A stretch of 64,000 bases of DNA from Bradyrhizobium sp. SK17. Lineage in GTDB: Bacteria; Pseudomonadota; Alphaproteobacteria; Rhizobiales; Xanthobacteraceae. The notes below the pieces were generated by a model. That model was not told the origin of the DNA. It saw only the letters and a program-made list of their open reading frames with translations, and searched no databases. Positions 1-64,000 of this stretch are shown in pieces. Within the stretch, counting starts at the first letter, position 1. Each line of letters starts with the position of its first letter. Location: assembly GCF_002831585.1 (NCBI RefSeq), contig NZ_CP025113.1, positions 1,178,001 to 1,242,000 on the forward strand. The letters are read 5' to 3'. Both the position numbers and the translations under genes were made by a program.

Positions 1-1
1 C

Positions 2-903
<902 letters not shown>

Positions 904-925
904 GCCTGTTTGGAACGAAACCAGG

Positions 926-956
926 AAGGGCGGCCGAAAGGCCGCCCTTTTTGTTT
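926..956 (+). terminator. Rho-independent terminator of pnp
   Basis: Perfect 10-bp stem AAGGGCGGCC / GGCCGCCCTT with a GAAA tetraloop (926-949), followed by TTTTTGTTT. It sits 23 bp after the natural pnp stop at 903. Confidence 0.9.
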
Positions 957-1111
957 GCTCCGATGCCGGTGCGTGCGAGACTCTGCGGAGAGAATGCGAG
1001 ATTCCGACGCAGCGTCACAATGACCGTCTTCGAAACCGCCTAACGTGGCTCGCACGTAACTCGCTATGCTCTGTCGAACGCGACAATTGAGCTTCAGGTC
1101 AGGAGGAACCG

Positions 1112-1846
1112 ATGTCACCGATATCCCGACGCCATCTCATGCTTGCGGCAACCACGGCTGCCGCGGTCGCGGCGGCGCCACGCCTCGCGCTGGCCCAGAC
1201 CGCTGCGCAAGCTCCAGCCGGACCCTTCAAGGTCGATCCGTTGACCTATCCAACCAATGCGCTGGAGCCGCATATCGATGCCAAGACGATGGAGATCCAT
1301 CACGACCGGCATCACCAGGCCTATGTCACCAACCTCAACACTTTCGCCAAGGATCATCCGCAGATCGCCGAGAAGCCGGTCACCGACGTGCTCGCCAATC
1401 TCGGCGGCGTGCCGGACGCGATCCGCACCGGCGTGCGCAACAACATGGGCGGCCACGCCAACCACACGATGTTCTGGCAGATCATGGGACCGAATGGCGG
1501 CAAGCCCGACGGCGAGGTGCTGTCGGCGATCGACCGCGATCTCGGCGGCATGGAGAAATTCCAGACCGATTTCAACGCTGCCGGTGGGCGCGTGTTCGGC
1601 TCCGGATGGGTGTTCGTCACCGTCACCAAGGATGGCAAGCTCGCGATCGAGACGCGGCCCAACCAGGACAATCCGATCATGGACGGCAAGCGCGCGCTGC
1701 TCGGCAACGACGTCTGGGAGCACGCCTATTACCTGACCTATCAGAACCGCCGGCCGGATTACCTCAAGGCGTGGTGGAACACGGTGAACTGGAAAGCCGT
1801 GGCCGAGCGTTATGCGGCAGCCAAGGCCGGCACGCTCGGCGTATGA
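1112..1846 (+). CDS. Tat-exported superoxide dismutase, Mn/Fe family
   Basis: 244 residues. Dismutates superoxide to peroxide and oxygen. Metal ligands of the family are visible: His in LEPHIDAKTMEIHH, His in GGHANHTMFW, and Asp/His in DVWEHAYYLTYQNRRPDY. GGHANH rather than an AAQ motif, and NQDNP near the C-terminus, point to the Mn type, though metal use cannot be settled from sequence. The N-terminus SPISRRHLMLAATTAA followed by an Ala-rich stretch and ALAQ looks like a twin-arginine signal peptide, so the enzyme should fold and load metal in the cytoplasm and then move to the periplasm. The start is set by AGGAGG at 1101-1106. Transcribed alone, with a terminator at 1889. Confidence 0.93.
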   Translation: MSPISRRHLMLAATTAAAVAAAPRLALAQTAAQAPAGPFKVDPLTYPTNALEPHIDAKTMEIHHDRHHQAYVTNLNTFAKDHPQIAEKPVTDVLANLGGVPDAIRTGVRNNMGGHANHTMFWQIMGPNGGKPDGEVLSAIDRDLGGMEKFQTDFNAAGGRVFGSGWVFVTVTKDGKLAIETRPNQDNPIMDGKRALLGNDVWEHAYYLTYQNRRPDYLKAWWNTVNWKAVAERYAAAKAGTLGV

Positions 1847-1888
1847 GCCGGTAAGGCTCGCTGGCCGCGAACGGATGCGCTAGATTTG

Positions 1889-1921
1889 AAGGCCTCACGA
1901 GATGATCGTGAGGCCTTCCTT
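1889..1921 (+). terminator. terminator after the sod gene
   Basis: Perfect 12-bp stem AAGGCCTCACGA / TCGTGAGGCCTT with a GATGA loop (1889-1917), followed by CCTTG. Stops transcription before the GNAT gene at 1961. Confidence 0.75.
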
Positions 1922-1960
1922 GTGATTGGAATTCCGTGGCCGTGCCCGAAGGAGGCGACG

Positions 1961-2437
1961 ATGGCCCTGCCGACAATCCGCCCTGGCCGCCCCGACGAGT
2001 ACGACGAGATCGCGCGCATCTGGATGGAGAGCTGGACCTCGACCGGGCTCACTCCACGCAGCGACGGGCTGCTGAACGATCTACGCGCACGCCTGCCGCG
2101 CGAGATCGCCGGCGGCTGGAGCCTGTTCGTTGCCGACGATCGCGGCACCATCGCCGCCATGCTGGCGCTGCATTTGCCGACCTCGCTGCTCGACCAGTTG
2201 ATGGTCGCGCCAAGCCATCAGGGCAAGAGCCTCGGACGCGAGCTGCTCGCCTTCACGCGCCGGCAAATGCCCGACGAGATCTGGCTGAAATGCGTCCGCG
2301 AGAACGAGAAAGCCTGGCGCTGGTACGAGCGCGAAGGTTTTGTGTTCGAGAAGGAAGCACCCAATCCGGTCACCGGCTTCATGATGAAGCACTATCGGTG
2401 GAGGCGGGAGCACCGCAAACAAGAGGTCAAACCATGA
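1961..2437 (+). CDS. GNAT family N-acetyltransferase
   Basis: 158 residues, MALPTIRPGRPDEYDEIARIW at the N-terminus. The acetyl-CoA binding motif A is visible as VAPSHQGKSLGRELLAF, followed by the usual C-terminal NEKAWRWYEREGF segment. The substrate cannot be told. An in-frame upstream extension to 1886 is rejected because it crosses the sod terminator and lacks a ribosome site, whereas AAGGAGG lies at 1949-1955. The stop overlaps the next start (ATGA, 2434-2437), so it is translationally coupled to the GST gene. Confidence 0.85.
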   Translation: MALPTIRPGRPDEYDEIARIWMESWTSTGLTPRSDGLLNDLRARLPREIAGGWSLFVADDRGTIAAMLALHLPTSLLDQLMVAPSHQGKSLGRELLAFTRRQMPDEIWLKCVRENEKAWRWYEREGFVFEKEAPNPVTGFMMKHYRWRREHRKQEVKP

Positions 2438-3030
2438 TCAAGCTTTACTGGTCGCCGCGCTCGCGCTCGTTCTCCGCCATCTGGCTGCTGGAGGAGAGCG
2501 GCCTGCCTTACGAACGAGTGCTGACCGATATCAGCACCGGTGCGCAGAAGTCGAAGGAGTTTCTCGAGATCAACCCGATGGGCAAGGTGCCGGCGCTGAC
2601 CGACGGCGACGCGAAGCTCGCCGAGGCGGCGGCGATCTGCGCCTACATCGCCGACCGCTATCCCGAGACCAGGCTCGCGCCCGCCACGACCGATCCGAAG
2701 CGTGCACGCTATCTGCAATGGCTGTTCTTCTCGCCGAGCTGCATCGAGCCAGCGCTGATCCAGCTGTTCACCAAGCTCGAGGTGCCGACCAGCACCGCGG
2801 CATGGGGCAGCGCGGCACAGGTGTTCGACGTGCTCGACGCGGAATTGCAGAAGGGGCCGTGGATTCTCGGCGATCAGTTCTCCGCCGCCGACATCGCGAT
2901 CGGCGCCGGACTGAACTTCGCCGTGCGGGTGTTCAAGATGGTGCCGCCGCGGCCGGCGTTCGATGCCTATATCGATCGCTGCGTGGCGCGGCCGGCGTTC
3001 CAGCGCGCGGAGAAGATCGCGGCAGGGTGA
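2434..3030 (+). CDS. glutathione S-transferase family protein
   Basis: 198 residues. N-terminal thioredoxin-like GST domain (MIKLYWSPRSRSFSAIWLLE), the glutathione-binding MGKVPAL cis-Pro motif and LAEAAAICAYIADRYP (the E-S/A position), then an all-helical C-terminal domain with FSAADIAIGAG (N-capping box). Probably conjugates or reduces electrophiles with glutathione; the substrate is unknown. Starts inside the stop of the GNAT gene (4-bp overlap). Convergent with fabV; the gap is filled by an RptA repeat whose hairpin may act as a two-way terminator. Confidence 0.87.
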   Translation: MIKLYWSPRSRSFSAIWLLEESGLPYERVLTDISTGAQKSKEFLEINPMGKVPALTDGDAKLAEAAAICAYIADRYPETRLAPATTDPKRARYLQWLFFSPSCIEPALIQLFTKLEVPTSTAAWGSAAQVFDVLDAELQKGPWILGDQFSAADIAIGAGLNFAVRVFKMVPPRPAFDAYIDRCVARPAFQRAEKIAAG

Positions 3031-3052
3031 CGCGCGGCCCGGTTAGAGCGTT

Positions 3053-3150
3053 TTCGAGCGAAGTGGATACCGGTTCGCGTAAAGAAAACGCGTCAAGACA
3101 AGAACCTAGAGCCCCGTTCCGATTCCATCGGAACGGGAAAGGCTCTAGAG
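3053..3150. repeat. RptA intergenic palindromic repeat, copy 1
   Basis: Head module with GCGTTTTC (3058-3065) facing GAAAACGC, an inner GCGAA / TTCGC pair, and ACCGGTTCGCGT. The tail is a perfect 11-bp hairpin CCCGTTCCGAT / ATCGGAACGGG (3113-3137). Related copies are at about 17240, 53415 and 61552. It sits between the convergent GST and fabV genes and may terminate both. Confidence 0.85.
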
Positions 3151-3171
3151 CCAACGCGTCGCGCGAACGGC

Positions 3172-4344
3172 TTAACCCGGGACGACGCGCGGATCGACAT
3201 CCTGGGTGTAGTCGACGCCGTCGATGCCGAAGCCGAACAGGCGCAGGAACTGGCTCTTGTATTCGCCGAGATCGGCCAGCTCGCCGAGCGTCTCGGTGGT
3301 GAGCAGCGGCCAGCGCCGCGACACTTCCGTCTGCACCTCGGGCGACAGCTCCCAGTCGTCGACCCTGATGCGCTGCGCGTCATCGAGCGCGACGTCCTTG
3401 CCGAGGCGGGTACGGAACAGGCGGTCGATCTGCTCGATGCAGCCTTCGTGGAGCCCGAGCTGCTTCATGACCTTGAACAGCACCGTGCCATAGAGCGGCA
3501 CCACCGGAATCGCCGAGCTCGCCTGGGTCACCACGGCCTTCAGCGCCACGACACGGGCGGCGTCCGCGCCGAGCCGTCCGCGGATTGCTTCCGCCTTGCT
3601 GTCGAGATCGACCTTGGCGCGGCCAAGCGTGCCGTTCCAGTAGATCGGCCAGGTCAGCTCGCTGCCGATATAGGTGTAGTTGAGCGTCCGGAAACCCGGC
3701 GCCAGCACACCGGCGTCGGCGAGCTGGTCGATCCAGCGCTTCCAGTCATCGCCACCCATCACAGCGACGGTGGCCGCGGTCTGTTCCTCGTTCGCCGGCT
3801 CGAGCGTGGTCTGGAACACTTCGCCGGTCTCGGTGTCGAGCGTCTTGATCTCAATGGGGGCGCCGAGCGGCTTGATGACCGAGCGATAGGTCTTGCCGGT
3901 GTCGGGATCGGTGCGGACCGGTGCGGCCATGCTGTAGACCAGCATGTCGAGCTGGCCGAACTTTTCGCGCACGCGCTCGATGAAGGTTTTCTTCAGCTCG
4001 TCGGAGAAGGCGTCGCCCTCCAGCGTCAGCGGCGAGCGTCCGATCTTCTCGGCCTCGATCTCGAACGCACGGTTGTTGTACCAGCCGGCGCTGGCGCTTC
4101 TCTTTTCCGAAGGCTCGCGCTCCAGCGACACGCCGATCGTATCGGCGCCGCCGGCAAAGGTCGCGACGATGCGGCTCGCAAGGCCGTAGCCCGTCGAGCA
4201 GCCGAGCACGGCGACGCGCTTGGGACAGTCGGCGACCGGCCCCTGCTTGAGAACGTAAGCGATCTGCTCACGGACATTCGTGGCGCAGCCGACGGGATGT
4301 GCCGTGGTGCAGATGAAGCCTCGCACGCGCGGTTCAATAATCAT
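3172..4344 (-). CDS. fabV: enoyl-[acyl-carrier-protein] reductase FabV
   Basis: 390 residues, close to the usual length of this single-domain SDR-superfamily enzyme. Catalyses the last reduction of the fatty acid elongation cycle with NAD(P)H. Visible are MIIEPRVRGFICTTAHPVGC at the N-terminus, the cofactor loop VLGCSTGYGLASRI, and the FabV active site Tyr-X8-Lys in IYWNGTLGRAK; FabI has Tyr-X6-Lys, so this is not FabI. Third gene of fabA-fabB-fabV, 78 bp after fabB. FabV enzymes of Vibrio and Pseudomonas are known to be refractory to triclosan. In Sinorhizobium the third gene at this locus is fabI, so the choice of isozyme here is notable. Confidence 0.93.
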   Translation of the reverse strand: MIIEPRVRGFICTTAHPVGCATNVREQIAYVLKQGPVADCPKRVAVLGCSTGYGLASRIVATFAGGADTIGVSLEREPSEKRSASAGWYNNRAFEIEAEKIGRSPLTLEGDAFSDELKKTFIERVREKFGQLDMLVYSMAAPVRTDPDTGKTYRSVIKPLGAPIEIKTLDTETGEVFQTTLEPANEEQTAATVAVMGGDDWKRWIDQLADAGVLAPGFRTLNYTYIGSELTWPIYWNGTLGRAKVDLDSKAEAIRGRLGADAARVVALKAVVTQASSAIPVVPLYGTVLFKVMKQLGLHEGCIEQIDRLFRTRLGKDVALDDAQRIRVDDWELSPEVQTEVSRRWPLLTTETLGELADLGEYKSQFLRLFGFGIDGVDYTQDVDPRVVPG

Positions 4345-4422
4345 TCGAACCCCATTCCGGATTGTTGCAATGTCCCCATCCGCTGCCTTCTGACCTGTCC
4401 TCGGCGAGCGAGGGCAGCCAGA

Positions 4423-5646
4423 TCACGCGTCGAGCCGCCTGAACACCAGCGTGGCGTTGGTGCCGCCGAAGCCGAACGAGTTCGACAGCACGGTCGTCAG
4501 CTTGGCGTTGTCGATGCGCTTGCGCACGATCGGCATGTCGGCGAACACGGGATCGAGTTCGGTGATGTGCGCGCTCTCGCAGACGAAGCCGTTGTTCAGC
4601 ATCAACAGCGAATAGATCGCTTCCTGCACGCCGGTGGCGCCGAGCGAATGGCCGGTCAGCGCCTTGGTCGCCGAGATCGGCGGACACTTGTCGCCGGTGC
4701 CGAACACCTTGCGGATCGCCTCGATCTCCGGCGGATCGCCGGCCGGTGTCGAGGTGGCATGCGGGTTGATGTAGTCGACCGGCGTGTTGACGGTCGACAT
4801 CGCCATCCGCATGCAGCGCTCGGCGCCCTCGCCCGACGGCGCCACCATGTCGTAGCCGTCGGAGGTCGCGCCGTAGCCGACGACCTCGCCGTAAATCCGC
4901 GCGCCGCGCGCCTTGGCGTGCTCGAGCTCTTCCAGCACCACGACGCCCGCGCCGCCGGCGATCACGAAACCGTCGCGGCTGACGTCGTAGGGACGCGAGG
5001 CGGTGGCCGGCGTGTCGTTGTATTTCGAGGACATCGCGCCCATGGCGTCGAACAGCACCGACAGCGTCCAGTCGAGCTCTTCGCAGCCGCCGGCGAAGAT
5101 GATGTCCTGCTTGCCGATCTGGATCGTCTCATAGGCGTTGCCGATGCAATGGTTCGACGTCGCGCAGGCCGAGGAGATCGAGTAGTTGACGCCCTTGATC
5201 TTGAACCAGGTCGCGAGCGTCGCCGACGCCGTCGAGGACATGCCCTTCGGCACTGCGAACGGGCCGACGCGCTTCGGGCCCTTGGCGCGCGCGATATCGG
5301 CGGCCTCCACCAGCGTGCGGGTCGACGGCCCGCCGGATCCCATGATGATGCCGGTTCGGATGTTGGAGACCTCGTTCTCCTCGAGGCCGGCGTCGCGGAT
5401 CGCCTGTTCCATCGCAACGTGATTCCACGCCGCACCTTCGGCCAGGAACCGCATCGCGCGGCGATCGATCACCTCGGCGGGGTTGAGCGTCGGCGCACCG
5501 TGCACCTGCGAACGGAAGCCGAGCTCGGCGGCCTTCTCCGCACGCGAAATGCCCGACTTCGCCTCGTAGAGGCTCGCAAGCACTTCCTGGGTGTTGTTAC
5601 CGATGGACGAGACAATGCCCATCCCCGTGATGACAACCCGCCTCAT
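4423..5646 (-). CDS. fabB: beta-ketoacyl-ACP synthase I
   Basis: 407 residues. Condenses malonyl-ACP with acyl-ACP and, with FabA, is the branch point to unsaturated fatty acids. The thiolase-fold Cys-His-His triad is visible: Cys in [12 protein letters not shown], His in [11 protein letters not shown] and His in [11 protein letters not shown], plus the C-terminal [10 protein letters not shown] loop. [19 protein letters not shown] at the start and adjacency to fabA distinguish it from FabF. Lies 43 bp after fabA and should be co-transcribed from the irr/fabA intergenic region. Confidence 0.95.
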
Positions 5647-5689
5647 GTTCGCCTCGCCCTGCCTTTATGTTGCCGCGTCATGATCCTGC

Positions 5690-6211
5690 TCAAGATGGCG
5701 CCGTGCCCTGCTTGAACAATCCGACCTTCAAGTCCTTGGCGCGATAAATAATCTCGTCGTCCATGGAAAGCCACCCGTCGGCGATTCCGAGCACGAGCTT
5801 TGACCGCATCACGCGCTTGATATCGATGTTGTACACAACCTTGCGCGCGTGCGGCAGCACCTGTCCGGAGAACTTCAGCTCGCCGAGACCGAGCGCGCGG
5901 CCGCGACCTTCGCCGCCAATCCAGCCAAGGAAAAAGCCGACCATTTGCCACATGGCATCGAGGCCGAGGCAGCCCGGCATCACCGGATCGTTCTTGAAAT
6001 GGCAGCCGAAGAACCAGAGATCCGGTTTCACTTCGAGCTCGGCGCGCACCAGGCCCTTGCCGAACTCGCCGCCGGTCTCCGAGATCTCGCTGATGCGATC
6101 GAACATCAGCATCGGCGGCAACGGCAACTGGGCATTGCCGGGACCAAAAAGCTCGCCCCGCCCGCAAGCCAGCAAATCCTCGTATTCGTAACCGCCGCGC
6201 CGATCCAGCAT
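5690..6211 (-). CDS. fabA: 3-hydroxydecanoyl-ACP dehydratase/isomerase
   Basis: 173 residues, normal for FabA. Dehydrates 3-hydroxydecanoyl-ACP and isomerises trans-2- to cis-3-decenoyl-ACP, the first committed step to unsaturated fatty acids. Hot-dog fold with catalytic His in [15 protein letters not shown] and Asp in LGLDAMWQ. First gene of fabA-fabB-fabV on the minus strand, divergent from irr with a 330-bp intergenic region. The fabA-fabB pair beside irr is conserved in rhizobia. Confidence 0.96.
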
Positions 6212-6462
6212 CCTCTTTCAACCTCTCATGTCCCGATAAAGCGCTTTGCCTGGTCGGACCTTAATCTACCCACGGGAACCGGGAATATCCCGTCCCGCAT
6301 CTAGGCGCTACCTGGGTACGCTACGGGCCTGTTATCCCTGCCGAAAGCGCATATGTGGTCCGCGCGCTCTCTAACATAGGGTTAATCGGCCGGCAAAGCG
6401 GCATTCCGATGATAAATGGCCGCCGCAGCATCAGTTTCTACCGCACCTTTGATTCGTTCTAG

Positions 6463-6502
6463 TTGCGAAAAACTTGCATCTGATAGACGTCCTTTTTATA
6501 TT
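6463..6502 (+). promoter_or_regulatory. irr promoter with direct repeats, candidate Fur site
   Basis: TTGCAT (6474-6479) and TATATT (6497-6502) are separated by 17 bp, a good sigma-70-type promoter 40 bp before irr. TTGCGA at 6463-6468 and TTGCAT at 6474-6479 form a direct hexamer repeat with an 11-bp period over the -35 element. B. japonicum Fur is known to bind direct hexamer repeats at the irr promoter; the assignment here is inference. In the rest of the 330-bp gap (6212-6541) I see no clear fabA promoter or other element. Confidence 0.5.
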
Positions 6503-6541
6503 TGTGAGGAATATTGCCTGAGTTGGGTGCATAGAGTGGAC

Positions 6542-7033
6542 ATGAACGAGGAAGTATCGGCTGTGAACGATGATGCTGTGCACCCGGCTGCCCGGGGCGC
6601 TGGGCATCACCCTGCCCTGACCGGCTGCCCGTGGCATGACGTCAACGAGATGTTGCAATCTGCCGGTCTCCGGCCGACGCGCCAGCGCATGGCGTTGGGC
6701 TGGCTGCTGTTCGGCAAGGGTGCCCGCCACCTGACCGCGGAAATGCTGTACGAGGAAGCCACGCTGGCCAAGGTTCCGGTGTCGCTGGCGACCGTCTACA
6801 ACACGCTCAACCAGCTGACCGATGCCGGCCTGCTGCGGCAGGTCTCGGTCGACGGCACCAAGACCTATTTCGACACCAACGTGTCGACCCATCATCACTT
6901 CTATCTCGAGCACAACCACGAGCTGGTCGACATTCCCGACCCGAACCTCGTGCTCTCGAAGATGCCCGACGTGCCGGACGGCTACGAGATTTCCCGCGTC
7001 GACATGGTCGTGCGGCTGCGCAAGAAGCGCTGA
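6542..7033 (+). CDS. irr: iron response regulator Irr (Fur superfamily, heme-sensing)
   Basis: 163 residues from ATG 6542, the length of B. japonicum Irr; a longer in-frame reading from 6416 lacks family support. Winged-helix DNA-binding domain (LRPTRQRMALGWLLF, VSLATVYNTLNQLTDAGLL) and a dimerisation domain. The heme regulatory motif is intact at Cys29-Pro30 (TGCPWHDVNE) and the second heme site is His117-His118-His119. Irr represses or activates heme, iron-uptake and storage genes under iron limitation and is degraded when heme binds. Divergent from fabA; ends at the terminator at 7060. Confidence 0.97.
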   Translation: MNEEVSAVNDDAVHPAARGAGHHPALTGCPWHDVNEMLQSAGLRPTRQRMALGWLLFGKGARHLTAEMLYEEATLAKVPVSLATVYNTLNQLTDAGLLRQVSVDGTKTYFDTNVSTHHHFYLEHNHELVDIPDPNLVLSKMPDVPDGYEISRVDMVVRLRKKR

Positions 7034-7059
7034 ACCGATCTAGTGTGGATTGAGGCATG

Positions 7060-7090
7060 ATGGCCGGGCTCGCCCCGGCCATTGTCGTTT
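7060..7090. terminator. bidirectional terminator between irr and the SH3 gene
   Basis: Perfect 9-bp stem ATGGCCGGG / CCCGGCCAT (7060-7082) followed by TTGTCGTTT, between two convergent genes. Confidence 0.65.
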
Positions 7091-7100
7091 CGGGACTGCG

Positions 7101-7625
7101 TCAGTCCACCTTCTCGTCGGCATAGACGCCCCAGAGGCGCTGCTGCTCGATCCAGCCGTCGAACCCGTTGCCGGTGACGCGGCACCAGTTGTTGGCGCAT
7201 TTCTTGACCTGCGCGACGACACCGGCCTGGAGGCGGGCCACGACGGCGCTGGTGGCGTCCGGCCGATCATAGAGCGAAGCCAGGTCGTCCTTGTTCTTCA
7301 TCGTGACGACGGCGGTGCGGCGGCCCGACAGCAGCGAGTGATAGACCCAGCCCTCGGCGCCTTCGGAATCGCGCACCCGGCGCCAGTTCTCGAACTCGGC
7401 GGTGATTTCGACCGGCAGCCCCGAGCGGGTGTAGACCCAGGCGACGTCGTTATCCTTGGTCGGGCCGCCCCTGACGTTCACATGATCGGATTTCAGGCTG
7501 ACATAGCGCGGGATCGGCAGGCCGCTGGTGGTGGGGCTCAAATCCTTGGCGGTGTGTCCCGGCATGACCGACGCACTCAGCATGCTTCCGACCAGCGCCA
7601 CCAACGAACCCAAACGCCACACCAT
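7101..7625 (-). CDS. exported bacterial SH3 domain protein
   Basis: 174 residues. N-terminal signal peptide (MVWRLGSLVALVGSMLSASV), then two bacterial SH3-like modules: SDHVNVRGGPTKDNDVAWVY ... GWVYHSLL and ASLYDRPDATSAVVARL ... GFDGWIEQQRLWGVY. Such modules bind peptidoglycan or proteins in the envelope; no enzyme domain is present and the exact role is unknown. I chose ATG 7625 because GGAGA lies just upstream and the signal peptide starts there; an in-frame extension to 7835 is proline/glycine-rich and unlikely. Convergent with irr. Confidence 0.8.
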   Translation of the reverse strand: MVWRLGSLVALVGSMLSASVMPGHTAKDLSPTTSGLPIPRYVSLKSDHVNVRGGPTKDNDVAWVYTRSGLPVEITAEFENWRRVRDSEGAEGWVYHSLLSGRRTAVVTMKNKDDLASLYDRPDATSAVVARLQAGVVAQVKKCANNWCRVTGNGFDGWIEQQRLWGVYADEKVD

Positions 7626-7966
7626 CAACTCGTCTCCTGCCGAGATGCCCAGCCCGCATTCGGCGAGCTGCAACCCAAATCCAAACCCGTGCCCGAAGGC
7701 CGCCGCGCCCGCGCTGTTCGGTCCCGGTCCTGGTGGCTTCCGAGGAGTTCTTGTCTTGGCCCGGCCTTCTGCTAGAGAGGACGGAACGCCTGAGAGCCAG
7801 AACACCCGGATTTCCCCTGACGAAAGCCGGGGCAAGTATCGGGGAACCCTAGGAAACGCGAAGGAAACGCCGGGACAGCGCGGCTATCAGCAGTGTCGAA
7901 CAACCGGGTTAATGAGGCCTGAACGGTTCGGGTTTTGGCGAGCCGCGCGCCTCATGAAAGCAGGAC

Positions 7967-8971
7967 ATGTCGGTGAAGAAAAAGCCTCTCGTCGTCGTCA
8001 CCCGCAAGCTGCCGGACTCGATCGAGACCCGGATGCGCGAGCTGTTCGATGCCCGATTGAATCTCGACGACACGCCGATGACGCCGGAGCAGATCGCCGA
8101 GGCGGCGAGGACGGCCGACGTGCTGGTGCCGACGGTCACCGACATGATCGGCGAGGACGTCGTCAACCAGCCCGATTGCAAGCTGAAGATGATCGCCAAT
8201 TTCGGCAACGGCGTCGACAATATCGACGTCGCGGCGGCGCATGCCCGCGGCATCACGGTGACCAACACGCCGAAGGTGCTGACCGAGGACACCGCCGATA
8301 TGACCATGGCGCTGATCCTTGCGGTGCCGCGGCGGATGATCGAGGGCGCCTCGATCCTGACCGAAGGCAAGCAGCACTGGGCCGGCTGGTCGCCGACCTG
8401 GATGCTCGGCCACCGCATCGGCGGCAAGCGGCTCGGCATCATCGGCATGGGCCGCATCGGCCAGGCGGTGGCGCGCCGCGCCCGCGCCTTCGGCCTCCAG
8501 ATCCACTATCACAACCGCCGCCCGGTCGCGCCCATGATCGCCGACGAACTCGGCGCGACCTATTGGGAGAGCCTCGACCAGATGCTGGCGCGGATGGACA
8601 TCATCTCCGTGAACTGCCCGCACACGCCGGCCACCTATCATCTGCTGTCGGCGCGGCGGCTCAAGCTGATCCGCAAGGAGGCCTATATCGTCAACACCGC
8701 GCGCGGCGGGGTGATCGACGAGGACACGCTGATCAAGCTGATCGAAGCCGGCGAAGTCGGCGGCGCGGGCCTCGACGTCTATGAGCACGAGCCGGCGGTC
8801 AATCCGAAGCTGGTGCGGCTCGCCAGGGCCGGCAAGGTGACGCTGCTGCCGCATATGGGCTCGGCCACCATCGAGGGCCGCGTCGAGATGGGCGAGAAGG
8901 TGATCATCAACATCCGTACCTTCCTCGACGCCCACAAGCCACCGGATCGCGTGCTGCCAAGCATGCTGTAG
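7967..8971 (+). CDS. D-2-hydroxyacid dehydrogenase (glyoxylate/hydroxypyruvate reductase type)
   Basis: 334 residues. Rossmann NAD(P)-binding motif GIIGMGRIGQAVARRA and the three catalytic residues of the family: Arg in NTARGGVIDE, Glu in YEHEPAVNP and His in LLPHMGSAT. The VTRKLPDSIETRMRELFDA N-terminus resembles glyoxylate reductase/D-glycerate dehydrogenase, so reduction of glyoxylate or hydroxypyruvate is likely but not proven. Monocistronic; about 130 bp of unremarkable sequence precede it and an RptD palindromic element follows. Confidence 0.87.
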   Translation: MSVKKKPLVVVTRKLPDSIETRMRELFDARLNLDDTPMTPEQIAEAARTADVLVPTVTDMIGEDVVNQPDCKLKMIANFGNGVDNIDVAAAHARGITVTNTPKVLTEDTADMTMALILAVPRRMIEGASILTEGKQHWAGWSPTWMLGHRIGGKRLGIIGMGRIGQAVARRARAFGLQIHYHNRRPVAPMIADELGATYWESLDQMLARMDIISVNCPHTPATYHLLSARRLKLIRKEAYIVNTARGGVIDEDTLIKLIEAGEVGGAGLDVYEHEPAVNPKLVRLARAGKVTLLPHMGSATIEGRVEMGEKVIINIRTFLDAHKPPDRVLPSML

Positions 8972-9058
8972 GGGAACCCGTAGCCTCGGATGCGCTGCTG
9001 GCAAAATATCGAAAACAACCCCATGCAAAGCAGCCGGTGCGGCCGAACCGCATTCGGT

Positions 9059-9180
9059 GTCGTCCCGGCGAAGGCCGGGACCCGTTACCCCAAATGTTGG
9101 TTGTTGCGATGAGCTGTGGCCACAGCGCGCTCTATTAATGCTCGCCTGTGGTTATGGGTCCCGGCCTTCGCCGGGACGAC
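9059..9180. repeat. RptD: element bounded by a perfect 25-bp inverted repeat
   Basis: The left arm GTCGTCCCGGCGAAGGCCGG... (9059-9083) is the exact reverse complement of 9156-9180. Each arm contains its own small hairpin (CCCGGC / GCCGGG). The 72-bp core is not coding. It lies between the convergent dehydrogenase and LysR genes. Repeats of this look are common between genes in Bradyrhizobium. Confidence 0.88.
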
Positions 9181-9189
9181 GGTGTGGAT

Positions 9190-10110
9190 CTAGCTCGACT
9201 TCCTCGTCCGCCGCGCCTGCTTGCGCCAGTCGGCGACGAACGCCACGAAGGCAGCGAGCGCGGGCGGCGGCTGGCGCCGGCTTGGATAGTACAGGAACGG
9301 CCCGTCGAACGGCGGGCACCAGTCATCGAGCACGCTGACGAGCGCGCCGGACTTCACGCCGTAGCGGACATAGCCCTCGAACGTCGCCCAGTAGCCGACG
9401 CCATCGTGGACCGCACGCAGCGCGAGACCGAGATGCGTCGCAATCAGCTTGGCCGGCGGCGAAATCTTCACCACGCGTCCGCTCTTCTCGAACTCCCAAT
9501 CGAAGATCACGCCGTTGCTGAAGCGGGTGCGGATACAGGCATGCGTCAGCAAATCCTTCGGCTGCATCGGCCGGCCGTGCTTTGCGACATACTCGCTCGA
9601 CGCCACCACCGCGTAGCGCTGCGGCGCGCCCAGCGGGACCGCCACCATATCCTGGGCCAGATGCTCGCCATAGCGCACGCCGGCGTCGAAGCCCTGCGCG
9701 ACGATGTCGACGAAGGCGCTCTCGGCGACGATGTCCAGATCGACCTGCGGATATCTGGCGAGGAACGGCGCGATCATCGGCGCCAGCACGAGGTCGATCG
9801 CGGGCGGCGGCGCGTTGATGCGCAGGCGCCCCGACGGCTCGGCGCGCAGACCGCGGACCTCGGTGATCGCATCGGCGACGTTGACCATCGCCGGCGCGAC
9901 CCGGGCGAGCAGCAGTTCGCCGGCCTCGGTCAGCGCGACGCTGCGGGTGGTGCGGTTCATCAGGCGGACGCCGAGCCGCTCCTCCATGTCGCGCAGGCGC
10001 TGGCTGAGGCTCGAGACCGAGACGCGGCTCTCCAGCGCGGCGCGCCGGAAGTTGCGGGTGCGTGCCACCGCCACGAAGGCGTCGAGGTCGCGAAGGTCGA
10101 AATCCTGCAT
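9190..10110 (-). CDS. LysR family transcriptional regulator
   Basis: 306 residues. N-terminal winged helix-turn-helix (LDAFVAVARTRNFRRAALES ... LSQRLRDMEERLGVRLMNRT) and a periplasmic-binding-protein-like effector domain. Divergent from the aldo/keto reductase gene at 10233, which it probably controls. An inverted repeat TTGTTC-N8-GAACAA (10110-10129) begins at its own start codon and may be its autoregulatory site. Effector unknown. Confidence 0.9.
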   Translation of the reverse strand: MQDFDLRDLDAFVAVARTRNFRRAALESRVSVSSLSQRLRDMEERLGVRLMNRTTRSVALTEAGELLLARVAPAMVNVADAITEVRGLRAEPSGRLRINAPPPAIDLVLAPMIAPFLARYPQVDLDIVAESAFVDIVAQGFDAGVRYGEHLAQDMVAVPLGAPQRYAVVASSEYVAKHGRPMQPKDLLTHACIRTRFSNGVIFDWEFEKSGRVVKISPPAKLIATHLGLALRAVHDGVGYWATFEGYVRYGVKSGALVSVLDDWCPPFDGPFLYYPSRRQPPPALAAFVAFVADWRKQARRTRKSS

Positions 10111-10129
10111 TGTTCGATATAGTGAACAA
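10110..10129. promoter_or_regulatory. candidate LysR operator
   Basis: TTGTTC (10110-10115), 8-bp spacer, GAACAA (10124-10129): a perfect 6-bp inverted repeat in the gap between the divergent LysR and aldo/keto reductase genes, touching the LysR start codon. Confidence 0.5.
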
Positions 10130-10232
10130 GCTATTCTGGATTGTCCAGCTTAACCCCGGCAACGAACCCGCCCATATCAGCCGCGTCATTCTGGCGGCGG
10201 ATGATCCGCCGCGACATCCAGGGAGCACCACC

Positions 10233-11240
10233 ATGGACACACGCAAACTCGGCTCCACCGGCCCGAGCGTCTCGCAGCTCGGCCTCGGCTGCATGGGCAT
10301 GTCGGACTTCTACGGCCCCGCCGACCGCAACGAGAGCATCGCCACCATCCACGCCGCGCTCGATGCCGGCATCACGCTGCTCGACACCGGCGACTTCTAC
10401 GGCATGGGCCACAACGAAATGCTGATCGGCGAGGCGCTGAAGAGCCGAAGCCGCGACAATCTGCAGATCAGCGTCAAGTTCGGCGCGCTGCGCGATCGCA
10501 ATTACGGCTTCCTCGGCTACGACAGCCGGCCTGCGGCCGCGAAGAATTTCGTCGCCTATTCGCTACAACGGCTCGGCGTCGACCACATCGATATCTACCG
10601 CCCGGCCCGGCTCGATCCCAATGTGCCGATCGAGGACACGATCGGCGCGATGGCCGACATGATCAAGGCCGGCTGGATCCGGCATATCGGCCTGTCCGAG
10701 GTCGGCTCCGACACCATCCGCCGCGCCCACAAGGTGCACCCGATCGCCGATCTGCAGATCGAATATTCGCTGATCTCGCGCGGCATCGAGAGCGACATCC
10801 TGAAGACCTGCCGCGAGCTCGGGATCGGCGTCACCGCCTATGGCGTGCTGGCGCGCGGGCTGATCAGCGGACACTGGTCGAAGGACCATGCCGGCGCCAA
10901 GGATTTCCGCCTGATGAGCCCGCGCTTCCAGGCCGGCAACATCGACGCCAATTTGGCGCTGGCGGACCGGCTGCGCGGCATCGCCGGCGAGATCGGCGCC
11001 TCTCCTGCGCAGGTCGCGATCGCCTGGGTCGCGGCCCAGGGCACCGACATCGTGCCGCTGGTCGGCGCGCGGCGCCGCGAGCGGTTGACCGAGGCACTCG
11101 GCGCGCGCGATGTGAAACTGACCGCGGCGCATCTCGCCGCGCTGGCAGAGGCATTTCCGCCCGGCGCGGCCGCAGGCGGACGCTATCCGGAGGAGCACCT
11201 CCGGCACATGGACAGCGAAAAGCCCGCGACCACGTCCTAG
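10233..11240 (+). CDS. aldo/keto reductase
   Basis: 335 residues, (beta/alpha)8 AKR fold. MDTRKLGSTGPSVSQLGLGC is the usual start; Asp and Tyr of the catalytic tetrad are in LLDTGDFYG and Lys in ISVKFGA. The fourth residue, normally His in the LH-R-D-P motif, is replaced: the sequence reads IDIYRPARLDPNVP. NADPH-dependent reduction of a carbonyl substrate is the family role, but activity may be altered. Start at 10233 is supported by GGGAG at 10221. Divergent from LysR, which probably regulates it. Confidence 0.87.
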   Translation: MDTRKLGSTGPSVSQLGLGCMGMSDFYGPADRNESIATIHAALDAGITLLDTGDFYGMGHNEMLIGEALKSRSRDNLQISVKFGALRDRNYGFLGYDSRPAAAKNFVAYSLQRLGVDHIDIYRPARLDPNVPIEDTIGAMADMIKAGWIRHIGLSEVGSDTIRRAHKVHPIADLQIEYSLISRGIESDILKTCRELGIGVTAYGVLARGLISGHWSKDHAGAKDFRLMSPRFQAGNIDANLALADRLRGIAGEIGASPAQVAIAWVAAQGTDIVPLVGARRRERLTEALGARDVKLTAAHLAALAEAFPPGAAAGGRYPEEHLRHMDSEKPATTS

Positions 11241-11284
11241 CGCAAGATGAGTTGTATTCGAAAGCGGTTCGACGATGCACTTGC

Positions 11285-11412
11285 TTCACCTCTCCCCGTC
11301 GGGGAGAGGTCGATTTGCAAAGCAAATCGGGTGAGGGGCCGCAGCTTTAGATGAGGGACCGTAACCCCTCACCCGGCGCTACGCGCCGACCTCTCCCAAG
11401 GGAGAGGTCAAC
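11285..11412. repeat. RptC intergenic repeat, copy 1
   Basis: Begins TTCACCTCTCCCCGTCGGGG and ends CCTCTCCCAAGGGAGAGGTC, with GGTGAGGG and CCCCTCACCC facing each other inside, so the element folds on itself at several levels. A second, diverged copy lies at 27270-27421. Both fill gaps between converging gene ends; non-coding. Confidence 0.82.
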
Positions 11413-11457
11413 CTCCGCTGTCGATCCAGTTCAACCTCATCTCTCACGCCCAAAACC

Positions 11458-12258
11458 TCACCGATGCCCGCTCAGGTCGGTGATCACGGCAGCATCGCCA
11501 TTGAGCGGGTTCTGCGGATCGCGCGCGTAGCGCAGGGTCTCGAACCGCATCGCGCGCGCATCCACCATCAGCAGGCGGCCGACCAGGCCTTCGCCGAAGC
11601 CGACGATCTCGCGGATCGCCTCCAGCGCCATCATCGATCCCATGAGGCCGGCCAGCGCCCCCATCACGCCGGCCTCGGCGCAGGCCGGCACCGTGCCCGG
11701 CGGCGGCGCCTCCGGGAACAGGCAGCGATAGGTCGGGTTGAACACGCCTTGCGCATTCTTCTCATGGGCGCGGATCGTGGTCAGCGAGCCGTCGAACTGC
11801 CCGAGCGCCGCCGTAATCAGCGGCCGCTTCGCCAGGAAGCAGGCATCGGCGACGAGATAGCGGGTCTCGAAATTGTCGGAGCCGTCGAGCACGAGATCGT
11901 AGTTTGAAATCAGCGCCATCGCATTGTCCGCATCGAGCCGCATTGGATGCGCTTCGAAAGTCACATGCGGATTGAGCGCATGAATCTGCGCCGCCGCGCT
12001 GTCGACCTTGTGCTTGCCGATGTCGGACGTGGTGTGGATGATCTGGCGCTGCAAATTGGAGAGCGAGACGACGTCGTCATCGACCACGCCGAGCCGGCCG
12101 ACACCCGCGGCCGCCAGATACATCAGCACCGGCGCGCCGAGGCCGCCGGCGCCGATCACCAGCACTGAGGATTGCTTCAGCGCGTTCTGGCCGGGGCCAC
12201 CCACCTCGCGCAGCACGATGTGGCGGGCATAGCGTTCGAGCTCGTCGGCACTCAGCAT
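11458..12258 (-). CDS. moeB: molybdopterin-synthase adenylyltransferase (E1-like, HesA/MoeB/ThiF family)
   Basis: 266 residues. Adenylates the C-terminal glycine of the small subunit of molybdopterin synthase (MoaD) or a ThiS-like partner so it can carry sulfur. ATP-binding motif VLVIGAGGLGAPVLMYLAAAG, SNLQRQIIHTTSDIGKHK with the conserved Arg/Lys residues, and Asp in LVLDGSDNFETRY. PACAEAGVMGALAG is the usual crossover segment. MoeB rather than ThiF is the best guess from length and sequence; no other cofactor genes are nearby. Divergent from the exported protease-like gene. Confidence 0.85.
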   Translation of the reverse strand: MLSADELERYARHIVLREVGGPGQNALKQSSVLVIGAGGLGAPVLMYLAAAGVGRLGVVDDDVVSLSNLQRQIIHTTSDIGKHKVDSAAAQIHALNPHVTFEAHPMRLDADNAMALISNYDLVLDGSDNFETRYLVADACFLAKRPLITAALGQFDGSLTTIRAHEKNAQGVFNPTYRCLFPEAPPPGTVPACAEAGVMGALAGLMGSMMALEAIREIVGFGEGLVGRLLMVDARAMRFETLRYARDPQNPLNGDAAVITDLSGHR

Positions 12259-12369
12259 GATGGTATCCTGCGCGCTGTTCCCTGAACCGACGCACGGTTG
12301 TTGCCGACCAAGCAGATGTGCTTAATTGCGTGGACGTCAATGGTTTCGGTCATCCCCTCCGGATTTGTC

Positions 12370-13731
12370 ATGAGATCGGTGCTTTCGGCAACGTTGATGT
12401 TCGCAACCATCGGGGCGGCGCACGCCCAGATGACGCCGCCGTCGACCGCGGGGGCCAAGCCGAAGACCGTGACGACGGTGCCGGTTCGCCCCGCATTGCA
12501 GAAGCCGGAAGATACCGCTGGCGCGATGGCGCAGGCCGAGCGGCTGGCGCTGCAATCCGACCTCGCCTGGGTCGGCGAATATAATGGCGCGATCACCGGC
12601 GACGTCAGCGAGCGCATGGTCAATGCGATCAAGGAATTCCAGAAGAACCGCGGCGGCAAGCCGACCGGCGTGCTGAACCCGCAGGAGCGCGGCGCGCTCG
12701 CCGACACCGCACGGCGGAAGCAGGAGAGCGTCGGCTGGCGGATCGTCACCGAGCCCGGCACCGGGGCGCGGCTCGGCATTCCGACAAAACTGGTGCCGCA
12801 GCTGACCAGCGATGCGTCCGGCGCCAAATGGACCTCGCCGACCGGTACCGTCCAGGTGCTGCTGACCCGGCGCAAGGAAGCCAGTCCGACCACCGCCAGG
12901 CTTGCCGAGCAGGAAAAGAAGCAGCCCGCCGGCCGCACCATCGACTACACCGTGGTGAAGCCGGACTTCTTCGTGCTGTCGGGCATGCAGGGACTGAAGA
13001 AGTTCTATCTGCGCGGCACCTTGAAGGGCGACGAGGTTCGCGTCCTCACCATTCTCTATGACCAGGCGACGCAGACCACCGTCGAACCGGTGGTGATCGC
13101 GATGTCGAGCGCCTTCAACGCGTTTCCGCCCGGCGCGCAGGCCGGTCCGCCGCCGCGCAAGACGGTGGAATACAGCACCGGCGTCGTGGTCAGCGACGAC
13201 GGCGTCATCGTCACTGATCGCGTGGCGAGCGGCGATTGCGTCGCGCTGACGATCCCGGGCTATGGCAGCGCCGACCGGGTCGCCGAGGACAAGGATCACG
13301 ACCTCGCGCTGCTGCGGATCTACGGCGCGCGCGGGCTGAAGCCGCTCGACATCGCGGGCAGTCCGACCAAGACGGTACTCGACATCACGGGGATCGCCGA
13401 TCCGCAGAACCAGGGCGGTGCTGCTGCCGTCAGCACAATGAAGGCATCGGTGGCACAGATCGGCGGTGGCGGAGATGCAGCCTTGTCACCAGCACCGGCG
13501 GTCGGCTTCTCCGGTGCGGCTGCGCTCGACAGCGACGGCAAGTTTGCCGGCATCGCGCTATTGAAGCCGGTCCTGGTCGCAGGCGCAACCAATGCGACTC
13601 CGTCAGCGCAAGCGACGCTGGTCGCTCCCGCAACGGTGCGAGACTTCCTGAAGGCGCATGGTGTCACAGCCTCGGGCGGCTCGGCCGATGCCAAGGCCGC
13701 GGTCGTGCGGGTAATCTGCGTCCGGAAGTAG
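12370..13731 (+). CDS. exported protein with peptidoglycan-binding-like and trypsin-like (degenerate) domains
   Basis: 453 residues from ATG 12370, where a signal peptide starts (MRSVLSATLMFATIGAAHAQ); earlier in-frame starts (12298, 12340) are possible. An N-terminal helical segment resembles a peptidoglycan-binding domain (DLAWVGEYNGAITG ... MVNAIKEFQKNRGG). The C-terminal third resembles a trypsin/DegP-like domain: STGVVVSDDGVIVTDR ... KDHDLALLRIYG ... VGFSGAAALDSDG. Ser and Asp positions look kept, but the segment that normally carries the catalytic His reads VTDRVASGDC with no His, so it may be an inactive protease homologue. Likely periplasmic; role unknown. Confidence 0.75.
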   Translation: MRSVLSATLMFATIGAAHAQMTPPSTAGAKPKTVTTVPVRPALQKPEDTAGAMAQAERLALQSDLAWVGEYNGAITGDVSERMVNAIKEFQKNRGGKPTGVLNPQERGALADTARRKQESVGWRIVTEPGTGARLGIPTKLVPQLTSDASGAKWTSPTGTVQVLLTRRKEASPTTARLAEQEKKQPAGRTIDYTVVKPDFFVLSGMQGLKKFYLRGTLKGDEVRVLTILYDQATQTTVEPVVIAMSSAFNAFPPGAQAGPPPRKTVEYSTGVVVSDDGVIVTDRVASGDCVALTIPGYGSADRVAEDKDHDLALLRIYGARGLKPLDIAGSPTKTVLDITGIADPQNQGGAAAVSTMKASVAQIGGGGDAALSPAPAVGFSGAAALDSDGKFAGIALLKPVLVAGATNATPSAQATLVAPATVRDFLKAHGVTASGGSADAKAAVVRVICVRK

Positions 13732-13739
13732 ACTCGAGC

Positions 13740-13840
13740 TGTCATCGCCCGCAAAAGCGGGCGATCCAGTATTCCAGAGGCAGTTGCGCTTCGGCCGAGA
13801 GGCCGCGGCGTACTGGAACCCCGCCTGCGCGGGGATGACA
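13740..13840. repeat. RptE intergenic repeat
   Basis: GTCATCGCCCGCAAAAGCGG at the left faces CCCCGCCTGCGCGGGGATGA at the right: outer GTCATC / GATGAC arms with an internal hairpin in each. CCAGTATTCCAG / TACTGGAA form an inner pair. Non-coding, downstream of the protease-like gene. Confidence 0.75.
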
Positions 13841-13857
13841 TGCACGCCCTTCCCACA

Positions 13858-13903
13858 CGTCGTCCTGGCCTAGTGCGCAATTGCGCACTAGGCCAGGACG
13901 ACG
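13858..13903. repeat. perfect 46-bp palindrome
   Basis: Two 23-bp arms with no spacer: CGTCGTCCTGGCCTAGTGCG... and its exact reverse complement, centred between 13880 and 13881 (GCAA|TTGC). It lies between the convergent protease-like and ggt genes and could act as a terminator in both directions or extrude as a cruciform. Confidence 0.92.
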
Positions 13904-13948
13904 GTGAGGATGGCGCTCGCTTCAAACTGCCAAACAGCCTTGTCCGCG

Positions 13949-15634
13949 TTACCGCAGCATGAACCGCACCCCCGCCCGCGCGAGACCACCGGCGATGCCG
14001 ACCGGCGTGCCGTCGGCGCGCCAGCAGGCGGCGCCCGACATCGTGCCGTCGGCGTGGAACTGGATCGCGTTCATGCCGCCGGCCACCGTCGGCACGACTT
14101 GCACTCTGTGACCCTTGGCGGTGAGTGCGGCGCGGACACTCTCCGGCACCGCCTGCTCGACCTCCAGCGCATTGCCCTCGGTCCAGACCCGCGGCGCCTC
14201 GACCGCCTCCTGCAAGCTCATGCCGTGGTCGATCAGGTTGATCAGCGCCTGCATCGCACTCGGGAAGATGCGCTTGCCGCCGGGCAGGCCGAGTGCGTAA
14301 ACCAGCCTGCCTCCGCGCAGCGCCATGACAGGCGACATCGAGGTGGTGACGCGCTTGCCTGCGGCCAGCGACAGCGCGTGCCCGGGCCGCGGATCGAACA
14401 GGTTCATGTAATTGTTCGGCACGGTGCCGAGACCCGGGATCAGGATCTTGGCGCCGAACAGATTGTTGATGGTCTGGGTGGTCGCCACCACATTGCCCAT
14501 CGCATCCGCCGCGGTCATGTGCGTGGTGTGCGCGCTTTCGAGTTGTGTGACGCCGGCGCTCCAGGCCTGCGCGCGGTCTGCATCGATCGCGCGGCGGCGC
14601 TCCTCGGCATAGGCCTTCGAGGTCAGCCGCTCCACCGGGACGTTGATGTAGGCGGGATCGCCGCTCGCGGCTTCGCGATCGGCAAAGGCGATCTTCAGCA
14701 CCTCGGCGAGATAGTGGATGGTCTCCGTCGTGCCGAAGCCGAGGCGGGCAACGTCATAGCCCTCGAGGATGTTGAGCATCTCGGTGATGTGCACGCCCGA
14801 CGCCGCCGGCGGCGGCGGCCCGAGGATTTCCCAGCCGCGATAGTCGCAGCGGATCGGCGCGCGCTCGACCGTCTTGTAAGCAGCAAGATCCTCCTGGGCG
14901 ATGAAGCCGCCATTCTTCTGCATGTAGTCGACCAGGACGTCGCCGAGCGGCCCCTGGTAGAGCGCGTTGTCGCCATGGTCGGCGATGTATTTCAGGGTCT
15001 CGGCATATTCCGCCTGCACCACGCGCTCGCCGGGCTTCAGCGGCGCGCCGTCGGGTAGATAGATCGCCGCGATCGGCTTGTCCTTCAGCATCTCCGCGGC
15101 GCCGTCGGTGATGCACTCGTGCAGATAGGGCGTCGCCGCATAACCGCGCGCGGCATGCTTGATCGCGGGCTGCATCACGTCAGCGAGGCTCATGGTGCCG
15201 AACCGGCGCAGCGTTTCGCACCAGGCCTTCAGCGAGCCCGGCACCGCGACCGCCTTCGGCCCGTTCAGATTCTCGTTGCCGACGGTGTCGAACACGTCAT
15301 GCGCCGAGCCGGGCTTCGAGGTGTAGGTATCCGGCCGCACCGCCTTCGGCACCGTGCTCTGGCCGTCGATGAAGCGATGGCTGCCGTCGGCGAGGCGGAT
15401 ATGCGCCATGCCGCCGCCGATGATGCCGACCATCATCGGCTCGACCACGGTCAGCGTGAACAGAGTGGCGATCGCCGCATCAATCGCATTGCCGCCCGCC
15501 GCCAGCATCTCGGCGCCGGCGCTCGATGCCAGCGGATGATTGCTCACCACCATGCCGCGGCTAGAGGTCGCCGGCTGCTTCTCGCATTGAAAGGTGGTCG
15601 CGGCGCGTTCGCGCCAATTGCTGCTGATCGCCAT
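13949..15634 (-). CDS. ggt: gamma-glutamyltransferase
   Basis: 561 residues from ATG 15634 (MAISSNWRERAATTFQCEKQ); two further in-frame starts lie 36 and 63 bp upstream. N-terminal nucleophile hydrolase: hydrolyses or transfers the gamma-glutamyl group of glutathione. The precursor cleaves itself before the Thr in ESAHTTHMTAADAMGNVV, freeing the catalytic Thr of the small subunit; the GG motif and YALGLPGGKRIFP loop follow. No clear signal peptide is seen with this start, so a cytoplasmic location cannot be excluded. Convergent with the protease-like gene. Confidence 0.87.
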   Translation of the reverse strand: MAISSNWRERAATTFQCEKQPATSSRGMVVSNHPLASSAGAEMLAAGGNAIDAAIATLFTLTVVEPMMVGIIGGGMAHIRLADGSHRFIDGQSTVPKAVRPDTYTSKPGSAHDVFDTVGNENLNGPKAVAVPGSLKAWCETLRRFGTMSLADVMQPAIKHAARGYAATPYLHECITDGAAEMLKDKPIAAIYLPDGAPLKPGERVVQAEYAETLKYIADHGDNALYQGPLGDVLVDYMQKNGGFIAQEDLAAYKTVERAPIRCDYRGWEILGPPPPAASGVHITEMLNILEGYDVARLGFGTTETIHYLAEVLKIAFADREAASGDPAYINVPVERLTSKAYAEERRRAIDADRAQAWSAGVTQLESAHTTHMTAADAMGNVVATTQTINNLFGAKILIPGLGTVPNNYMNLFDPRPGHALSLAAGKRVTTSMSPVMALRGGRLVYALGLPGGKRIFPSAMQALINLIDHGMSLQEAVEAPRVWTEGNALEVEQAVPESVRAALTAKGHRVQVVPTVAGGMNAIQFHADGTMSGAACWRADGTPVGIAGGLARAGVRFMLR

Positions 15635-15736
15635 TGTGTTCTCGTTCTTGCAGGGAGCGATGGCAGCCATGTTCGCCAGCCTCGCAGGCGCGGTCAAGCC
15701 GCCGCACGGCTCATGGCGGCATTCGCAAATGCGGTG

Positions 15737-16294
15737 TCAGCGCCGGTCGCGCAGCCAGGTCTCGCGCCTGACCTTCCATTTTTCCGCTCTGGATTCGCCA
15801 TTGTGATGCGGAAGCTCGACGAAGCCGACGAATTCGGCGCCGGTCTTCTGCTTGACCCGGCGCGAGGCGACGTTGGACGGCGCGTTGCAAACGTGGAAGT
15901 GATCGAGACCAAGGGTCAGGAAGGCGAAATCATTCACCGCGGCGATCGCCTCGGTCATGAGACCTTGATTCCAATAAGGCTCGGCGAGCCAGAACCCGCG
16001 ATTGCCCTTGCGGCCATCAGCCCGCGGCCGGAAATTGATGTTGCCGATCGCCTCGCCATCGCCGGCGCGCAACACCAGCACCCATTGATAACTTTCCTCG
16101 CCGCCCGCGATCTTGTCCAGCTCGCGCGTGATGAAGCTCTCCGCGCCGTCTTCGGGATAGGGCCACGGCACCACGGTCGCGAGCGTCTTGATCACGTTCC
16201 AATTGTCGAAGTGACGCTGGATCGCCGGAGCATCCGAGGGTGCAAGCGGCCGCAGGATCAGGCGCGGCGTCTCGATGCGTGGCGTTTCGAACAT
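15737..16294 (-). CDS. RimJ/RimL-type GNAT acetyltransferase
   Basis: 185 residues starting MFETPRIETPRLILRPLAPS, the hallmark of the RimJ/RimL subgroup. The acetyl-CoA motif region is FWLAEPYWNQGLMTEAIAAV, followed by HVCNAPSNVASRRVKQKTGA. May acetylate a protein N-terminus or a small molecule; substrate unknown. Its ATG at 16294 follows the mutM stop (16296-16298) by one base, so it is the second gene of a mutM operon. A long upstream extension in the same frame is out-of-frame mutM sequence and is rejected. Confidence 0.86.
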   Translation of the reverse strand: MFETPRIETPRLILRPLAPSDAPAIQRHFDNWNVIKTLATVVPWPYPEDGAESFITRELDKIAGGEESYQWVLVLRAGDGEAIGNINFRPRADGRKGNRGFWLAEPYWNQGLMTEAIAAVNDFAFLTLGLDHFHVCNAPSNVASRRVKQKTGAEFVGFVELPHHNGESRAEKWKVRRETWLRDRR

Positions 16295-16295
16295 G

Positions 16296-17177
16296 TCACT
16301 TCTGACATTTCGGGCACCAGAACGTCGAACGGCCGTTCTGGGTGAAGCGCTTGACGATGCCCTCGCAACCCGCCGTGCGGCATGTCTCGCCTTCGCGGTC
16401 GTAGACCTGGAACGAATGCTGGAAGTAGCCGAGATCGCCATTGGTCAAGCGATGGTCGTTGATCGAGGAGCCGCCGGCCTTGATCGCCTGGTTGAGCACC
16501 GAATGGATCGCATCGACCAGCCGCTTGGCATGATCGGTGGGCTCGGCCTTCTTGGTCGCGAGCGTCGCGGCCAATCGCCGCGGCGACAGATGCGAGCGAA
16601 ACAGCGCCTCGCAGACATAGATGTTGCCAAGTCCCGCCACCACGCGCTGATCGAGCAGCGCCGCCTTCAGGCTGGTCTTCTTGTTGTGGCAGGAGCGCGC
16701 CAGCATCGCCGCGTCGAATTCGTTGCCGAGCGGCTCGGGCCCGAGCCCCTTCAGCAGCGGCTCGTCCTCGATCGCGTTGCGGGCGATGATCTTCATGTAG
16801 CCGAAGCGCCTGGGATCGTTGAACACGACCGCCGCGCCCGAGGACATGTGGAACACGACATGATCGTGCGCACGGTCGTCGCTGCGCGGATGGTGGAATT
16901 GCCCCGGTGTCGCCGCGCCCTCCTGCTTCAGGACGCGGAATGAGCCCGACATGCCGAGATGCATCAGCAGCACGTCGCCGGAGTTCAGGTCCGCCATCAG
17001 ATATTTGGCGCGGCGGCCGAGCCCGGTGATGGTCTGACCCTCGAGCCGGGCGATAAAGTCTTTTTGAAACGGAAACCGCAGATCCTTGCGGCGGGCCTCG
17101 GCCTTGAGGATTTTGGAGCCCTCCATGGCCGGTTGCAGGCCGCGGCGGACGGTCTCGACTTCGGGTAATTCCGGCAT
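16296..17177 (-). CDS. mutM: formamidopyrimidine-DNA glycosylase (Fpg)
   Basis: 293 residues. Removes 8-oxoguanine and formamidopyrimidines and nicks the abasic site. The start must be ATG 17177 because the catalytic residue is the N-terminal Pro of [14 protein letters not shown] after Met removal; an upstream ATG at 17186 would bury it. Glu (PELPEVE), Lys in the [10 protein letters not shown] region, the H2TH region ([20 protein letters not shown]) and the C-terminal zinc finger with four Cys (CRTAGC ... CPKC) are all present. Followed at once by a GNAT gene. Confidence 0.96.
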
Positions 17178-17239
17178 GGCAGGCATTCACCTTTTGGGAC
17201 TGACGTGATAGCGCCATTGCGGCCGCCGCGCTATGGTTT

Positions 17240-17335
17240 GGCTGGAGCGTTTTCGAACCAAGCCTGTCCCGCGCCAGATGCGAGATCGACCGGTTCGCAG
17301 GAAGAAATCGCGACCAAGATGAACAAGAGTTCTGA
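17240..17335. repeat. RptA repeat, decayed copy 2
   Basis: Starts GGAGCGTTTTCGAACCAAG and contains GACCGGTTCGCAGGAAGAAA, recognisable against the copies at 3053, 53415 and 61552, but the inner arms have lost pairing. Lies between the divergent mutM and ubiE genes. Confidence 0.55.
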
Positions 17336-17338
17336 GTG

Positions 17339-18100
17339 ATGGATCGGCCGGAGCAAACCACCCATTTCGGCTTCAGGGACGTGCCCCTGGGCGAGAAGCA
17401 GACGCTGGTGAACGAAGTGTTTCACAGCGTCGCGTCGCGTTATGACCTGATGAACGATCTGATGTCGGCCGGCCTGCACCGGGCCTGGAAGGACGTCATG
17501 ATCACGACGCTCGACCCGCCGAAGGGCGACCGGCCGTTCGCGCTGCTCGACGTCGCCGGCGGCACCGGCGACATCTCGTTCCGGGCCGCCAAGGCCGCGG
17601 GCACCGGCTTCCATGCCACCGTCTGCGACATCAATGGCGAGATGCTCGCGGTCGGCCGCGAACGCGCCGCCAAGCAGCACCTCGACGACCGCGTGTCGTT
17701 CGTCGAGGGCAATGCGGAGACGCTGGGTTTCGCCGATCGTTCGTTCGACGCCTACACCATCGCTTTCGGCATCCGCAACGTGCCGCAGATCGAGCTCGCG
17801 CTGCGCGAGGCCTATCGGGTGCTCAAGCCGGGCAGCCGCTTCCTGTGCCTGGAATTCTCCACCGTCGACGTGCCCGGCCTCGACAAGATCTACGACCTGT
17901 TTTCCTTCAAGGTGATCCCGCCACTCGGCCGCGCCGTCACCGGTGATGCCGAGTCCTATCAATATCTCGTCGAGTCGATTCGCAAATTCCCGCGGCCGAA
18001 CGCGTTCGCCGAGATGATCAGCGCCGCCGGCTTCGCCCGCGTGAAATGGCAGAGCCTCTCCGGCGGCATCGTGGCGCTGCATTCGGGCTGGCGTTTGTGA
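17339..18100 (+). CDS. ubiE: ubiquinone/menaquinone C-methyltransferase
   Basis: 253 residues from ATG 17339; the GTG three bases earlier is less likely. SAM-dependent class I methyltransferase of ubiquinone biosynthesis. Motif I is [17 protein letters not shown]; the UbiE signatures [18 protein letters not shown] and [20 protein letters not shown] are complete, and the C-terminus [18 protein letters not shown] is typical. The stop overlaps the GTG start of ubiB by 4 bp. Confidence 0.97.
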
Positions 18101-19671
18101 TCTCTGCACTGACCCACATCGCGCGCCTCGCCCGCGCCGGTTTCGTGTTTGCGCGCGAAGGCGTGTTCGGCGTCGTCGATCCGGCGCTGGTGCCGCCGCC
18201 CGGGCAGCTCGCGCTGAAAATGGCGCGGCTGATCGAGCGCCGCTCCGCCAAATCCGGCCCGCGGCTGTCGCGCGCGCTGACGAGGCTCGGGCCGGCCTAT
18301 CTCAAGCTCGGCCAGTTCCTCGCCACCCGCCCCGACGTGGTCGGCGTCGCGATGGCGCGCGATCTCGAAAGCCTGCAAGACCGGCTGCCGCCATTCGCGC
18401 AGGACGAAGCCGAGACCGTCATCGCGCAATCGCTGGAACGGCCGCTGTCGCAGGCTTTCGTGCATCTCGGCCCCGCGGTCGCCGCAGCCTCGATCGCCCA
18501 GGTGCATCGCGCCGAGGTCGAGCGCGACGGCGTGCGGCAGCAGGTTGCGGTCAAGGTGCTCCGGCCCAACGTCGCGGCGCGCTTCCGCCGCGACCTCAGC
18601 GATTTCTTCTTCGTCGCGCACAAGGCCGAGGCGCATTCCGCCGAAGCGCGGCGCCTGCGGCTGATCGAAGTCATCAACACGATGTCGCGCTCGGTCGCGA
18701 TGGAGATGGACCTGCGGCTCGAGGCGGCGGCGCTGTCCGAGATGGCCGAGAACACAAGCGACGATCCGGACTTCCGCGTGCCGACGGTGGATTGGGATCG
18801 CACCGCGCACAGCGTGCTGACGATGGAATGGATCGACGGCATCGCGCTGAACGACCACGCCCGCCTGGCAGCGGCCCAGGTCGACCTGCCCGATCTCGGC
18901 CGCAAGGTGATCCAGAGCTTCCTGCGCCACGCGCTGCGCGACGGCTTCTTCCATGCCGACATGCATCCGGGCAATCTGTTCCTCGACGACGCCGGCCGCC
19001 TCGTCGCGGTGGATTTCGGCATCATGGGACGGCTCGGGCTGAAGGAGCGGCGCTTCCTGGCCGAGATCCTGCTCGGCTTCATCACCCGCGACTATCGCCG
19101 TGTCGCCGAGGTGCATTTCGAGGCCGGCTATGTGCCGGGCCACCATTCGGTGGAGAATTTCGCGCAAGCGATCCGCGCCATCGGCGAACCGATCCACAAT
19201 CGGACCGCCGAGGAAATCTCGATGGCGAAGCTGCTGTCGCTGCTGCTCGAGGTCACCGGCCTGTTCGACATGCAGACGCGGCCCGAACTGATCCTGCTGC
19301 AAAAGACCATGGTGGTGGTCGAGGGCGTGGCGCGCGGCTTCGATCCCAAACTCGACATCTGGAAGATCGCCGATCCCGTGGTGCGCGAATGGATCACGCA
19401 GAATCTCGGCCCGGCCGGGCGCATCCAGGGCGCGCTGTCGGGCGCGGGCGAACTCGGCCGCGTCATCGCCAATCTGCCGTCGATCGCCAGCCGCGCCGTG
19501 ACGGTGCTGGAGCAGCTCGAGACCATGACCCGGGAAGGCCACATGCTGTCGTCGGATTCGATCGACGAAATGGCCCGCGCCGAGGCCAAGAAGGCACGCA
19601 TCCAGACCATCGGCCTCTGGGTCATTGCCGCAGCCCTGATCGGAATCTTCTTCGCCATCCGCGCGCATTGA
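18097..19671 (+). CDS. ubiB: UbiB, atypical protein kinase-like ATPase for ubiquinone biosynthesis
   Basis: 524 residues from a GTG start inside the ubiE stop (GTGA, 18097-18100); an in-frame ATG at 18046 would lie within ubiE. Needed for assembly of the aerobic ubiquinone pathway. UbiB/ABC1 motifs: KxGQ in [14 protein letters not shown], the Ala-rich loop [20 protein letters not shown], and [12 protein letters not shown] with VDFGIMGRL for metal and ATP. Two C-terminal hydrophobic stretches include [17 protein letters not shown], a membrane anchor. Confidence 0.96.
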
Positions 19672-19690
19672 TTGCAATGCATGCATCATG

Positions 19691-19707
19691 TGATAGCATC
19701 GCTATCA
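19691..19707. promoter_or_regulatory. FitA-like operator palindrome in front of coaBC
   Basis: TGATAGC-ATC-GCTATCA: perfect 7-bp arms around a 3-bp spacer, 20 bp after ubiB and 30 bp before the coaBC start. The left half extended by one base, TGATAGCA, equals the half-site I recall for the Neisseria FitA ribbon-helix-helix protein (TGCTATCA and complement), and the right half matches in 7 of 8. CoaBC itself begins with a FitA-type domain. A possible TTGATT (-35, 19668) and TGATAG (-10, 19691) would put the palindrome over the -10 element. A second small palindrome, ATGCATGCAT, is at 19677-19686. Confidence 0.6.
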
Positions 19708-19736
19708 TTGTTTGAGCATGATGCCTGGGGCACGCC

Positions 19737-21161
19737 ATGGCCAGCCTGACCATCCGCAAACTCGACGACACGCTGAAGGCCTATCTGCGGCTGCGCTCCG
19801 CCAAGAACGGGCGCTCGGTCGAGGAGGAGGTCCGGGTCATCCTTCGCGAGCTCGCCGACGGCGGTACGGAGCCCACCGAGGCGCCGCCCGCCGGTTCCCT
19901 GACGGTTGCAGCCCCCGCCCCACGGGTCGCCAGCGCGGCTGGCGAGCCCCGGGTGACCCTGATCATTGGCGGCGGAATCGCGGCCTACAAGGCGCTGGAC
20001 CTGATCCGGCGGCTCAAGGAACGGCACGTCCGGGTCCGCTGCGTGCTGACCAAGGCGGCCCAGCAATTCGTCACCCCGCTGGCCGCCAGCGCGCTGTCGC
20101 ATGAGCGGGTCTACACCGACCTGTTCGACGCCGAGAGCGAGTTCGACGCCGGCCATATCCGGCTGGCGCGGGACTGCGACCTGATCGTGGTGGCGCCGGC
20201 GACCGCCGACCTGATGGCCAAGATGGCGCAGGGCCATGCCGACGACCTCGCCACCGCGACGCTGCTGGCGGCCAACCGGCCGATCCTGCTGGCGCCGGCG
20301 ATGAACCCGCTGATGTGGAACAACCCCGCCACCCGCCGCAATTTGCTGCAACTCCGCCGCGACGGCGTCCACACCGTCGGCCCCAATGCCGGCGAGATGG
20401 CGGAGGCCGGCGAAGCCGGGGTCGGACGGATGGCCGAGCCTGTCGAGATCGCTGCCGCCGCCGACCGCATGTTGCGGCCGCCGCAGCCGCGCCCGCTCGC
20501 CGGCAAGCGCGTGCTGATCACCGCCGGCCCGACCCATGAGGCGATCGACCCGGTCCGCTACATCGCCAACCGCTCATCCGGCAAGCAGGGCTTTGCGATT
20601 GCCGCCGCGGCGCGCGCGGCCGGCGCCGAGGTCGTGCTGGTGACCGGTCCGGTCGAGCTCGACGACCCGCAGGGTATCGCCGTGATGCGCGTCGAGTCCG
20701 CGCGCGACATGCTGCACCGGGTCGAAGCCGCGCTGCCGGTCGACGTCGCGATCTTCGCGGCTGCGGTCGCCGACTGGCGGGTCGCCACTGAAGGCAGTCA
20801 GAAATTGAAGAAGACCGCGGCCGGCATGCCGCCGCTGCAACTGGTCGAGAACCCCGACATCCTCGCGACAATCTCCAAGCTGAAGGACAAGCGGCCGCCG
20901 CTGGTGATCGGCTTCGCCGCCGAGACCGAGCACCTGATCGAGAACGCCAAGGCCAAGTTCGCGCGCAAGGGCTGCGACTGGATCGTCGCCAACGACGTGT
21001 CGCCGGCGACCGGCGTGATGGGCGGCGACCGCAACACCGTCCACCTGCTCTCGCGCGAGGGCAAGGAGGTCACCGTCGACTCCTGGCCGGTCATGACCAA
21101 GGAAGAAGTCGCGACTGCGCTGGTGTCGCGGATCGCAAGAGAAGTGGGAACCACATCGTGA
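19737..21161 (+). CDS. coaBC: CoaBC with N-terminal FitA-type ribbon-helix-helix domain
   Basis: 474 residues. Residues 1 to about 43 ([20 protein letters not shown], then [16 protein letters not shown]) match FitA/VapB-type antitoxin DNA-binding domains. An Ala/Pro linker (about 44-70) leads to CoaC, the flavin-dependent phosphopantothenoylcysteine decarboxylase ([31 protein letters not shown]), then CoaB, the phosphopantothenate-cysteine ligase ([31 protein letters not shown]). These make 4'-phosphopantetheine for coenzyme A. The Cys of the E. coli ACG loop is replaced: the region reads [12 protein letters not shown] (Ala224). A palindrome at 19691 suggests self-regulation. Overlaps dut by 4 bp. 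Confidence 0.93.
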
Positions 21162-21616
21162 GCGCCACCATCAAGGTCGAAGTCCACCAATTGCCGCATG
21201 GCGCGGATCTGCTGCTGCCGATCTACCAGACCGACGGCGCGGCCGGACTCGACCTGCTGGCCGCGGTGCCGCGGTCGGCGCCGCTGCTGCTGCTGCCGGG
21301 CCGCTACGAGATGGTTCCGACCGGGCTGACGATCGCGCTGCCGCCGGGCTATGAGGCCCAGGTGCGACCGCGTTCCGGCCTCGCCGCCAAATACGGCATC
21401 ACGGTGCTGAACTCGCCCGGCACCGTTGATGCCGACTATCGCGGCGAGATCAACGTGCTGCTGATCAATCACGGCCAGGAGGTGTTCTCGATCCGGCGCG
21501 GCGAGCGCATCGCGCAGATGGTGATCGCGCCGGTCACGCGGGCCGAACTGGTTCCAGTCGACGTGCTGTCGGCGACCGAGCGCGGCAGCGGCGGCTTCGG
21601 CTCGACCGGACGCTAG
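21158..21616 (+). CDS. dut: deoxyuridine 5'-triphosphate nucleotidohydrolase (dUTPase)
   Basis: 152 residues from a GTG overlapping the coaBC stop (GTGA, 21158-21161). Hydrolyses dUTP to dUMP, keeping uracil out of DNA and supplying thymidylate synthesis. Trimeric dUTPase motifs: [52 protein letters not shown] and the C-terminal [11 protein letters not shown]-loop-like arm. The coaBC-dut pair is common in bacteria. Confidence 0.97.
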
Positions 21617-21729
21617 ACCGCGAACTGTGCTGATAGCTCCCTGAGGTCACGCTTCGCGCGCTCTCTCCGAAGGACGACGGCGTCAATTCGCGTCAAATCC
21701 ACATCACCCGGCCGCATTTTTTCACAGCG

Positions 21730-21794
21730 GATTCAGCGTTCACGGTCTGGACTCTTACTCGCCGAGTCCCGTTGGGATTATTCTGGTTTGATTC
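21730..21794. promoter_or_regulatory. cluster of four GANTC sites upstream of divL
   Basis: GATTC 21730-21734, GACTC 21750-21754, GAGTC 21764-21768, GATTC 21790-21794. GANTC is the target of the alphaproteobacterial cell-cycle methyltransferase CcrM. They lie 140-210 bp before the divL start in a 320-bp gap (21617-21936) whose remainder holds an RptB repeat and nothing else I recognise. Confidence 0.5.
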
Positions 21795-21836
21795 GAGCAC
21801 GACGGGGGGTCTTCGTCGGGCTGTTAGGTCCTGCTT

Positions 21837-21915
21837 GGGCATGATCCCCGGACAGACGTCATACGTCTGCCGTGAGGGAACACCGGTCTCCTCTTTTCCG
21901 GATCATGCCTGGGGT
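21837..21915. repeat. RptB intergenic repeat, copy 1
   Basis: GGGCATGATCCCCGGACAGA at the left faces TTTTCCGGATCATGCC at the right (GCATGATC..CCGGA / TCCGG..GATCATGC), with an inner GACGTCATACGTC hairpin. A related copy is at 59440-59518. It reads open in the divL frame by chance, which is why longer starts of divL should be distrusted. Confidence 0.7.
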
Positions 21916-21936
21916 TTGTGCGTTCTGGGGCAACAT

Positions 21937-24447
21937 ATGTCGGGCGTAGTCGCGGCAATGCGTCGAACCCTGCTGTCATGCACCTCACTGGCGCGCGACG
22001 GCATGCTTGGGCTCGCCATGTCAGCATTGCTGCCGGCCCGGACCTCGTTCGCCGCCGAAAGCCTGCTGGCCCAGGCGATGTCGGACCATTTCGGCTTCAA
22101 CCATCAGGAGGTCGCGGTCCTCGCGACGTCGTTCGCGCTGGTCGGCTTCTCCGCCGTCGCCGCGATCCTTCTGATGCGCACCCGCCAGCGCGCGACCCGC
22201 AACGAGGAGCAGCTGCAATCCGAGATCACGGATTTGCAGGCGCAATCGGACCGGCTGCGCGCCTTGCTGTTCGTCGAACCGCAGGTGCTGATCTCCTGGG
22301 CCGCCGGCGACAACCGGCCGCAGATCTCGGGCGACATCTCGCTGGTCATGTCGCAGGAGGGCTCGCCGCAACGCGTCCTCGCCTTCGGAACCTGGCTGCC
22401 GCCCGAGCCGGCGTTGCAGATGGACCACGCCGTCGACGCGCTGCGCGAGAAGGGCGAGGCGTTCCTGCTCAACCTCTCGACCTCGGCCGGCCGCGCTATC
22501 GAGGCGATGGGCCGCGCCATCGGCGGCCAGGCCATCGTGCGGATCCGCGAGCTCGGCGGACTGCGCCGCGAGCTCGCCGAATCCAACCTGCGCTACAAGA
22601 CGTTGCAGGAGGAGACCGAGCTGCTGCGCGATTTCGCCGCCGCAGCACCTTGGCCGATCTGGGCCAAGAGCCTCGAAGGCAATCTGCGCTATGCCAACGC
22701 GGCTTACGTCCGCGCCACCGAGGGCAAGAGCGTGTCGGATGCGCTGCAACGCAATCTCGAACTGCTGGAAAGCGACCAGCGCGGCGAACTGACCCGCGCG
22801 CTCAACGACAATGCAAGCTATGCCGCGCGGCTGCCGATCGTGGTCAGCGGCGAGCGGCGGATCTACGACGTCCAGGCGCTGAAGCTCAACGGCGGCAGCG
22901 CCGGGATCGCGATCGACGCCAGCGAGGCCGCGGCGCTGCGCGCGGCGATCGCGCGGATGGTCGAAGCGCACCGCCGCACCCTCGACCAATTGTCCTCCGG
23001 CGTCGCGGTGTTCGACGCCGGCCGCCGGCTGACGTTCTACAATGAATCCTATCGGCGGCTGTGGGGCCTCGACCAGGCTTTCCTCGACAGCAACCCCGAC
23101 GATTCCAGCGTCCTCGACCGGCTGCGCGCCAACCGCAAGCTGCCGGAGCAGCCGGACTTCCGGGCCTGGAAGGCCAAGCTGCACGAGGCCTATCGCGCGG
23201 TCGAATCCGAGACCTACACCTGGTTCCTGCCCGACGGCCGTGCCATCAGCGTCGTCACCACGCCGAACCTCGAAGGCGGCGTCACCTATCTGTTCGACAA
23301 CGTCACCGAGAGCCTCGACCTCGCGCGCCGCTACGACCGGCTGACCCGGGTGCAGCGCGAGACGCTCGACAATCTCGGCGAAGCGGTCGCGGTGTTCGGC
23401 AGCAATGGCCGCGCCGAACTGTTCAACCCGCCATTCGCCAAGATGTGGAAGCTGCCGGCCGACGCGCTGCAAGGCGAGCCGCATATCGAGCAGGTGGAAG
23501 CGCTGTGCCGGCCGCTGTTCGACGACGCGCTGACCTGGCGCACACTGCGCGAGCAGATCACCGCGATCGAGAACCGCGCCCAGGTCGCGCTGAAGCTCGA
23601 GCGCAAGGACGGCAGCGTGCTGAACTGCATGACCATCCCGCTGCCCGACGGCAAGACCCTGCTCGCCTTCCAGGACATCACCGACACCGAGAACGTCGAG
23701 CGGGCGCTGCGCGAACGCAACGAGGCGCTGGAAACTGCCGACCAGATGAAGGTGGATTTCGTCCACCATGTCTCCTACGAGCTGCGCGCGCCGCTCACCA
23801 CGATCATCGGCTTCGCGCATTTCCTCAGCGATCCCTCGACCGGGCCGCTGACGCCGAAGCAGGCCGAATATCTCGACTACGTCACCAAATCGACCAACGC
23901 GCTGCTGGCGCTGACCAACAACATCCTCGATCTCGCCACCATCGACGCCGGCGCGATGAAGCTCGAGCTCGGCCCGGTCAATATCGGCCAGGCGATCGAG
24001 GCCGCGGCCGAAGGCATCCAGGATCGTCTCGCCACCGACCGCATCACCCTCAAGGTCGATATCGAGCCCAACATCGGCGTCTTCGTCGGCGACGAGCGGC
24101 GCGTGGTGCAGGTGCTGTACAATCTGCTCGCCAACGCCGTCGGCTTCTCGCCGCATGACGCCACCGTCACGATCAGCGCGCGCCGCACCGAGCACAGCGT
24201 GGTGTTCGCGGTCACCGACGCCGGTCCGGGGATTCCGGCCGAGATGCGCGACAAGGTGTTCAACTGGTTCGAGAGCCATTCCCATGGCTCGCGGCATCGC
24301 GGCGCCGGGCTCGGCCTGTCGCTGGTCCGCTCCTTTGTCGAACTGCATGGCGGACGGGTGCGGGTCGATTCGACCGTCGGCCGGGGCACGACCGTGACCT
24401 GCGACTTCCCGATCGACCAGACCGCACATCGCAACGCCGCGGAATGA
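21937..24447 (+). CDS. divL: DivL-type PAS sensor kinase homologue with Tyr at the phospho-acceptor site
   Basis: 836 residues from ATG 21937; earlier in-frame starts read through an RptB repeat. An N-terminal hydrophobic part and one clear membrane segment (VAVLATSFALVGFSAVAAIL), a coiled-coil stretch, PAS modules (SSGVAVFDAGRRLTFYNESY; LGEAVAVFGSNGRAELFNPP), then a dimerisation and ATPase core. The H-box reads FVHHVSYELRAPLTT: Tyr614 replaces the usual His, the mark of Caulobacter DivL. N box NLLANAVGFS, G1 DAGPGIP and G2 GAGLGLSLV are kept. DivL controls CckA and thus CtrA in the cell cycle. Followed by tsaE-amgK with a 4-bp overlap. Confidence 0.9.
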   Translation: MSGVVAAMRRTLLSCTSLARDGMLGLAMSALLPARTSFAAESLLAQAMSDHFGFNHQEVAVLATSFALVGFSAVAAILLMRTRQRATRNEEQLQSEITDLQAQSDRLRALLFVEPQVLISWAAGDNRPQISGDISLVMSQEGSPQRVLAFGTWLPPEPALQMDHAVDALREKGEAFLLNLSTSAGRAIEAMGRAIGGQAIVRIRELGGLRRELAESNLRYKTLQEETELLRDFAAAAPWPIWAKSLEGNLRYANAAYVRATEGKSVSDALQRNLELLESDQRGELTRALNDNASYAARLPIVVSGERRIYDVQALKLNGGSAGIAIDASEAAALRAAIARMVEAHRRTLDQLSSGVAVFDAGRRLTFYNESYRRLWGLDQAFLDSNPDDSSVLDRLRANRKLPEQPDFRAWKAKLHEAYRAVESETYTWFLPDGRAISVVTTPNLEGGVTYLFDNVTESLDLARRYDRLTRVQRETLDNLGEAVAVFGSNGRAELFNPPFAKMWKLPADALQGEPHIEQVEALCRPLFDDALTWRTLREQITAIENRAQVALKLERKDGSVLNCMTIPLPDGKTLLAFQDITDTENVERALRERNEALETADQMKVDFVHHVSYELRAPLTTIIGFAHFLSDPSTGPLTPKQAEYLDYVTKSTNALLALTNNILDLATIDAGAMKLELGPVNIGQAIEAAAEGIQDRLATDRITLKVDIEPNIGVFVGDERRVVQVLYNLLANAVGFSPHDATVTISARRTEHSVVFAVTDAGPGIPAEMRDKVFNWFESHSHGSRHRGAGLGLSLVRSFVELHGGRVRVDSTVGRGTTVTCDFPIDQTAHRNAAE

Positions 24448-25967
24448 CGGCGGCCTCGACATTCTCGGTGGCGCTCGCGAACGAAACCGCGACGTCGGAG
24501 CTGATGGCCGACCTCGCGCTGTTGATCGGCGCCGGCGACGTCATCACGCTGTCGGGCGACCTCGGCGCCGGCAAGACCGCGGCCGCCCGCGCGCTGATCC
24601 GCTACCTCGCCACCGACGATACGCTGGAAGTGCCGAGCCCGACCTTCACGCTGGCGCAAAGCTACGAACTGCCGTCGTTTGCGCTGGTCCACGCCGACCT
24701 CTATCGCATCAATGATGCGAGCGAGCTCGAGGAGATCGGGCTGTCGCCGCTGCCCGACGACATCGTGGCGCTGATCGAGTGGCCGGAACGCGCGCCGGGC
24801 GCGATGCCTGCCGATCGCATCGACATTGCACTCAGCCACCGTCCGGCGCTCGGCTCGGCGGCGCGCGCCGCCGAGATTACCGGCTATGGCAAGGCCGCGG
24901 CCAAGGTCGCGCGGCTTCACGCACTGCGCCAATTCCTCGAGCGCGCGGGCTTCCTCGCCGCCCGGCGCGAGCGTATGCCGGGCGACGCCTCGACGCGTTC
25001 CTATGCGCGGCTGCGCAATGACGACGGCAGCGTCATCCTGATGAATTCGCCGCGCCGTCCCGACGGCCCGGCGATCTACAACGGCAGGTCCTACAGCGCG
25101 GCAGTGCATCTCGCCGAGGACGTCCGGCCGTTCGTCGCGATCGGCAACGGCCTGCGCAAGCAGGGCTTCTCGGCGCCTGCGATCCGGCACATCGATCTCG
25201 AATCCGGCTTCCTCATCACCGAGGATCTCGGCGCGGAGGGCGTGATCGAGGGTGATCCGCCGTACCCGATCGCCGAGCGCTATGAGGCCGCCGTCGACAT
25301 GCTGGCGGCGTTGCATCGCGAGGCGCTGCCGCCGCGGCTGCCGGTGACAGCGGACGAGAGCTACGACATCCCAGTGTTCGATATCGACGCCTGGCTGATC
25401 GAGATCGGGCTGATGCTGGAATGGTACCTGCCCGACCGCGGCGTACAGCCGAGCGAGGAGCTGCGCGGCGAATTCCTCGGAATGTGGCGCGGCCTGCTGG
25501 AAAAGCCCGCCGCGGCGCCGCAGACCTGGGTGATCCGGGACTTCCATTCGCCGAACATCATCTGGCTTGCCGAGCGCACCGGCACCCTGCGTGTCGGCAT
25601 CATCGATTTCCAGGACGCGTTGCTCGGCCCCGCGGCCTACGACGTGGTGTCGCTGTTGCAGGATGCGCGGATCGACGTCCCCGAACAGCTCGAGCTCTCG
25701 CTGCTGACCCGCTACATCAAGGCACGACGGGCGACCGACGAGAATTTCGATCCGGCCGCCTTCGCCGAGCTCTACGCGATCATGTCGGCGCAGCGAAACA
25801 CCCGGCTGCTCGGCACCTTCGCGCGGCTCAACCGCCGCGACGGCAAACCGCAATATCTGAAGCACCAGCCGCGGATCTGGACCTATCTCGAGCGATCGCT
25901 GGCGCATCCGGCGCTGGCCGCCTTCCGCGACTGGTACACCGCCAACGTCCCTCCCCCAGTACCTTAG
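24444..25967 (+). CDS. tsaE-amgK: TsaE-AmgK fusion: t6A ATPase plus sugar kinase (APH family)
   Basis: 507 residues. Residues 1 to about 150 are TsaE, with Walker A SGDLGAGKTAAARALIR, PSPTFTLAQSYE, HADLYRI and IEWPERAPG; it works with TsaB/TsaD to make N6-threonylcarbamoyl-adenosine on ANN-reading tRNAs. Residues about 160-500 are an aminoglycoside-phosphotransferase-like kinase: GDASTRSYARLR, VIRDFHSPNIIW (Brenner-type loop with Asp and Asn) and IIDFQDALLGPAAYDV. In other bacteria AmgK phosphorylates N-acetylmuramate in peptidoglycan recycling with MurU, encoded nearby at 26488. Overlaps divL by 4 bp. Confidence 0.92.
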   Translation: MTAASTFSVALANETATSELMADLALLIGAGDVITLSGDLGAGKTAAARALIRYLATDDTLEVPSPTFTLAQSYELPSFALVHADLYRINDASELEEIGLSPLPDDIVALIEWPERAPGAMPADRIDIALSHRPALGSAARAAEITGYGKAAAKVARLHALRQFLERAGFLAARRERMPGDASTRSYARLRNDDGSVILMNSPRRPDGPAIYNGRSYSAAVHLAEDVRPFVAIGNGLRKQGFSAPAIRHIDLESGFLITEDLGAEGVIEGDPPYPIAERYEAAVDMLAALHREALPPRLPVTADESYDIPVFDIDAWLIEIGLMLEWYLPDRGVQPSEELRGEFLGMWRGLLEKPAAAPQTWVIRDFHSPNIIWLAERTGTLRVGIIDFQDALLGPAAYDVVSLLQDARIDVPEQLELSLLTRYIKARRATDENFDPAAFAELYAIMSAQRNTRLLGTFARLNRRDGKPQYLKHQPRIWTYLERSLAHPALAAFRDWYTANVPPPVP

Positions 25968-26065
25968 TTTACGGGTTGTTAGCCGTTTATTAGCCTTGGG
26001 CCCCCTAAGGTTGCAGAGGTCGCGCCTGATCCATGGCGCGGCCGGATCGGGAGCTGGACCACACG

Positions 26066-26386
26066 ATGGCGACGGAACGACGCAGGGGCGATCGTGTCAC
26101 GTTTGAGCGCGGCATAGCCGCGCACATGATGGGCATTGACGGCACCTGGCGGCGCGACTGCACCATGGAAGACGTGTCGGAGACGGGGGCCAAGCTCACC
26201 GTCGACGGCTCGGTCGAGGGCCTGGCGTTGAAAGAATTTTTCCTTCTGCTGTCGTCCACAGGATTGGCCTATCGCCGCTGCGAGCTGGCGTGGGTCAACG
26301 GCGACCAGATCGGCGTCAACTTCCTCAAACAAGGCGACAAGAAGAAGAAAACTGCCAGGCGCGGCACGCAGGCTGCCGACGTCTAG
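26066..26386 (+). CDS. PilZ domain protein
   Basis: 106 residues from ATG 26066 (MATERRRGDRVTFERG); a longer form from 26033 is possible. PilZ c-di-GMP-binding signatures are visible: RRGDR near the N-terminus (RxxxR) and EDVSETGAKL (D/NxSxxG). Small stand-alone PilZ proteins act as c-di-GMP receivers; the target is unknown. The C-terminus is Lys-rich. Located between tsaE-amgK and murU, same strand, roughly 100-bp gaps on both sides. Confidence 0.85.
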   Translation: MATERRRGDRVTFERGIAAHMMGIDGTWRRDCTMEDVSETGAKLTVDGSVEGLALKEFFLLLSSTGLAYRRCELAWVNGDQIGVNFLKQGDKKKKTARRGTQAADV

Positions 26387-26487
26387 GCCAGGGTCGTCAT
26401 TGCCGTCTTACGGCCGTCATGTCCGATGACTATGGCGTCTGATTGATGTGCTTGCCGAATCGCCGTGATAGGATCGGCGCATGAGAG

Positions 26488-27234
26488 ATGATGACCGAGA
26501 ATATCCGGAAGATGCCCGTCACTCCCCATAAGGCCATGGTGCTCGCCGCGGGACTCGGCGTGCGCATGCGTCCCCTGACCCTCACGATGCCGAAGCCGCT
26601 GGTCAGCGTGGCCGGTCAGCCGCTGCTCGACCACGTGCTCGACAAGCTCGCCGGCGCCGGCGTCACCGAGGCCGTCGTCAACGTGCATTATCTGCCCGAC
26701 CAGATCATCGAGCACGTCAAGACCCGCAGCCGTCCGCGCGTGATCATCTCCGACGAACGCGACCAGGTGCTCGGCACCGGCGGCGCGGTCGTGAAGGCGC
26801 TGCCGCTGCTCGGCGATGCGCCGTTCTATCATCTCAACGCCGACACGATGTGGATCGACGGCGTGCGCGCCAACCTGACCCGGCTGGCGGAAGCGTTCGA
26901 TCCCGCGCGGATGGATATCCTGCTGTTGATGGCGCCGACCGCTTCGAGCATCGGCTACAGCGGGCGCGGCGATTACTCGATGCTGCCCGACGGCGCGCTG
27001 CGCAAGCGTCGCGAGAACCAGGTGGTGCCGTTCGTCTATGCCGGCGCCGCGATCATGCAGCCTTCGCTGTTCGCCGATGCGCCAGCCGGTGAATTCTCGC
27101 TGACCAAGATGTTCGATCGCGCCAACGAGCAGGAGCGGCTGTTCGGGCTGCGCCTCGACGGCGTCTGGATGCATGTCGGGACTCCCGACGCGATCCAGGC
27201 CGCGGAAGACGCTTTCCTCGAAAGCGTCGCTTAG
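26488..27234 (+). CDS. murU: nucleotidyltransferase, N-acetylmuramate-1-phosphate uridylyltransferase type
   Basis: 248 residues. Nucleotidyltransferase signature AMVLAAGLGVRMRPLTLTMP with catalytic Lys in PKPLVSVAGQPLLDHVLDKL, then VLGTGGAVVKALPLLG and FYHLNADTMW. In Pseudomonas and Caulobacter, MurU makes UDP-MurNAc from MurNAc-1-phosphate produced by AmgK, bypassing de novo (fosfomycin-sensitive) synthesis. Since amgK lies just upstream, the same role is likely. Two adjacent ATGs (26488, 26491) and a third at 26512 are possible starts. Confidence 0.88.
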   Translation: MMTENIRKMPVTPHKAMVLAAGLGVRMRPLTLTMPKPLVSVAGQPLLDHVLDKLAGAGVTEAVVNVHYLPDQIIEHVKTRSRPRVIISDERDQVLGTGGAVVKALPLLGDAPFYHLNADTMWIDGVRANLTRLAEAFDPARMDILLLMAPTASSIGYSGRGDYSMLPDGALRKRRENQVVPFVYAGAAIMQPSLFADAPAGEFSLTKMFDRANEQERLFGLRLDGVWMHVGTPDAIQAAEDAFLESVA

Positions 27235-27269
27235 GGCGGAATGGTTGAATCGGCTTAACGCGGCCTCGG

Positions 27270-27421
27270 TTCACCTCTCCCCGTTGGGGAGAGGTCGGAT
27301 TGCGCTTGGCGATGCGAAGCATCGTCTCGTGCAAGCCGGGTGAGGGCTCTTGCTCTCTCGATAGACCGTAACCCCTCACCCGATTTGCTGCGCAAATCGA
27401 CCTCTCCCAAGGGGAGGTGAA
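27270..27421. repeat. RptC intergenic repeat, copy 2
   Basis: TTCACCTCTCCCCGTTGGGG at the left and CGACCTCTCCCAAGGGGAGG at the right, with GGGTGAGGGC and CCCCTCACCC inside, like the copy at 11285. The middle segment differs (GCGATGCGAAGCATCGTCTCG), an independent small hairpin. Between the convergent murU and DUF2891 genes. Confidence 0.82.
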
Positions 27422-27466
27422 CTTTCGACGCCGCCCAAGCTCACCCGAATCTCATCCGCCGTCGCG

Positions 27467-28480
27467 TCACTCATCAGCATCGATGGCGAGCACTGCAAAA
27501 CTCGCCAGCCAGTGTTCGCCCATATAGTCGCCGGCGATATGCGGCAGGCCTGCATCGAGGTGGTGTCGTGCGGCGTCCCGCAGGATTGGGCGACGCGCAT
27601 CGGCTTCAGGCAATGCGGCGGCCAGGGCGCGCCAGCACCATGCACGGCTGAGATTGAGCCCATCGAGATGCGCAAGCTTGCCGTCGGTGCGATCGGTGAC
27701 CGTCGCGGGGTGGAACAAGGTTGCGGGCTCGTGCTGCGCCAGGCGCGGCAGGAAGCGGTCGAACCAGGGCAGGAAATCGCTGGGCGACAGCAGCCGCCGC
27801 ATGCACTCCGCTTCGATCAGCGCAGACGATTGGAAATCGTCGCCGCTCGGCTCGCCCCAGGCGGGGCAGTCCCGATCGGCGCCGTACCAGCGCAGCGCCG
27901 TCTCGCGCAGCAGCGCGCCGAACGCATCGTCCTTCGTCGCGGTGGCGTAGTCGGCCGCCATGCGCAGCCCAAAGGCGGTGTTGAAATGGGTGCCGACCCG
28001 CACCGGATAGGTCGCGAGCGGCAGGAAATCGCGAAAGCGCTGCGCGAAAATCCCGGCGAGTGGAGCGATCCGCGCGCGCCACCGCGTCTCATCGAACAGC
28101 CAGAGTTCGGCCGCGAGCTTCAGCAACCAGCCCCAGCCATACGGCCGCTTGAAGCCGCGTGCGGTCGGGGCCGCGAGATAGGCGCATTCGACCGCGATCT
28201 TCTCGGCAATGAACTGTGCATCGAACAACGCGCGGATCTCGTCCGCGACTTCCGATGACGGATAGCGCCGCAGCAGCCGGGCGAGCATCCAGTAGCTGTG
28301 GACGCAGGAGTGCCAGTCATAGCTGCCGAAGAACACCGGATGCAGGTCGCGCGGCGTGCGCGCATCCTGCGGCCCAGCCAGCACGTGATCCGGCTTGTTC
28401 GGATATTCGCGACCGACATGGCCGAGCGCGATGCGGGCGAAACGAACCGCGAGTTGTTCGGTCAGGGATGTTGCGGTCAT
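27467..28480 (-). CDS. DUF2891 family protein
   Basis: 337 residues. I recognise the family by FFGSYDWHSCVHSYWMLARL, YGWGWLLKLAAELW, WGEPSGDDFQSSALIEAECM and the C-terminal YMGEHWLASFAVLAI; conserved His, Trp and Asp residues in an all-helical fold suggest a toroid of the kind found in glycan-active enzymes, but no function is established and I assign none. Its start overlaps the stop of the transporter gene by 4 bp (ATGA), so the two are coupled. Part of a block between murU and addB. Confidence 0.85.
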   Translation of the reverse strand: MTATSLTEQLAVRFARIALGHVGREYPNKPDHVLAGPQDARTPRDLHPVFFGSYDWHSCVHSYWMLARLLRRYPSSEVADEIRALFDAQFIAEKIAVECAYLAAPTARGFKRPYGWGWLLKLAAELWLFDETRWRARIAPLAGIFAQRFRDFLPLATYPVRVGTHFNTAFGLRMAADYATATKDDAFGALLRETALRWYGADRDCPAWGEPSGDDFQSSALIEAECMRRLLSPSDFLPWFDRFLPRLAQHEPATLFHPATVTDRTDGKLAHLDGLNLSRAWCWRALAAALPEADARRPILRDAARHHLDAGLPHIAGDYMGEHWLASFAVLAIDADE

Positions 28481-29418
28481 GGTGAGGAGCTCTCCTCGCG
28501 CCGAACCAGCATCTCGATCAGGCGCGGTGCAATATAGATCGGAAACTGCGTCGCGGCGAAGAACAGCGTCGTCATCGGCGAAGCCGCTGCGCCCATCGCC
28601 GACCAGACCAGCCCGACATTGCGGTTGCCGAGAATGAGCCCCGCGGTGAGCCGTTCGGCCAGAGAGCCCGGCGTGAGCACCGCGCCAACCACTTGCAGCG
28701 CAAGATTGCAGGCGAGGGCAAGGCCGACACAGATGGCTGCGGCACGCGGCTGTGCTGCGATCTGCGCACGCACCCCGGCCATGGTGGAGATCGCAAACAG
28801 CAGCAGCGAGGCGAGTACGAACGCGTCGATGATGCGCGAATGCCGCGCCAGTTGCGCGCCGGCCTGACGGCGAAGCAGCAACGCCAGCGCGCTCGCACTG
28901 CCGAGCAGCAGCGCCAGCCGGGCGGCGAGCGCCAGCGGATCGAGCGCAAGACCGGCAAATCCCGCCGCGATCAACGGCACGGTGACCGGCGCCAGCGCCA
29001 TCGACAGCAGCGTCACGGCAAGCGGCACGGTGCCATCGAAGCCAAGCATCCGCGCCACCGCCGCGGTGCCGCTCGACGGCGGCGCGCAGACCGACAGCAC
29101 CAGCGCGACGACCAGTTCGGTCGGCAGCCCGGCACCGCGCGCGGCGAAGCCGATCGCGAGCGGACAGACCAGCATCGCGAGCGCCGGCAGCAGCAGCCAG
29201 ACCAGCGGCCGCCGCAGCGCACGACGGAACGCCGCGCCATCGACCTGGAGGAAGGTACCGAGCACCAGGACGAAGATCGCCGCCGCCATCAGCGGGCGCA
29301 TGCTGTCGGCCAGGACAGGAAAGGCCAGTCCGGCCATCACGCCGACGATCAGCAAGGTCGGCCCGCGCGGCATCAGCCTTGCGAATGATCGTCCCTGATC
29401 CTGCCGCCCTGTCGTCAT
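28477..29418 (-). CDS. bile acid:sodium symporter-like (BASS/SBF-like) membrane transporter
   Basis: 313 residues from ATG 29418, with an alternative start at 29475. Around ten hydrophobic segments, for instance TLLIVGVMAGLAFPVLA, PLVWLLLPALAMLVCPLAIG and VTLLSMALAPVTVPLIAAGF. VLSVCAPPSSGTAAVARMLG and LILGNRNVGLVWSAMG match the conserved discontinuous-helix regions of SBF-like transporters. Probably moves an organic anion with sodium or protons; substrate unknown. Divergent from the LysR gene at 29486, which likely regulates it. Confidence 0.78.
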   Translation of the reverse strand: MTTGRQDQGRSFARLMPRGPTLLIVGVMAGLAFPVLADSMRPLMAAAIFVLVLGTFLQVDGAAFRRALRRPLVWLLLPALAMLVCPLAIGFAARGAGLPTELVVALVLSVCAPPSSGTAAVARMLGFDGTVPLAVTLLSMALAPVTVPLIAAGFAGLALDPLALAARLALLLGSASALALLLRRQAGAQLARHSRIIDAFVLASLLLFAISTMAGVRAQIAAQPRAAAICVGLALACNLALQVVGAVLTPGSLAERLTAGLILGNRNVGLVWSAMGAAASPMTTLFFAATQFPIYIAPRLIEMLVRREESSSP

Positions 29419-29451
29419 GACCAGAGCTATAGGCGCGGCCAAATCATTGTT

Positions 29452-29466
29452 GAAATCGATTATTTC
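29452..29466. promoter_or_regulatory. candidate LysR operator, divergent transporter/LysR promoter
   Basis: GAAAT-CGATT-ATTTC, a 5-bp inverted repeat in an AT-rich 67-bp gap between the divergent transporter and LysR genes. Confidence 0.35.
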
Positions 29467-29485
29467 TATGACCATTATTGTTTAT

Positions 29486-30406
29486 ATGAATTTAGCCGCC
29501 GTCGATCTCAATTTGCTGGTCGCCTTCGAGGCGCTGATGGAGGAGCGCCACGTCACCAGGGCAGCCGAGCGGATCGGCTTGGCCCAGCCATCGATGAGCA
29601 GCGCGCTGCGGCGGCTGCGCGCATTGTTTGCCGACGAATTGTTCCTGCGCGCGGGCGCCGGCATGCAGCCGACCGAAAAGGCATTGGCGCTGGCCGGGCC
29701 GATCGGCGAGGCGCTGCGGCAGATCCGGGGCGCGCTGGCACCGCATCAGGGCTTCGATCCGGCCACGGCGCGCAGGCGCATCAGCATTGCCGCGACCGAC
29801 TATGGCGATCTCGTCCTGGTGCCGGAACTGACCCGCCTGTTGCGCATGGAAGCACCGGGTATCGACCTTGCCGTGCGTCCGCTCACCGATCCGACCGTGG
29901 CGCTGGCAAAGCTCGAGCGCGCCGAACTCGACGCGCTGATCGGTGGCCATCTGCCGGACTCACCGCGCTGTGTCCGGCAGCGGCTGTTCGAGGAGCGCTA
30001 TGTCTGCATCCGCGACGCGGCGCGCGCGAGCCCATCGGAACGCCTGAGCCTGCAAGACTATGCCGGCCTGCCGCACGCGCTGTTCTCGGCGGCCGGCGGC
30101 GACGGCCTGCCGAGCGTGATCGACGCGCTGCTGGCGCGGCATGGGCTGAAGCGGCGGCTCGCCGTGACGCTTGCGCATGTGGTGGCCGTTCCGTTCAGCG
30201 TCGCGGGCACCGATCTGATCGCCACCATGGCCGAACGCATCGCCCGGCGCTTCACGCAGCTCGCCGACATCGCCATCGTCGCGCCGCCGATCGAGATCCC
30301 ACCCTTCGCCATCGACCTGATCCATACCAGCCGCGCCGCTGACGATCCGGCGCTGCGCTGGTTCCTGGATGCGGTCGATCGCTGCGCCGGCCGGCTGCGG
30401 TGTTGA
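29486..30406 (+). CDS. LysR family transcriptional regulator (NodD/SyrM-like N-terminus)
   Basis: 306 residues from ATG 29486 (MNLAAVDLNLLVAFEALMEE), the usual start of this LysR subgroup; a start at 29417 would extend into the promoter. Helix-turn-helix: RHVTRAAERIGLAQPSMSSALRRLRALFADELF. Effector domain RISIAATDYGDLVLVPELTRLL onward. Divergent from the transporter/DUF2891 pair, its probable target. Confidence 0.88.
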   Translation: MNLAAVDLNLLVAFEALMEERHVTRAAERIGLAQPSMSSALRRLRALFADELFLRAGAGMQPTEKALALAGPIGEALRQIRGALAPHQGFDPATARRRISIAATDYGDLVLVPELTRLLRMEAPGIDLAVRPLTDPTVALAKLERAELDALIGGHLPDSPRCVRQRLFEERYVCIRDAARASPSERLSLQDYAGLPHALFSAAGGDGLPSVIDALLARHGLKRRLAVTLAHVVAVPFSVAGTDLIATMAERIARRFTQLADIAIVAPPIEIPPFAIDLIHTSRAADDPALRWFLDAVDRCAGRLRC

Positions 30407-30485
30407 GCGGTGACGGATGATCGACAGGGGTGGCGAACGATGGCCGCCGCTCCCTATATTGGCGCCTGATCGAATCAGGCAGCTC

Positions 30486-33400
30486 ATGCGCGTTTTCAGC
30501 GTTCCCGTTTCCGTGCCATTCCTGCGCACCGTCATCTCGGCGTTGGTCGATGGCCGGCTGGTTGCGGGATTCGAGGCGCGCAACGATCCGGCCAAGCTCG
30601 CCAACGCGACGCTGTATCTGCCGACCCGCCGCGCCGGCCGGCTGGCGCGCGAAATCTTCCTCGACGTGCTCGATTCCGATGCCGCGGTGCTGCCGCGCAT
30701 CGTTGCGCTCGGCGACATCGACGAGGACGAGCTGGCTTTCGCCGACCAGACCGACGATGTCGGCGGCGCCGCGCCGCTGGAGATTCCGCCACGGCTCGGC
30801 GAGCTCGAGCGGCGGCTGACCTTGGCGCATCTGGTTGCCGCCTGGGCCAAGACGCCGGTGTCAGCGCCGCTGGTGGTCGGCGGCCCCGCCTCCACCTTGC
30901 AGCTCGCCGGCGACCTGGCGCGGCTGATGGATGACATGGTGACGCGCGGCGTCGACTGGCGCGCGCTCGACCGCCTGGTGCCGGACCAGCTCGACAGGTA
31001 CTGGCAGCATTCGCTCGACTTCCTGCGCATCGCGCGCGACGCCTGGCCGAACTACCTCAAGGAGATCGGCCGGATCGAGCCCGCGGCGCGGCGCGATATT
31101 CTGATCGAGGCGGAAGCGGCGCGGCTCGCCGCGCATCACGCAGGTCCGGTGATTGCGGCCGGTTCGACCGGCTCGATGCCGGCGACCGCCAAATTCCTCC
31201 ACGTCGTGGCGAAGCTGCCGAACGGCGCCGTGGTGCTGCCCGGGCTCGACACCGATCTCGACGAAGCGTCCTGGGACACGATCGGCGGCGAGCGCGGCGA
31301 CGATGGCCGCTTCACCCTGCCGCCGTCGTCGAACCATCCGCAATTCGCGATGCACGCTTTGCTCGACCGCTTCGGCATCAAGCGCCGCGATGTCGAGAAC
31401 CTTGCCGCCCCCGCGCCGCTCGGCCGCGAGGTGCTGGTGTCGGAGACGATGCGTCCGTCGACCGCGACCGCGCAGTGGCACGACCGGCTCGAAAGGCCCG
31501 AGATCGTGGCGCGGATTTCCGCCGGGATGACCAACCTCACCGTGGTGGAGGCGCCCAACCCCGAGATGGAGGCGCTGGCGATCGCGGTCGCGATGCGCGA
31601 AGCCCGGCATCTCGGCAAGTCAGCCGCGCTGGTGACGCCGGATCGCGCATTGGCGCGCCGCGTGATGGCTTCGCTGACGCGCTGGAAGCTGGAGTTCGAC
31701 GATTCCGGCGGCGACGCGCTGATGGAAACGTCGGCCGGCGTGTTCGCCCGCCTCGCCGCGGAGGCCGCGGCCAAGGGACTGGAGCCGCCGACCCTGCTCG
31801 CGCTGCTCAAGCATCCGCTGTTCCGGCTCGGCGGCGCGCATGGCGCGCTGCGGCGTGCGATCGAGGTGCTGGAAATCGCGCTGCTGCGCGGCACGCGACC
31901 GCAACCGGGGACCGGCGGACTTGCGCGCGACTTCGCGCGCTTCCGCGCCGAGCTGGTCAAGCTGCATGGCGGCGAGACCTCGTCGCTGCACGCGATGGAG
32001 CCGCGCGCCCGGCTGCGCGACGACGAGCTCAATCAGGCCGAGCACCTGATCACCAGATTGCAGGCGGCGCTGGCGCCGCTCGAACGCATGGCGTCGTCGA
32101 AACAACATGATTTCGCCGAGCTGGCGGCGCGCCACCGCGAGGCGCTGATCGCGCTGTCGGCCGACCATGACGGTGTCGCCATCGTGTTCGAGGAGCGCGC
32201 CGGCGCGGCGCTGGCCTCTGCCTTCGACGAGCTGCTCGCCAAGCAACAGCCGAGCGGGCTGATGACTCCGCTGTCGGATTATCCCGAGGTGTTCCAGACC
32301 GCGTTCGCCGACCGCATGGTGCGGCGGCCGGAATCGGCACGCGCGCAGCTCAACATCTTCGGGCAGCTCGAGGCGCGTCTGACCGAATCCGATCGCGTCA
32401 TCCTTGGCGGCCTGGTCGAGGGCGTCTGGCCACCGGCGCCGCGGATCGATCCGTGGCTGAGCCGGCCGATGCGGCACGAACTCGGGCTCGATCTTCCCGA
32501 GCGGCGCATCGGCCTGTCCGCGCACGACTTCGCGCAACTGCTCGGCCATGACGAGGTGATCCTCACCCATGCCGCCAAGGTCGGCGGCGCGCCGGCGGTC
32601 GCCTCGCGCTTCCTGCACCGGCTCGAAGCGGTGGCGGGCGAAGCGCGCTGGAAGGCCGCGACATCGGCCGGCGAAACTTACGTGCAATATGCCGCCGAGC
32701 TCGACCGGCCCGACAAGGTCGAGCCGATGCCGCAGCCGGAGCCGCGGCCGCCGCGCGAGGCGCGGCCGCTGAAGATGTCGGTTACCGCGATCGAGGACTG
32801 GCTGCGCGACCCCTACACGATTTACGCGCGCTATATCCTCAAGCTCGATCCACTTGATCCCGTCGACATGCCGCTGTCGGCGGCGGATCGCGGCTCCGCG
32901 ATCCACGAATCGCTCGGTGAATTCACGCAGGTTTACGCCGACGCGCTGCCTGACGACATCAAGAGCGCGTTGCGCGACATCGGGGCCAAGCATTTTGCGC
33001 CGCTGATGGAGCGGCCGGAGGCGCGCGCGCTGTGGTGGCCACGCTTCCAGCGCATCGCGGCGTGGTTCGCCGAATGGGAGCAGGCGCGGCGCGGCGGCAT
33101 CGACGCCATCAAGGCCGAGATCCGCGGCGAGATCGGCATTCCGCTCGACGATGCCAGGACATTTGTGCTCTCCGCGCGCGCCGACCGCATCGAGCGGCGC
33201 GACGACGGCAGCTTTGCGATCCTCGACTACAAGACCGGCCAGCCGCCGACCGGCAAACAGGTGCGCATGGGGCTGTCGCCGCAGCTGACGCTGGAGGCCG
33301 CGATCCTGCGCGAGGGCGGCTTCGCCGACATTGCGGCCGACTCTTCGGTCGGCGACCTCGTCTATGTCAGACTGAGCGGCAACAATCCGCCGGGCGAGCA

Positions 33401-33632
33401 GCGTTCGCTGGAATTGAAGATCAAGACCAGCGACACGCCGCAGCCGCCCGATGAAGCCGCCGACAGCGCGCGGCGCAAGCTGGAAGCCCTGATCCGCGCC
33501 TTCGACGACGAGAACCAGGCCTACACCTCGCTGAACCTCTCGATGTGGGCGAACCGCTACGGCGCCTATGACGACCTTGCGCGGATCAAGGAATGGTCCG
33601 CCGCCGGTGGCCTGGGGATCGAGGAATGGTGA
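30486..33632 (+). CDS. addB: double-strand break repair protein AddB (alphaproteobacterial type)
   Basis: 1048 residues from ATG 30486 (MRVFSVPVSVPFLRTVISAL). Subunit of the AddAB helicase-nuclease that resects double-strand ends for RecA. The N-terminal part reads ATLYLPTRRAGRLAREIFLD instead of a Walker A motif, so the helicase-like domain looks inactive. A PD-(D/E)XK nuclease lies at the C-terminus: DRGSAIHESLGEF, LSARADRIE and FAILDYKTGQPP. I find no cysteine in the whole protein, so the 4Fe-4S staple of the Bacillus enzyme cannot exist. Overlaps addA by 7 bp. Confidence 0.94.
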   Translation: MRVFSVPVSVPFLRTVISALVDGRLVAGFEARNDPAKLANATLYLPTRRAGRLAREIFLDVLDSDAAVLPRIVALGDIDEDELAFADQTDDVGGAAPLEIPPRLGELERRLTLAHLVAAWAKTPVSAPLVVGGPASTLQLAGDLARLMDDMVTRGVDWRALDRLVPDQLDRYWQHSLDFLRIARDAWPNYLKEIGRIEPAARRDILIEAEAARLAAHHAGPVIAAGSTGSMPATAKFLHVVAKLPNGAVVLPGLDTDLDEASWDTIGGERGDDGRFTLPPSSNHPQFAMHALLDRFGIKRRDVENLAAPAPLGREVLVSETMRPSTATAQWHDRLERPEIVARISAGMTNLTVVEAPNPEMEALAIAVAMREARHLGKSAALVTPDRALARRVMASLTRWKLEFDDSGGDALMETSAGVFARLAAEAAAKGLEPPTLLALLKHPLFRLGGAHGALRRAIEVLEIALLRGTRPQPGTGGLARDFARFRAELVKLHGGETSSLHAMEPRARLRDDELNQAEHLITRLQAALAPLERMASSKQHDFAELAARHREALIALSADHDGVAIVFEERAGAALASAFDELLAKQQPSGLMTPLSDYPEVFQTAFADRMVRRPESARAQLNIFGQLEARLTESDRVILGGLVEGVWPPAPRIDPWLSRPMRHELGLDLPERRIGLSAHDFAQLLGHDEVILTHAAKVGGAPAVASRFLHRLEAVAGEARWKAATSAGETYVQYAAELDRPDKVEPMPQPEPRPPREARPLKMSVTAIEDWLRDPYTIYARYILKLDPLDPVDMPLSAADRGSAIHESLGEFTQVYADALPDDIKSALRDIGAKHFAPLMERPEARALWWPRFQRIAAWFAEWEQARRGGIDAIKAEIRGEIGIPLDDARTFVLSARADRIERRDDGSFAILDYKTGQPPTGKQVRMGLSPQLTLEAAILREGGFADIAADSSVGDLVYVRLSGNNPPGEQRSLELKIKTSDTPQPPDEAADSARRKLEALIRAFDDENQAYTSLNLSMWANRYGAYDDLARIKEWSAAGGLGIEEW

Positions 33633-36600
33633 AGGCGCCCCGCCCTATCCCGCCCGCGGTGCGCGACGCGCAGGCCCGCGCATCCGATCCGAAGGCCTCG
33701 ACCTTCGTGTCGGCCAATGCCGGCTCGGGCAAGACGCATGTGCTGGTGCAGCGCGTGATCCGCCTGCTGCTGTCGGGCGTGCCGCCGGAGAAGATCCTCT
33801 GCATCACCTTCACCAAGGCCGCCGCGGCCAACATGGCCGAGCGCGTGTTCACGACGCTCGGCCATTGGGTGACGCTCGATGACACAGGTCTCGATGCCGC
33901 GATCCGCGAGGCCGGCATCGCCCATCCATCCGCTTCGCTGCGGCGCGAGGCACGAAAACTGTTTGCTTGCGCGCTGGAGACGCCCGGCGGCCTGAAGGTG
34001 CAGACCATCCACGCGCTGTGCACCCGGCTGCTGCAACAATTCCCGTTCGAGGCCAACGTGCCGGCGCGCTTCGCCGTGCTCGACGACCGCGACCAGAACG
34101 AGATGATGGAGCGCGCCAATCTCGCCGTGTTCCTGGAGGCGTCGCGGATTCCCGACAGTGCGATCGGCCGCGCGTTGCGCACGGCGATGGCGAATGCCGC
34201 CGACGTCACCTTCAAGGAGGTGGTCCGCGAGGCCTGCCTCAGCCGCGACCATTTCATGGCCTGGACCGATGCCGCCGGCAACGCCACGGCCGCCGCCGCG
34301 CAGATGTCGGCGGCGCTCGGCGTTTCCACCGAGGATCGGATCGAGGACGTCGAGCGCGAGATCGTCGACGGGCCGAACCTGCCGCGATCGAGCTGGAAGG
34401 AGATGGCGACGCTGCTCGACACCAGCAGCAAGGCGGATCAGAAGCAGGCCGATCGGTTGCGGGCGGCGCTGACCTTCACCGGCGCGGCGCAGGTCGACGA
34501 ATATCTCGGCGTTTTCCTGACCGACGACCGCGCGCCGCGCGCCTCCGTCATCACCAACAATTTCATCAAGAAGAATGCGGTCGCGGGCAACAGGTTCGAG
34601 GCCGAGATCGATCGCCTCGGCCCGTTGATCGAACGGCGCCGTGCGGTGGTGGCGCGCGACCGCACCGAGGCGCTGATCCATATCGCGACCGCGGCGGCGG
34701 CGCATTACCGGCGCGAGAAGCTGGAGCGCGGCCTGCTCGACTATGACGATTTGATCGACAAGACGCTCGCGATGCTCGACCGCGTCTCGTCGGGCTGGGT
34801 GCATTACAAGCTCGACCGCGGCGTCGATCACGTGCTGATCGACGAGGCCCAGGACACCAGCCCGCGGCAATGGGACATCGTCGCGCATATCATCTCGGAG
34901 TTCACCTCCGGTGCCGGCGCGCGCGACGGCCTGGTGCGCACGGTGTTTGCGGTCGGCGACGAGAAGCAGTCGATCTTCTCGTTCCAGGGCGCGGCGCCAC
35001 GCGAATTCGACCTGCGCCGGCGCGAGCTGAAGCGGCGGTTCGAGGAGGCCGGGCTGAAATTCGATCCGGTATCGTTCACCTATTCGTTCCGCTCCGGGCC
35101 GGTGATCCTGCATTCGGTCGATCACGTGTTCCGCGAGCAGGAGATCTTCCGCAGCATCCATGCGGTGGAGAACGGCTATCCGATCCACAACGCGATGACT
35201 GACGCCGGCCCCAGCCTGATCGAGTTGTGGGACCTCGCTGTTGCCGACGACCGCCAGGACATCGAAGGCTGGCGCGCGCCGTTCGACGGCGTCGCGATGA
35301 CCAGCCCCGAGGTGAAGCTGGCGCGGCGCATCCAGGCCGAGATCAAGCGCCTGGTCACCAGCGGCACCATGACCGGCAGCGCCGGCGGGCGGCGGCCGTT
35401 GCGCTATGGCGACATGCTGATCCTGGTGCGGCGGCGCGGCAACGCCTTCGACGCGGTGATCCAGGCGCTGAAGCACGCGGGCATTCCGGTCGCCGGCGCC
35501 GACCGGCTGAAGCTGACCGAGCACATCGCGATCATCGATTTGATGCACCTCGCCGACGCGCTGCTGCTGCCGCAGGACGATCTCGCGCTCGCGGTGGCGC
35601 TGAAGAGCCCGCTGTTCGGCCTCGACGACGACGATCTGTTCAAGCTTGCGTATCAGCGCCGCGGCTCGCTGCGCGCGGCCCTGGCCGCGCAGGCCGCGAC
35701 CGACGAGCGATTTGCGGCCGCGCTGCGGCGGCTCGAACACTGCGAACGTCGCTTCACCCAGGAGACGCCGTTCGCGTTCTATGCCTGGCTGCTCGGCGGC
35801 GACGGCGGGCGGGCCCGCATGCTGCGCCGGCTCGGCCACGAGGCCAATGACGCGCTCGACGAGTTCCTCGAACTCGCGCTGAGCTATGAGCGCAAGGCGC
35901 CGGCCTCGCTGCAAGGCTTTATCGCCTGGCTGCGCGCCGCCGATACCGAGGTGAAGCGCGACATGGAGATCTCGCGCGACGAGGTCCGCGTCATGACCGT
36001 GCACGGCGCCAAGGGCCTCGAAGCATCGGTGGTGTTCCTGGTCGACACCACGACCTCGCCATCGGATACCCAGCGGCTGCGGCTGATCCACCTGCCGCAG
36101 GGCAATGCCGCGCCGAACGCACCCGGCGTCGTGGTGTGGGCCGGCAAGAAGGCCGAGGATCCGCCCGCCGTCGCCGACGCGCGCAAGGCGATGCTCGGCG
36201 ACACCGAGGACGAATATCGCCGCCTGCTCTATGTCGCGATGACCCGCGCCGCCGACCGCCTCATCGTCGGCGGCTGCATGCCCGGCAACATGAACACGGT
36301 GCGGAAATCCTCCTGGTACGATCTGATCACCAAGGGTCTCGCCAATGCCGGGCTCAGGCTCGAGGAACTGGAGACGCCGGCCGGCAAGGTGATGCGCTAT
36401 TCGCGGCCGGATGACGCGGGCGACCTCACCGGCGCACCTGCGACGGCAGCCACAGCGTCGATTGCGCTGCCGTCCTGGCTGCGCACCGCAGCCGCCCCTG
36501 AAGCGGCCGCCGCGGGCGTGCTGCGTCCGTCCGATCCCGCCGATGACGACGGCCACAAGATACGATCAGGCGAATCGGTGCTGTTGCGCGCCCGCGCCCT

Positions 36601-37102
36601 GCAACGCGGCACGCTGGTGCATCGCCTGCTGCAATCGCTGCCCGACATCGCCCTGGAGCGGCGGCTCGGCGCAGCGCTCGGCTATCTCGGTCGCAACGCC
36701 GATGGCTGGAGCGAGGACGAGCGCGCGGCGCTGGCCCGGCAAGTGGTCGCCCTCACCGTCGATCTGCGCTTCGCGCCGGTATTTGCCCCCGGCAGCCGTG
36801 CCGAGGTGTCGATCGTGGGCCGGCTGGAGCGGCCGGGACAGCCCAAGGCGCTGGTCTCGGGCCAGATCGACCGGCTGGTGGTGACCCCGAATGAGGTCCT
36901 GATCGTCGATTTCAAGACCAACCACACCCCGCCGAAGACCGCCGCCGAGGCCCCCAGGGGCTATATCCGGCAGCTCGCGCTGTACCGTGCGGTACTGGCG
37001 AAGCTTTATCCCCAACGGATCATCCACGCCGCCCTGCTCTGGACCGAAACCCCTGAAATGATGGAGATTTCCGCCTCCGCGCTGGACGCCGGGCTGGCAT
37101 AA
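33626..37102 (+). CDS. addA: double-strand break repair helicase-nuclease AddA
   Basis: 1158 residues from ATG 33626, overlapping the end of addB. UvrD-like superfamily 1 helicase: Walker A FVSANAGSGKTHVLVQRVIR, motif Ia ILCITFTKAAAANMAERVF, motif II VLIDEAQDTSP, motif III AVGDEKQSIFSFQGA, motif V VMTVHGAKGLEA and motif VI RRLLYVAMTRAADRL. The C-terminal nuclease has ERPGQPKALVSGQIDRL and VLIVDFKTNHTPP. With AddB it unwinds and trims broken ends up to a regulatory sequence. A start at 33593 is possible but unlikely. Confidence 0.96.
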   Translation: MVKAPRPIPPAVRDAQARASDPKASTFVSANAGSGKTHVLVQRVIRLLLSGVPPEKILCITFTKAAAANMAERVFTTLGHWVTLDDTGLDAAIREAGIAHPSASLRREARKLFACALETPGGLKVQTIHALCTRLLQQFPFEANVPARFAVLDDRDQNEMMERANLAVFLEASRIPDSAIGRALRTAMANAADVTFKEVVREACLSRDHFMAWTDAAGNATAAAAQMSAALGVSTEDRIEDVEREIVDGPNLPRSSWKEMATLLDTSSKADQKQADRLRAALTFTGAAQVDEYLGVFLTDDRAPRASVITNNFIKKNAVAGNRFEAEIDRLGPLIERRRAVVARDRTEALIHIATAAAAHYRREKLERGLLDYDDLIDKTLAMLDRVSSGWVHYKLDRGVDHVLIDEAQDTSPRQWDIVAHIISEFTSGAGARDGLVRTVFAVGDEKQSIFSFQGAAPREFDLRRRELKRRFEEAGLKFDPVSFTYSFRSGPVILHSVDHVFREQEIFRSIHAVENGYPIHNAMTDAGPSLIELWDLAVADDRQDIEGWRAPFDGVAMTSPEVKLARRIQAEIKRLVTSGTMTGSAGGRRPLRYGDMLILVRRRGNAFDAVIQALKHAGIPVAGADRLKLTEHIAIIDLMHLADALLLPQDDLALAVALKSPLFGLDDDDLFKLAYQRRGSLRAALAAQAATDERFAAALRRLEHCERRFTQETPFAFYAWLLGGDGGRARMLRRLGHEANDALDEFLELALSYERKAPASLQGFIAWLRAADTEVKRDMEISRDEVRVMTVHGAKGLEASVVFLVDTTTSPSDTQRLRLIHLPQGNAAPNAPGVVVWAGKKAEDPPAVADARKAMLGDTEDEYRRLLYVAMTRAADRLIVGGCMPGNMNTVRKSSWYDLITKGLANAGLRLEELETPAGKVMRYSRPDDAGDLTGAPATAATASIALPSWLRTAAAPEAAAAGVLRPSDPADDDGHKIRSGESVLLRARALQRGTLVHRLLQSLPDIALERRLGAALGYLGRNADGWSEDERAALARQVVALTVDLRFAPVFAPGSRAEVSIVGRLERPGQPKALVSGQIDRLVVTPNEVLIVDFKTNHTPPKTAAEAPRGYIRQLALYRAVLAKLYPQRIIHAALLWTETPEMMEISASALDAGLA

Positions 37103-37218
37103 GGTCATGTCGGCGTGAGCAAGCTTGACCCGGCAAGGGGGCGTTCATACGTTTGCCCCATGCTCCCGGGCGCGATTCTCCGCGGCGCCCTTTTGTCTCA
37201 ACTGAACGAGGTACTCCC

Positions 37219-37539
37219 ATGGCCGTTGGCAAGGTTTCTGACGCCGATTTCGAAGCCGAGGTGCTCAAGGCGACCGGGCCGGTGGTCGTCGACTTCTGGG
37301 CCGAATGGTGCGGCCCCTGCCGCATGATCGCGCCCGCTCTCGATGAGATTTCCGGCGCGATGGGCGACAAGGTCAAGATCGTCAAGCTCAACGTCGACGA
37401 GAGCCCGAAGACCGCGTCGAAATATGGCGTGATGTCGATCCCCACCCTGATGATCTTCAAGGGCGGCGAGATGGCGTCCCGTCAGGTCGGCGCTGCGCCG
37501 AAGGCGAAGCTACAGCAGTGGATCACCGCTGCGGTCTGA
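37219..37539 (+). CDS. trxA: thioredoxin
   Basis: 106 residues from ATG 37219. Redox active site WAEWCGPCRM, cis-Pro in MSIPTLMIFKGG, buried Asp in VVVDFWAEW. Reduces protein disulfides in the cytoplasm. Follows addA, as in many alphaproteobacteria; a strong terminator follows at 37567. Confidence 0.97.
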   Translation: MAVGKVSDADFEAEVLKATGPVVVDFWAEWCGPCRMIAPALDEISGAMGDKVKIVKLNVDESPKTASKYGVMSIPTLMIFKGGEMASRQVGAAPKAKLQQWITAAV

Positions 37540-37566
37540 CCCGGTTTGAATTAGCTGATTTGCGAC

Positions 37567-37596
37567 ACGGCCGGCGAAAGCCGGCCGTTTTGTTTT
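37567..37596 (+). terminator. Rho-independent terminator of trxA
   Basis: Perfect 9-bp stem ACGGCCGGC / GCCGGCCGT with a GAAA tetraloop (37567-37588), then TTTGTTTT. Confidence 0.9.
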
Positions 37597-38335
37597 ACCT
37601 GATCCATCCGGTCGCGAGCGCCGAGGCGAGTTCGGCCTCGCCATTGCGCCGTGCCAGCGCCGCCATCGCGGCGTGGTCGTAGGGGATGTGGCGGAAGGTC
37701 ACGTCCCAGTCGCCATCGATCTGTTCGAGGATGGCGTAGCGCGCATCGGGCGAGCCGGCTTCCACGACATGCGGATGCGGCTTGCCGGCGCGGTAGCCAG
37801 GCGAGCCGACGCTGCCGGGATTGACGATCAGCCGGCCGTCGCCAAGCCGCACCACGCGCGCGAGATGCGTGTGCGCGCACAGGATCAGCGACTGCGTCAC
37901 GCCGGCCGCTTTCGCTGCGATCGCTTCCAGCGGAGACATCAGCACCTCGCCGCCCGGCAGCACGGTGTCGAGCCAGTAGGTCTCGTCATCCTGCGGTGTC
38001 GCGTGACAGAGGAAGACCTCGTCGCGATAGACCGCATTCGCCGGCAGCGTGCGCAGCCAATCGAAATGCTGCGGCTCGAGCTGGGTGTAGGTTCGCCGCT
38101 CCCAGGAGCCCATCTTCTCGTGCGGGCGATCGATCAGATAGCGGTCGTGATTGCCGAGCAGATGGACCGCATCGAGCGCCATCAGCCTATCGATGGTCGG
38201 CCGCGCGTCGAGCGGGCCGCTCACCATGTCGCCGAGATCGACGATGTCGGAAATGCCCTGCGCGCGAATGTCGGCGAGCACCGCTTCGAGCGCGAGATGA
38301 TTGCCGTGAATGTCGGCGATCGCAGCAAATCGCAT
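37595..38335 (-). CDS. metallophosphoesterase (calcineurin-like, ApaH/YfcE type)
   Basis: 246 residues from ATG 38335, with GGGAGGAC just upstream. The metal-binding motifs of the family are all there: IADIHGNHLAL, VDLGDMVSGP, LLGNHDRYL, FLCHATPQDD, LILCAHTHLA and LIVNPGSVGSPG. Probably hydrolyses a phosphodiester or phosphomonoester; substrate unknown. Convergent with trxA; separate from folC by about 50 bp and same strand. Confidence 0.88.
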   Translation of the reverse strand: MRFAAIADIHGNHLALEAVLADIRAQGISDIVDLGDMVSGPLDARPTIDRLMALDAVHLLGNHDRYLIDRPHEKMGSWERRTYTQLEPQHFDWLRTLPANAVYRDEVFLCHATPQDDETYWLDTVLPGGEVLMSPLEAIAAKAAGVTQSLILCAHTHLARVVRLGDGRLIVNPGSVGSPGYRAGKPHPHVVEAGSPDARYAILEQIDGDWDVTFRHIPYDHAAMAALARRNGEAELASALATGWIR

Positions 38336-38383
38336 GATGTCTCGTCCTCCCACATGCGCGCCGCATCCGGGACGCGCGACCAC

Positions 38384-39727
38384 TTATGCAGGAGGCGTGC
38401 CGTTGGCCGCAAGCACGGGGCCGGCCAGATACAATGAGCCGGTGATCAGGATGCGCGGCGGCACCTCATAGGCCAGCATCGCGAGCCGTTGCAGCGCGGC
38501 GTCGACGTCGGGTGCGATCTCGACACGCATGCCTAGCGCGCGCGCGGCATCGGCAAGCTTCTCCGGCGCCATGCCGTTGTCGCGGCCGGGCACCGGGACC
38601 GCGATGATGTGGCGGGTCAAGCCGGCGAAATTGGCGAGGAATGCGCCGGCATCCTTGTTGGCCATCATGCCTGCGATCACGACCAGCGGCCGCGACACGC
38701 GCTCCTCGAGATCGCCGAGCGCGGCGGCCGCAACCCGGCCGCCCTCGGCATTGTGGCCGCCATCGAGCCAGACCTCGGAGCCCTGCGGCCCCTGGCAGAC
38801 CAGCGTGCCGGAGACCAGCCGCTGCATCCGCGCCGGCCATTCCGCATTGACGATACCGGCCTCGAAGGCGGCGATATTGAGCTTGAACGTCTCGATCGCG
38901 CGCAACGTCGCGATCGCAAGGCCGGCATTGTCGAACTGATGCCGGCCGAACAGTTTTGGCGCGGCGAGATCCATCAGGCCGCGTTCGTCCTGATAGACCA
39001 GCCGGCCGCGCTCGACGCCGACATGCCATTGCTGGCCGGCGGCATGCAGCGGCGCCCGCATGCGGTGCGCCTCCGCCTCGATCACTGCCATCGCATCGGG
39101 CGCCTGCTCGGCGCACACCACCGGCACCTTGCGCTTGATGATCGCGGCCTTCTCGCCCGCGATCAGGGCCAGCGTGTCGCCGAGGAATTCCATGTGGTCC
39201 ATGCTGACCGGCGTGATCACCGAAGCCAGCGGCGTCTCGACCACATTGGTCGAATCCAGCCGGCCGCCGAGGCCGACCTCGAGCAGCACGACATCGGCCG
39301 GATGCTTGGCGAACAGGCAGAACGCGACCGCGGTTTCCATCTCGAAAATGGTGATGGGATTGCCGGCGTTGATGCGCTCGCAATGCTCGAATGTCGCGCG
39401 CAGCTCGTCGTCGCCGACCAGCTTGCCGCCGCCGACCGCGCCGAGCCGGTAGCATTCGTTGATCCGCACCAGATAGGGCGAGGTGAAAACGTGCACCCGC
39501 AGGCCCGATGCTTCCAGGATCGCGCGCAGATAGGCGACCGTCGAACCCTTGCCGTTGGTGCCGGCGACATGGATCACCGGCGGCAGCTTGCGCTCGGGAT
39601 GATCGAGCTGCTCCATCAGGCCGTGCATCCGATCGAGGCTGAGATCGATGCGCTTGGGATGCAGCGCCGATATCCGCGCGATCAACGCCTCGAACGGGGC
39701 CTGCGATGGGGCGGCGCCTGCGGTCAC
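38384..39727 (-). CDS. folC: bifunctional folylpolyglutamate synthase/dihydrofolate synthase
   Basis: 447 residues from a GTG (39727-39725) that overlaps the accD stop by 4 bp; upstream in-frame starts lie within accD. Adds glutamate to dihydropteroate and extends polyglutamate tails on folates. Mur-ligase fold: P-loop [42 protein letters not shown] and the family signature [17 protein letters not shown], plus [11 protein letters not shown] and [12 protein letters not shown]. Last gene of the trpFBA-accD-folC string. Confidence 0.95.
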
Positions 39728-40665
39728 GCGTGCGGCGCGGCCGGCACCGTCTCCGGCGCCGTGACGATCTGGGCCGGCTCGTTGACCGGTGTTGCGGGCT
39801 TCGATGCGGTTTCCAGCGCCGGCGATTTGGTGAACAGGCGGCACAGCCGCGCCAGCGTCGCCTTCATGTCGTGGCGATGCACGACCATGTCGACCATGCC
39901 GTGCTCGCGCAGATATTCAGCGCGCTGAAAGCCTTCCGGCAGCTTCTCGCGGATGGTCTGCTCGATCACGCGCGCGCCGGCAAAGCCGATCAGCGCGCCG
40001 GGTTCGGCGATCTGGACGTCGCCGAGCATCGCATAGGAGGCGGTGACGCCGCCGGTGGTTGGATTGGTCAGCACCACGATATAGGGCTGGCGCGCCTCGC
40101 GCAGCATCTGCACGCCGACCGTGGTGCGCGGCATCTGCATCAGCGACAGGATGCCTTCCTGCATCCGCGCGCCGCCCGATGCTGCGAACACGATGAAGGG
40201 TGATTTCTTCTCGACCGCGAGCTCGAGCCCGCGCACCATCGCTTCACCCGCGGCCATGCCGAGCGAGCCGCCCATGAAGTCGAAATCCTGCACCGCGACC
40301 ACGACGCCGGCACCTTCGAGCTTGCCGTAGCCGACCTTGACCGCGTCGTTCAGCCCGGTCTTGGTCCGTGCATCCTTGATGCGGTCGACATATTTGCGCT
40401 CGTCGCGGAACTTGAGCGGATCGGCCGTCACCTCGGGCAGCGCGACATCGAACCAGGTCTCATTGTCGAAGATCGACTTCAGCCGCGCCACCGCGCCCAT
40501 GCGCATGTGGTAGTTCGAGCCGGGAATCACGAACTGGTTGGCCTCGACGTCCTTGTAGAACACGAGCTGTCCGGAATCCGGGCACTTGATCCAGAGATTC
40601 TCCGGCGTTTCGCGACGCAGGATGTTGCGGATCTTCGGCCGGACGACGTTGGTGAGCCAGTTCAT
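39724..40665 (-). CDS. accD: acetyl-CoA carboxylase carboxyltransferase subunit beta
   Basis: 313 residues from ATG 40665 ([19 protein letters not shown]). With AccA transfers carboxyl from biotin to acetyl-CoA, giving malonyl-CoA. Crotonase-fold core with [16 protein letters not shown] and [19 protein letters not shown]. The N-terminal zinc ribbon is degenerate: [20 protein letters not shown] and [11 protein letters not shown] keep one of the four Cys found in E. coli AccD. Located between trpA and folC, a conserved alphaproteobacterial order. Confidence 0.95.
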
Positions 40666-40769
40666 GGTTCGCTCCGAAATGCGGGTCGGTCCCGCATCAG
40701 CTGGATATATGGCGGGCCGGGCGAACCCGGCAAGCCGCCGTCTGCGGCCTTGTTGCCGCAAAATGTGGC

Positions 40770-41602
40770 TTATTCAGCGGCCTGCTTGGCGCCCCGGACC
40801 CCCTGGGCCAGCGCGGACACCAGGTCCGCGACCGCGCTCACGGTCTTCGGCGTCGCGCGGCCCTCGGCATCGAGGCTGCCCTTCAGGGCGTCGACCAGCG
40901 CGGTGCCGACCACGGAGCCATCGGCGCTCTCGGCAATCGCACGCGCCACATCCGGCGTCCGGATGCCGAAACCGACACAGACCGGTAGCGCGGTGTGCCG
41001 CTTGATGCGCGCCACGGCCGCTCCAACGACCTTCGAATCGGCCGCAGCGCTGCCGGTGATTCCGGTGACCGCGACGTAGTAGACAAAGCCCGAGGTGTTG
41101 GCGAGCACCGCCGGCAGCCGCTTGTCGTCGGTGGTCGGCGTCGCCAGCCGGATGAAGTTCAGCCCGGCCTTGATCGCGGGGATGCAGAGCTCGGTGTCTT
41201 CCTCCGGCGGCAGGTCGACGATGATCAGGCCATCGACGCCGGCGGTCTTGGCATCGGCCAGGAAGCTGTCGACGCCGTAGATGTAGATCGGATTGTAATA
41301 GCCCATCAGCACGATCGGAGTGGCGTTGTCCTCCTTGCGGAAGTCGCGGACCATCGCGAGCGTCTTCTTCAGCGTCATGCCGCCCTTGAGCGCGCGCAGC
41401 CCGGCGGCCTGGATCGACGGGCCGTCGGCCATCGGATCGGTGAACGGCATGCCGATCTCGATGACGTCGGCCCCGGCCTTCGGCAGCGCCTTGAGGATGT
41501 CGAGCGAAGTTTTCGGATCGGGGTCGCCAGCCATCACGAAGGTGACGAAAGCGGAGCGGCCCTGCTGCTTCAGCTCGGCGAAACGTGCGTCGATACGGGT
41601 GC

Positions 41603-41606
<4 letters not shown>
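40770..41606 (-). CDS. trpA: tryptophan synthase alpha chain
   Basis: 278 residues with a GTG start overlapping the trpB stop. Cleaves indole-3-glycerol phosphate to indole, which is channelled to TrpB. Catalytic Glu in [17 protein letters not shown] and Asp in [15 protein letters not shown]; the loop [14 protein letters not shown] and [11 protein letters not shown] phosphate site are complete. Confidence 0.97.
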
Positions 41607-42816
<1,210 letters not shown>

Positions 42817-42820
<4 letters not shown>

Positions 42821-43476
42821 CGAACCATCAGTTCTTGGGTTGCGCGCGCGGCGCGGATGAAGGCGCGGATCAGCTCGGGATCCTTGACGCCGGGCACGCT
42901 CTCGACGCCCGACGAGACGTCGACGCCGCCGGCACGGGTGACCCGGACGGCTTCAGCGACATTGCCGGCGTTGAGCCCGCCAGAGACCATGTAAGGCAGC
43001 GCCAGATCGAGATGTTCCAGCACATGCCAATCGAACGGCGCGCCGAGACCGCCCGGCCGCGTCGCATCCTTCGGCGCGCGGGCATCGAACAGAATGCGGT
43101 CGGCGACGCTGGCATAGCCCGGCAGCGGCGCCAGATCGGCCGAGGTCTCGACCGGCAGCGCCTTCATCAGTGGCAGGCCGAATTTCTGCTTGATGTCGCG
43201 CAGCCGCGCCGTGGTCTCCTTGCCGTGCAGTTGCAGGATATCCGGCCGCAGCGTCTCGACGATATTTTCCAGCGTCGCGTCGTCGGCATCGACGGTCAGC
43301 GCGACCTTCACGGCGCGGCCCTTGGCCTGTTTGCCGAGCTCGCGCGCGGTCTCGAGGCTGATATGGCGCGGCGACGGGGGAAAGAACACGAACCCCACCA
43401 TGTCCGCGCCGCCGTCGAGCGCGACGTCGAGCGTCTCGCGCGTAGACAGGCCGCAGATTTTGACGAGCAGGGGCAT
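42817..43476 (-). CDS. trpF: phosphoribosylanthranilate isomerase
   Basis: 219 residues. Single-domain (beta/alpha)8 barrel isomerising PRA to CdRP. Catalytic Cys in [18 protein letters not shown] and Asp in [24 protein letters not shown] and [10 protein letters not shown] bind phosphate. First gene of the trpFBA group; about 60 bp separate it from lapA on the same strand. Confidence 0.97.
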
Positions 43477-43551
43477 GGTCTCGAAACGGGTCTCAAAACG
43501 GGCTTTTGGGCGGCCGGAACCGGGATGAACCGCGTGCCGACGGGGCGGGTT

Positions 43552-43938
43552 CTACAACGTCGCGCCCTGCTTGTCTCGCCCGTTGGGCCCGTAAAAACCG
43601 AGCTGGGCCGGAGCCGGGCGGCGCTGCGCGTCGTCCCGGGAGGCAGCCGCCCTGAGATCGGCGAGCTCGGCGCGAACGTGGCGGGCGTCAGCCTCGTGCT
43701 GGCGGGCCGCGCGACGCCAGCGCCCCTGCTTGAACCAGGTCGCCACGCCGCCCGCGATCACGCCCAGGATCGCGGAGACGATGATGACGACGAACAGCGG
43801 CAGTGTGACCGCAACCGTCGGCGTCACAGAGTTGAACGGATCAAACGACACCGTCACCCAGTGACGGTTGGCCACCGCGAAGATCAGGAAGATCAGTCCA
43901 AGCGGAATGACGACCACTGCCGTGAAGAACTTTCGCAT
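43552..43938 (-). CDS. lapA: LapA domain (DUF1049) inner-membrane protein
   Basis: 128 residues from ATG 43938; the ATG six bases upstream has no spaced ribosome site, while GAGAG lies 6 nt before 43938. Two membrane segments (TAVVVIPLGLIFLIFAVA; TLPLFVVIIVSAILGVIAGG) with NRHWVTVSFDP between them, then a charged helix of coiled-coil type. Relatives of E. coli LapA (YciS) take part in lipopolysaccharide assembly control. The position between ihfB and trpF is conserved in alphaproteobacteria. Confidence 0.85.
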   Translation of the reverse strand: MRKFFTAVVVIPLGLIFLIFAVANRHWVTVSFDPFNSVTPTVAVTLPLFVVIIVSAILGVIAGGVATWFKQGRWRRAARQHEADARHVRAELADLRAAASRDDAQRRPAPAQLGFYGPNGRDKQGATL

Positions 43939-44012
43939 GACCATCTCTCGCAGCGATGGAGAAAGTACGGGCGCATCACCCGCAACACGGCAACGGCGAC
44001 GCGTCAGCCCTG

Positions 44013-44342
44013 TTAAGCGTCAGCCTTGGACGCGTCGATCTTGGAGGCTTCCGCCTCGGTCACGTCGCGATTGAGGCGTTCGCGCATTTCCTTGCCGGTC
44101 TTGAAGAACGGCACGCTCTTCTGGTCGACCGGCACGTGCTCGCCGGTGCGCGGATTGCGGCCGGCGCGCGCCGGGCGATGCTTCACCGAGAACGCGCCAA
44201 AACCACGCAGTTCGACGCGGTCGCCACGCGCCAGCGCCGCAACGATTTCATCGAGAATCGCATTCACAATGTTCTCGACATCCCGCTGATAGAGGTGCGG
44301 GTTGTGCTCGGCGATACGCTGAACAAGTTCGGATTTGATCAT
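44013..44342 (-). CDS. ihfB: integration host factor subunit beta
   Basis: 109 residues. HU/IHF fold: [20 protein letters not shown], then [20 protein letters not shown] and the DNA-bending arm [19 protein letters not shown]. Pairs with IhfA (not in the window) to bend DNA at promoters and origins. An Ala/Glu/Lys-rich C-terminal tail of about 15 residues follows the core. Downstream of rpsA and sppA on the same strand. Confidence 0.96.
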
Positions 44343-44516
44343 CGAAAATGGGATCCCGGCTCTTGCGGAGAACCATTTCCGTGAAAATGCCGTGCACTGT
44401 CAAGACGCTAAATCGATTTAGGGCGCCGTGAAATCGCGTGACAAATAGCCCAATTGGGGCATGCGGCGATTCCCGCAGAGCGGGAATTCATCGGAGAACA
44501 CGCCTTTGACAATCGT

Positions 44517-45494
44517 TCAGTTGGTTCCCGCCGGGCTCCACAGCGCCAGCATGCCGTCGAGCCCGAGCCGGTCGACCGCCTGACCCACGCCACCCTGCTC
44601 GATCCGCCGCGCAATGGCGCCCAGGCCCAATGCATCGAGCGTGACCGACGCTGCGGTGCGCAGGAAGGTCAGGTCGCTGAATCGCGGATTAAGGCTGTAA
44701 TTGCGCACCGGAAGGTCGCTTTTGACCTTCTTCTCCGCAACCAGCCAGGCGATCGCGGTCTTCTCGTCGCCGAGCTGATCGATCAACTTGAGATCGACCG
44801 CCTGGCGGCCGGTGAAGACGCGCCCGTCGGCGACTTTCTCCAGAAGAGCGTCGTCCATGCCGCGCCGTTCCTTCACCAATCCACGGAACCATGCATAGGA
44901 GTCCTTGACCAGACCATCGATCGCCGCGCGGGCCTCCGGGCTGGTCGGCTCGAAACCATTGGGCGCCGCCTTCAGCGGTGAAGATTTGATTTCTTCCATC
45001 TTCACGCCGACGGTCTTGAGCAATTCAGAAACGTTCGGAAACTGGAACAGCACGCCGATCGAGCCGACCAGCGAGGTCTGCTGGGCGACGATATGATCGG
45101 ACGCGATCGCCGTGATGTAGCCGCCGGAGGCAGCCAGTCCCTCGACCACGACGACGAGCGGCTTCTTCGCCTTCAGCTGCATCAGCGAGTCGTAGAGCTG
45201 CTCGGAGCCCGCGGTGGTGCCACCGGGCGAATTGATGTGCACGACAACCGCCGCGTAGCTCGACTTGCCGAGCCGCTCCAGCGCCTCGACGCGCTCCTGG
45301 TCGCTGCGGATCAGCCCTTCGATATTGATCCGCGCGATCGCGTTCGACGTCGAGAAGGCGCCACGCCCGCCGGCGGCGATCACACCGACGCCGACGATCG
45401 CCGCGATCGCGATCACCGCAGCGGCGACACGCCAGAATGTCAGCTTGCGCCTGATACGGCGGCGGTCGACGATCACGTCCGAATCCAGCGACAT
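44517..45494 (-). CDS. sppA: signal peptide peptidase SppA, 36K type
   Basis: 325 residues from ATG 45494 (GGAGAG upstream). Peptidase family S49, cleaves leftover signal peptides in the inner membrane. N-terminal anchor (TFWRVAAAVIAIAAIVGVGV), VVVHINSPGGTTAGSEQLYD, catalytic Ser in VEGLAASGGYITAIASD and Lys in MEEIKSSPLKAAPNGFEP; VFTGRQAVDLKLIDQLGDE is the usual C-terminal motif. Sits between rpsA and ihfB, separated from rpsA by a terminator. Confidence 0.94.
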   Translation of the reverse strand: MSLDSDVIVDRRRIRRKLTFWRVAAAVIAIAAIVGVGVIAAGGRGAFSTSNAIARINIEGLIRSDQERVEALERLGKSSYAAVVVHINSPGGTTAGSEQLYDSLMQLKAKKPLVVVVEGLAASGGYITAIASDHIVAQQTSLVGSIGVLFQFPNVSELLKTVGVKMEEIKSSPLKAAPNGFEPTSPEARAAIDGLVKDSYAWFRGLVKERRGMDDALLEKVADGRVFTGRQAVDLKLIDQLGDEKTAIAWLVAEKKVKSDLPVRNYSLNPRFSDLTFLRTAASVTLDALGLGAIARRIEQGGVGQAVDRLGLDGMLALWSPAGTN

Positions 45495-45690
45495 CCGATC
45501 TCTCCAGGGATGGTCAGCGCGCAACCCGCGTTTTGCAGTCACAGCGTCACTATCAGCTTAGCCAGATACATCAATTGCGACGCAATATGAAGAAAACAAG
45601 GCTCGCCGCAGGCGCTACGTTCGTAGTGAAACCACAGCCCGGATGGAGCCAACGGGGGCTACGGGCTCCGGTATTGCTGCGCACGGCCTC

Positions 45691-45722
45691 AAACAAAAAG
45701 GCCCCGGCTTGCGCCGGGGCCT
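45691..45722 (-). terminator. Rho-independent terminator of rpsA
   Basis: On the minus strand AGGCCCCGGC / GCCGGGGCCT form a 10-bp stem with a short loop (45699-45722), followed by TTTTTGTTT. The rest of the 255-bp gap to sppA holds a sequence resembling a decayed palindromic repeat at about 45632-45672, and nothing else clear. Confidence 0.88.
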
Positions 45723-45749
45723 GATCGATCGCGTCGGATGAGCCAACGC

Positions 45750-47459
45750 TTACTTGTCGTTGCCGCGATTCTTGAGCGCGGTGCCGAGGATGTCGCCGAG
45801 TGTCGCACCCGAATCGGAGGAGCCGTACTGGGCGATGGCTTCCTTCTCTTCGGCGACTTCGAGCGCCTTGATCGACACCTGCACCTTGCGGGCCTTCTTG
45901 TCGAACTGGATGACGCGGGCATCGACCTTCTCGCCGACGGCGAAGCGTTCGGCGCGCTGGTCGTTGCGATCGCGGGCCAGTTCGGAGCGCTTGATGAAGG
46001 TGGTGAACTCGGTGCCCGAGATCCGGACCTCGATGCCGCTTTCCTTCACTTCGAGCACTTCGCAGGTCACGACCGCGCCCTTCTTGACGTCGCCCGGCTC
46101 GGCGAAGGGGTCGCCTTCGAGCTGCTTGACGCCGAGCGAGATCCGCTCCTTCTCGACATCGACGTCGAGCACCACGGCCTTGACCATGTCGCCCTTCTTG
46201 AAGTTGTCGATGACCTGCTCGCCCGGAAGCTTCCAGTCGAGGTCGGAGAGATGGACCATGCCGTCGACATCGCCGTCGAGGCCGAGGAACAGACCGAACT
46301 CGGTCTTGTTCTTGACCTCGCCTTCGACCACCGAGCCGACCGGGAACTTCTCGACGAAGACTTCCCAGGGATTGCGCATGGTCTGCTTGAGACCGAGCGA
46401 GATGCGGCGCTTGACCGAATCCACTTCCAGCACCTGCACTTCGACTTCCTGCGAGGTCGAAACGATCTTGCCGGGGTGCATGTTCTTCTTGGTCCACGAC
46501 ATCTCGGAGACGTGGATCAGGCCTTCGATGCCCGGCTCGAGTTCGACGAACGCGCCGTAGTCGGTGATGTTGGTGACGCGGCCGGTGAAGCGGGCACCCA
46601 GCGGGTACTTGGCTTCGATGCCCTGCCACGGATCATCCAGCAGCTGCTTCATGCCCAGCGAGATGCGGTGCGTCTCGTGGTTGATCTTGATGATCTTGAC
46701 CTTCACGGTCTGGCCGATGGTCAGCACCTCGGTCGGGTGGTTGACGCGGCGCCAGGCGATATCGGTCACGTGCAGCAGGCCGTCGATGCCGCCGAGATCA
46801 ACGAACGCACCGTAATCGGTGATGTTCTTGACCACGCCGTCGATCACCTGACCTTCTTCGAGGTTCTGCACCAGCTCCTGGCGCTGCTCGGCGCGGGTCT
46901 CTTCGAGAACCGTGCGGCGCGACACCACGATGTTGCCGCGGCGGCGGTCCATCTTGAGGATCTGGAACGGCTGCGAATTGTTCATCAGCGGCGCAACGTC
47001 GCGGATCGGACGGATGTCGACCTGCGAGCGCGGCAGGAAGGCCACCGCACCGTCGAGGTCGACCGTGAAGCCGCCCTTGACCTGGTTGAAGATGACGCCG
47101 TTGACCTTTTCGTTGTTCTGGAACGCCTTCTCGAGCTTGCCCCAGCTTTCCTCGCGGCGCGCCTTGTCGCGCGACAGCACGGCTTCGCCGAGCGCATTCT
47201 CGATACGGTCGAGGAACACCTCGACGGTGTCGCCGACCTTCAGATCGCTTTCACGGCCGGGGCCAGCGAATTCGCGCAGCGCGACGCGGCCTTCGGTCTT
47301 AAGGCCGACGTCGATGACGGCCATGTCTTTCTCGATCGCAACAACCTTGCCCTTGATGACCGAGCTTTCCTGCAAATTGCCGCCGGCAAAGGACTCATCA
47401 AGCATCGCCGCGAAATCGTCGCGGGTCGGGGAATAGGAAGACGCAGAATTCGAAACCAT
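45750..47459 (-). CDS. rpsA: 30S ribosomal protein S1
   Basis: 569 residues with six S1 RNA-binding repeats, e.g. GKVVAIEKDMAVIDVGLKTE, GVVKNITDYGAFVDLGGIDG, GRVTNITDYGAFVELEPGIE and GEVKNKTEFGLFLGLDGDVD. Brings mRNA to the small ribosomal subunit. GGAGAAC lies at the right distance before ATG 47459. Downstream of cmk on the same strand; a 9-bp hairpin in its leader (47522-47544) may be a regulatory structure. Confidence 0.98.
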   Translation of the reverse strand: MVSNSASSYSPTRDDFAAMLDESFAGGNLQESSVIKGKVVAIEKDMAVIDVGLKTEGRVALREFAGPGRESDLKVGDTVEVFLDRIENALGEAVLSRDKARREESWGKLEKAFQNNEKVNGVIFNQVKGGFTVDLDGAVAFLPRSQVDIRPIRDVAPLMNNSQPFQILKMDRRRGNIVVSRRTVLEETRAEQRQELVQNLEEGQVIDGVVKNITDYGAFVDLGGIDGLLHVTDIAWRRVNHPTEVLTIGQTVKVKIIKINHETHRISLGMKQLLDDPWQGIEAKYPLGARFTGRVTNITDYGAFVELEPGIEGLIHVSEMSWTKKNMHPGKIVSTSQEVEVQVLEVDSVKRRISLGLKQTMRNPWEVFVEKFPVGSVVEGEVKNKTEFGLFLGLDGDVDGMVHLSDLDWKLPGEQVIDNFKKGDMVKAVVLDVDVEKERISLGVKQLEGDPFAEPGDVKKGAVVTCEVLEVKESGIEVRISGTEFTTFIKRSELARDRNDQRAERFAVGEKVDARVIQFDKKARKVQVSIKALEVAEEKEAIAQYGSSDSGATLGDILGTALKNRGNDK

Positions 47460-47851
47460 TTGTTCTCCAGGTGCGGGATCTCGCCGGCCGTTCGGGTTGA
47501 TGGGCGCACCGCACGTGAAGTGTCAGGGTTCCGCAAACCCTGACGACCGCTCGTTGCGGGAGGTGCAACAGCGGGCCGGCAGTAAAACTGCACGCTCGGT
47601 ACGTTTGATAGTCCGGAGCCTGAAGCGAAAATATCGACTGCAAGACCTGGGAGCGGGCGTTCCTCCAGATGCGGCGTCAGTTTTGCTTGAGGATGGCTCA
47701 AACCCGGCGCCGGCCCGCTCAGACACGGCCTCGACATGGTCGATGGTGGTCCGAACGGCGCTGATATAGCCCTGAGGCCTGCTTTCGGCAAGCAGGAAAT
47801 GCCCCATTTTGCTGGGTTTTCGGGCCGAAAGGGCGTTTTCGCGCCGGCACC
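47460..47851 (-). other. 392-bp gap between cmk and rpsA: rpsA leader and promoter region
   Basis: No gene is seen. It holds the rpsA ribosome site, a perfect 9-bp hairpin GTCAGGGTT / AACCCTGAC with a 5-nt loop (47522-47544), and another, CCTGCTT / AAGCAGG, at about 47776-47796 just after cmk that lacks a T-run. A promoter must lie here but I cannot place it with confidence. Confidence 0.5.
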
Positions 47852-48481
47852 CTAGCGCCTGGCGCGCGCGGCCTCGACGATGGCGATGGCGGCGCGGACC
47901 CCGGCCTCGATGTCGAGGTTGGAATTGTCCAGGGTGTGGGCGTCGGGGGCCGGCCGCAACGGCGCAACGGTACGGTTCTGGTCCCGTTCGTCGCGCTTGA
48001 GAATGTCGGCGAGCACCGCGGCCTCGTCGGCGTCCTCGCCGCGGGCCCGGGCCTCCAGCGTGCGCCGGCGTGCCCGCACCTGGGGATCGGCGACCACGAA
48101 GATCTTCACGTCGGCGTCGGGGCAGATCACGGTGCCGATGTCGCGCCCATCCAGCACCGCACCGGGCGGATCGGCGGCGAACTGGCGCTGGAAGCTGACC
48201 AGCGCCTCGCGCACCTTGGGAAAGGCCGAGACGACCGATGCGCCCTCACCGACCTTCTGGGTCTTCAGGATCGGATTGCCGAATTTCTCGGGGTCGAGCT
48301 CGAGTGCCACGGCCACCGCCAGCGCCTCATCGTTGAGGTCGGCGCCCTGCGCCATCATCGCATAGGCCACCGCGCGGTAGATCACGCCGGTGTCGAGATG
48401 CCGATAGCCGTAATGGTGGGCAAGCCGCTTGCCGAGCGTGCCCTTGCCGGAGGCGGCGGGTCCGTCGATGGCGATGATCAT
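47852..48481 (-). CDS. cmk: cytidylate kinase
   Basis: 209 residues from ATG 48481, overlapping the aroA stop by 4 bp. Phosphorylates CMP and dCMP. P-loop [48 protein letters not shown] and the lid [17 protein letters not shown]. The same frame stays open far upstream within aroA, but that part is not protein-like. Order aroA-cmk-rpsA is conserved. Confidence 0.97.
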
Positions 48482-49815
48482 GCGAAGTCGGCTCCGAGCG
48501 TGCGCATCATCGGGATGAAGTCTGGAAAACTGGTGGCGATGAAGCCGGTGTCGTCGATCTTGACCGGCTGATCCGCGGCACAGCCCATCACCAGCGCCGA
48601 CATCGCGATGCGATGATCCATGTGGGTGGCAACCAGGCCGCCGCCCGGAACATGGCCGCGGCCCTCGACGATCAGATCGTCGCCGGAGACCTCGACCTTG
48701 ACGCCATTGACGCGCAGCATGTCCGCGGTCGCTTCGAGCCGGTCGGACTCCTTGACCCGCAGCTCCTGCAGGCCGCGCATGATCGTGGTGCCTTCGGCGA
48801 AGGCGGCGGCAACCGCGAGCACCAGATATTCGTCGATCATCGACGGCGCGCGCTCCGGCGGCACCTCGACGCCCCTGAGCTTCGAGGCACGCACACGTAG
48901 CTGCGCCATCGGCTCGCCGGCATCGCCGCGCACGTCGCTCTCCTCGATCGAGGCGCCCATCTCGCGCAGCGTGGTGAACAGGCCGGTACGCAGCGGGTTG
49001 GTCATGACGTCGGCAAACACCACGTCGGACCCCTCGACAATCAGGGCCGCCACGATCGGGAACGCCGCGGAAGATGGATCCGCCGGCACCACGACATTGG
49101 CGCCATGCAACTCGGGCTCGCCGTTCAGCGTGATCCTGCGGCCGTGGCTGCCTTCCTTCTCCGACGTGATCTCGGCGCCGAAATGCTTCAGCATCAACTC
49201 GGTGTGGTCGCGGCTCGCTTCCTGCTCGATGACCGTGGTGATGCCGGGCGCGGACAGGCCGGCCAGCAGCACCGCCGACTTGATCTGGGCCGAGGCGACC
49301 GGGGTCTTGTAGACGATCGGCACCGGATAGCGGGCGCCATGCAGGGTGAGCGGCAGCCGGCCGCCCTCCTTGATATCGCTGGTGCGGGCGCCCATCAGCT
49401 CGAGCGGATCGAGGATGCGGCGCATCGGCCGCGACCGCAGCGAGGCATCGCCGTCGAAGACGGCCGCGATCGGACAGCCCGCCACCGCGCCCATCACCAG
49501 CCGGCAGCCGGTGCCCGAATTGCCGAAATCGAGCGGGCCGGCGGGCTGGGCGAAGCCACCGACGCCGACGCCTGCGACCGACCAGGTGAACGGCGCCGTG
49601 CGCTCCACCTTGGCGCCCAGCGCGCGCATGGATTTCGCGGTATTGAGGACGTCCTCGCCCTCCAGAAGGCCGGAAATGCGGGTTTCGCCGACCGAAAGCG
49701 CCCCCAGGATCAGGGCGCGGTGGGAAATCGACTTGTCGCCGGGAACGCAGACCTTGCCGGCCAGGGGGCCGCAAGCGCGCGATTCCAGCGGGGTGGGGGT
49801 GTCAGAATGGGCCAA
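48478..49815 (-). CDS. aroA: 3-phosphoshikimate 1-carboxyvinyltransferase (EPSP synthase), CP4-like class
   Basis: 445 residues from TTG 49815 ([17 protein letters not shown]), chosen because AGAGGAC lies 6 nt upstream; a GTG at 49848 is the alternative. Joins PEP to shikimate-3-phosphate. [70 protein letters not shown] and [20 protein letters not shown] resemble the Agrobacterium CP4 enzyme more than the E. coli one. The residue equivalent to CP4 Ala100 is Gly here. Coupled to cmk. Confidence 0.95.
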
Positions 49816-49952
49816 GATCGTGTCCTCTCGCGCCGCGGCAGGTATCACATGGGCAACACCGCGTCACGCGCCCGTCACTTGCGCGCAAACCGCTATTGAC
49901 AGCGGCTCCTCAACTAGCCAAGTGAAGCACCGTTTTTCAGCAAAATTCTGGG

Positions 49953-50369
49953 ATGACCACGTTGGCCAAGTCCGAGCTCGGAACCAAGCGCATTTGCCCG
50001 ACCACGGGCAAGAAGTTCTACGACCTCAACAAGAATCCGGTGATTTCACCCTACACCGGTGAGGTCGTGCCGATCGCGCCCGTCGCGCCGCCGCGGGGCC
50101 GTGGCGCCACCGTCAATTCGCCCGCGACCGCCGCCGACATGCCGGAGCCCGCCGAGGCGGAAGAAATGGTCTCGCTCGAGGAGGCCGATGCCGAGGAGAA
50201 CACCGGCAAGGTCAAGGCCCAGGTTCCCGAATCCGAGGACGATATCGAGGTCGATGAGACCATCGATGACGATGATGACGACGATTCGACCTTCATCGCC
50301 GACGAGGAAGAGGGCGATGAGGACGTCACCGACATCATTGGTGACGTCGGAGGCGACGAAGAGACTTGA
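49953..50369 (+). CDS. TIGR02300 family protein with acidic tail (FYDLN protein)
   Basis: 138 residues. Conserved N-terminus LGTKRICPTTGKKFYDLNKN and VISPYTGEVVPI, then an Ala/Pro/Glu-rich linker and a highly acidic tail with a run of seven Asp. The family is restricted largely to alphaproteobacteria and has no proven function. Divergent from aroA. A TTG at 49962 (AKSELGTKR) could also be the start. Confidence 0.85.
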   Translation: MTTLAKSELGTKRICPTTGKKFYDLNKNPVISPYTGEVVPIAPVAPPRGRGATVNSPATAADMPEPAEAEEMVSLEEADAEENTGKVKAQVPESEDDIEVDETIDDDDDDDSTFIADEEEGDEDVTDIIGDVGGDEET

Positions 50370-50466
50370 GATCGCCGCCGATCTGTGATCAACGGTGCAT
50401 CCTCCGGAGTCGCCTAGGACCCGGAGGCCGGGCAGGATCCTGAGGGGTCCGCCCAAACTGGACTAA

Positions 50467-50540
<74 letters not shown>

Positions 50541-50542
<2 letters not shown>

Positions 50543-50614
50543 GCCTTCGCTCGCTTCGCGAGCTACGGCTCGGCAAGCCCGGGAAGTCCCTCGTAGCGAA
50601 GTGAGCGAAGGCTG
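50541..50614. repeat. long hairpin abutting the tRNA-Ala 3' end
   Basis: CAGCCTTCGCTCGCTTCGC (50541-50559), a GAGC insert, TACG, facing CGTAGCGAAGTGAGCGAAGG... (50592-50614): 22 of 23 positions pair. Followed by a second imperfect hairpin CGGCGTAGCCC-GAA-GGGCGAAGCCG (about 50619-50643) and then the GIY-YIG gene. May be a terminator, a mobile-element end, or both. Confidence 0.8.
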
Positions 50615-50699
50615 CCGCGGCGTAGCCCGAAGGGCGAAGCCGGGCTCTCACCGAAATTCAGATGCGTTAGCATCGACCCCATCAATTCGTGGGGGTCCG

Positions 50700-50936
50700 A
50701 TGAAATACGTCTACATCCTCGAGAGCGTTGACTGCCTGCACTTCTACGTCGGGCTTACCGACGATCTGCGCGCCAGACTTGCCAAACACAACGCTGGCGA
50801 AGTGCCGCATACATCGAAGTATGGGCCTTGGCGGCTGAAGACCTATATTGCCTTCAGCGACGAGAAGCAGGCTGTCGCGTTCGAGAAGTACCTTAAATCC
50901 CACTCCGGCCGCGCCTTCGCCAAGAAACGCCTCTAA
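50700..50936 (+). CDS. small GIY-YIG family nuclease-like protein
   Basis: 78 residues from ATG 50700 (MKYVYILESVDCLHFYVGLT); the in-frame sequence before it is hairpin DNA. GIY-YIG fold: YVY...YVG strand pair, Arg in DLRARLAKHNAG, Glu in AVAFEKYLKSHSGRAFAK. Related to the small UPF0213/YhbQ-like proteins, which are structure-specific nucleases or have unknown roles. Stand-alone, downstream of tRNA-Ala and its hairpins. Confidence 0.85.
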   Translation: MKYVYILESVDCLHFYVGLTDDLRARLAKHNAGEVPHTSKYGPWRLKTYIAFSDEKQAVAFEKYLKSHSGRAFAKKRL

Positions 50937-50948
50937 CCGTCGCCGCCC

Positions 50949-51428
50949 CTACTCCCCCAGCACCGCGTTCAGCCGGTCGCGCAGCGCGACGATCTCGTCC
51001 TTCATCGCCAGCAATTCCCCGACCGAGCAGTCCGACGCCGCCAGGATCGATTGCGGGACGGCCTTGGCTTTCTCGCGCAGCGCGTGGCCCTGCGCGGTCA
51101 GCGCGATCAGCACCACCCGCTCGTCCGCGGTGCTGCGGGTCCGCTTGATCAACGCCGCCGCCTCCAGCCGCTTCAGCAGTGGCGTCAGGGTGCCGGAATC
51201 CAGGAACAGGCGCTCGCCGAGGTCCTTCACCGGCACGTCGTCGCGCTCCCACAGCGCCAGCATCACCAGATACTGCGGATAGGTCAGCCCGAGCCGGTCG
51301 AGCAGCGGCTTGTAGACGCGGTTGAAGGCGTGCGCGGTCGAATAGACCGCAAAGCAGATCTGGTTGTCGAGCCGCAGCGCCTGATCGGCCGCCGTCTGTT
51401 TCCTGACCATGATTCCGATCGAATCCAT
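50949..51428 (-). CDS. ohrR: OhrR, MarR family organic peroxide sensor-repressor
   Basis: 159 residues (or 153 from the second Met at 51410). Winged helix MarR fold: LTYPQYLVMLALWERDDVPV, KDLGERLFLDSGTLTPLLKRLE and the wing RSTADERVVLIALT. The reactive Cys of OhrR lies in LDNQICFAVYSTAHAF. When the Cys is oxidised by organic hydroperoxide, the repressor leaves DNA. Divergent from ohr, with a TACAATT palindrome between. Confidence 0.94.
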   Translation of the reverse strand: MDSIGIMVRKQTAADQALRLDNQICFAVYSTAHAFNRVYKPLLDRLGLTYPQYLVMLALWERDDVPVKDLGERLFLDSGTLTPLLKRLEAAALIKRTRSTADERVVLIALTAQGHALREKAKAVPQSILAASDCSVGELLAMKDEIVALRDRLNAVLGE

Positions 51429-51512
51429 CCCGTTTCCGGGTCATTCTGGGCTCGCGGGACCGCGAATTCAATTGCGAACAATTAAATGTGAGGCTGCGCA
51501 TTTTGCATTGTG

Positions 51513-51527
51513 TACAATTCAATTGTA
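51513..51527. promoter_or_regulatory. OhrR operator
   Basis: TACAATT-C-AATTGTA, perfect 7-bp arms; as I recall, the Bacillus ohrA operator has the same arms. A weaker AATTG-CGAA-CAATT inverted repeat lies at 51470-51483, closer to ohrR, and could serve its autoregulation. Confidence 0.8.
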
Positions 51528-51572
51528 TGCGATAGATCGATCGTCGAATTCAAACCCGAGGGAGAGACGACC

Positions 51573-51998
51573 ATGTCAGTGAACGTGCTCTACAAGACCA
51601 GCGCCAAGGCAACCGGCGGCCGCGACGGCCATGCGGCAACGCTCGACGGCGCGCTCGACGTCAAGCTCACGACCCCGAAGGAGCTCGGCGGCGGCGGTGG
51701 CGCCGGCAACAATCCGGAGCAGCTGTTCGCGGCCGGCTATGCCGCCTGCTTCATCGGCGCCATGAAGTTCGTGGCCTCGCAGGGCGGCCCCAAGGTTCCC
51801 GCCGACGCCGCGGTGACCTCGACGGTCGGAATCGGCCCGCGCTCGGAAGGTGGCTTCGGCCTTGCCGTCGACCTCGCCGTTTCGCTGCCCGGCCTGTCCC
51901 GCGCCGACGCCGAGGCGCTGGTCGAGAAGGCCCACCAGGTGTGCCCCTATTCCAATGCGACCCGCGGCAATGTCGACGTCAAGCTGACCGTCGTCTAA
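51573..51998 (+). CDS. ohr: organic hydroperoxide resistance protein (Ohr)
   Basis: 141 residues from ATG 51573, with GGGAGAGAC upstream. Thiol peroxidase reducing fatty acid and other organic hydroperoxides. The two catalytic Cys are in [18 protein letters not shown] and [15 protein letters not shown]; Arg in GRDGHA completes the site. Repressed by OhrR, encoded divergently. Confidence 0.96.
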
Positions 51999-52015
51999 TT
52001 CAGTTCTCGCCAATG

Positions 52016-52052
52016 GTCCGCCACGCCTTCCCGCGTGGCGGACTATTTGTTT
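52016..52052 (+). terminator. Rho-independent terminator of ohr
   Basis: Perfect 11-bp stem GTCCGCCACGC / GCGTGGCGGAC with a 6-nt loop (52016-52043), followed by TATTTGTTT. Confidence 0.9.
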
Positions 52053-52209
52053 GCATTCGAGATGCCAGTTCGCGTCTTGCGATTCGTTGAGCGAACGCGC
52101 GCCGCCTGCTGCATGGGCCTGCGCCGAGGGAAGCATTGCTGCCCCGGCTGAAGACCGCTAGCTCTGGGATCCTCGTATTTCCGATCCCAACTGAGCGAAG
52201 GTTGTTTCC

Positions 52210-53415
52210 ATGAATACCCCTGCGGCTACGGGCGCGATGACCGGCCTGCGCGTGATCGATCTGACGCGCGTGCTCGGCGGTCCGTATTGCACCCAGATCC
52301 TCGCCGACCACGGCGCCGACGTGATCAAGGTCGAGCCGCCCGCCGGCGACGAGGTGCGCGACTGGGGCCCTCCGTTCCATGAAGAAGATGCGGCCTATTT
52401 CGTCGGCATCAACCGCAACAAGCGCTCGATCGGCCTCGACCTCGCCTCCGAAGGCGGACGCGCGGTGCTGATGAAGATGCTCGAGACCGCCGACGTGCTG
52501 ATCGAGAATTTCAAGCCGGGCACGCTCGACAAATGGGGCATCGGCAACGACGTGTTGCGCGAAAAATTTCCGCGCCTGGTGCATTGCCGGATCTCCGGCT
52601 TCGGCGCCGACGGCCCGCGCGGCGGCAATCCCGGTTATGATGCAATCATCCAGGCCATGACCGGCATGATCGCGGCCACCGGCTCGCCGGAGAGCGGCCC
52701 GATGCGGATCGGCGTGCCGCTGGTCGACATCACCACCGGCCTCTATGCGGCGATCGGCATCCTGATGGCATTGTCGGAGCGGCAGCGCTCCGGGCTCGGC
52801 CAGTTCCTCGAGACCACGCTGTACGAAACCGGGCTTGCGATCATGCATCCGCACACCGCGAACTATTTCATGCATGGCAAGCCGCCGTCGCTGACCGGCA
52901 ACGAGCATCCGAACCTCGTGCCTTACGCGATCTTCCCGACCAAGACCGACAACATCTTCATCGGCGTCGGCAATGACGGCACCTTCCGCAAGCTGGCGAA
53001 GGAGATCGGCAAGCCCGAGCTCGGCACCGATCCGCGCTTTGCCCGCAACAAGGATCGCATCGCCAACCGCGATGCGCTGCGCGTCGAGCTTGCCGCGGTG
53101 TTCAGCCAGCACGAGGCCGAGCCGCTGTGCAACCGGCTGCTCGCCGCCGGCCTTCCGGCCGGCCCGGTGCAGAAGATCGACCAGGCGCTGACCAACCCGC
53201 ACACCATCCATCGCGGCGACGTCATCGAGAAGGATTGGTACAAGGGCGTCGCCTCGCCGATCCGGCTCGAACGCACCAAGCCGAACCTGCGCCGCACGCC
53301 GCCGAAGTTCAGTCAGCACGCAGCGGAGGTGCTGGGCGAGTTCGGCTACTCCAGGGATGAGATCAACGGCCTGGTCGACAAGGGCGTGGTCTGCGGTCCC
53401 CAGCGCAAGCGCTAA
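52210..53415 (+). CDS. CaiB/BaiF family (class III) CoA transferase
   Basis: 401 residues. Interlocked-dimer CoA transferase: GLRVIDLTRVLGGPYCTQIL, ADVIKVEPPAGDEVRDW, FVGINRNKRSIGLDL and catalytic Asp in GNPGYDAIIQAMTGMIAATG. Moves CoA between an acyl-CoA and a carboxylic acid; the partners cannot be told. GAAGG lies upstream of ATG 52210. Monocistronic, followed by an RptA repeat and a terminator. Confidence 0.9.
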   Translation: MNTPAATGAMTGLRVIDLTRVLGGPYCTQILADHGADVIKVEPPAGDEVRDWGPPFHEEDAAYFVGINRNKRSIGLDLASEGGRAVLMKMLETADVLIENFKPGTLDKWGIGNDVLREKFPRLVHCRISGFGADGPRGGNPGYDAIIQAMTGMIAATGSPESGPMRIGVPLVDITTGLYAAIGILMALSERQRSGLGQFLETTLYETGLAIMHPHTANYFMHGKPPSLTGNEHPNLVPYAIFPTKTDNIFIGVGNDGTFRKLAKEIGKPELGTDPRFARNKDRIANRDALRVELAAVFSQHEAEPLCNRLLAAGLPAGPVQKIDQALTNPHTIHRGDVIEKDWYKGVASPIRLERTKPNLRRTPPKFSQHAAEVLGEFGYSRDEINGLVDKGVVCGPQRKR

Positions 53416-53502
53416 AAGCGTTTTCGAGCGAAGTGGGCACCGGTTCGCGTCAAGAAAACGCGTCAGAATGAGAGCGCCGGTTCGTATCGAACCGGCGTGA
53501 TC
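53415..53502. repeat. RptA repeat, copy 3
   Basis: AAGCGTTTTCGAGCGAAGTG at the start, GCACCGGTTCGCGTCAAGAA and AACGCGTC follow; the tail hairpin is CGCCGGTTCG-TAT-CGAACCGGCG (53475-53497), a different sequence from copy 1 but the same shape. Confidence 0.85.
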
Positions 53503-53512
53503 AAGTCACCCT

Positions 53513-53574
53513 GCGGTGCAACGTCGCGTTCGGCGTTGCACCGCGAGGCGCCGGCGGCAATCTCCGCCTTTTTT
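53513..53574 (+). terminator. double hairpin terminator before ugpB
   Basis: A perfect 11-bp stem GCGGTGCAACG / CGTTGCACCGC (53513-53544), then a GGCGG-CAATCT-CCGCC hairpin directly followed by six T (53553-53574). Ends the CoA transferase transcript. Confidence 0.82.
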
Positions 53575-53623
53575 ACCGCTTCCCTTTGTCGCGGCTTCCC
53601 CCCTACGATGGCTTTCGTTTATA

Positions 53624-53641
53624 CGGTCATTTGAACGTCAT
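53624..53641 (+). promoter_or_regulatory. candidate PHO box upstream of ugpB
   Basis: CGGTCAT-TTGA-ACGTCAT: two 7-bp direct repeats with a 4-bp spacer, matching the PhoB consensus CTGTCAT-N4-CTGTCAT at 6 and 5 of 7 positions, 55 bp before the ugpB start. ugp operons are PhoB-controlled in E. coli and Sinorhizobium, which supports the call. Confidence 0.55.
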
Positions 53642-53696
53642 CCGGCGCTGATAACGCGCGCAACGAAAGATGGTGTTCCAACCGGGAGGGGCTTTG

Positions 53697-55013
53697 ATGA
53701 TTTTCCGACGACTTGGCGCTGCTGCGGTAGCCGCTGCTACGCTTGCATTCGCGTCGCCTGCATTTGCGGTGACCGAGATCCAGTGGTGGCACGCGATGAC
53801 CGGCGCCAACAATGACGTCATCGTCAAGCTGGCCAACGACTTCAACGCCTCGCAGTCCGACTACAAGGTGATCCCGACCTACAAGGGCGGCTACGCCGAC
53901 ACCATGAATGCCGGCATCGCCGCGTTCCGTGCCGGCAACGCGCCGGCCATCATGCAGGTGTTCGAAGTCGGCACCGCGACCATGATGGCCGCCACCGGCG
54001 CCGTCAAACCGGTCTACAAGCTGATGGCCGACGCCGGCGAGAAGTTCGATCCGAGCGTCTATCTGCCCGCGATCACCGGCTACTACTCGACCTCGAAGGG
54101 CGAGATGCTGTCGTTCCCCTTCAACTCGTCGTCGACCGTGATGTGGGTCAATCTCGACGCGCTGAAGAAGGCCAACATCGCCGAGATCCCGAAGACCTGG
54201 CCGCAGGTGTTCGAGGACGCCAAGAAACTGAAGGCGGCCGGCTACACCACCTGCGGCTTCTCCGGCTCGTGGGTCACCTGGGTCAATCTCGAGCAGCTCT
54301 CGGCCTGGCACAACGTGCCGCTCGCCAGCAAGGCCAACGGCCTCGACGGCTTCGACACCGTGCTCGAATTCAACGGCCCGCTACAGGTCAAGCATCTCGA
54401 GAACCTGGTCGAGCTGCAAAAGGACAAGACCTACGACTATGCCGGCCGCACCAACACCGGCGAAGGCCGCTTCACCTCGGGTGAGTGCCCGATCTACCTG
54501 ACCTCGTCGGCCTTCTTCGGCAACGTCAAGGCGCAGGCCAAGTTCAACTTCACCGCTGCGCCGATGCCGTACTATCCAGACGTCAAGGGTGCGCCGCAGA
54601 ACTCGATCATCGGCGGCGCCTCGCTGTGGGTGATGGGCGGCAAGTCGGCCGAGGAATACAAGGGCGTGGCCAAGTTCCTGACGTTCCTGTCGGACACCGA
54701 CCGCCAGGTCTGGATCCACAAGGCCTCGGGCTACCTGCCGATCACCAAGGCGGCCTACGCCAAGGCCAAGGAAGAGGGCTTCTACAAGGACCAGCCCTAT
54801 CTCGAGACCCCGCTGCTCGAGCTCACCAACAAGCCGCCGACCGAGAATTCCCGCGGTCTGCGCCTCGGCAACATGGTGCAGCTGCGCGACGTGTGGTCGG
54901 AGGAAATCGAGCAGGCGCTGGCCGGCAAGAAGACTGCCAAGCAGGCGCTGGACTCGGCCGTCGAGCGCGGCAACCAGATGCTGCGGCAGTTTGAAAAGAC
55001 CGCCGTCCGCTGA
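53697..55013 (+). CDS. ugpB: sn-glycerol-3-phosphate-binding periplasmic protein
   Basis: 438 residues from ATG 53697, set by GGGAGGGG at 53684. Signal peptide MIFRRLGAAAVAAATLAFAS ending at AFA. Family 1 solute-binding protein: VTEIQWWHAMTGANNDVIVK, YKGGYADTMNAGIAAFRAGN and NSSSTVMWVNLDALKKANI match UgpB. Captures glycerol-3-phosphate or glycerophosphodiesters for UgpAEC. Confidence 0.94.
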   Translation: MIFRRLGAAAVAAATLAFASPAFAVTEIQWWHAMTGANNDVIVKLANDFNASQSDYKVIPTYKGGYADTMNAGIAAFRAGNAPAIMQVFEVGTATMMAATGAVKPVYKLMADAGEKFDPSVYLPAITGYYSTSKGEMLSFPFNSSSTVMWVNLDALKKANIAEIPKTWPQVFEDAKKLKAAGYTTCGFSGSWVTWVNLEQLSAWHNVPLASKANGLDGFDTVLEFNGPLQVKHLENLVELQKDKTYDYAGRTNTGEGRFTSGECPIYLTSSAFFGNVKAQAKFNFTAAPMPYYPDVKGAPQNSIIGGASLWVMGGKSAEEYKGVAKFLTFLSDTDRQVWIHKASGYLPITKAAYAKAKEEGFYKDQPYLETPLLELTNKPPTENSRGLRLGNMVQLRDVWSEEIEQALAGKKTAKQALDSAVERGNQMLRQFEKTAVR

Positions 55014-55077
55014 CATGATGGTTTGATGTCATCAACCGGCAGGCCGCGACGAGCGGCCTGCCACTTTCTTAGAGACC

Positions 55078-55959
55078 ATGCAAAAGCAAGCGATTTTCCA
55101 ATCAAAGCTGTTGCCTTACGCGCTGGTTGCCCCGCAACTTGCGATCGTCCTGATCTTTTTCTACTGGCCGGCCGCGCAGGCGGTGATCCAGTCCTTCCTG
55201 CTGCAAGACGCTTTCGGCCTGTCCACCAGCTTCGTCTGGTTCGAGAACTATCTCGAGCTGTTCAAGGACCCGGCCTATTTCGCCACGATCGTCAGGACCT
55301 TCGCGTTCTCGTTCGCGATCGCGGTGTCGTCGCTGTCGTTCGCACTTCTGCTCGCCGTCATGGCCGACAAGCCGCTGCGCGGCTCGACGCTGTACCGCAC
55401 GCTGCTGATCTGGCCCTATGCGGTGGCGCCGCCCGTGGTCGGCGTGCTTTGGGTGTTCATGCTGCATCCCTCGCTCGGCGTGCTGTCGCGCTATCTGCGC
55501 GCCATGGGCGTTGACTGGAATCCGTTGCTCAACGGCGACCAGGCCGCGACGCTGATCATCCTCGCCGCGGCGTGGAAGCAGATCTCCTACAATTTCCTGT
55601 TCTTCCTCGCCGGCCTCCAGAGCATCCCGAGGAGCGTGATCGAGGCCGCCGCGATCGACGGCGCCCGCCCGATGCGGCGGTTCTGGACCGTGATCTTCCC
55701 GCTGCTGTCGCCGACCATCTTCTTCCTGCTGGTCATCAACATCGTCTACGCCTTCTTCGACACCTTCGGCATCATCGACACGATGACCCGCGGCGGCCCC
55801 GGCAAGTCGACCGAAACGCTGGTCTACAAGGTCTATTCGGACGGCCTGATCGGCGGCAATCTCGGCTCGTCGGCGGCGCAATCGGTCATCCTGATGGTGA
55901 TCGTGATCGTGCTGACCGGAATCCAGTTCCGCTTCGTCGAACGCAAGGTGACCTACTGA
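55078..55959 (+). CDS. ugpA: sn-glycerol-3-phosphate ABC transporter permease UgpA
   Basis: 293 residues, six membrane segments beginning [19 protein letters not shown]. The EAA loop that docks on the ATPase is [20 protein letters not shown]. Forms the channel with UgpE. Its TGA overlaps the ugpE ATG (TGATG, 55957-55961). Confidence 0.95.
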
Positions 55960-56807
55960 TGGTCGAGGAAGAGGGCTTCCAGCGCTATCTGGCTCACATC
56001 ATCCTGTGGATCGGGATCGTGATCGTCGCCTTCCCGGTCTATCTGGCGATCGTCGCCTCGACCCAGGACAATGCCGTCATCGCCAACGGCCAGATGTCGC
56101 TGTTGCCCGGCGGCCATTTCTTCGAGACCTACTACCAGACGCTGTTCGTCGGCACGAGCGGATCGACCCGCGAGCCGGTGCTCAACATGATGCTGAATTC
56201 GCTGATCATGGCGCTCTTGATCGCGGTCGGCAAAATCGCGATCTCGATCATCTCGGCCTATGCGATCGTGTATTTCCGGTTTCCGTTCCGGATGGCGATC
56301 TTCTGGATCATCTTCATCACCCTGATGCTGCCGGTCGAGGTGCGCATCTATCCGACCTACAAGATCGTCGCCGACCTGCATCTGCTCGATAGTTACGCCG
56401 GCCTGTCGCTGCCGCTGATCGCCTCCGCCACCGCAACGCTCTTGTTCCGGCAGTTCTTCATGACGGTGCCGGATGAATTGCTGGAGGCCTCGCGGATCGA
56501 CGGCGCGGGCCCGTTCCGCTTCTTCTGGGATACGCTATTGCCGCTGTCGCGCACCAACATGGCCGCGCTGTTCGTGATCCTGTTCATCCTCGGCTGGAAT
56601 CAATATCTCTGGCCGCTGTTGATCACCACGCGCGACGACATGCAGACCATCCAGGTCGGCATCCGCAAGATGATCACCACGACCGACGCGCTGACCGAAT
56701 GGCCGATCGTGATGGCGACCGCGCTGCTCGCGATGCTGCCGCCGGTGTTCGTCGTCGTCGTGATGCAGAAACTGTTCGTGCGCGGATTGGTGGAGACGGA
56801 AAAGTAA
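55959..56807 (+). CDS. ugpE: sn-glycerol-3-phosphate ABC transporter permease UgpE
   Basis: 282 residues from ATG 55959 overlapping the ugpA stop. Six membrane segments; EAA loop [36 protein letters not shown] is a typical last-loop motif. Stop overlaps the ugpC start by one base (TAATG). Confidence 0.95.
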
Positions 56808-57889
56808 TGGCCAACGTCACGCTGCGCAGCGTCCGCAAGACCTATCCCGGCGGCTTCGAGGCCATCAAGGGCGTCGATGTCGACGTCGGCGACGGACAGT
56901 TCTGCGTGCTGGTCGGTCCTTCCGGCTGCGGCAAGTCCACGCTGCTGCGCATGGTCGCGGGGCTCGAGACCATCACCGGCGGCGAGATCGACATCGGCGG
57001 CCGCGTCGTCAACCAGGTCGAGCCGGCCGATCGCGACATCGCGATGGTGTTCCAGAACTATGCGCTCTATCCGCATATGAGCGTCTACAACAACATGGCC
57101 TACGGCCTGCGCAACCGCGGCATGGCCGAGGCCGAGATCAAGACCCGGGTCGAGGAAGCTGCGCGCGTGCTCGAGCTGTCGCCGATGCTGGAGCGCAAGC
57201 CGCGGCAGCTTTCCGGCGGCCAGCGCCAGCGCGTCGCGATGGGCCGCGCCATCGTGCGCCAGCCGAAAGTGTTCCTGTTCGACGAGCCGCTGTCGAACCT
57301 CGACGCCAAGCTGCGCATCGCGATGCGGGTCGAGATCCGCAAGCTGCAACGCCGGCTCAACACCACCTCGATCTACGTCACCCACGACCAGCTCGAGGCG
57401 ATGACGCTGGCCGACATCCTGGTGGTGATGAATGGCGGCCAGGTCGAGCAGATCGGCAATCCGCTGGAGATCTACCAGAAGCCGGCGACCACCTTCGTCG
57501 CCTCCTTCATCGGCGCCCCGCCGATGAACCTGATGCCGCTGCGTTCGGACGAGCTGACGTCCCAGATCACGGGTGCCGATGGTGCCGGTATCGTCGGTAT
57601 CCGGCCGGAGGATTTCGTGATCTCCAGCGAGGCCGTACCGGACGGCGTCGCGCTCGGCCTGACGGTCGAGGCGATCGAGCATGTCGGCGCCGAGACCTTC
57701 GTCTATGGCAGCCGCCAGCGCGCGGAACAGGGCATTGCCGCCAATCCAGGCGAACTGCCGCCGGGGGAGGTCATCGTCCGGGTTCCCGGCGCCACCGGCC
57801 CTGCCATCGGCGAGCGGATCCGGGCGGTCGCGCCGCGCGACAAACTGCATCTATTTACCGCCGACGGCCGGAAGCGGGTCGCGGGGTAA
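56807..57889 (+). CDS. ugpC: sn-glycerol-3-phosphate ABC transporter ATP-binding protein UgpC
   Basis: 360 residues from ATG 56807. Walker [21 protein letters not shown]-loop [14 protein letters not shown], signature [18 protein letters not shown], Walker [17 protein letters not shown] and His in [16 protein letters not shown]-terminal OB-fold (TOBE) domain from about 240 carries GIRPEDF. Powers the UgpAE channel; last gene of ugpBAEC. Confidence 0.96.
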
Positions 57890-57983
57890 CCGATCGGGAA
57901 GAATTTGCTCCCATGTTGCGGGCGTTTAGGCTGGTTTCGGGGCTGCTTGAACGCTATCCAGATCGCCCCCATATCCCTCACTG

Positions 57984-58059
57984 ACCGGAGGCCAGACGGC
58001 CCGCCGGTTGCATGGGGCGCCGCAAGGGCCCCTCAAAGTCGCTTCGAGAGGACTTTGTA
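57984..58059 (+). promoter_or_regulatory. candidate ROSE-like RNA thermometer in the hsp20 leader
   Basis: Successive hairpins in the leader: ACCGG / CCGGT (57984-58008) with inner GGCC pairs, GGGGC / GCCCC (58014-58032), and CAAAGTC / GACTTTG (58034-58057) whose loop and right arm hold the ribosome site AGAGGA, two bases before the ATG. ROSE elements with this layout control small heat shock genes in Bradyrhizobium. No probing or alignment was possible. Confidence 0.5.
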
Positions 58060-58485
58060 ATGTCTCGTGTTCCATCGTTGTCCAGTCCGTTCCTTCTGGG
58101 ATTCGACGAGATCGAGCGTGCGCTCGACCGCGTCGTGAAGGGCGCTGACGGCTATCCTCCGTACAACATCGAGCGGTGCGACCGGTCCAACGGCCAGCCT
58201 GAACGGCTTCGCATCACGTTGGCGGTAGCGGGCTTCACCCGCGACCAACTCGATGTAACGATTGAGGAAAACCAGCTCGTCATCCGCGGCCGCCAGCAGG
58301 ACGACAAGGCTCGGCAATACATCCATCGCGGCATCGCCGCGCGCCACTTCCAGCGCACCTTCGTGCTGGCGGAGGGGATGCAGGTGCTGGGCGCGGATCT
58401 GAAGAACGGGTTGTTGTCGATTGACCTGGCCAGGCCGGAACCTGAACGGGTCATTAAGACAATCGCTATCAATGAGCACGAATAA
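58060..58485 (+). CDS. small heat shock protein (Hsp20/alpha-crystallin family)
   Basis: 141 residues from ATG 58060. N-terminal SLSSPFLLGFDEIERALDRV, alpha-crystallin domain with LRITLAVAGFTRDQLDVTIE, QLVIRGRQ and ARHFQRTFVLAEGMQVLGAD, then GLLSIDLARPEPE. An ATP-independent holdase for unfolding proteins. Followed 50 bp later by a DUF1150 gene, a common alphaproteobacterial pair. The leader may be a heat-sensing RNA. Confidence 0.93.
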   Translation: MSRVPSLSSPFLLGFDEIERALDRVVKGADGYPPYNIERCDRSNGQPERLRITLAVAGFTRDQLDVTIEENQLVIRGRQQDDKARQYIHRGIAARHFQRTFVLAEGMQVLGADLKNGLLSIDLARPEPERVIKTIAINEHE

Positions 58486-58535
58486 TAGAAACAAGGAGCG
58501 GACTCGACCGCTTGTCTGACTGAGGAGTCGAGACC

Positions 58536-58802
58536 ATGAGTGAAGCAAACATCATCTTCCAATCCGACAGCGTGACGCCGGAAGCGCTGGCCCATCTGGG
58601 TGAGGGTCATATCGCCTATGTGAAGCAGGTCCGTTCCGAGGACGTGCCCGACCTCTTTCCGCAGGCGCCGAAGATCGCGCCGGGCCTCAAGCTGTTCGCA
58701 TTGCATGCCGCCGACGGCACGCCGATCATGCTGACTGACAGCCGCGAAGCCGCGATCGCCAACGCCTGGAGCAACGAGTTGCAGGCCGTCAGCGTCCACT
58801 GA
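58536..58802 (+). CDS. DUF1150 family protein
   Basis: 88 residues. Recognised by HLGEGHIAYVKQVRSEDV, LKLFALHAADGTPIMLTDSR and EAAIANAWSNELQAVSVH. Function unknown; usually next to hsp20, so a part in the heat response is plausible. GAGGAG lies upstream of the start. Confidence 0.87.
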   Translation: MSEANIIFQSDSVTPEALAHLGEGHIAYVKQVRSEDVPDLFPQAPKIAPGLKLFALHAADGTPIMLTDSREAAIANAWSNELQAVSVH

Positions 58803-58969
58803 CACGCTGCTGACGCGACATCCGCGAGTTCAGATGCGCGGGCATGCCTCGACACCGAGGCGGCCCGCGCATTTTTTATGGCGACCAGGCGGTACGCCAC
58901 AATTGCGCTTCGGCCGATCCATTAACGAAGTCCGCGGTAACCTCGCTGATCCGTTGCCTGCGGTGCACG

Positions 58970-59440
58970 ATGCTCATGATCAGTCGATCGTCCAGCTGGG
59001 GTCTCTGCTTCGGTGGGTTGGCCGCGCTTGTCGTGGCCCTCCTTCTCACCCTGACCTGGTCGAGTAAGTCGGGCGCCGGCAGCTTGATCATGTTGCTGGT
59101 GATGTTCGTGCCCGCCGTCACCATCATGGGCGGCCTCGTCGGCGGCGTTCTGTTCGGCCTGGTCGGCGTCATCATTGCGCTCAGCGGGCATCGCATCGAG
59201 GCATCCCCGCTCAGTTATGCGCTCCTGGGAGGCCTGCTTTCGCTGGGGGTGCTGGTGCCGTACGCGTCCTGGGTGGCGAACGGACTGGTTCCGGCGCTGC
59301 AAGGACGGCAGGGCGTTCATGTCCTGCTGCCCACTGCGTTCCTGCCAGTTGTGATCGTCGGCTTTCTCGTCGGAGCGAAAGTGGCGTTGGCAAACGCGCG
59401 GGCCGTTCCACCGCCGCTCGAAGGCGGGTCTCGCAGCTAG
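58970..59440 (+). CDS. small membrane protein of unknown function
   Basis: 156 residues from ATG 58970 (MLMISRSSSWGLCFGGLAAL). Four hydrophobic segments: LCFGGLAALVVALLLTLTW, LIMLLVMFVPAVTIMGGLVG, GGLLSLGVLVPYASWVANG and LPTAFLPVVIVGFLVGAKVA. No recognised domain. A start at 58844 would add a region that does not look like protein. Followed by an RptB repeat. Confidence 0.6.
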   Translation: MLMISRSSSWGLCFGGLAALVVALLLTLTWSSKSGAGSLIMLLVMFVPAVTIMGGLVGGVLFGLVGVIIALSGHRIEASPLSYALLGGLLSLGVLVPYASWVANGLVPALQGRQGVHVLLPTAFLPVVIVGFLVGAKVALANARAVPPPLEGGSRS

Positions 59441-59518
59441 AGCACGATGAGATCAGGTTGAATCGTCATCGCGCTCTCGCATCTTGTTTGCGCATGATCT
59501 TTCCGGATCATGCTCTAG
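59440..59518. repeat. RptB intergenic repeat, copy 2
   Basis: Starts AGAGCACGATGAGATCAGG and ends GATCTTTCCGGATCATGCTC; AGAGCA / TGCTCT close the element and GCATGATC-TTTCCG-GATCATGC is a strong 8-bp hairpin. Compare 21837-21915. Non-coding, between convergent small genes. Confidence 0.75.
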
Positions 59519-59556
59519 GCCGCCAGCAACCGCTGGCCGAAATGGCTCACAAACCT

Positions 59557-59895
59557 TCAATCAGACTTCAATGCGGGGAGCATCGGGCTCATGCTGAGCT
59601 GCACCTCGCCGGGAACGCTGTAGTCGCGCATCAGCGAGCGAGTGTTGCGCAGCCCGCACGCCTCCCGCTGCACCACGAACATCCAGAGCGCATGACCGGC
59701 CTCTCGCACCAGGACACGGCGCGCCTGTTGCGCAGGCGCCTCGGCGCGCGGTTGATCGGCATCGAATTCGCGCAGCCTGGCGAGCGCCTGTTCCAGCGCC
59801 CGGCCCATGCGTCCGAGCGCGCTCGCCCGCTCCTCGGCAAGCTCGTAGGCGAGAACGTCGATGGGAACACGATCAAGGCGAAAATCGCGGGACAT
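59557..59895 (-). CDS. hypothetical protein, probably DUF6665 family
   Basis: 112 residues from ATG 59895 (MSRDFRLDRVPIDVLAYELA); a start at 59931 is possible. Helical: ASALGRMGRALEQALARLRE, then VLVREAGHALWMFVVQREAC and RDYSVPGEVQLSM. No signal peptide or catalytic motif. The family name is from memory and uncertain; function unknown. Confidence 0.7.
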   Translation of the reverse strand: MSRDFRLDRVPIDVLAYELAEERASALGRMGRALEQALARLREFDADQPRAEAPAQQARRVLVREAGHALWMFVVQREACGLRNTRSLMRDYSVPGEVQLSMSPMLPALKSD

Positions 59896-59971
59896 CAGCC
59901 ATCCCTGGTTCGCACGCGCATTGTTGCGCACGACCGTCTTCTGGCCTCAGCGGCGGGTTGTCAATACACGT

Positions 59972-61495
59972 TCAGGCCAGCCGCGCGCGGATGTCGGGCT
60001 TCAGCACCTTGCCGACCTTGGAACGCGGCAGATCGTTCCAGACCTCGATCTGCTTCGGCGTCTTGATGCTGCCGATCTGTTGCTTGACGAAGGCCGCAAG
60101 CGCCGTCGCATCGACGGTTTGGCCCGCGCGCGGCTGCACGACGGCGACGATGCGCTCGCCCCATTTGTCGTCGGGCAACCCGATCACGGCGCAATCCTGC
60201 ACCGCCTCATGGGCACGCAACGCATTCTCGACCTCGATCGAATAGACGTTGAAGCCGCCGGTGATGATCATGTCCTTGGCGCGGTCGACGATATAGAGAT
60301 AGCCGTCACCGTCGATGTAGCCGATATCGCCGGTGTGGTGCCAGCCATGCACCGAGGCCTCGCGCGTCGCCTCCGGGTTCTTGTAGTAGCCGTCCATGAC
60401 CAGCGAGCCCCGCACCACGATCTCGCCGCGCGATCCCGCAGGCAGCAGCTTGCCGTCGCCATCCATGATGCCGGCCTGCACCAGCGGGCCGATCCGCCCG
60501 GCGGAAGACAGCCGCTCCATCGCGATCGTGCCGTCGGCATTGTAGTGATCGGCAGGCGGCATCATCGAGATCATCATCGGCGCCTCGGTCTGACCGAACA
60601 GCTGCGCCATCGGCCCGATCCGCTTCAACGCTTCCGCGAGCCGCGTCGCCGAGATCGGCGCGGCGCCATACCAGAAGCATTGCAGCGAACCGAGACTGGC
60701 GCGATCGAGGCCGGGATGATCGAGCAGCATGTAGATCACGGTCGGCGGCAGGAACGTGTGCGTGACGCGGTGGTAGGCGATCAGGGCGAGGAACTCTTCG
60801 ATGTCGGGATGGTGCATGATCACGACGCGGCCACCGAGCGTCATGATCGGAAAACACAGTACACCGGCGGCATGGGTCAGCGGCGCCAGCGCGAGATAGA
60901 CCGGGCGGCCCTTGAACGGATAGCCCATCAGGGTCAGCGCGGTCATCGCCTCGATGTTGCGCCCCGACAGCATCACGCCCTTGGGCTTGCCGGTGGTGCC
61001 GCCGGTGCCGGGGATCATCGCGAGGTCGTCGATCGTGTCGCGCTGGTAGGGATCGTCGGCGAGACCGCCGAGCCAATGATCGAATGACGGCGCGAACGGC
61101 AGCTCGGTATCGAGGCAGACCAGCGTGCGCAGCTTGGGCAGATCCCGCCTGACGGCCTCGACCATCGGCGCAAAGCTGGAATGAAACAGCAGCAGGCTGC
61201 AATCGAACTGGTCGAGGATGAACTTGTTCTCGGTCGCCTCGTTGCGCGGATTGATCGGGCACCACACGGCGGCGGCGCGCGAGATGCCGAACACGCAGGC
61301 GAACGCAATCGGATCGTTGCCGGACAGGATCGCGACCTTCTCGCCGGGAGCGATGGCGGACCGTTCGAGCCCGCGCGCGATCCGGAAGCTCAGCCCTTGC
61401 ACCTCGCCGTAGCTGAGGTCGCGGCCGTCCATCGTAAGACACGGCGCGTCGGGGCCGAGTGAAGCACCCTTGTCGAGGTAATCGATGAAGCGCAT
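59972..61495 (-). CDS. class I adenylate-forming enzyme (acyl-CoA synthetase/ligase)
   Basis: 507 residues from ATG 61495 (MRFIDYLDKGASLGPDAPCL). Activates a carboxylic acid as acyl-AMP and then forms the CoA thioester. P-loop-like motif IPGTGGTTGKPKGVML, LFGQTEAPMM (A5), YKNPEATREASVHGWHHTGD (A7), VDRAKDMIITGGFNVYSIEV (A8) and catalytic Lys in RSKVGKVLKPD. The substrate cannot be inferred. Same strand as the saccharopine-dehydrogenase-like and SDR genes upstream; an RptA repeat lies between. Confidence 0.9.
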   Translation of the reverse strand: MRFIDYLDKGASLGPDAPCLTMDGRDLSYGEVQGLSFRIARGLERSAIAPGEKVAILSGNDPIAFACVFGISRAAAVWCPINPRNEATENKFILDQFDCSLLLFHSSFAPMVEAVRRDLPKLRTLVCLDTELPFAPSFDHWLGGLADDPYQRDTIDDLAMIPGTGGTTGKPKGVMLSGRNIEAMTALTLMGYPFKGRPVYLALAPLTHAAGVLCFPIMTLGGRVVIMHHPDIEEFLALIAYHRVTHTFLPPTVIYMLLDHPGLDRASLGSLQCFWYGAAPISATRLAEALKRIGPMAQLFGQTEAPMMISMMPPADHYNADGTIAMERLSSAGRIGPLVQAGIMDGDGKLLPAGSRGEIVVRGSLVMDGYYKNPEATREASVHGWHHTGDIGYIDGDGYLYIVDRAKDMIITGGFNVYSIEVENALRAHEAVQDCAVIGLPDDKWGERIVAVVQPRAGQTVDATALAAFVKQQIGSIKTPKQIEVWNDLPRSKVGKVLKPDIRARLA

Positions 61496-61551
61496 GGCTG
61501 ACCTCGCGGGAGGGAGGCGGGTGACGCGCGACTGCATCACCCGCCGATCGT

Positions 61552-61639
61552 ACGTTTTCGAGCGAGCGGACACCGGTCCGCTTGACGAAAACGCTTCAGG
61601 GAACGAAGGGCCGAGCCCCGATCCGATCGGGGCTCGAGC
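61552..61639. repeat. RptA repeat, copy 4
   Basis: TACGTTTTCGAGCGAGCGGA then CACCGGTCCGCTTGACGAAA and ACGC; the inner stem is AGCGGAC / GTCCGCTT, changed on both sides relative to copy 1. Tail hairpin GAGCCCCGAT-CCG-ATCGGGGCTC (61613-61635). Confidence 0.85.
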
Positions 61640-62770
61640 TCAATCTTGCACGGTCAGCACCGGCTTGCTGACCAGGCCGAAGCTGCGCAATTGCCCGAGC
61701 AGCTCGTGATGGCCGAACGCCTGGCAGCCGGAGGCGAAGCCGACGCGCTTGGGCGGTTGCTGCACCAGATGCGCGGCAGCATAGGCTTGCAGCAGGCCGG
61801 TCTGCTTGTAGTTGCTGTTGCCGTTGATGACGCAGTGCGCGCGCCCCAGCGGGCCGGAGGCATACACCGAATCCATCGACTTGTTGACGCGCGGGTTCTC
61901 GCGCGGCGGCATGGTGTTCATCACGCTGGCCGCGGTCTGCACCAGCGCGGCGTAGCGCTCGTCGGGCTTCATGTCCTTGGTTGCGTCGAGCGCTGCGGCG
62001 ACGATCTGCGGCACGCCCAGCATCAGCGCACGGTTGAACACGCCGCCCAACACCTTCACGTTGGCGACCCGCGGATCGCGCTTGAACCAGACCGGGTGCG
62101 AGGTGCCGCCCCAGGGCAGCGCCAGCGCCAGTTCATGCTGGCCGGGGATGACGAGGTTGTAGAGGCCGGCATCGGGCTGATGCTCGACGTACTTGTTCTG
62201 CTCCAGATAGTAGGCTTTGCCCATCGCGGCGTTGACCAGGATGGTCTGCGTCGAGGCGATGGTCGGGCTGCCGCCCCAGAACACGGCGATATCGAGCGTG
62301 TCGAGGCCGGGCGTTTCCAGACAGAGCTGCGCGGCGATTTCGCCTGTCGTGTACATCTGCGCGATGCCCGGCGCCAGCAGCAGGCCGGCATTGCCGAACT
62401 TGGTGCCGAACTCCTGCTCGAGCGTGATCAGCCAGTCCTGTTCGCCGGTCGTGTCGGTGTAGTGGCACTTGGCAGCGAGGCAAGCCTGCACCACCTCGAC
62501 GCCGAACTTGGCGAACGGGCCCACGGTGTTGAGCACCACCGAGGCGCCCTTGAACAGTTCAGTCAGCGCGGCCACGGTGTGCGGCACCGTCACCACCTCG
62601 TAGTCGGCGGTCTCGATGCCGGCCACGTTCGACTTCATCGCGGCGTTGAGCTTCTCGGCGCTGCGGCCGGCGGCGATGAAGGGGATGTTGTACTCGCGCA
62701 GATATTCGCAGACCAGCCGGCCGGTATAGCCGGACGCGCCATAGACGATGACGGGTTTCTTCTCGCTCAT
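61640..62770 (-). CDS. saccharopine dehydrogenase family protein
   Basis: 376 residues. N-terminal Rossmann domain VIVYGASGYTGRLVCEYLRE with GASVVLNTVGPFAKFGVEVV, then CHYTDTTGEQDWL, typical of the saccharopine-dehydrogenase-like (SCCPDH-type) oxidoreductases rather than lysine-pathway enzymes. Substrate unknown. Probably in one operon with the SDR gene upstream and the acyl-CoA synthetase downstream, suggesting breakdown of some acid or steroid-like compound (inference). Confidence 0.82.
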   Translation of the reverse strand: MSEKKPVIVYGASGYTGRLVCEYLREYNIPFIAAGRSAEKLNAAMKSNVAGIETADYEVVTVPHTVAALTELFKGASVVLNTVGPFAKFGVEVVQACLAAKCHYTDTTGEQDWLITLEQEFGTKFGNAGLLLAPGIAQMYTTGEIAAQLCLETPGLDTLDIAVFWGGSPTIASTQTILVNAAMGKAYYLEQNKYVEHQPDAGLYNLVIPGQHELALALPWGGTSHPVWFKRDPRVANVKVLGGVFNRALMLGVPQIVAAALDATKDMKPDERYAALVQTAASVMNTMPPRENPRVNKSMDSVYASGPLGRAHCVINGNSNYKQTGLLQAYAAAHLVQQPPKRVGFASGCQAFGHHELLGQLRSFGLVSKPVLTVQD

Positions 62771-62806
62771 TGCGATCCTCCGAAATGTTTGTTGTCGGCG
62801 CTGTTG

Positions 62807-63609
62807 CTACATGCCCATGCCGCCGTCGACCGGCAGGCCGATGCCGGTGATGAAGCGGGCATCGTTCGAGCACAGGAACACTGCGGCGTCGGCGATGTCG
62901 GAGACCTCGGCGAGCTTGCCGAGCGGCGTCTGCTCCACCACCGAGCCGACCGCGGCGTTGATGTCGGGCGCAAGGCCGATCTTCACGATGTCATTGGCGA
63001 GTTGCATGCCCATGTCGGTCGGGATCAGGCCGGGATAGATGCAGTTGACGCGCACGCCGTAGCCGAGCTTGCCGGCCTCCATCGCGCCGACGCGGGTCAT
63101 GCGATCGACCGCGGACTTGGTGCCGGAGTAGACCGCGATGCTCGGGAACGCGATCGTCGCCGCCACCGAGGCGATGTTGACGACGGCACCGCCCTTGCCT
63201 GCGGCTCCGCCCGGCCGCATCGCACGGAACGCGTGCTTCATGCCGAGCACGGTGCCGACGATGTTGACCTCGCACATGCGGCGCGCGTCCTCGGCCTTGA
63301 TGTCGGCGACCAGCGAGGTGATCTCGATGCCGGCATTGTTGATCAGGATGTCGAAGCCGCCGAGGGTCTCGACGGTGGCGGCGGCGGCCCGCTCCCATTG
63401 CGCGTCGTCGGTGACGTCGAGCTTGACGAAGCCGGTCTTCACCCCGGCCTTGGCGATCTCGGCGGCGCTGGCCTTGCCCGCATCATCGAGAATATCGCCG
63501 ATCATGATCGCGGCACCGGAGCGCGCCAGTGCCTGTGCGATCGCCGCGCCAATCCCCGGGCGCCGCCGGTGATCAGGGCTTTCCTGCCTTCAAGGCTCTT
63601 CCCACTCAT
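62807..63609 (-). pseudogene. SDR family oxidoreductase, frameshifted near its N-terminus
   Basis: Reading from ATG 63609 gives MSGKSLEGRKALITGGARG, then the frame breaks at about 63553-63562 (CCCCGGG run); one base is missing. The next frame continues AIMIGDILDDAGKASAAEIA and carries the rest of an SDR: LGGFDILINNAGIEI, active-site Ser in VNIASVAATIAF, Tyr-X3-Lys in YSGTKSAVDRM, YPGLIPTDMG and FITGIGLPVDGGMGM. Restoring one base rebuilds TGGARGIG and a roughly 267-residue enzyme. Either a sequencing error or a recent inactivation; the rest of the gene is intact. Confidence 0.85.
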
Positions 63610-63795
63610 GACGTAGTCCTCCCTTTGCTTGCCTTTGCTTGCTGATGTCTGGTGCTGCGGAGATCGGCAGTGCGGGCCGGCGGGCTTGCGCATTCTGAGC
63701 GCATGGATGGCCGCGGCCGGCGTCGGCGGGGCGCGGCATGGCGCGCCCCGGGCGGTGCATTTCCTCCTGTTTGTCGATTGGTCAGCCGTCTTGAC

Positions 63796-63869
63796 GGTTG
63801 TCCAAATTATTTGACCAACCCTCGTCCAGGAACTTGACACTTGTCAAGCCCGAATTTGACAAGTGTCAA
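63796..63869. promoter_or_regulatory. operator region with nested palindromes
   Basis: TTGACACTTGTCAA (63834-63847) and its exact reverse complement TTGACAAGTGTCAA (63856-63869), 8 bp apart; each is also a TTGACA-N2-TGTCAA palindrome. A separate inverted repeat GGTTGTCCAAAT / ATTTGACCAACC (10 of 12) is at 63796-63820. They lie in the 343-bp gap between the SDR operon and the next gene to the right, and probably bind a TetR/GntR-type regulator. Nothing else is seen at 63610-63795. Confidence 0.6.
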
Positions 63870-63952
63870 GGATGATGATGTGAAGGGATGGAGTGCGCCG
63901 CGGTCCGCGCGGTATAAAGATGTTCAGGGAAGAGACCGAGGAAAGGCACCGG

Positions 63953-64000
63953 ATGGCGCGGCATGCGACAGGAGCGGCCCAACGCGTGGCGGTAGCGGCC
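63953..64000 (+). CDS. start of a divergent gene, possibly the regulator (partial)
   Basis: ATG 63953 after GAGGAAAGG (63938-63946) opens MARHATGAAQRVAVAA up to the window edge; an in-frame ATG at 63920 is the alternative. Too short to identify. A basic, Ala-rich N-terminus and the divergent palindromes fit a TetR-type regulator of the SDR operon, which is inference. Confidence 0.4.
   Translation, partial: MARHATGAAQRVAVAA

What the first reader, a model, noticed from the sequence alone, without database searches (positions are those of the whole stretch)
19737..19880. Coenzyme A enzyme CoaBC fused to a FitA-type ribbon-helix-helix DNA-binding domain
The first 43 or so residues ([20 protein letters not shown] then [16 protein letters not shown]) align with the N-terminus of FitA/VapB antitoxins (MAS..IR.L....L..RA...GRS.E.E.R.IL) and are joined by an Ala/Pro linker to a full CoaC-CoaB enzyme. 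E. coli Dfp has no such domain. A biosynthetic enzyme that carries its own DNA-binding head could sense flux or product and control its own gene, or others. No toxin partner is encoded next to it, so this looks like an antitoxin domain recruited for metabolism.
Basis: partly seen in the sequence, partly recalled or inferred. Interest (0 to 1): 0.8.

Follow-up and report, generated by a model that had tools for sequence, protein, structure and literature searches.

The report
Antitoxin-headed CoA enzyme represses itself
In a probable Bradyrhizobium and many related bacteria, the coenzyme A enzyme CoaBC carries the DNA-binding domain of a toxin-antitoxin antitoxin at its front, and a matching binding-site sequence lies before its own gene, so the enzyme likely represses that gene; some relatives still have separate antitoxin and toxin genes at that same spot, the likely source of the fusion.

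Summary
Confirmed and extended. CoaBC (19737-21161) begins with a FitA-type ribbon-helix-helix (RHH) domain (PF22513, 57 bits, cut-off 27). A palindrome, TGATAGCATCGCTATCA, ends 29 bp before the ATG, with a weaker copy 22 bp further up; no other place in the 8.3 Mb genome matches TGATAGCNNNGCTATCA with fewer than two mismatches. Such an operator (over 8 bits, within 300 bp) precedes 117 of 118 fused coaBC genes sampled and 0 of 92 headless ones. The matrix learned there also finds it before 13 of 29 stand-alone FitA-domain ORFs sampled across the class (shuffles 0.2%). Second sites, present in 60 of 118, mostly lie 22-23, 31-33 or 42-44 bp away: one helix face. Relatives show candidate intermediates between ubiB and coaBC: fitA-PIN toxin-coaBC, fitA with a toxin remnant, and a fusion that keeps an antitoxin tail. 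Best reading: an antitoxin that already controlled coaBC within a captured toxin-antitoxin operon lost its toxin and became the DNA-binding head of a self-repressing CoaBC, working like PutA. DNA binding, repression and any effect of CoA are untested. New variant of a known kind; the literature searches run found no description.

The parts
19737..21161 (+). coaBC: RHH head + linker + CoaC + CoaB, 474 aa
19740..19853 (+). FitA-like ribbon-helix-helix head, residues 2-39
   Evidence: PF22513, 57 bits against cut-off 27; only match in the genome; AlphaFold2 helices 11-24 and 28-40
19857..19949 (+). Ala/Pro-rich linker, residues 41-71
   Evidence: mean column identity 0.36; residues 44-68 with pLDDT under 50
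19950..20453 (+). CoaC (phosphopantothenoylcysteine decarboxylase) domain, residues 72-239
   Evidence: PF02441, 107.4 bits; 6tgv CoaBC matches residues 69-466
20496..21050 (+). CoaB (phosphopantothenate-cysteine ligase) domain, residues 254-438
   Evidence: PF04127, 236.7 bits
19691..19707 (.). predicted operator 1, TGATAGCATCGCTATCA, 29 bp before the ATG
   Evidence: 25.4 bits with its own sequence left out of the matrix
19669..19685 (.). predicted operator 2, TGATTGCAATGCATGCA, 22 bp upstream of operator 1, beginning at the ubiB stop codon
   Evidence: 20.6 bits; sequence
18046..19671 (+). ubiB, upstream neighbour
   Evidence: PF03109 ABC1 250.8 bits
21158..21616 (+). dut, downstream neighbour, overlapping the coaBC stop
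   Evidence: PF00692 109.1 bits

Best explanation
CoaBC here is a fusion of a FitA-type antitoxin DNA-binding domain to the CoA enzyme, and it is predicted to bind the palindromic operators before its own gene and repress it. Paired RHH heads would each sit on one 8-bp box (TGATWGCA or its complement); two boxes 9 bp apart make a 17-bp operator, and two operators about two helix turns apart would be bridged by one CoaBC oligomer, because the solved mycobacterial CoaBC is a dodecamer with many subunit ends. In about a quarter of the fused relatives the operator takes the place of the -35 element, so binding would shut out RNA polymerase. The head probably descends from the antitoxin of a fitAB-type operon that lay between ubiB and coaBC, where antitoxin autoregulation already set coaBC expression; loss of the toxin gene joined antitoxin to enzyme. 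Shown by sequence: the domain, the operators, their co-occurrence with the head, the same operator at stand-alone FitA ORFs, and the unfused arrangements. Inferred: binding, repression, bridging, the path of evolution, and feedback by CoA or a substrate.
For: Head: PF22513 at twice its cut-off, conserved like the enzyme, with A2 and R7 invariant in 42 fused proteins. Operator: above 8 bits within 300 bp in 117 of 118 fused loci, 0 of 92 headless loci, own site left out of the matrix where it had been used. On a tree of the enzyme part, 8 well-supported independent head differences: the operator goes the same way in 7 or 8 of them and never the other way (sign test p 0.008-0.016). Motif identity: the matrix finds sites above 8 bits before 13 of 29 FitA-domain ORFs elsewhere in the class, against 0.2% of shuffled upstreams, and palindromes found blind by pattern in three genomes sit 11-15 bp before a FitA-like ORF followed by a PIN ORF (Pfam run on one of the three). 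Geometry: 60 of 118 fused loci have a second site; spacing 22-23 bp in 38, 31-33 in 7, 42-44 in 8, 63 in 3, other in 4. A TANNNT hexamer stands 22 bp after the start of the proximal operator in 24% of 109 loci, at most 8% at the other offsets. Origin: L305 (Mesorhizobium) ubiB-fitA-PIN-coaBC with coaBC about 20 bp after the toxin stop; L251 fitA-PIN-coaBC with a 29.6-bit operator before fitA; L179 and L189 fitA plus a toxin remnant; L101 a fusion that keeps an antitoxin-like tail. The gap before the head (median 68 bp, 39 loci) equals the gap before fitA in the unfused loci (median about 75 bp, 12 loci).
Against: No binding or expression data. One fused locus, L105, has no site above 1 bit. 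Three (L083, L141, L143) have sites only 151-274 bp upstream, found after a 160-bp scan had missed them. Some Rhizobiaceae operators are direct repeats and score lower. 16 of 29 stand-alone FitA-domain ORFs have no site above 8 bits. The window itself shows no consensus sigma-70 promoter. In the AlphaFold2 monomer no N-terminal strand forms and its confidence is low (residues 1-10, 61). The head of the fused Mesorhizobium proteins is not a near copy of the unfused FitA seen in L305, and the tree of heads (42 columns) does not settle one or many origins (5 changes, 1 forced).
Confidence: 0.82

Rival explanations
1. The operators belong to an unrelated regulator of coaBC, and the head is a passenger that only helps CoaBC to assemble.
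For: RHH domains dimerise, and CoaBC is oligomeric (PMC7794376, passages). Two headless genomes, G077 and G496, carry several TGATTGCATCGCAATCA copies elsewhere, so some other factor may bind a similar word there.
Against: The operator goes with the head across 8 independent differences; the same operator precedes stand-alone FitA-domain ORFs; this genome has no second PF22513 protein that could use it; 0 of 92 headless coaBC loci have it.
Confidence: 0.08
2. The head still works as an antitoxin, holding a PIN toxin encoded elsewhere, and CoaBC is a carrier that ties toxin control to CoA supply.
For: Two fused loci keep a further stand-alone FitA ORF 740-830 bp upstream (L087, L101), so fused and free antitoxins can live together.
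Against: Most heads stop after about 40 residues and go into a variable Ala/Pro linker, so the tail found in stand-alone FitA (78-93 aa) is gone; only L101 clearly keeps it. No PIN gene lies next to coaBC in the window. The presence of PIN toxins elsewhere in the genome was not searched.
Confidence: 0.05
3. The operator is a leftover of the toxin-antitoxin operon and the fused protein no longer binds it.
For: The sites clearly have a toxin-antitoxin origin.
Against: Head residues and operator letters stay conserved in 117 of 118 fused loci from two families, at protein identities down to 55-60%, while the linker drifts; second sites keep helical spacing.
Confidence: 0.05

Closest known systems
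Trifunctional PutA (PMC5293562, passages seen)
   Same: A flavin-containing metabolic enzyme with an N-terminal RHH domain that represses its own gene.
   Different: PutA is a catabolic dimer that leaves DNA for the membrane with proline; here the enzyme is biosynthetic and probably dodecameric, the head belongs to the FitA antitoxin family, and unfused toxin-antitoxin relatives remain at the locus. PutA's own RHH family was not compared.
FitA of FitAB from Neisseria gonorrhoeae (PMC3920265 and PMC6118392, passages seen)
   Same: Same Pfam RHH family; autoregulated operon; inverted-repeat operator with 8-nt halves. The half-site letters TGATAGCA for FitA are recalled, not from a call.
   Different: FitA holds a PIN toxin through its C-terminal tail; the CoaBC head has no tail and no adjacent toxin. 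FitAB binds a 36-bp segment as four heterodimers; the 17-bp unit here has its two boxes only 1 bp apart.
CoaBC of Mycobacterium smegmatis and M. tuberculosis (6tgv; PMC7794376, passages seen)
   Same: Same two-domain enzyme; there a dodecamer whose CoaB activity is inhibited by CoA and acyl-CoAs.
   Different: No RHH head: 6tgv aligns from residue 69 of the query. Known feedback acts on the enzyme, not on the gene.

Membership tests
FitA-like RHH domain (PF22513) | Profile match above the curated cut-off | tested here: met
   57 and 60.4 bits against 27
FitA-like RHH domain (PF22513) | Ribbon-helix-helix fold as a dimer | tested here: inconclusive
   Two helices 11-24 and 28-40 in a monomer model; no strand, low confidence at residues 1-10; no dimer modelled
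FitA-like RHH domain (PF22513) | Operator of FitA type in the promoter of its own gene | tested here: met
   Two sites in the window; 117 of 118 fused loci; same matrix hits 13 of 29 stand-alone FitA-domain ORFs. Occupancy not testable here
Type II antitoxin (FitA/VapB) | Adjacent PIN toxin gene | tested here: not met
   Neighbours are mutM, ubiE, ubiB, dut
Type II antitoxin (FitA/VapB) | C-terminal toxin-binding tail after the RHH domain | tested here: not met
   Window linker is Ala/Pro-rich and shows no tail; a tail is visible in L101 only (by eye)
CoaBC | CoaC flavoprotein and CoaB ligase domains in one chain | tested here: met
   PF02441 and PF04127; 6tgv E 3.1e-72
PutA-type autorepressing enzyme | N-terminal RHH on a metabolic enzyme | tested here: met
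PutA-type autorepressing enzyme | Represses its own gene | not testable with these tools
   Predicted from operators only
PutA-type autorepressing enzyme | Homologous to PutA | tested here: not met
   Enzyme part is Flavoprotein + DFP and no PutA domain is among its Pfam matches; it works like PutA but is not a member

The most novel reading that the evidence does not exclude
CoaBC of Bradyrhizobium, Mesorhizobium, Phyllobacterium, Bartonella and kin is a domesticated toxin-antitoxin repressor: a dodecamer whose RHH pairs bridge tandem operators, read CoA or pathway intermediates through the enzyme itself, and so put CoA synthesis under direct transcriptional feedback. The essential gene was first captured by a fitAB operon and then kept the antitoxin as its own regulator; a second, unrelated Xre-type head on other CoaBC proteins shows that this solution was found more than once.
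Probability: 0.4. Interest if true: 0.9.

Novelty: new variant of a known kind. Interest (0 to 1): 0.78.

Why it matters
Enzymes that repress their own genes are few, PutA being the classic case. This would add one in the CoA pathway, where the known feedback acts on enzymes rather than genes. It also gives a concrete route from selfish toxin-antitoxin operon to housekeeping regulator with unfused and part-fused forms alive in sister genomes, so the steps can be tested one by one. Many fused proteins are simply annotated as CoaBC, and the head is easily passed over.

Tried and rejected
Gene-call or start-site artefact: rejected, because 120 of 120 listed relatives have the head and no in-frame ATG start is common just before the CoaC core of the fused genes (most frequent non-CTG start there is GTG, 22 of 119). 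A regulon beyond coaBC: own-genome pattern scans gave no second strong site; flanking ORFs were read at four weaker own-genome places (L243-L246) and no CoA gene was recognised by eye; L231 was not read. Extra operator matches in other genomes: three lie at FitA-PIN loci; the others read (L232-L236, L240-L242, L247-L249) showed no clear target. Sites about 4 kb upstream in G447 and G567 are not in front of a recognised gene. Single versus many fusions: enzyme tree needs at least 19 changes of head state, 8 on supported branches, the head tree is too short to decide; left open. A promoter in the window: none by consensus. A search for Xre-headed CoaBC in 199 genomes of the Mesorhizobium family found no full-length alignment among the listed rows. 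No dimer or DNA complex was modelled, and no fold search was run. Literature: searches returned 0 papers; one listed 15 papers with 0 occurrences of phosphopantothenoylcysteine; one returned wearables and 84 off-topic papers; two gave nothing on coaBC; PMC2701414 and PMC4803016 have 0 occurrences of pantothen. The library holds open-licence papers only. Counts were made by hand from capped lists.

Full report
WHAT IS THERE. The ORF at 19737-21161 (+) is CoaBC with an extra N-terminal domain. Residues 2-39 match PF22513, FitA-like ribbon-helix-helix, at 57 bits (cut-off 27); CoaC is at 72-239 and CoaB at 254-438. The best solved relatives of the head are the two FitA entries, at a weak E of 0.07-0.08; of the whole protein, mycobacterial CoaBC 6tgv, from residue 69 on. 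AlphaFold2 gives helices at 11-24 and 28-40, a disordered stretch 44-68 and a confident enzyme; residues 1-10 are of low confidence and form no strand in the monomer. Neighbours are mutM, ubiE, ubiB and dut, no PIN gene, and no other PF22513 protein exists in the 8.29 Mb genome. The genus is inferred: two relatives at 85% identity bear names cut at '[Bradyrhizo', and named Bradyrhizobium loci carry the fusion.

HOW COMMON. Counting by hand the rows whose match starts at residue 1 or 2, the head is in 116 of 198 genomes of the window's own family, 11 of 11 of its genus among them, and in 44 of 199 of a second family, or 45 with G711, whose alignment starts at 42 but whose ORF is fused. These are lower bounds, because the lists are capped. 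In a sample of 199 genomes of the order, the nine listed rows with a head belong to these two families; in 190 genomes of the class only the window's own row has it. Among 80 named loci (the best 80 of 550, ranked by likeness to a Mesorhizobium protein), 39 are fused: Mesorhizobium, Phyllobacterium, Brucella haematophila and B. pseudintermedia, Bartonella, Pseudochrobactrum, Zhengella, Rhodopseudomonas and Bradyrhizobium among them.

THE OPERATOR. Upstream of the window's ATG lies TGATAGCATCGCTATCA (19691-19707), a 7-bp inverted repeat around 3 bp. In 213 loci, 119 had fused genes, 92 no head nearby, and 2 (L179, L189) a stand-alone FitA. Built from the sites of fused loci (90 sites scoring at least 11 of 14 against the window's pattern) and with each locus's own site left out, a 17-bp matrix gives 117 of 118 usable fused loci above 8 bits within 300 bp, and 0 of 92 headless loci (highest 3.7). 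Within 160 bp it was 114 of 118; the three extra loci were found on looking further up, and L105 has none. Relatedness was handled on a FastTree of the enzyme part (205 rows): 8 supported independent pairs, operator with head in 7 or 8, never opposite, p 0.008-0.016. The unit is two 8-bp boxes, TGATTGCA-like and its complement, 1 bp apart; some Rhizobiaceae have the two boxes as a direct repeat, TGATTGCAATGATTGCA. Second sites occur in 60 of 118 fused loci at 22-23 bp (38), 31-33 (7), 42-44 (8), 63 (3), 18 (2), 37 (1) and 72 (1): mostly whole helix turns. In the window the second site (19669-19685, 20.6 bits) is 22 bp upstream and starts on the ubiB stop codon. TANNNT is found 22 bp after the start of the proximal operator in 24% of 109 loci and at most 8% at other offsets, as expected if the operator's TTGATT is the -35 hexamer with a 17-bp spacer. 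The window does not show this promoter.

SAME OPERATOR AT FITA GENES. Two checks do not depend on coaBC. A blind pattern scan of 198 genomes matched 99, with 0 matches of the reversed control pattern in every row; three extra matches lie 11-15 bp before a small FitA-like ORF followed by a PIN ORF (L237-L239; Pfam run on L237 only, 28.1 and 60.2 bits). Other extra matches had no evident target, and two headless genomes (G496, G077) hold several copies elsewhere. Second, the coaBC matrix applied to 29 FitA-domain ORFs (open frames up to 176 aa), one per genome, from a class-wide search found sites above 8 bits in 13 and above 1.74 in 17, against 0.2% and 0.7% of shuffled upstreams. Twelve have none above 1.74.

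WHERE THE HEAD CAME FROM. Between ubiB and coaBC several relatives carry an unfused antitoxin: 10 of 18 headless loci of the second family (one a 36-aa fragment), 2 of 20 of the window's family, plus L251, which was fetched because its genome had an operator match, and 1 of 53 loci from other families, with 1.3-1.5 kb searched. Of the 80 named loci 12 have it. L305, Mesorhizobium sp. L2C084A000, has a long ORF (UbiB by eye), then fitA 4001-4261 (PF22513, 62 bits), a PIN gene 4240-4665 (66.7 bits), and coaBC from about 4685. L251 has the same order with a 29.6-bit operator just before fitA. L179 and L189 keep fitA but only short remnants of the toxin. L101 is a fusion whose linker still reads like an antitoxin tail, and a second free FitA stands upstream. 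The stretch from the upstream gene to the first codon is a median 68 bp in 39 fused loci and about 75 bp in the 12 unfused ones (upstream gene taken by length). The simplest history is that loss of the toxin gene joined antitoxin and enzyme. How often this happened is open: the enzyme tree needs 19 changes of state, 8 forced, the head tree 5, 1 forced, and L305's FitA is not a near copy of the head in fused Mesorhizobium proteins.

HOW IT LIKELY WORKS. RHH proteins bind DNA as dimers through an N-terminal strand (general knowledge; for FitA and PutA, passages in PMC3920265 and PMC5293562). Mycobacterial CoaBC is a dodecamer inhibited by CoA thioesters (PMC7794376, passages). Put together: CoaBC heads would pair, two pairs on one operator, and one particle could hold two operators on the same helix face, shutting the promoter when CoaBC is abundant. 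Whether CoA or a substrate changes binding is unknown. This is PutA-like in working, but neither the enzyme nor the head family is PutA's.

A SECOND KIND OF HEAD. Among 120 relatives of the Zhengella protein, 98 carry PF22513 and 4 carry PF01381, an Xre-type helix-turn-helix, in the same place; two of these were re-scanned at 32.7 and 38.0 bits (cut-off 23), and P0139, listed without a head, scores 22.1, just below. An unrelated DNA-binding head in the same position argues for selection on direct gene control, not for a chance fusion.

VERDICT. Papers: only passages and listings were seen, as named above and in Tried and rejected.

Noticed in passing
P0167, P0173, P0191, P0203 (and P0139 just below cut-off): CoaBC proteins with an Xre-type helix-turn-helix (PF01381) head in place of the FitA head: an apparent second, independent DNA-binding head.
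   Followed up: partly
L272-L289, L303-L342 (unfused loci): The gap between ubiB and coaBC looks like a hotspot for antitoxin-PIN operons in Rhizobiaceae; some loci have two FitA ORFs in tandem (L277, L289, L303, L304, L328), and the PIN partner differs between loci.
   Followed up: partly
G496 (14 matches) and G077 (5 matches): Headless genomes with many copies of TGATTGCATCGCAATCA away from coaBC; the factor that would bind them is unknown.
   Followed up: partly
L105: The one fused locus of 118 without any recognisable operator within 1.4 kb.
   Followed up: partly
L207, L197: Fused heads that differ strongly from the rest (long branches in the head tree); possible separate fusions.
   Followed up: no
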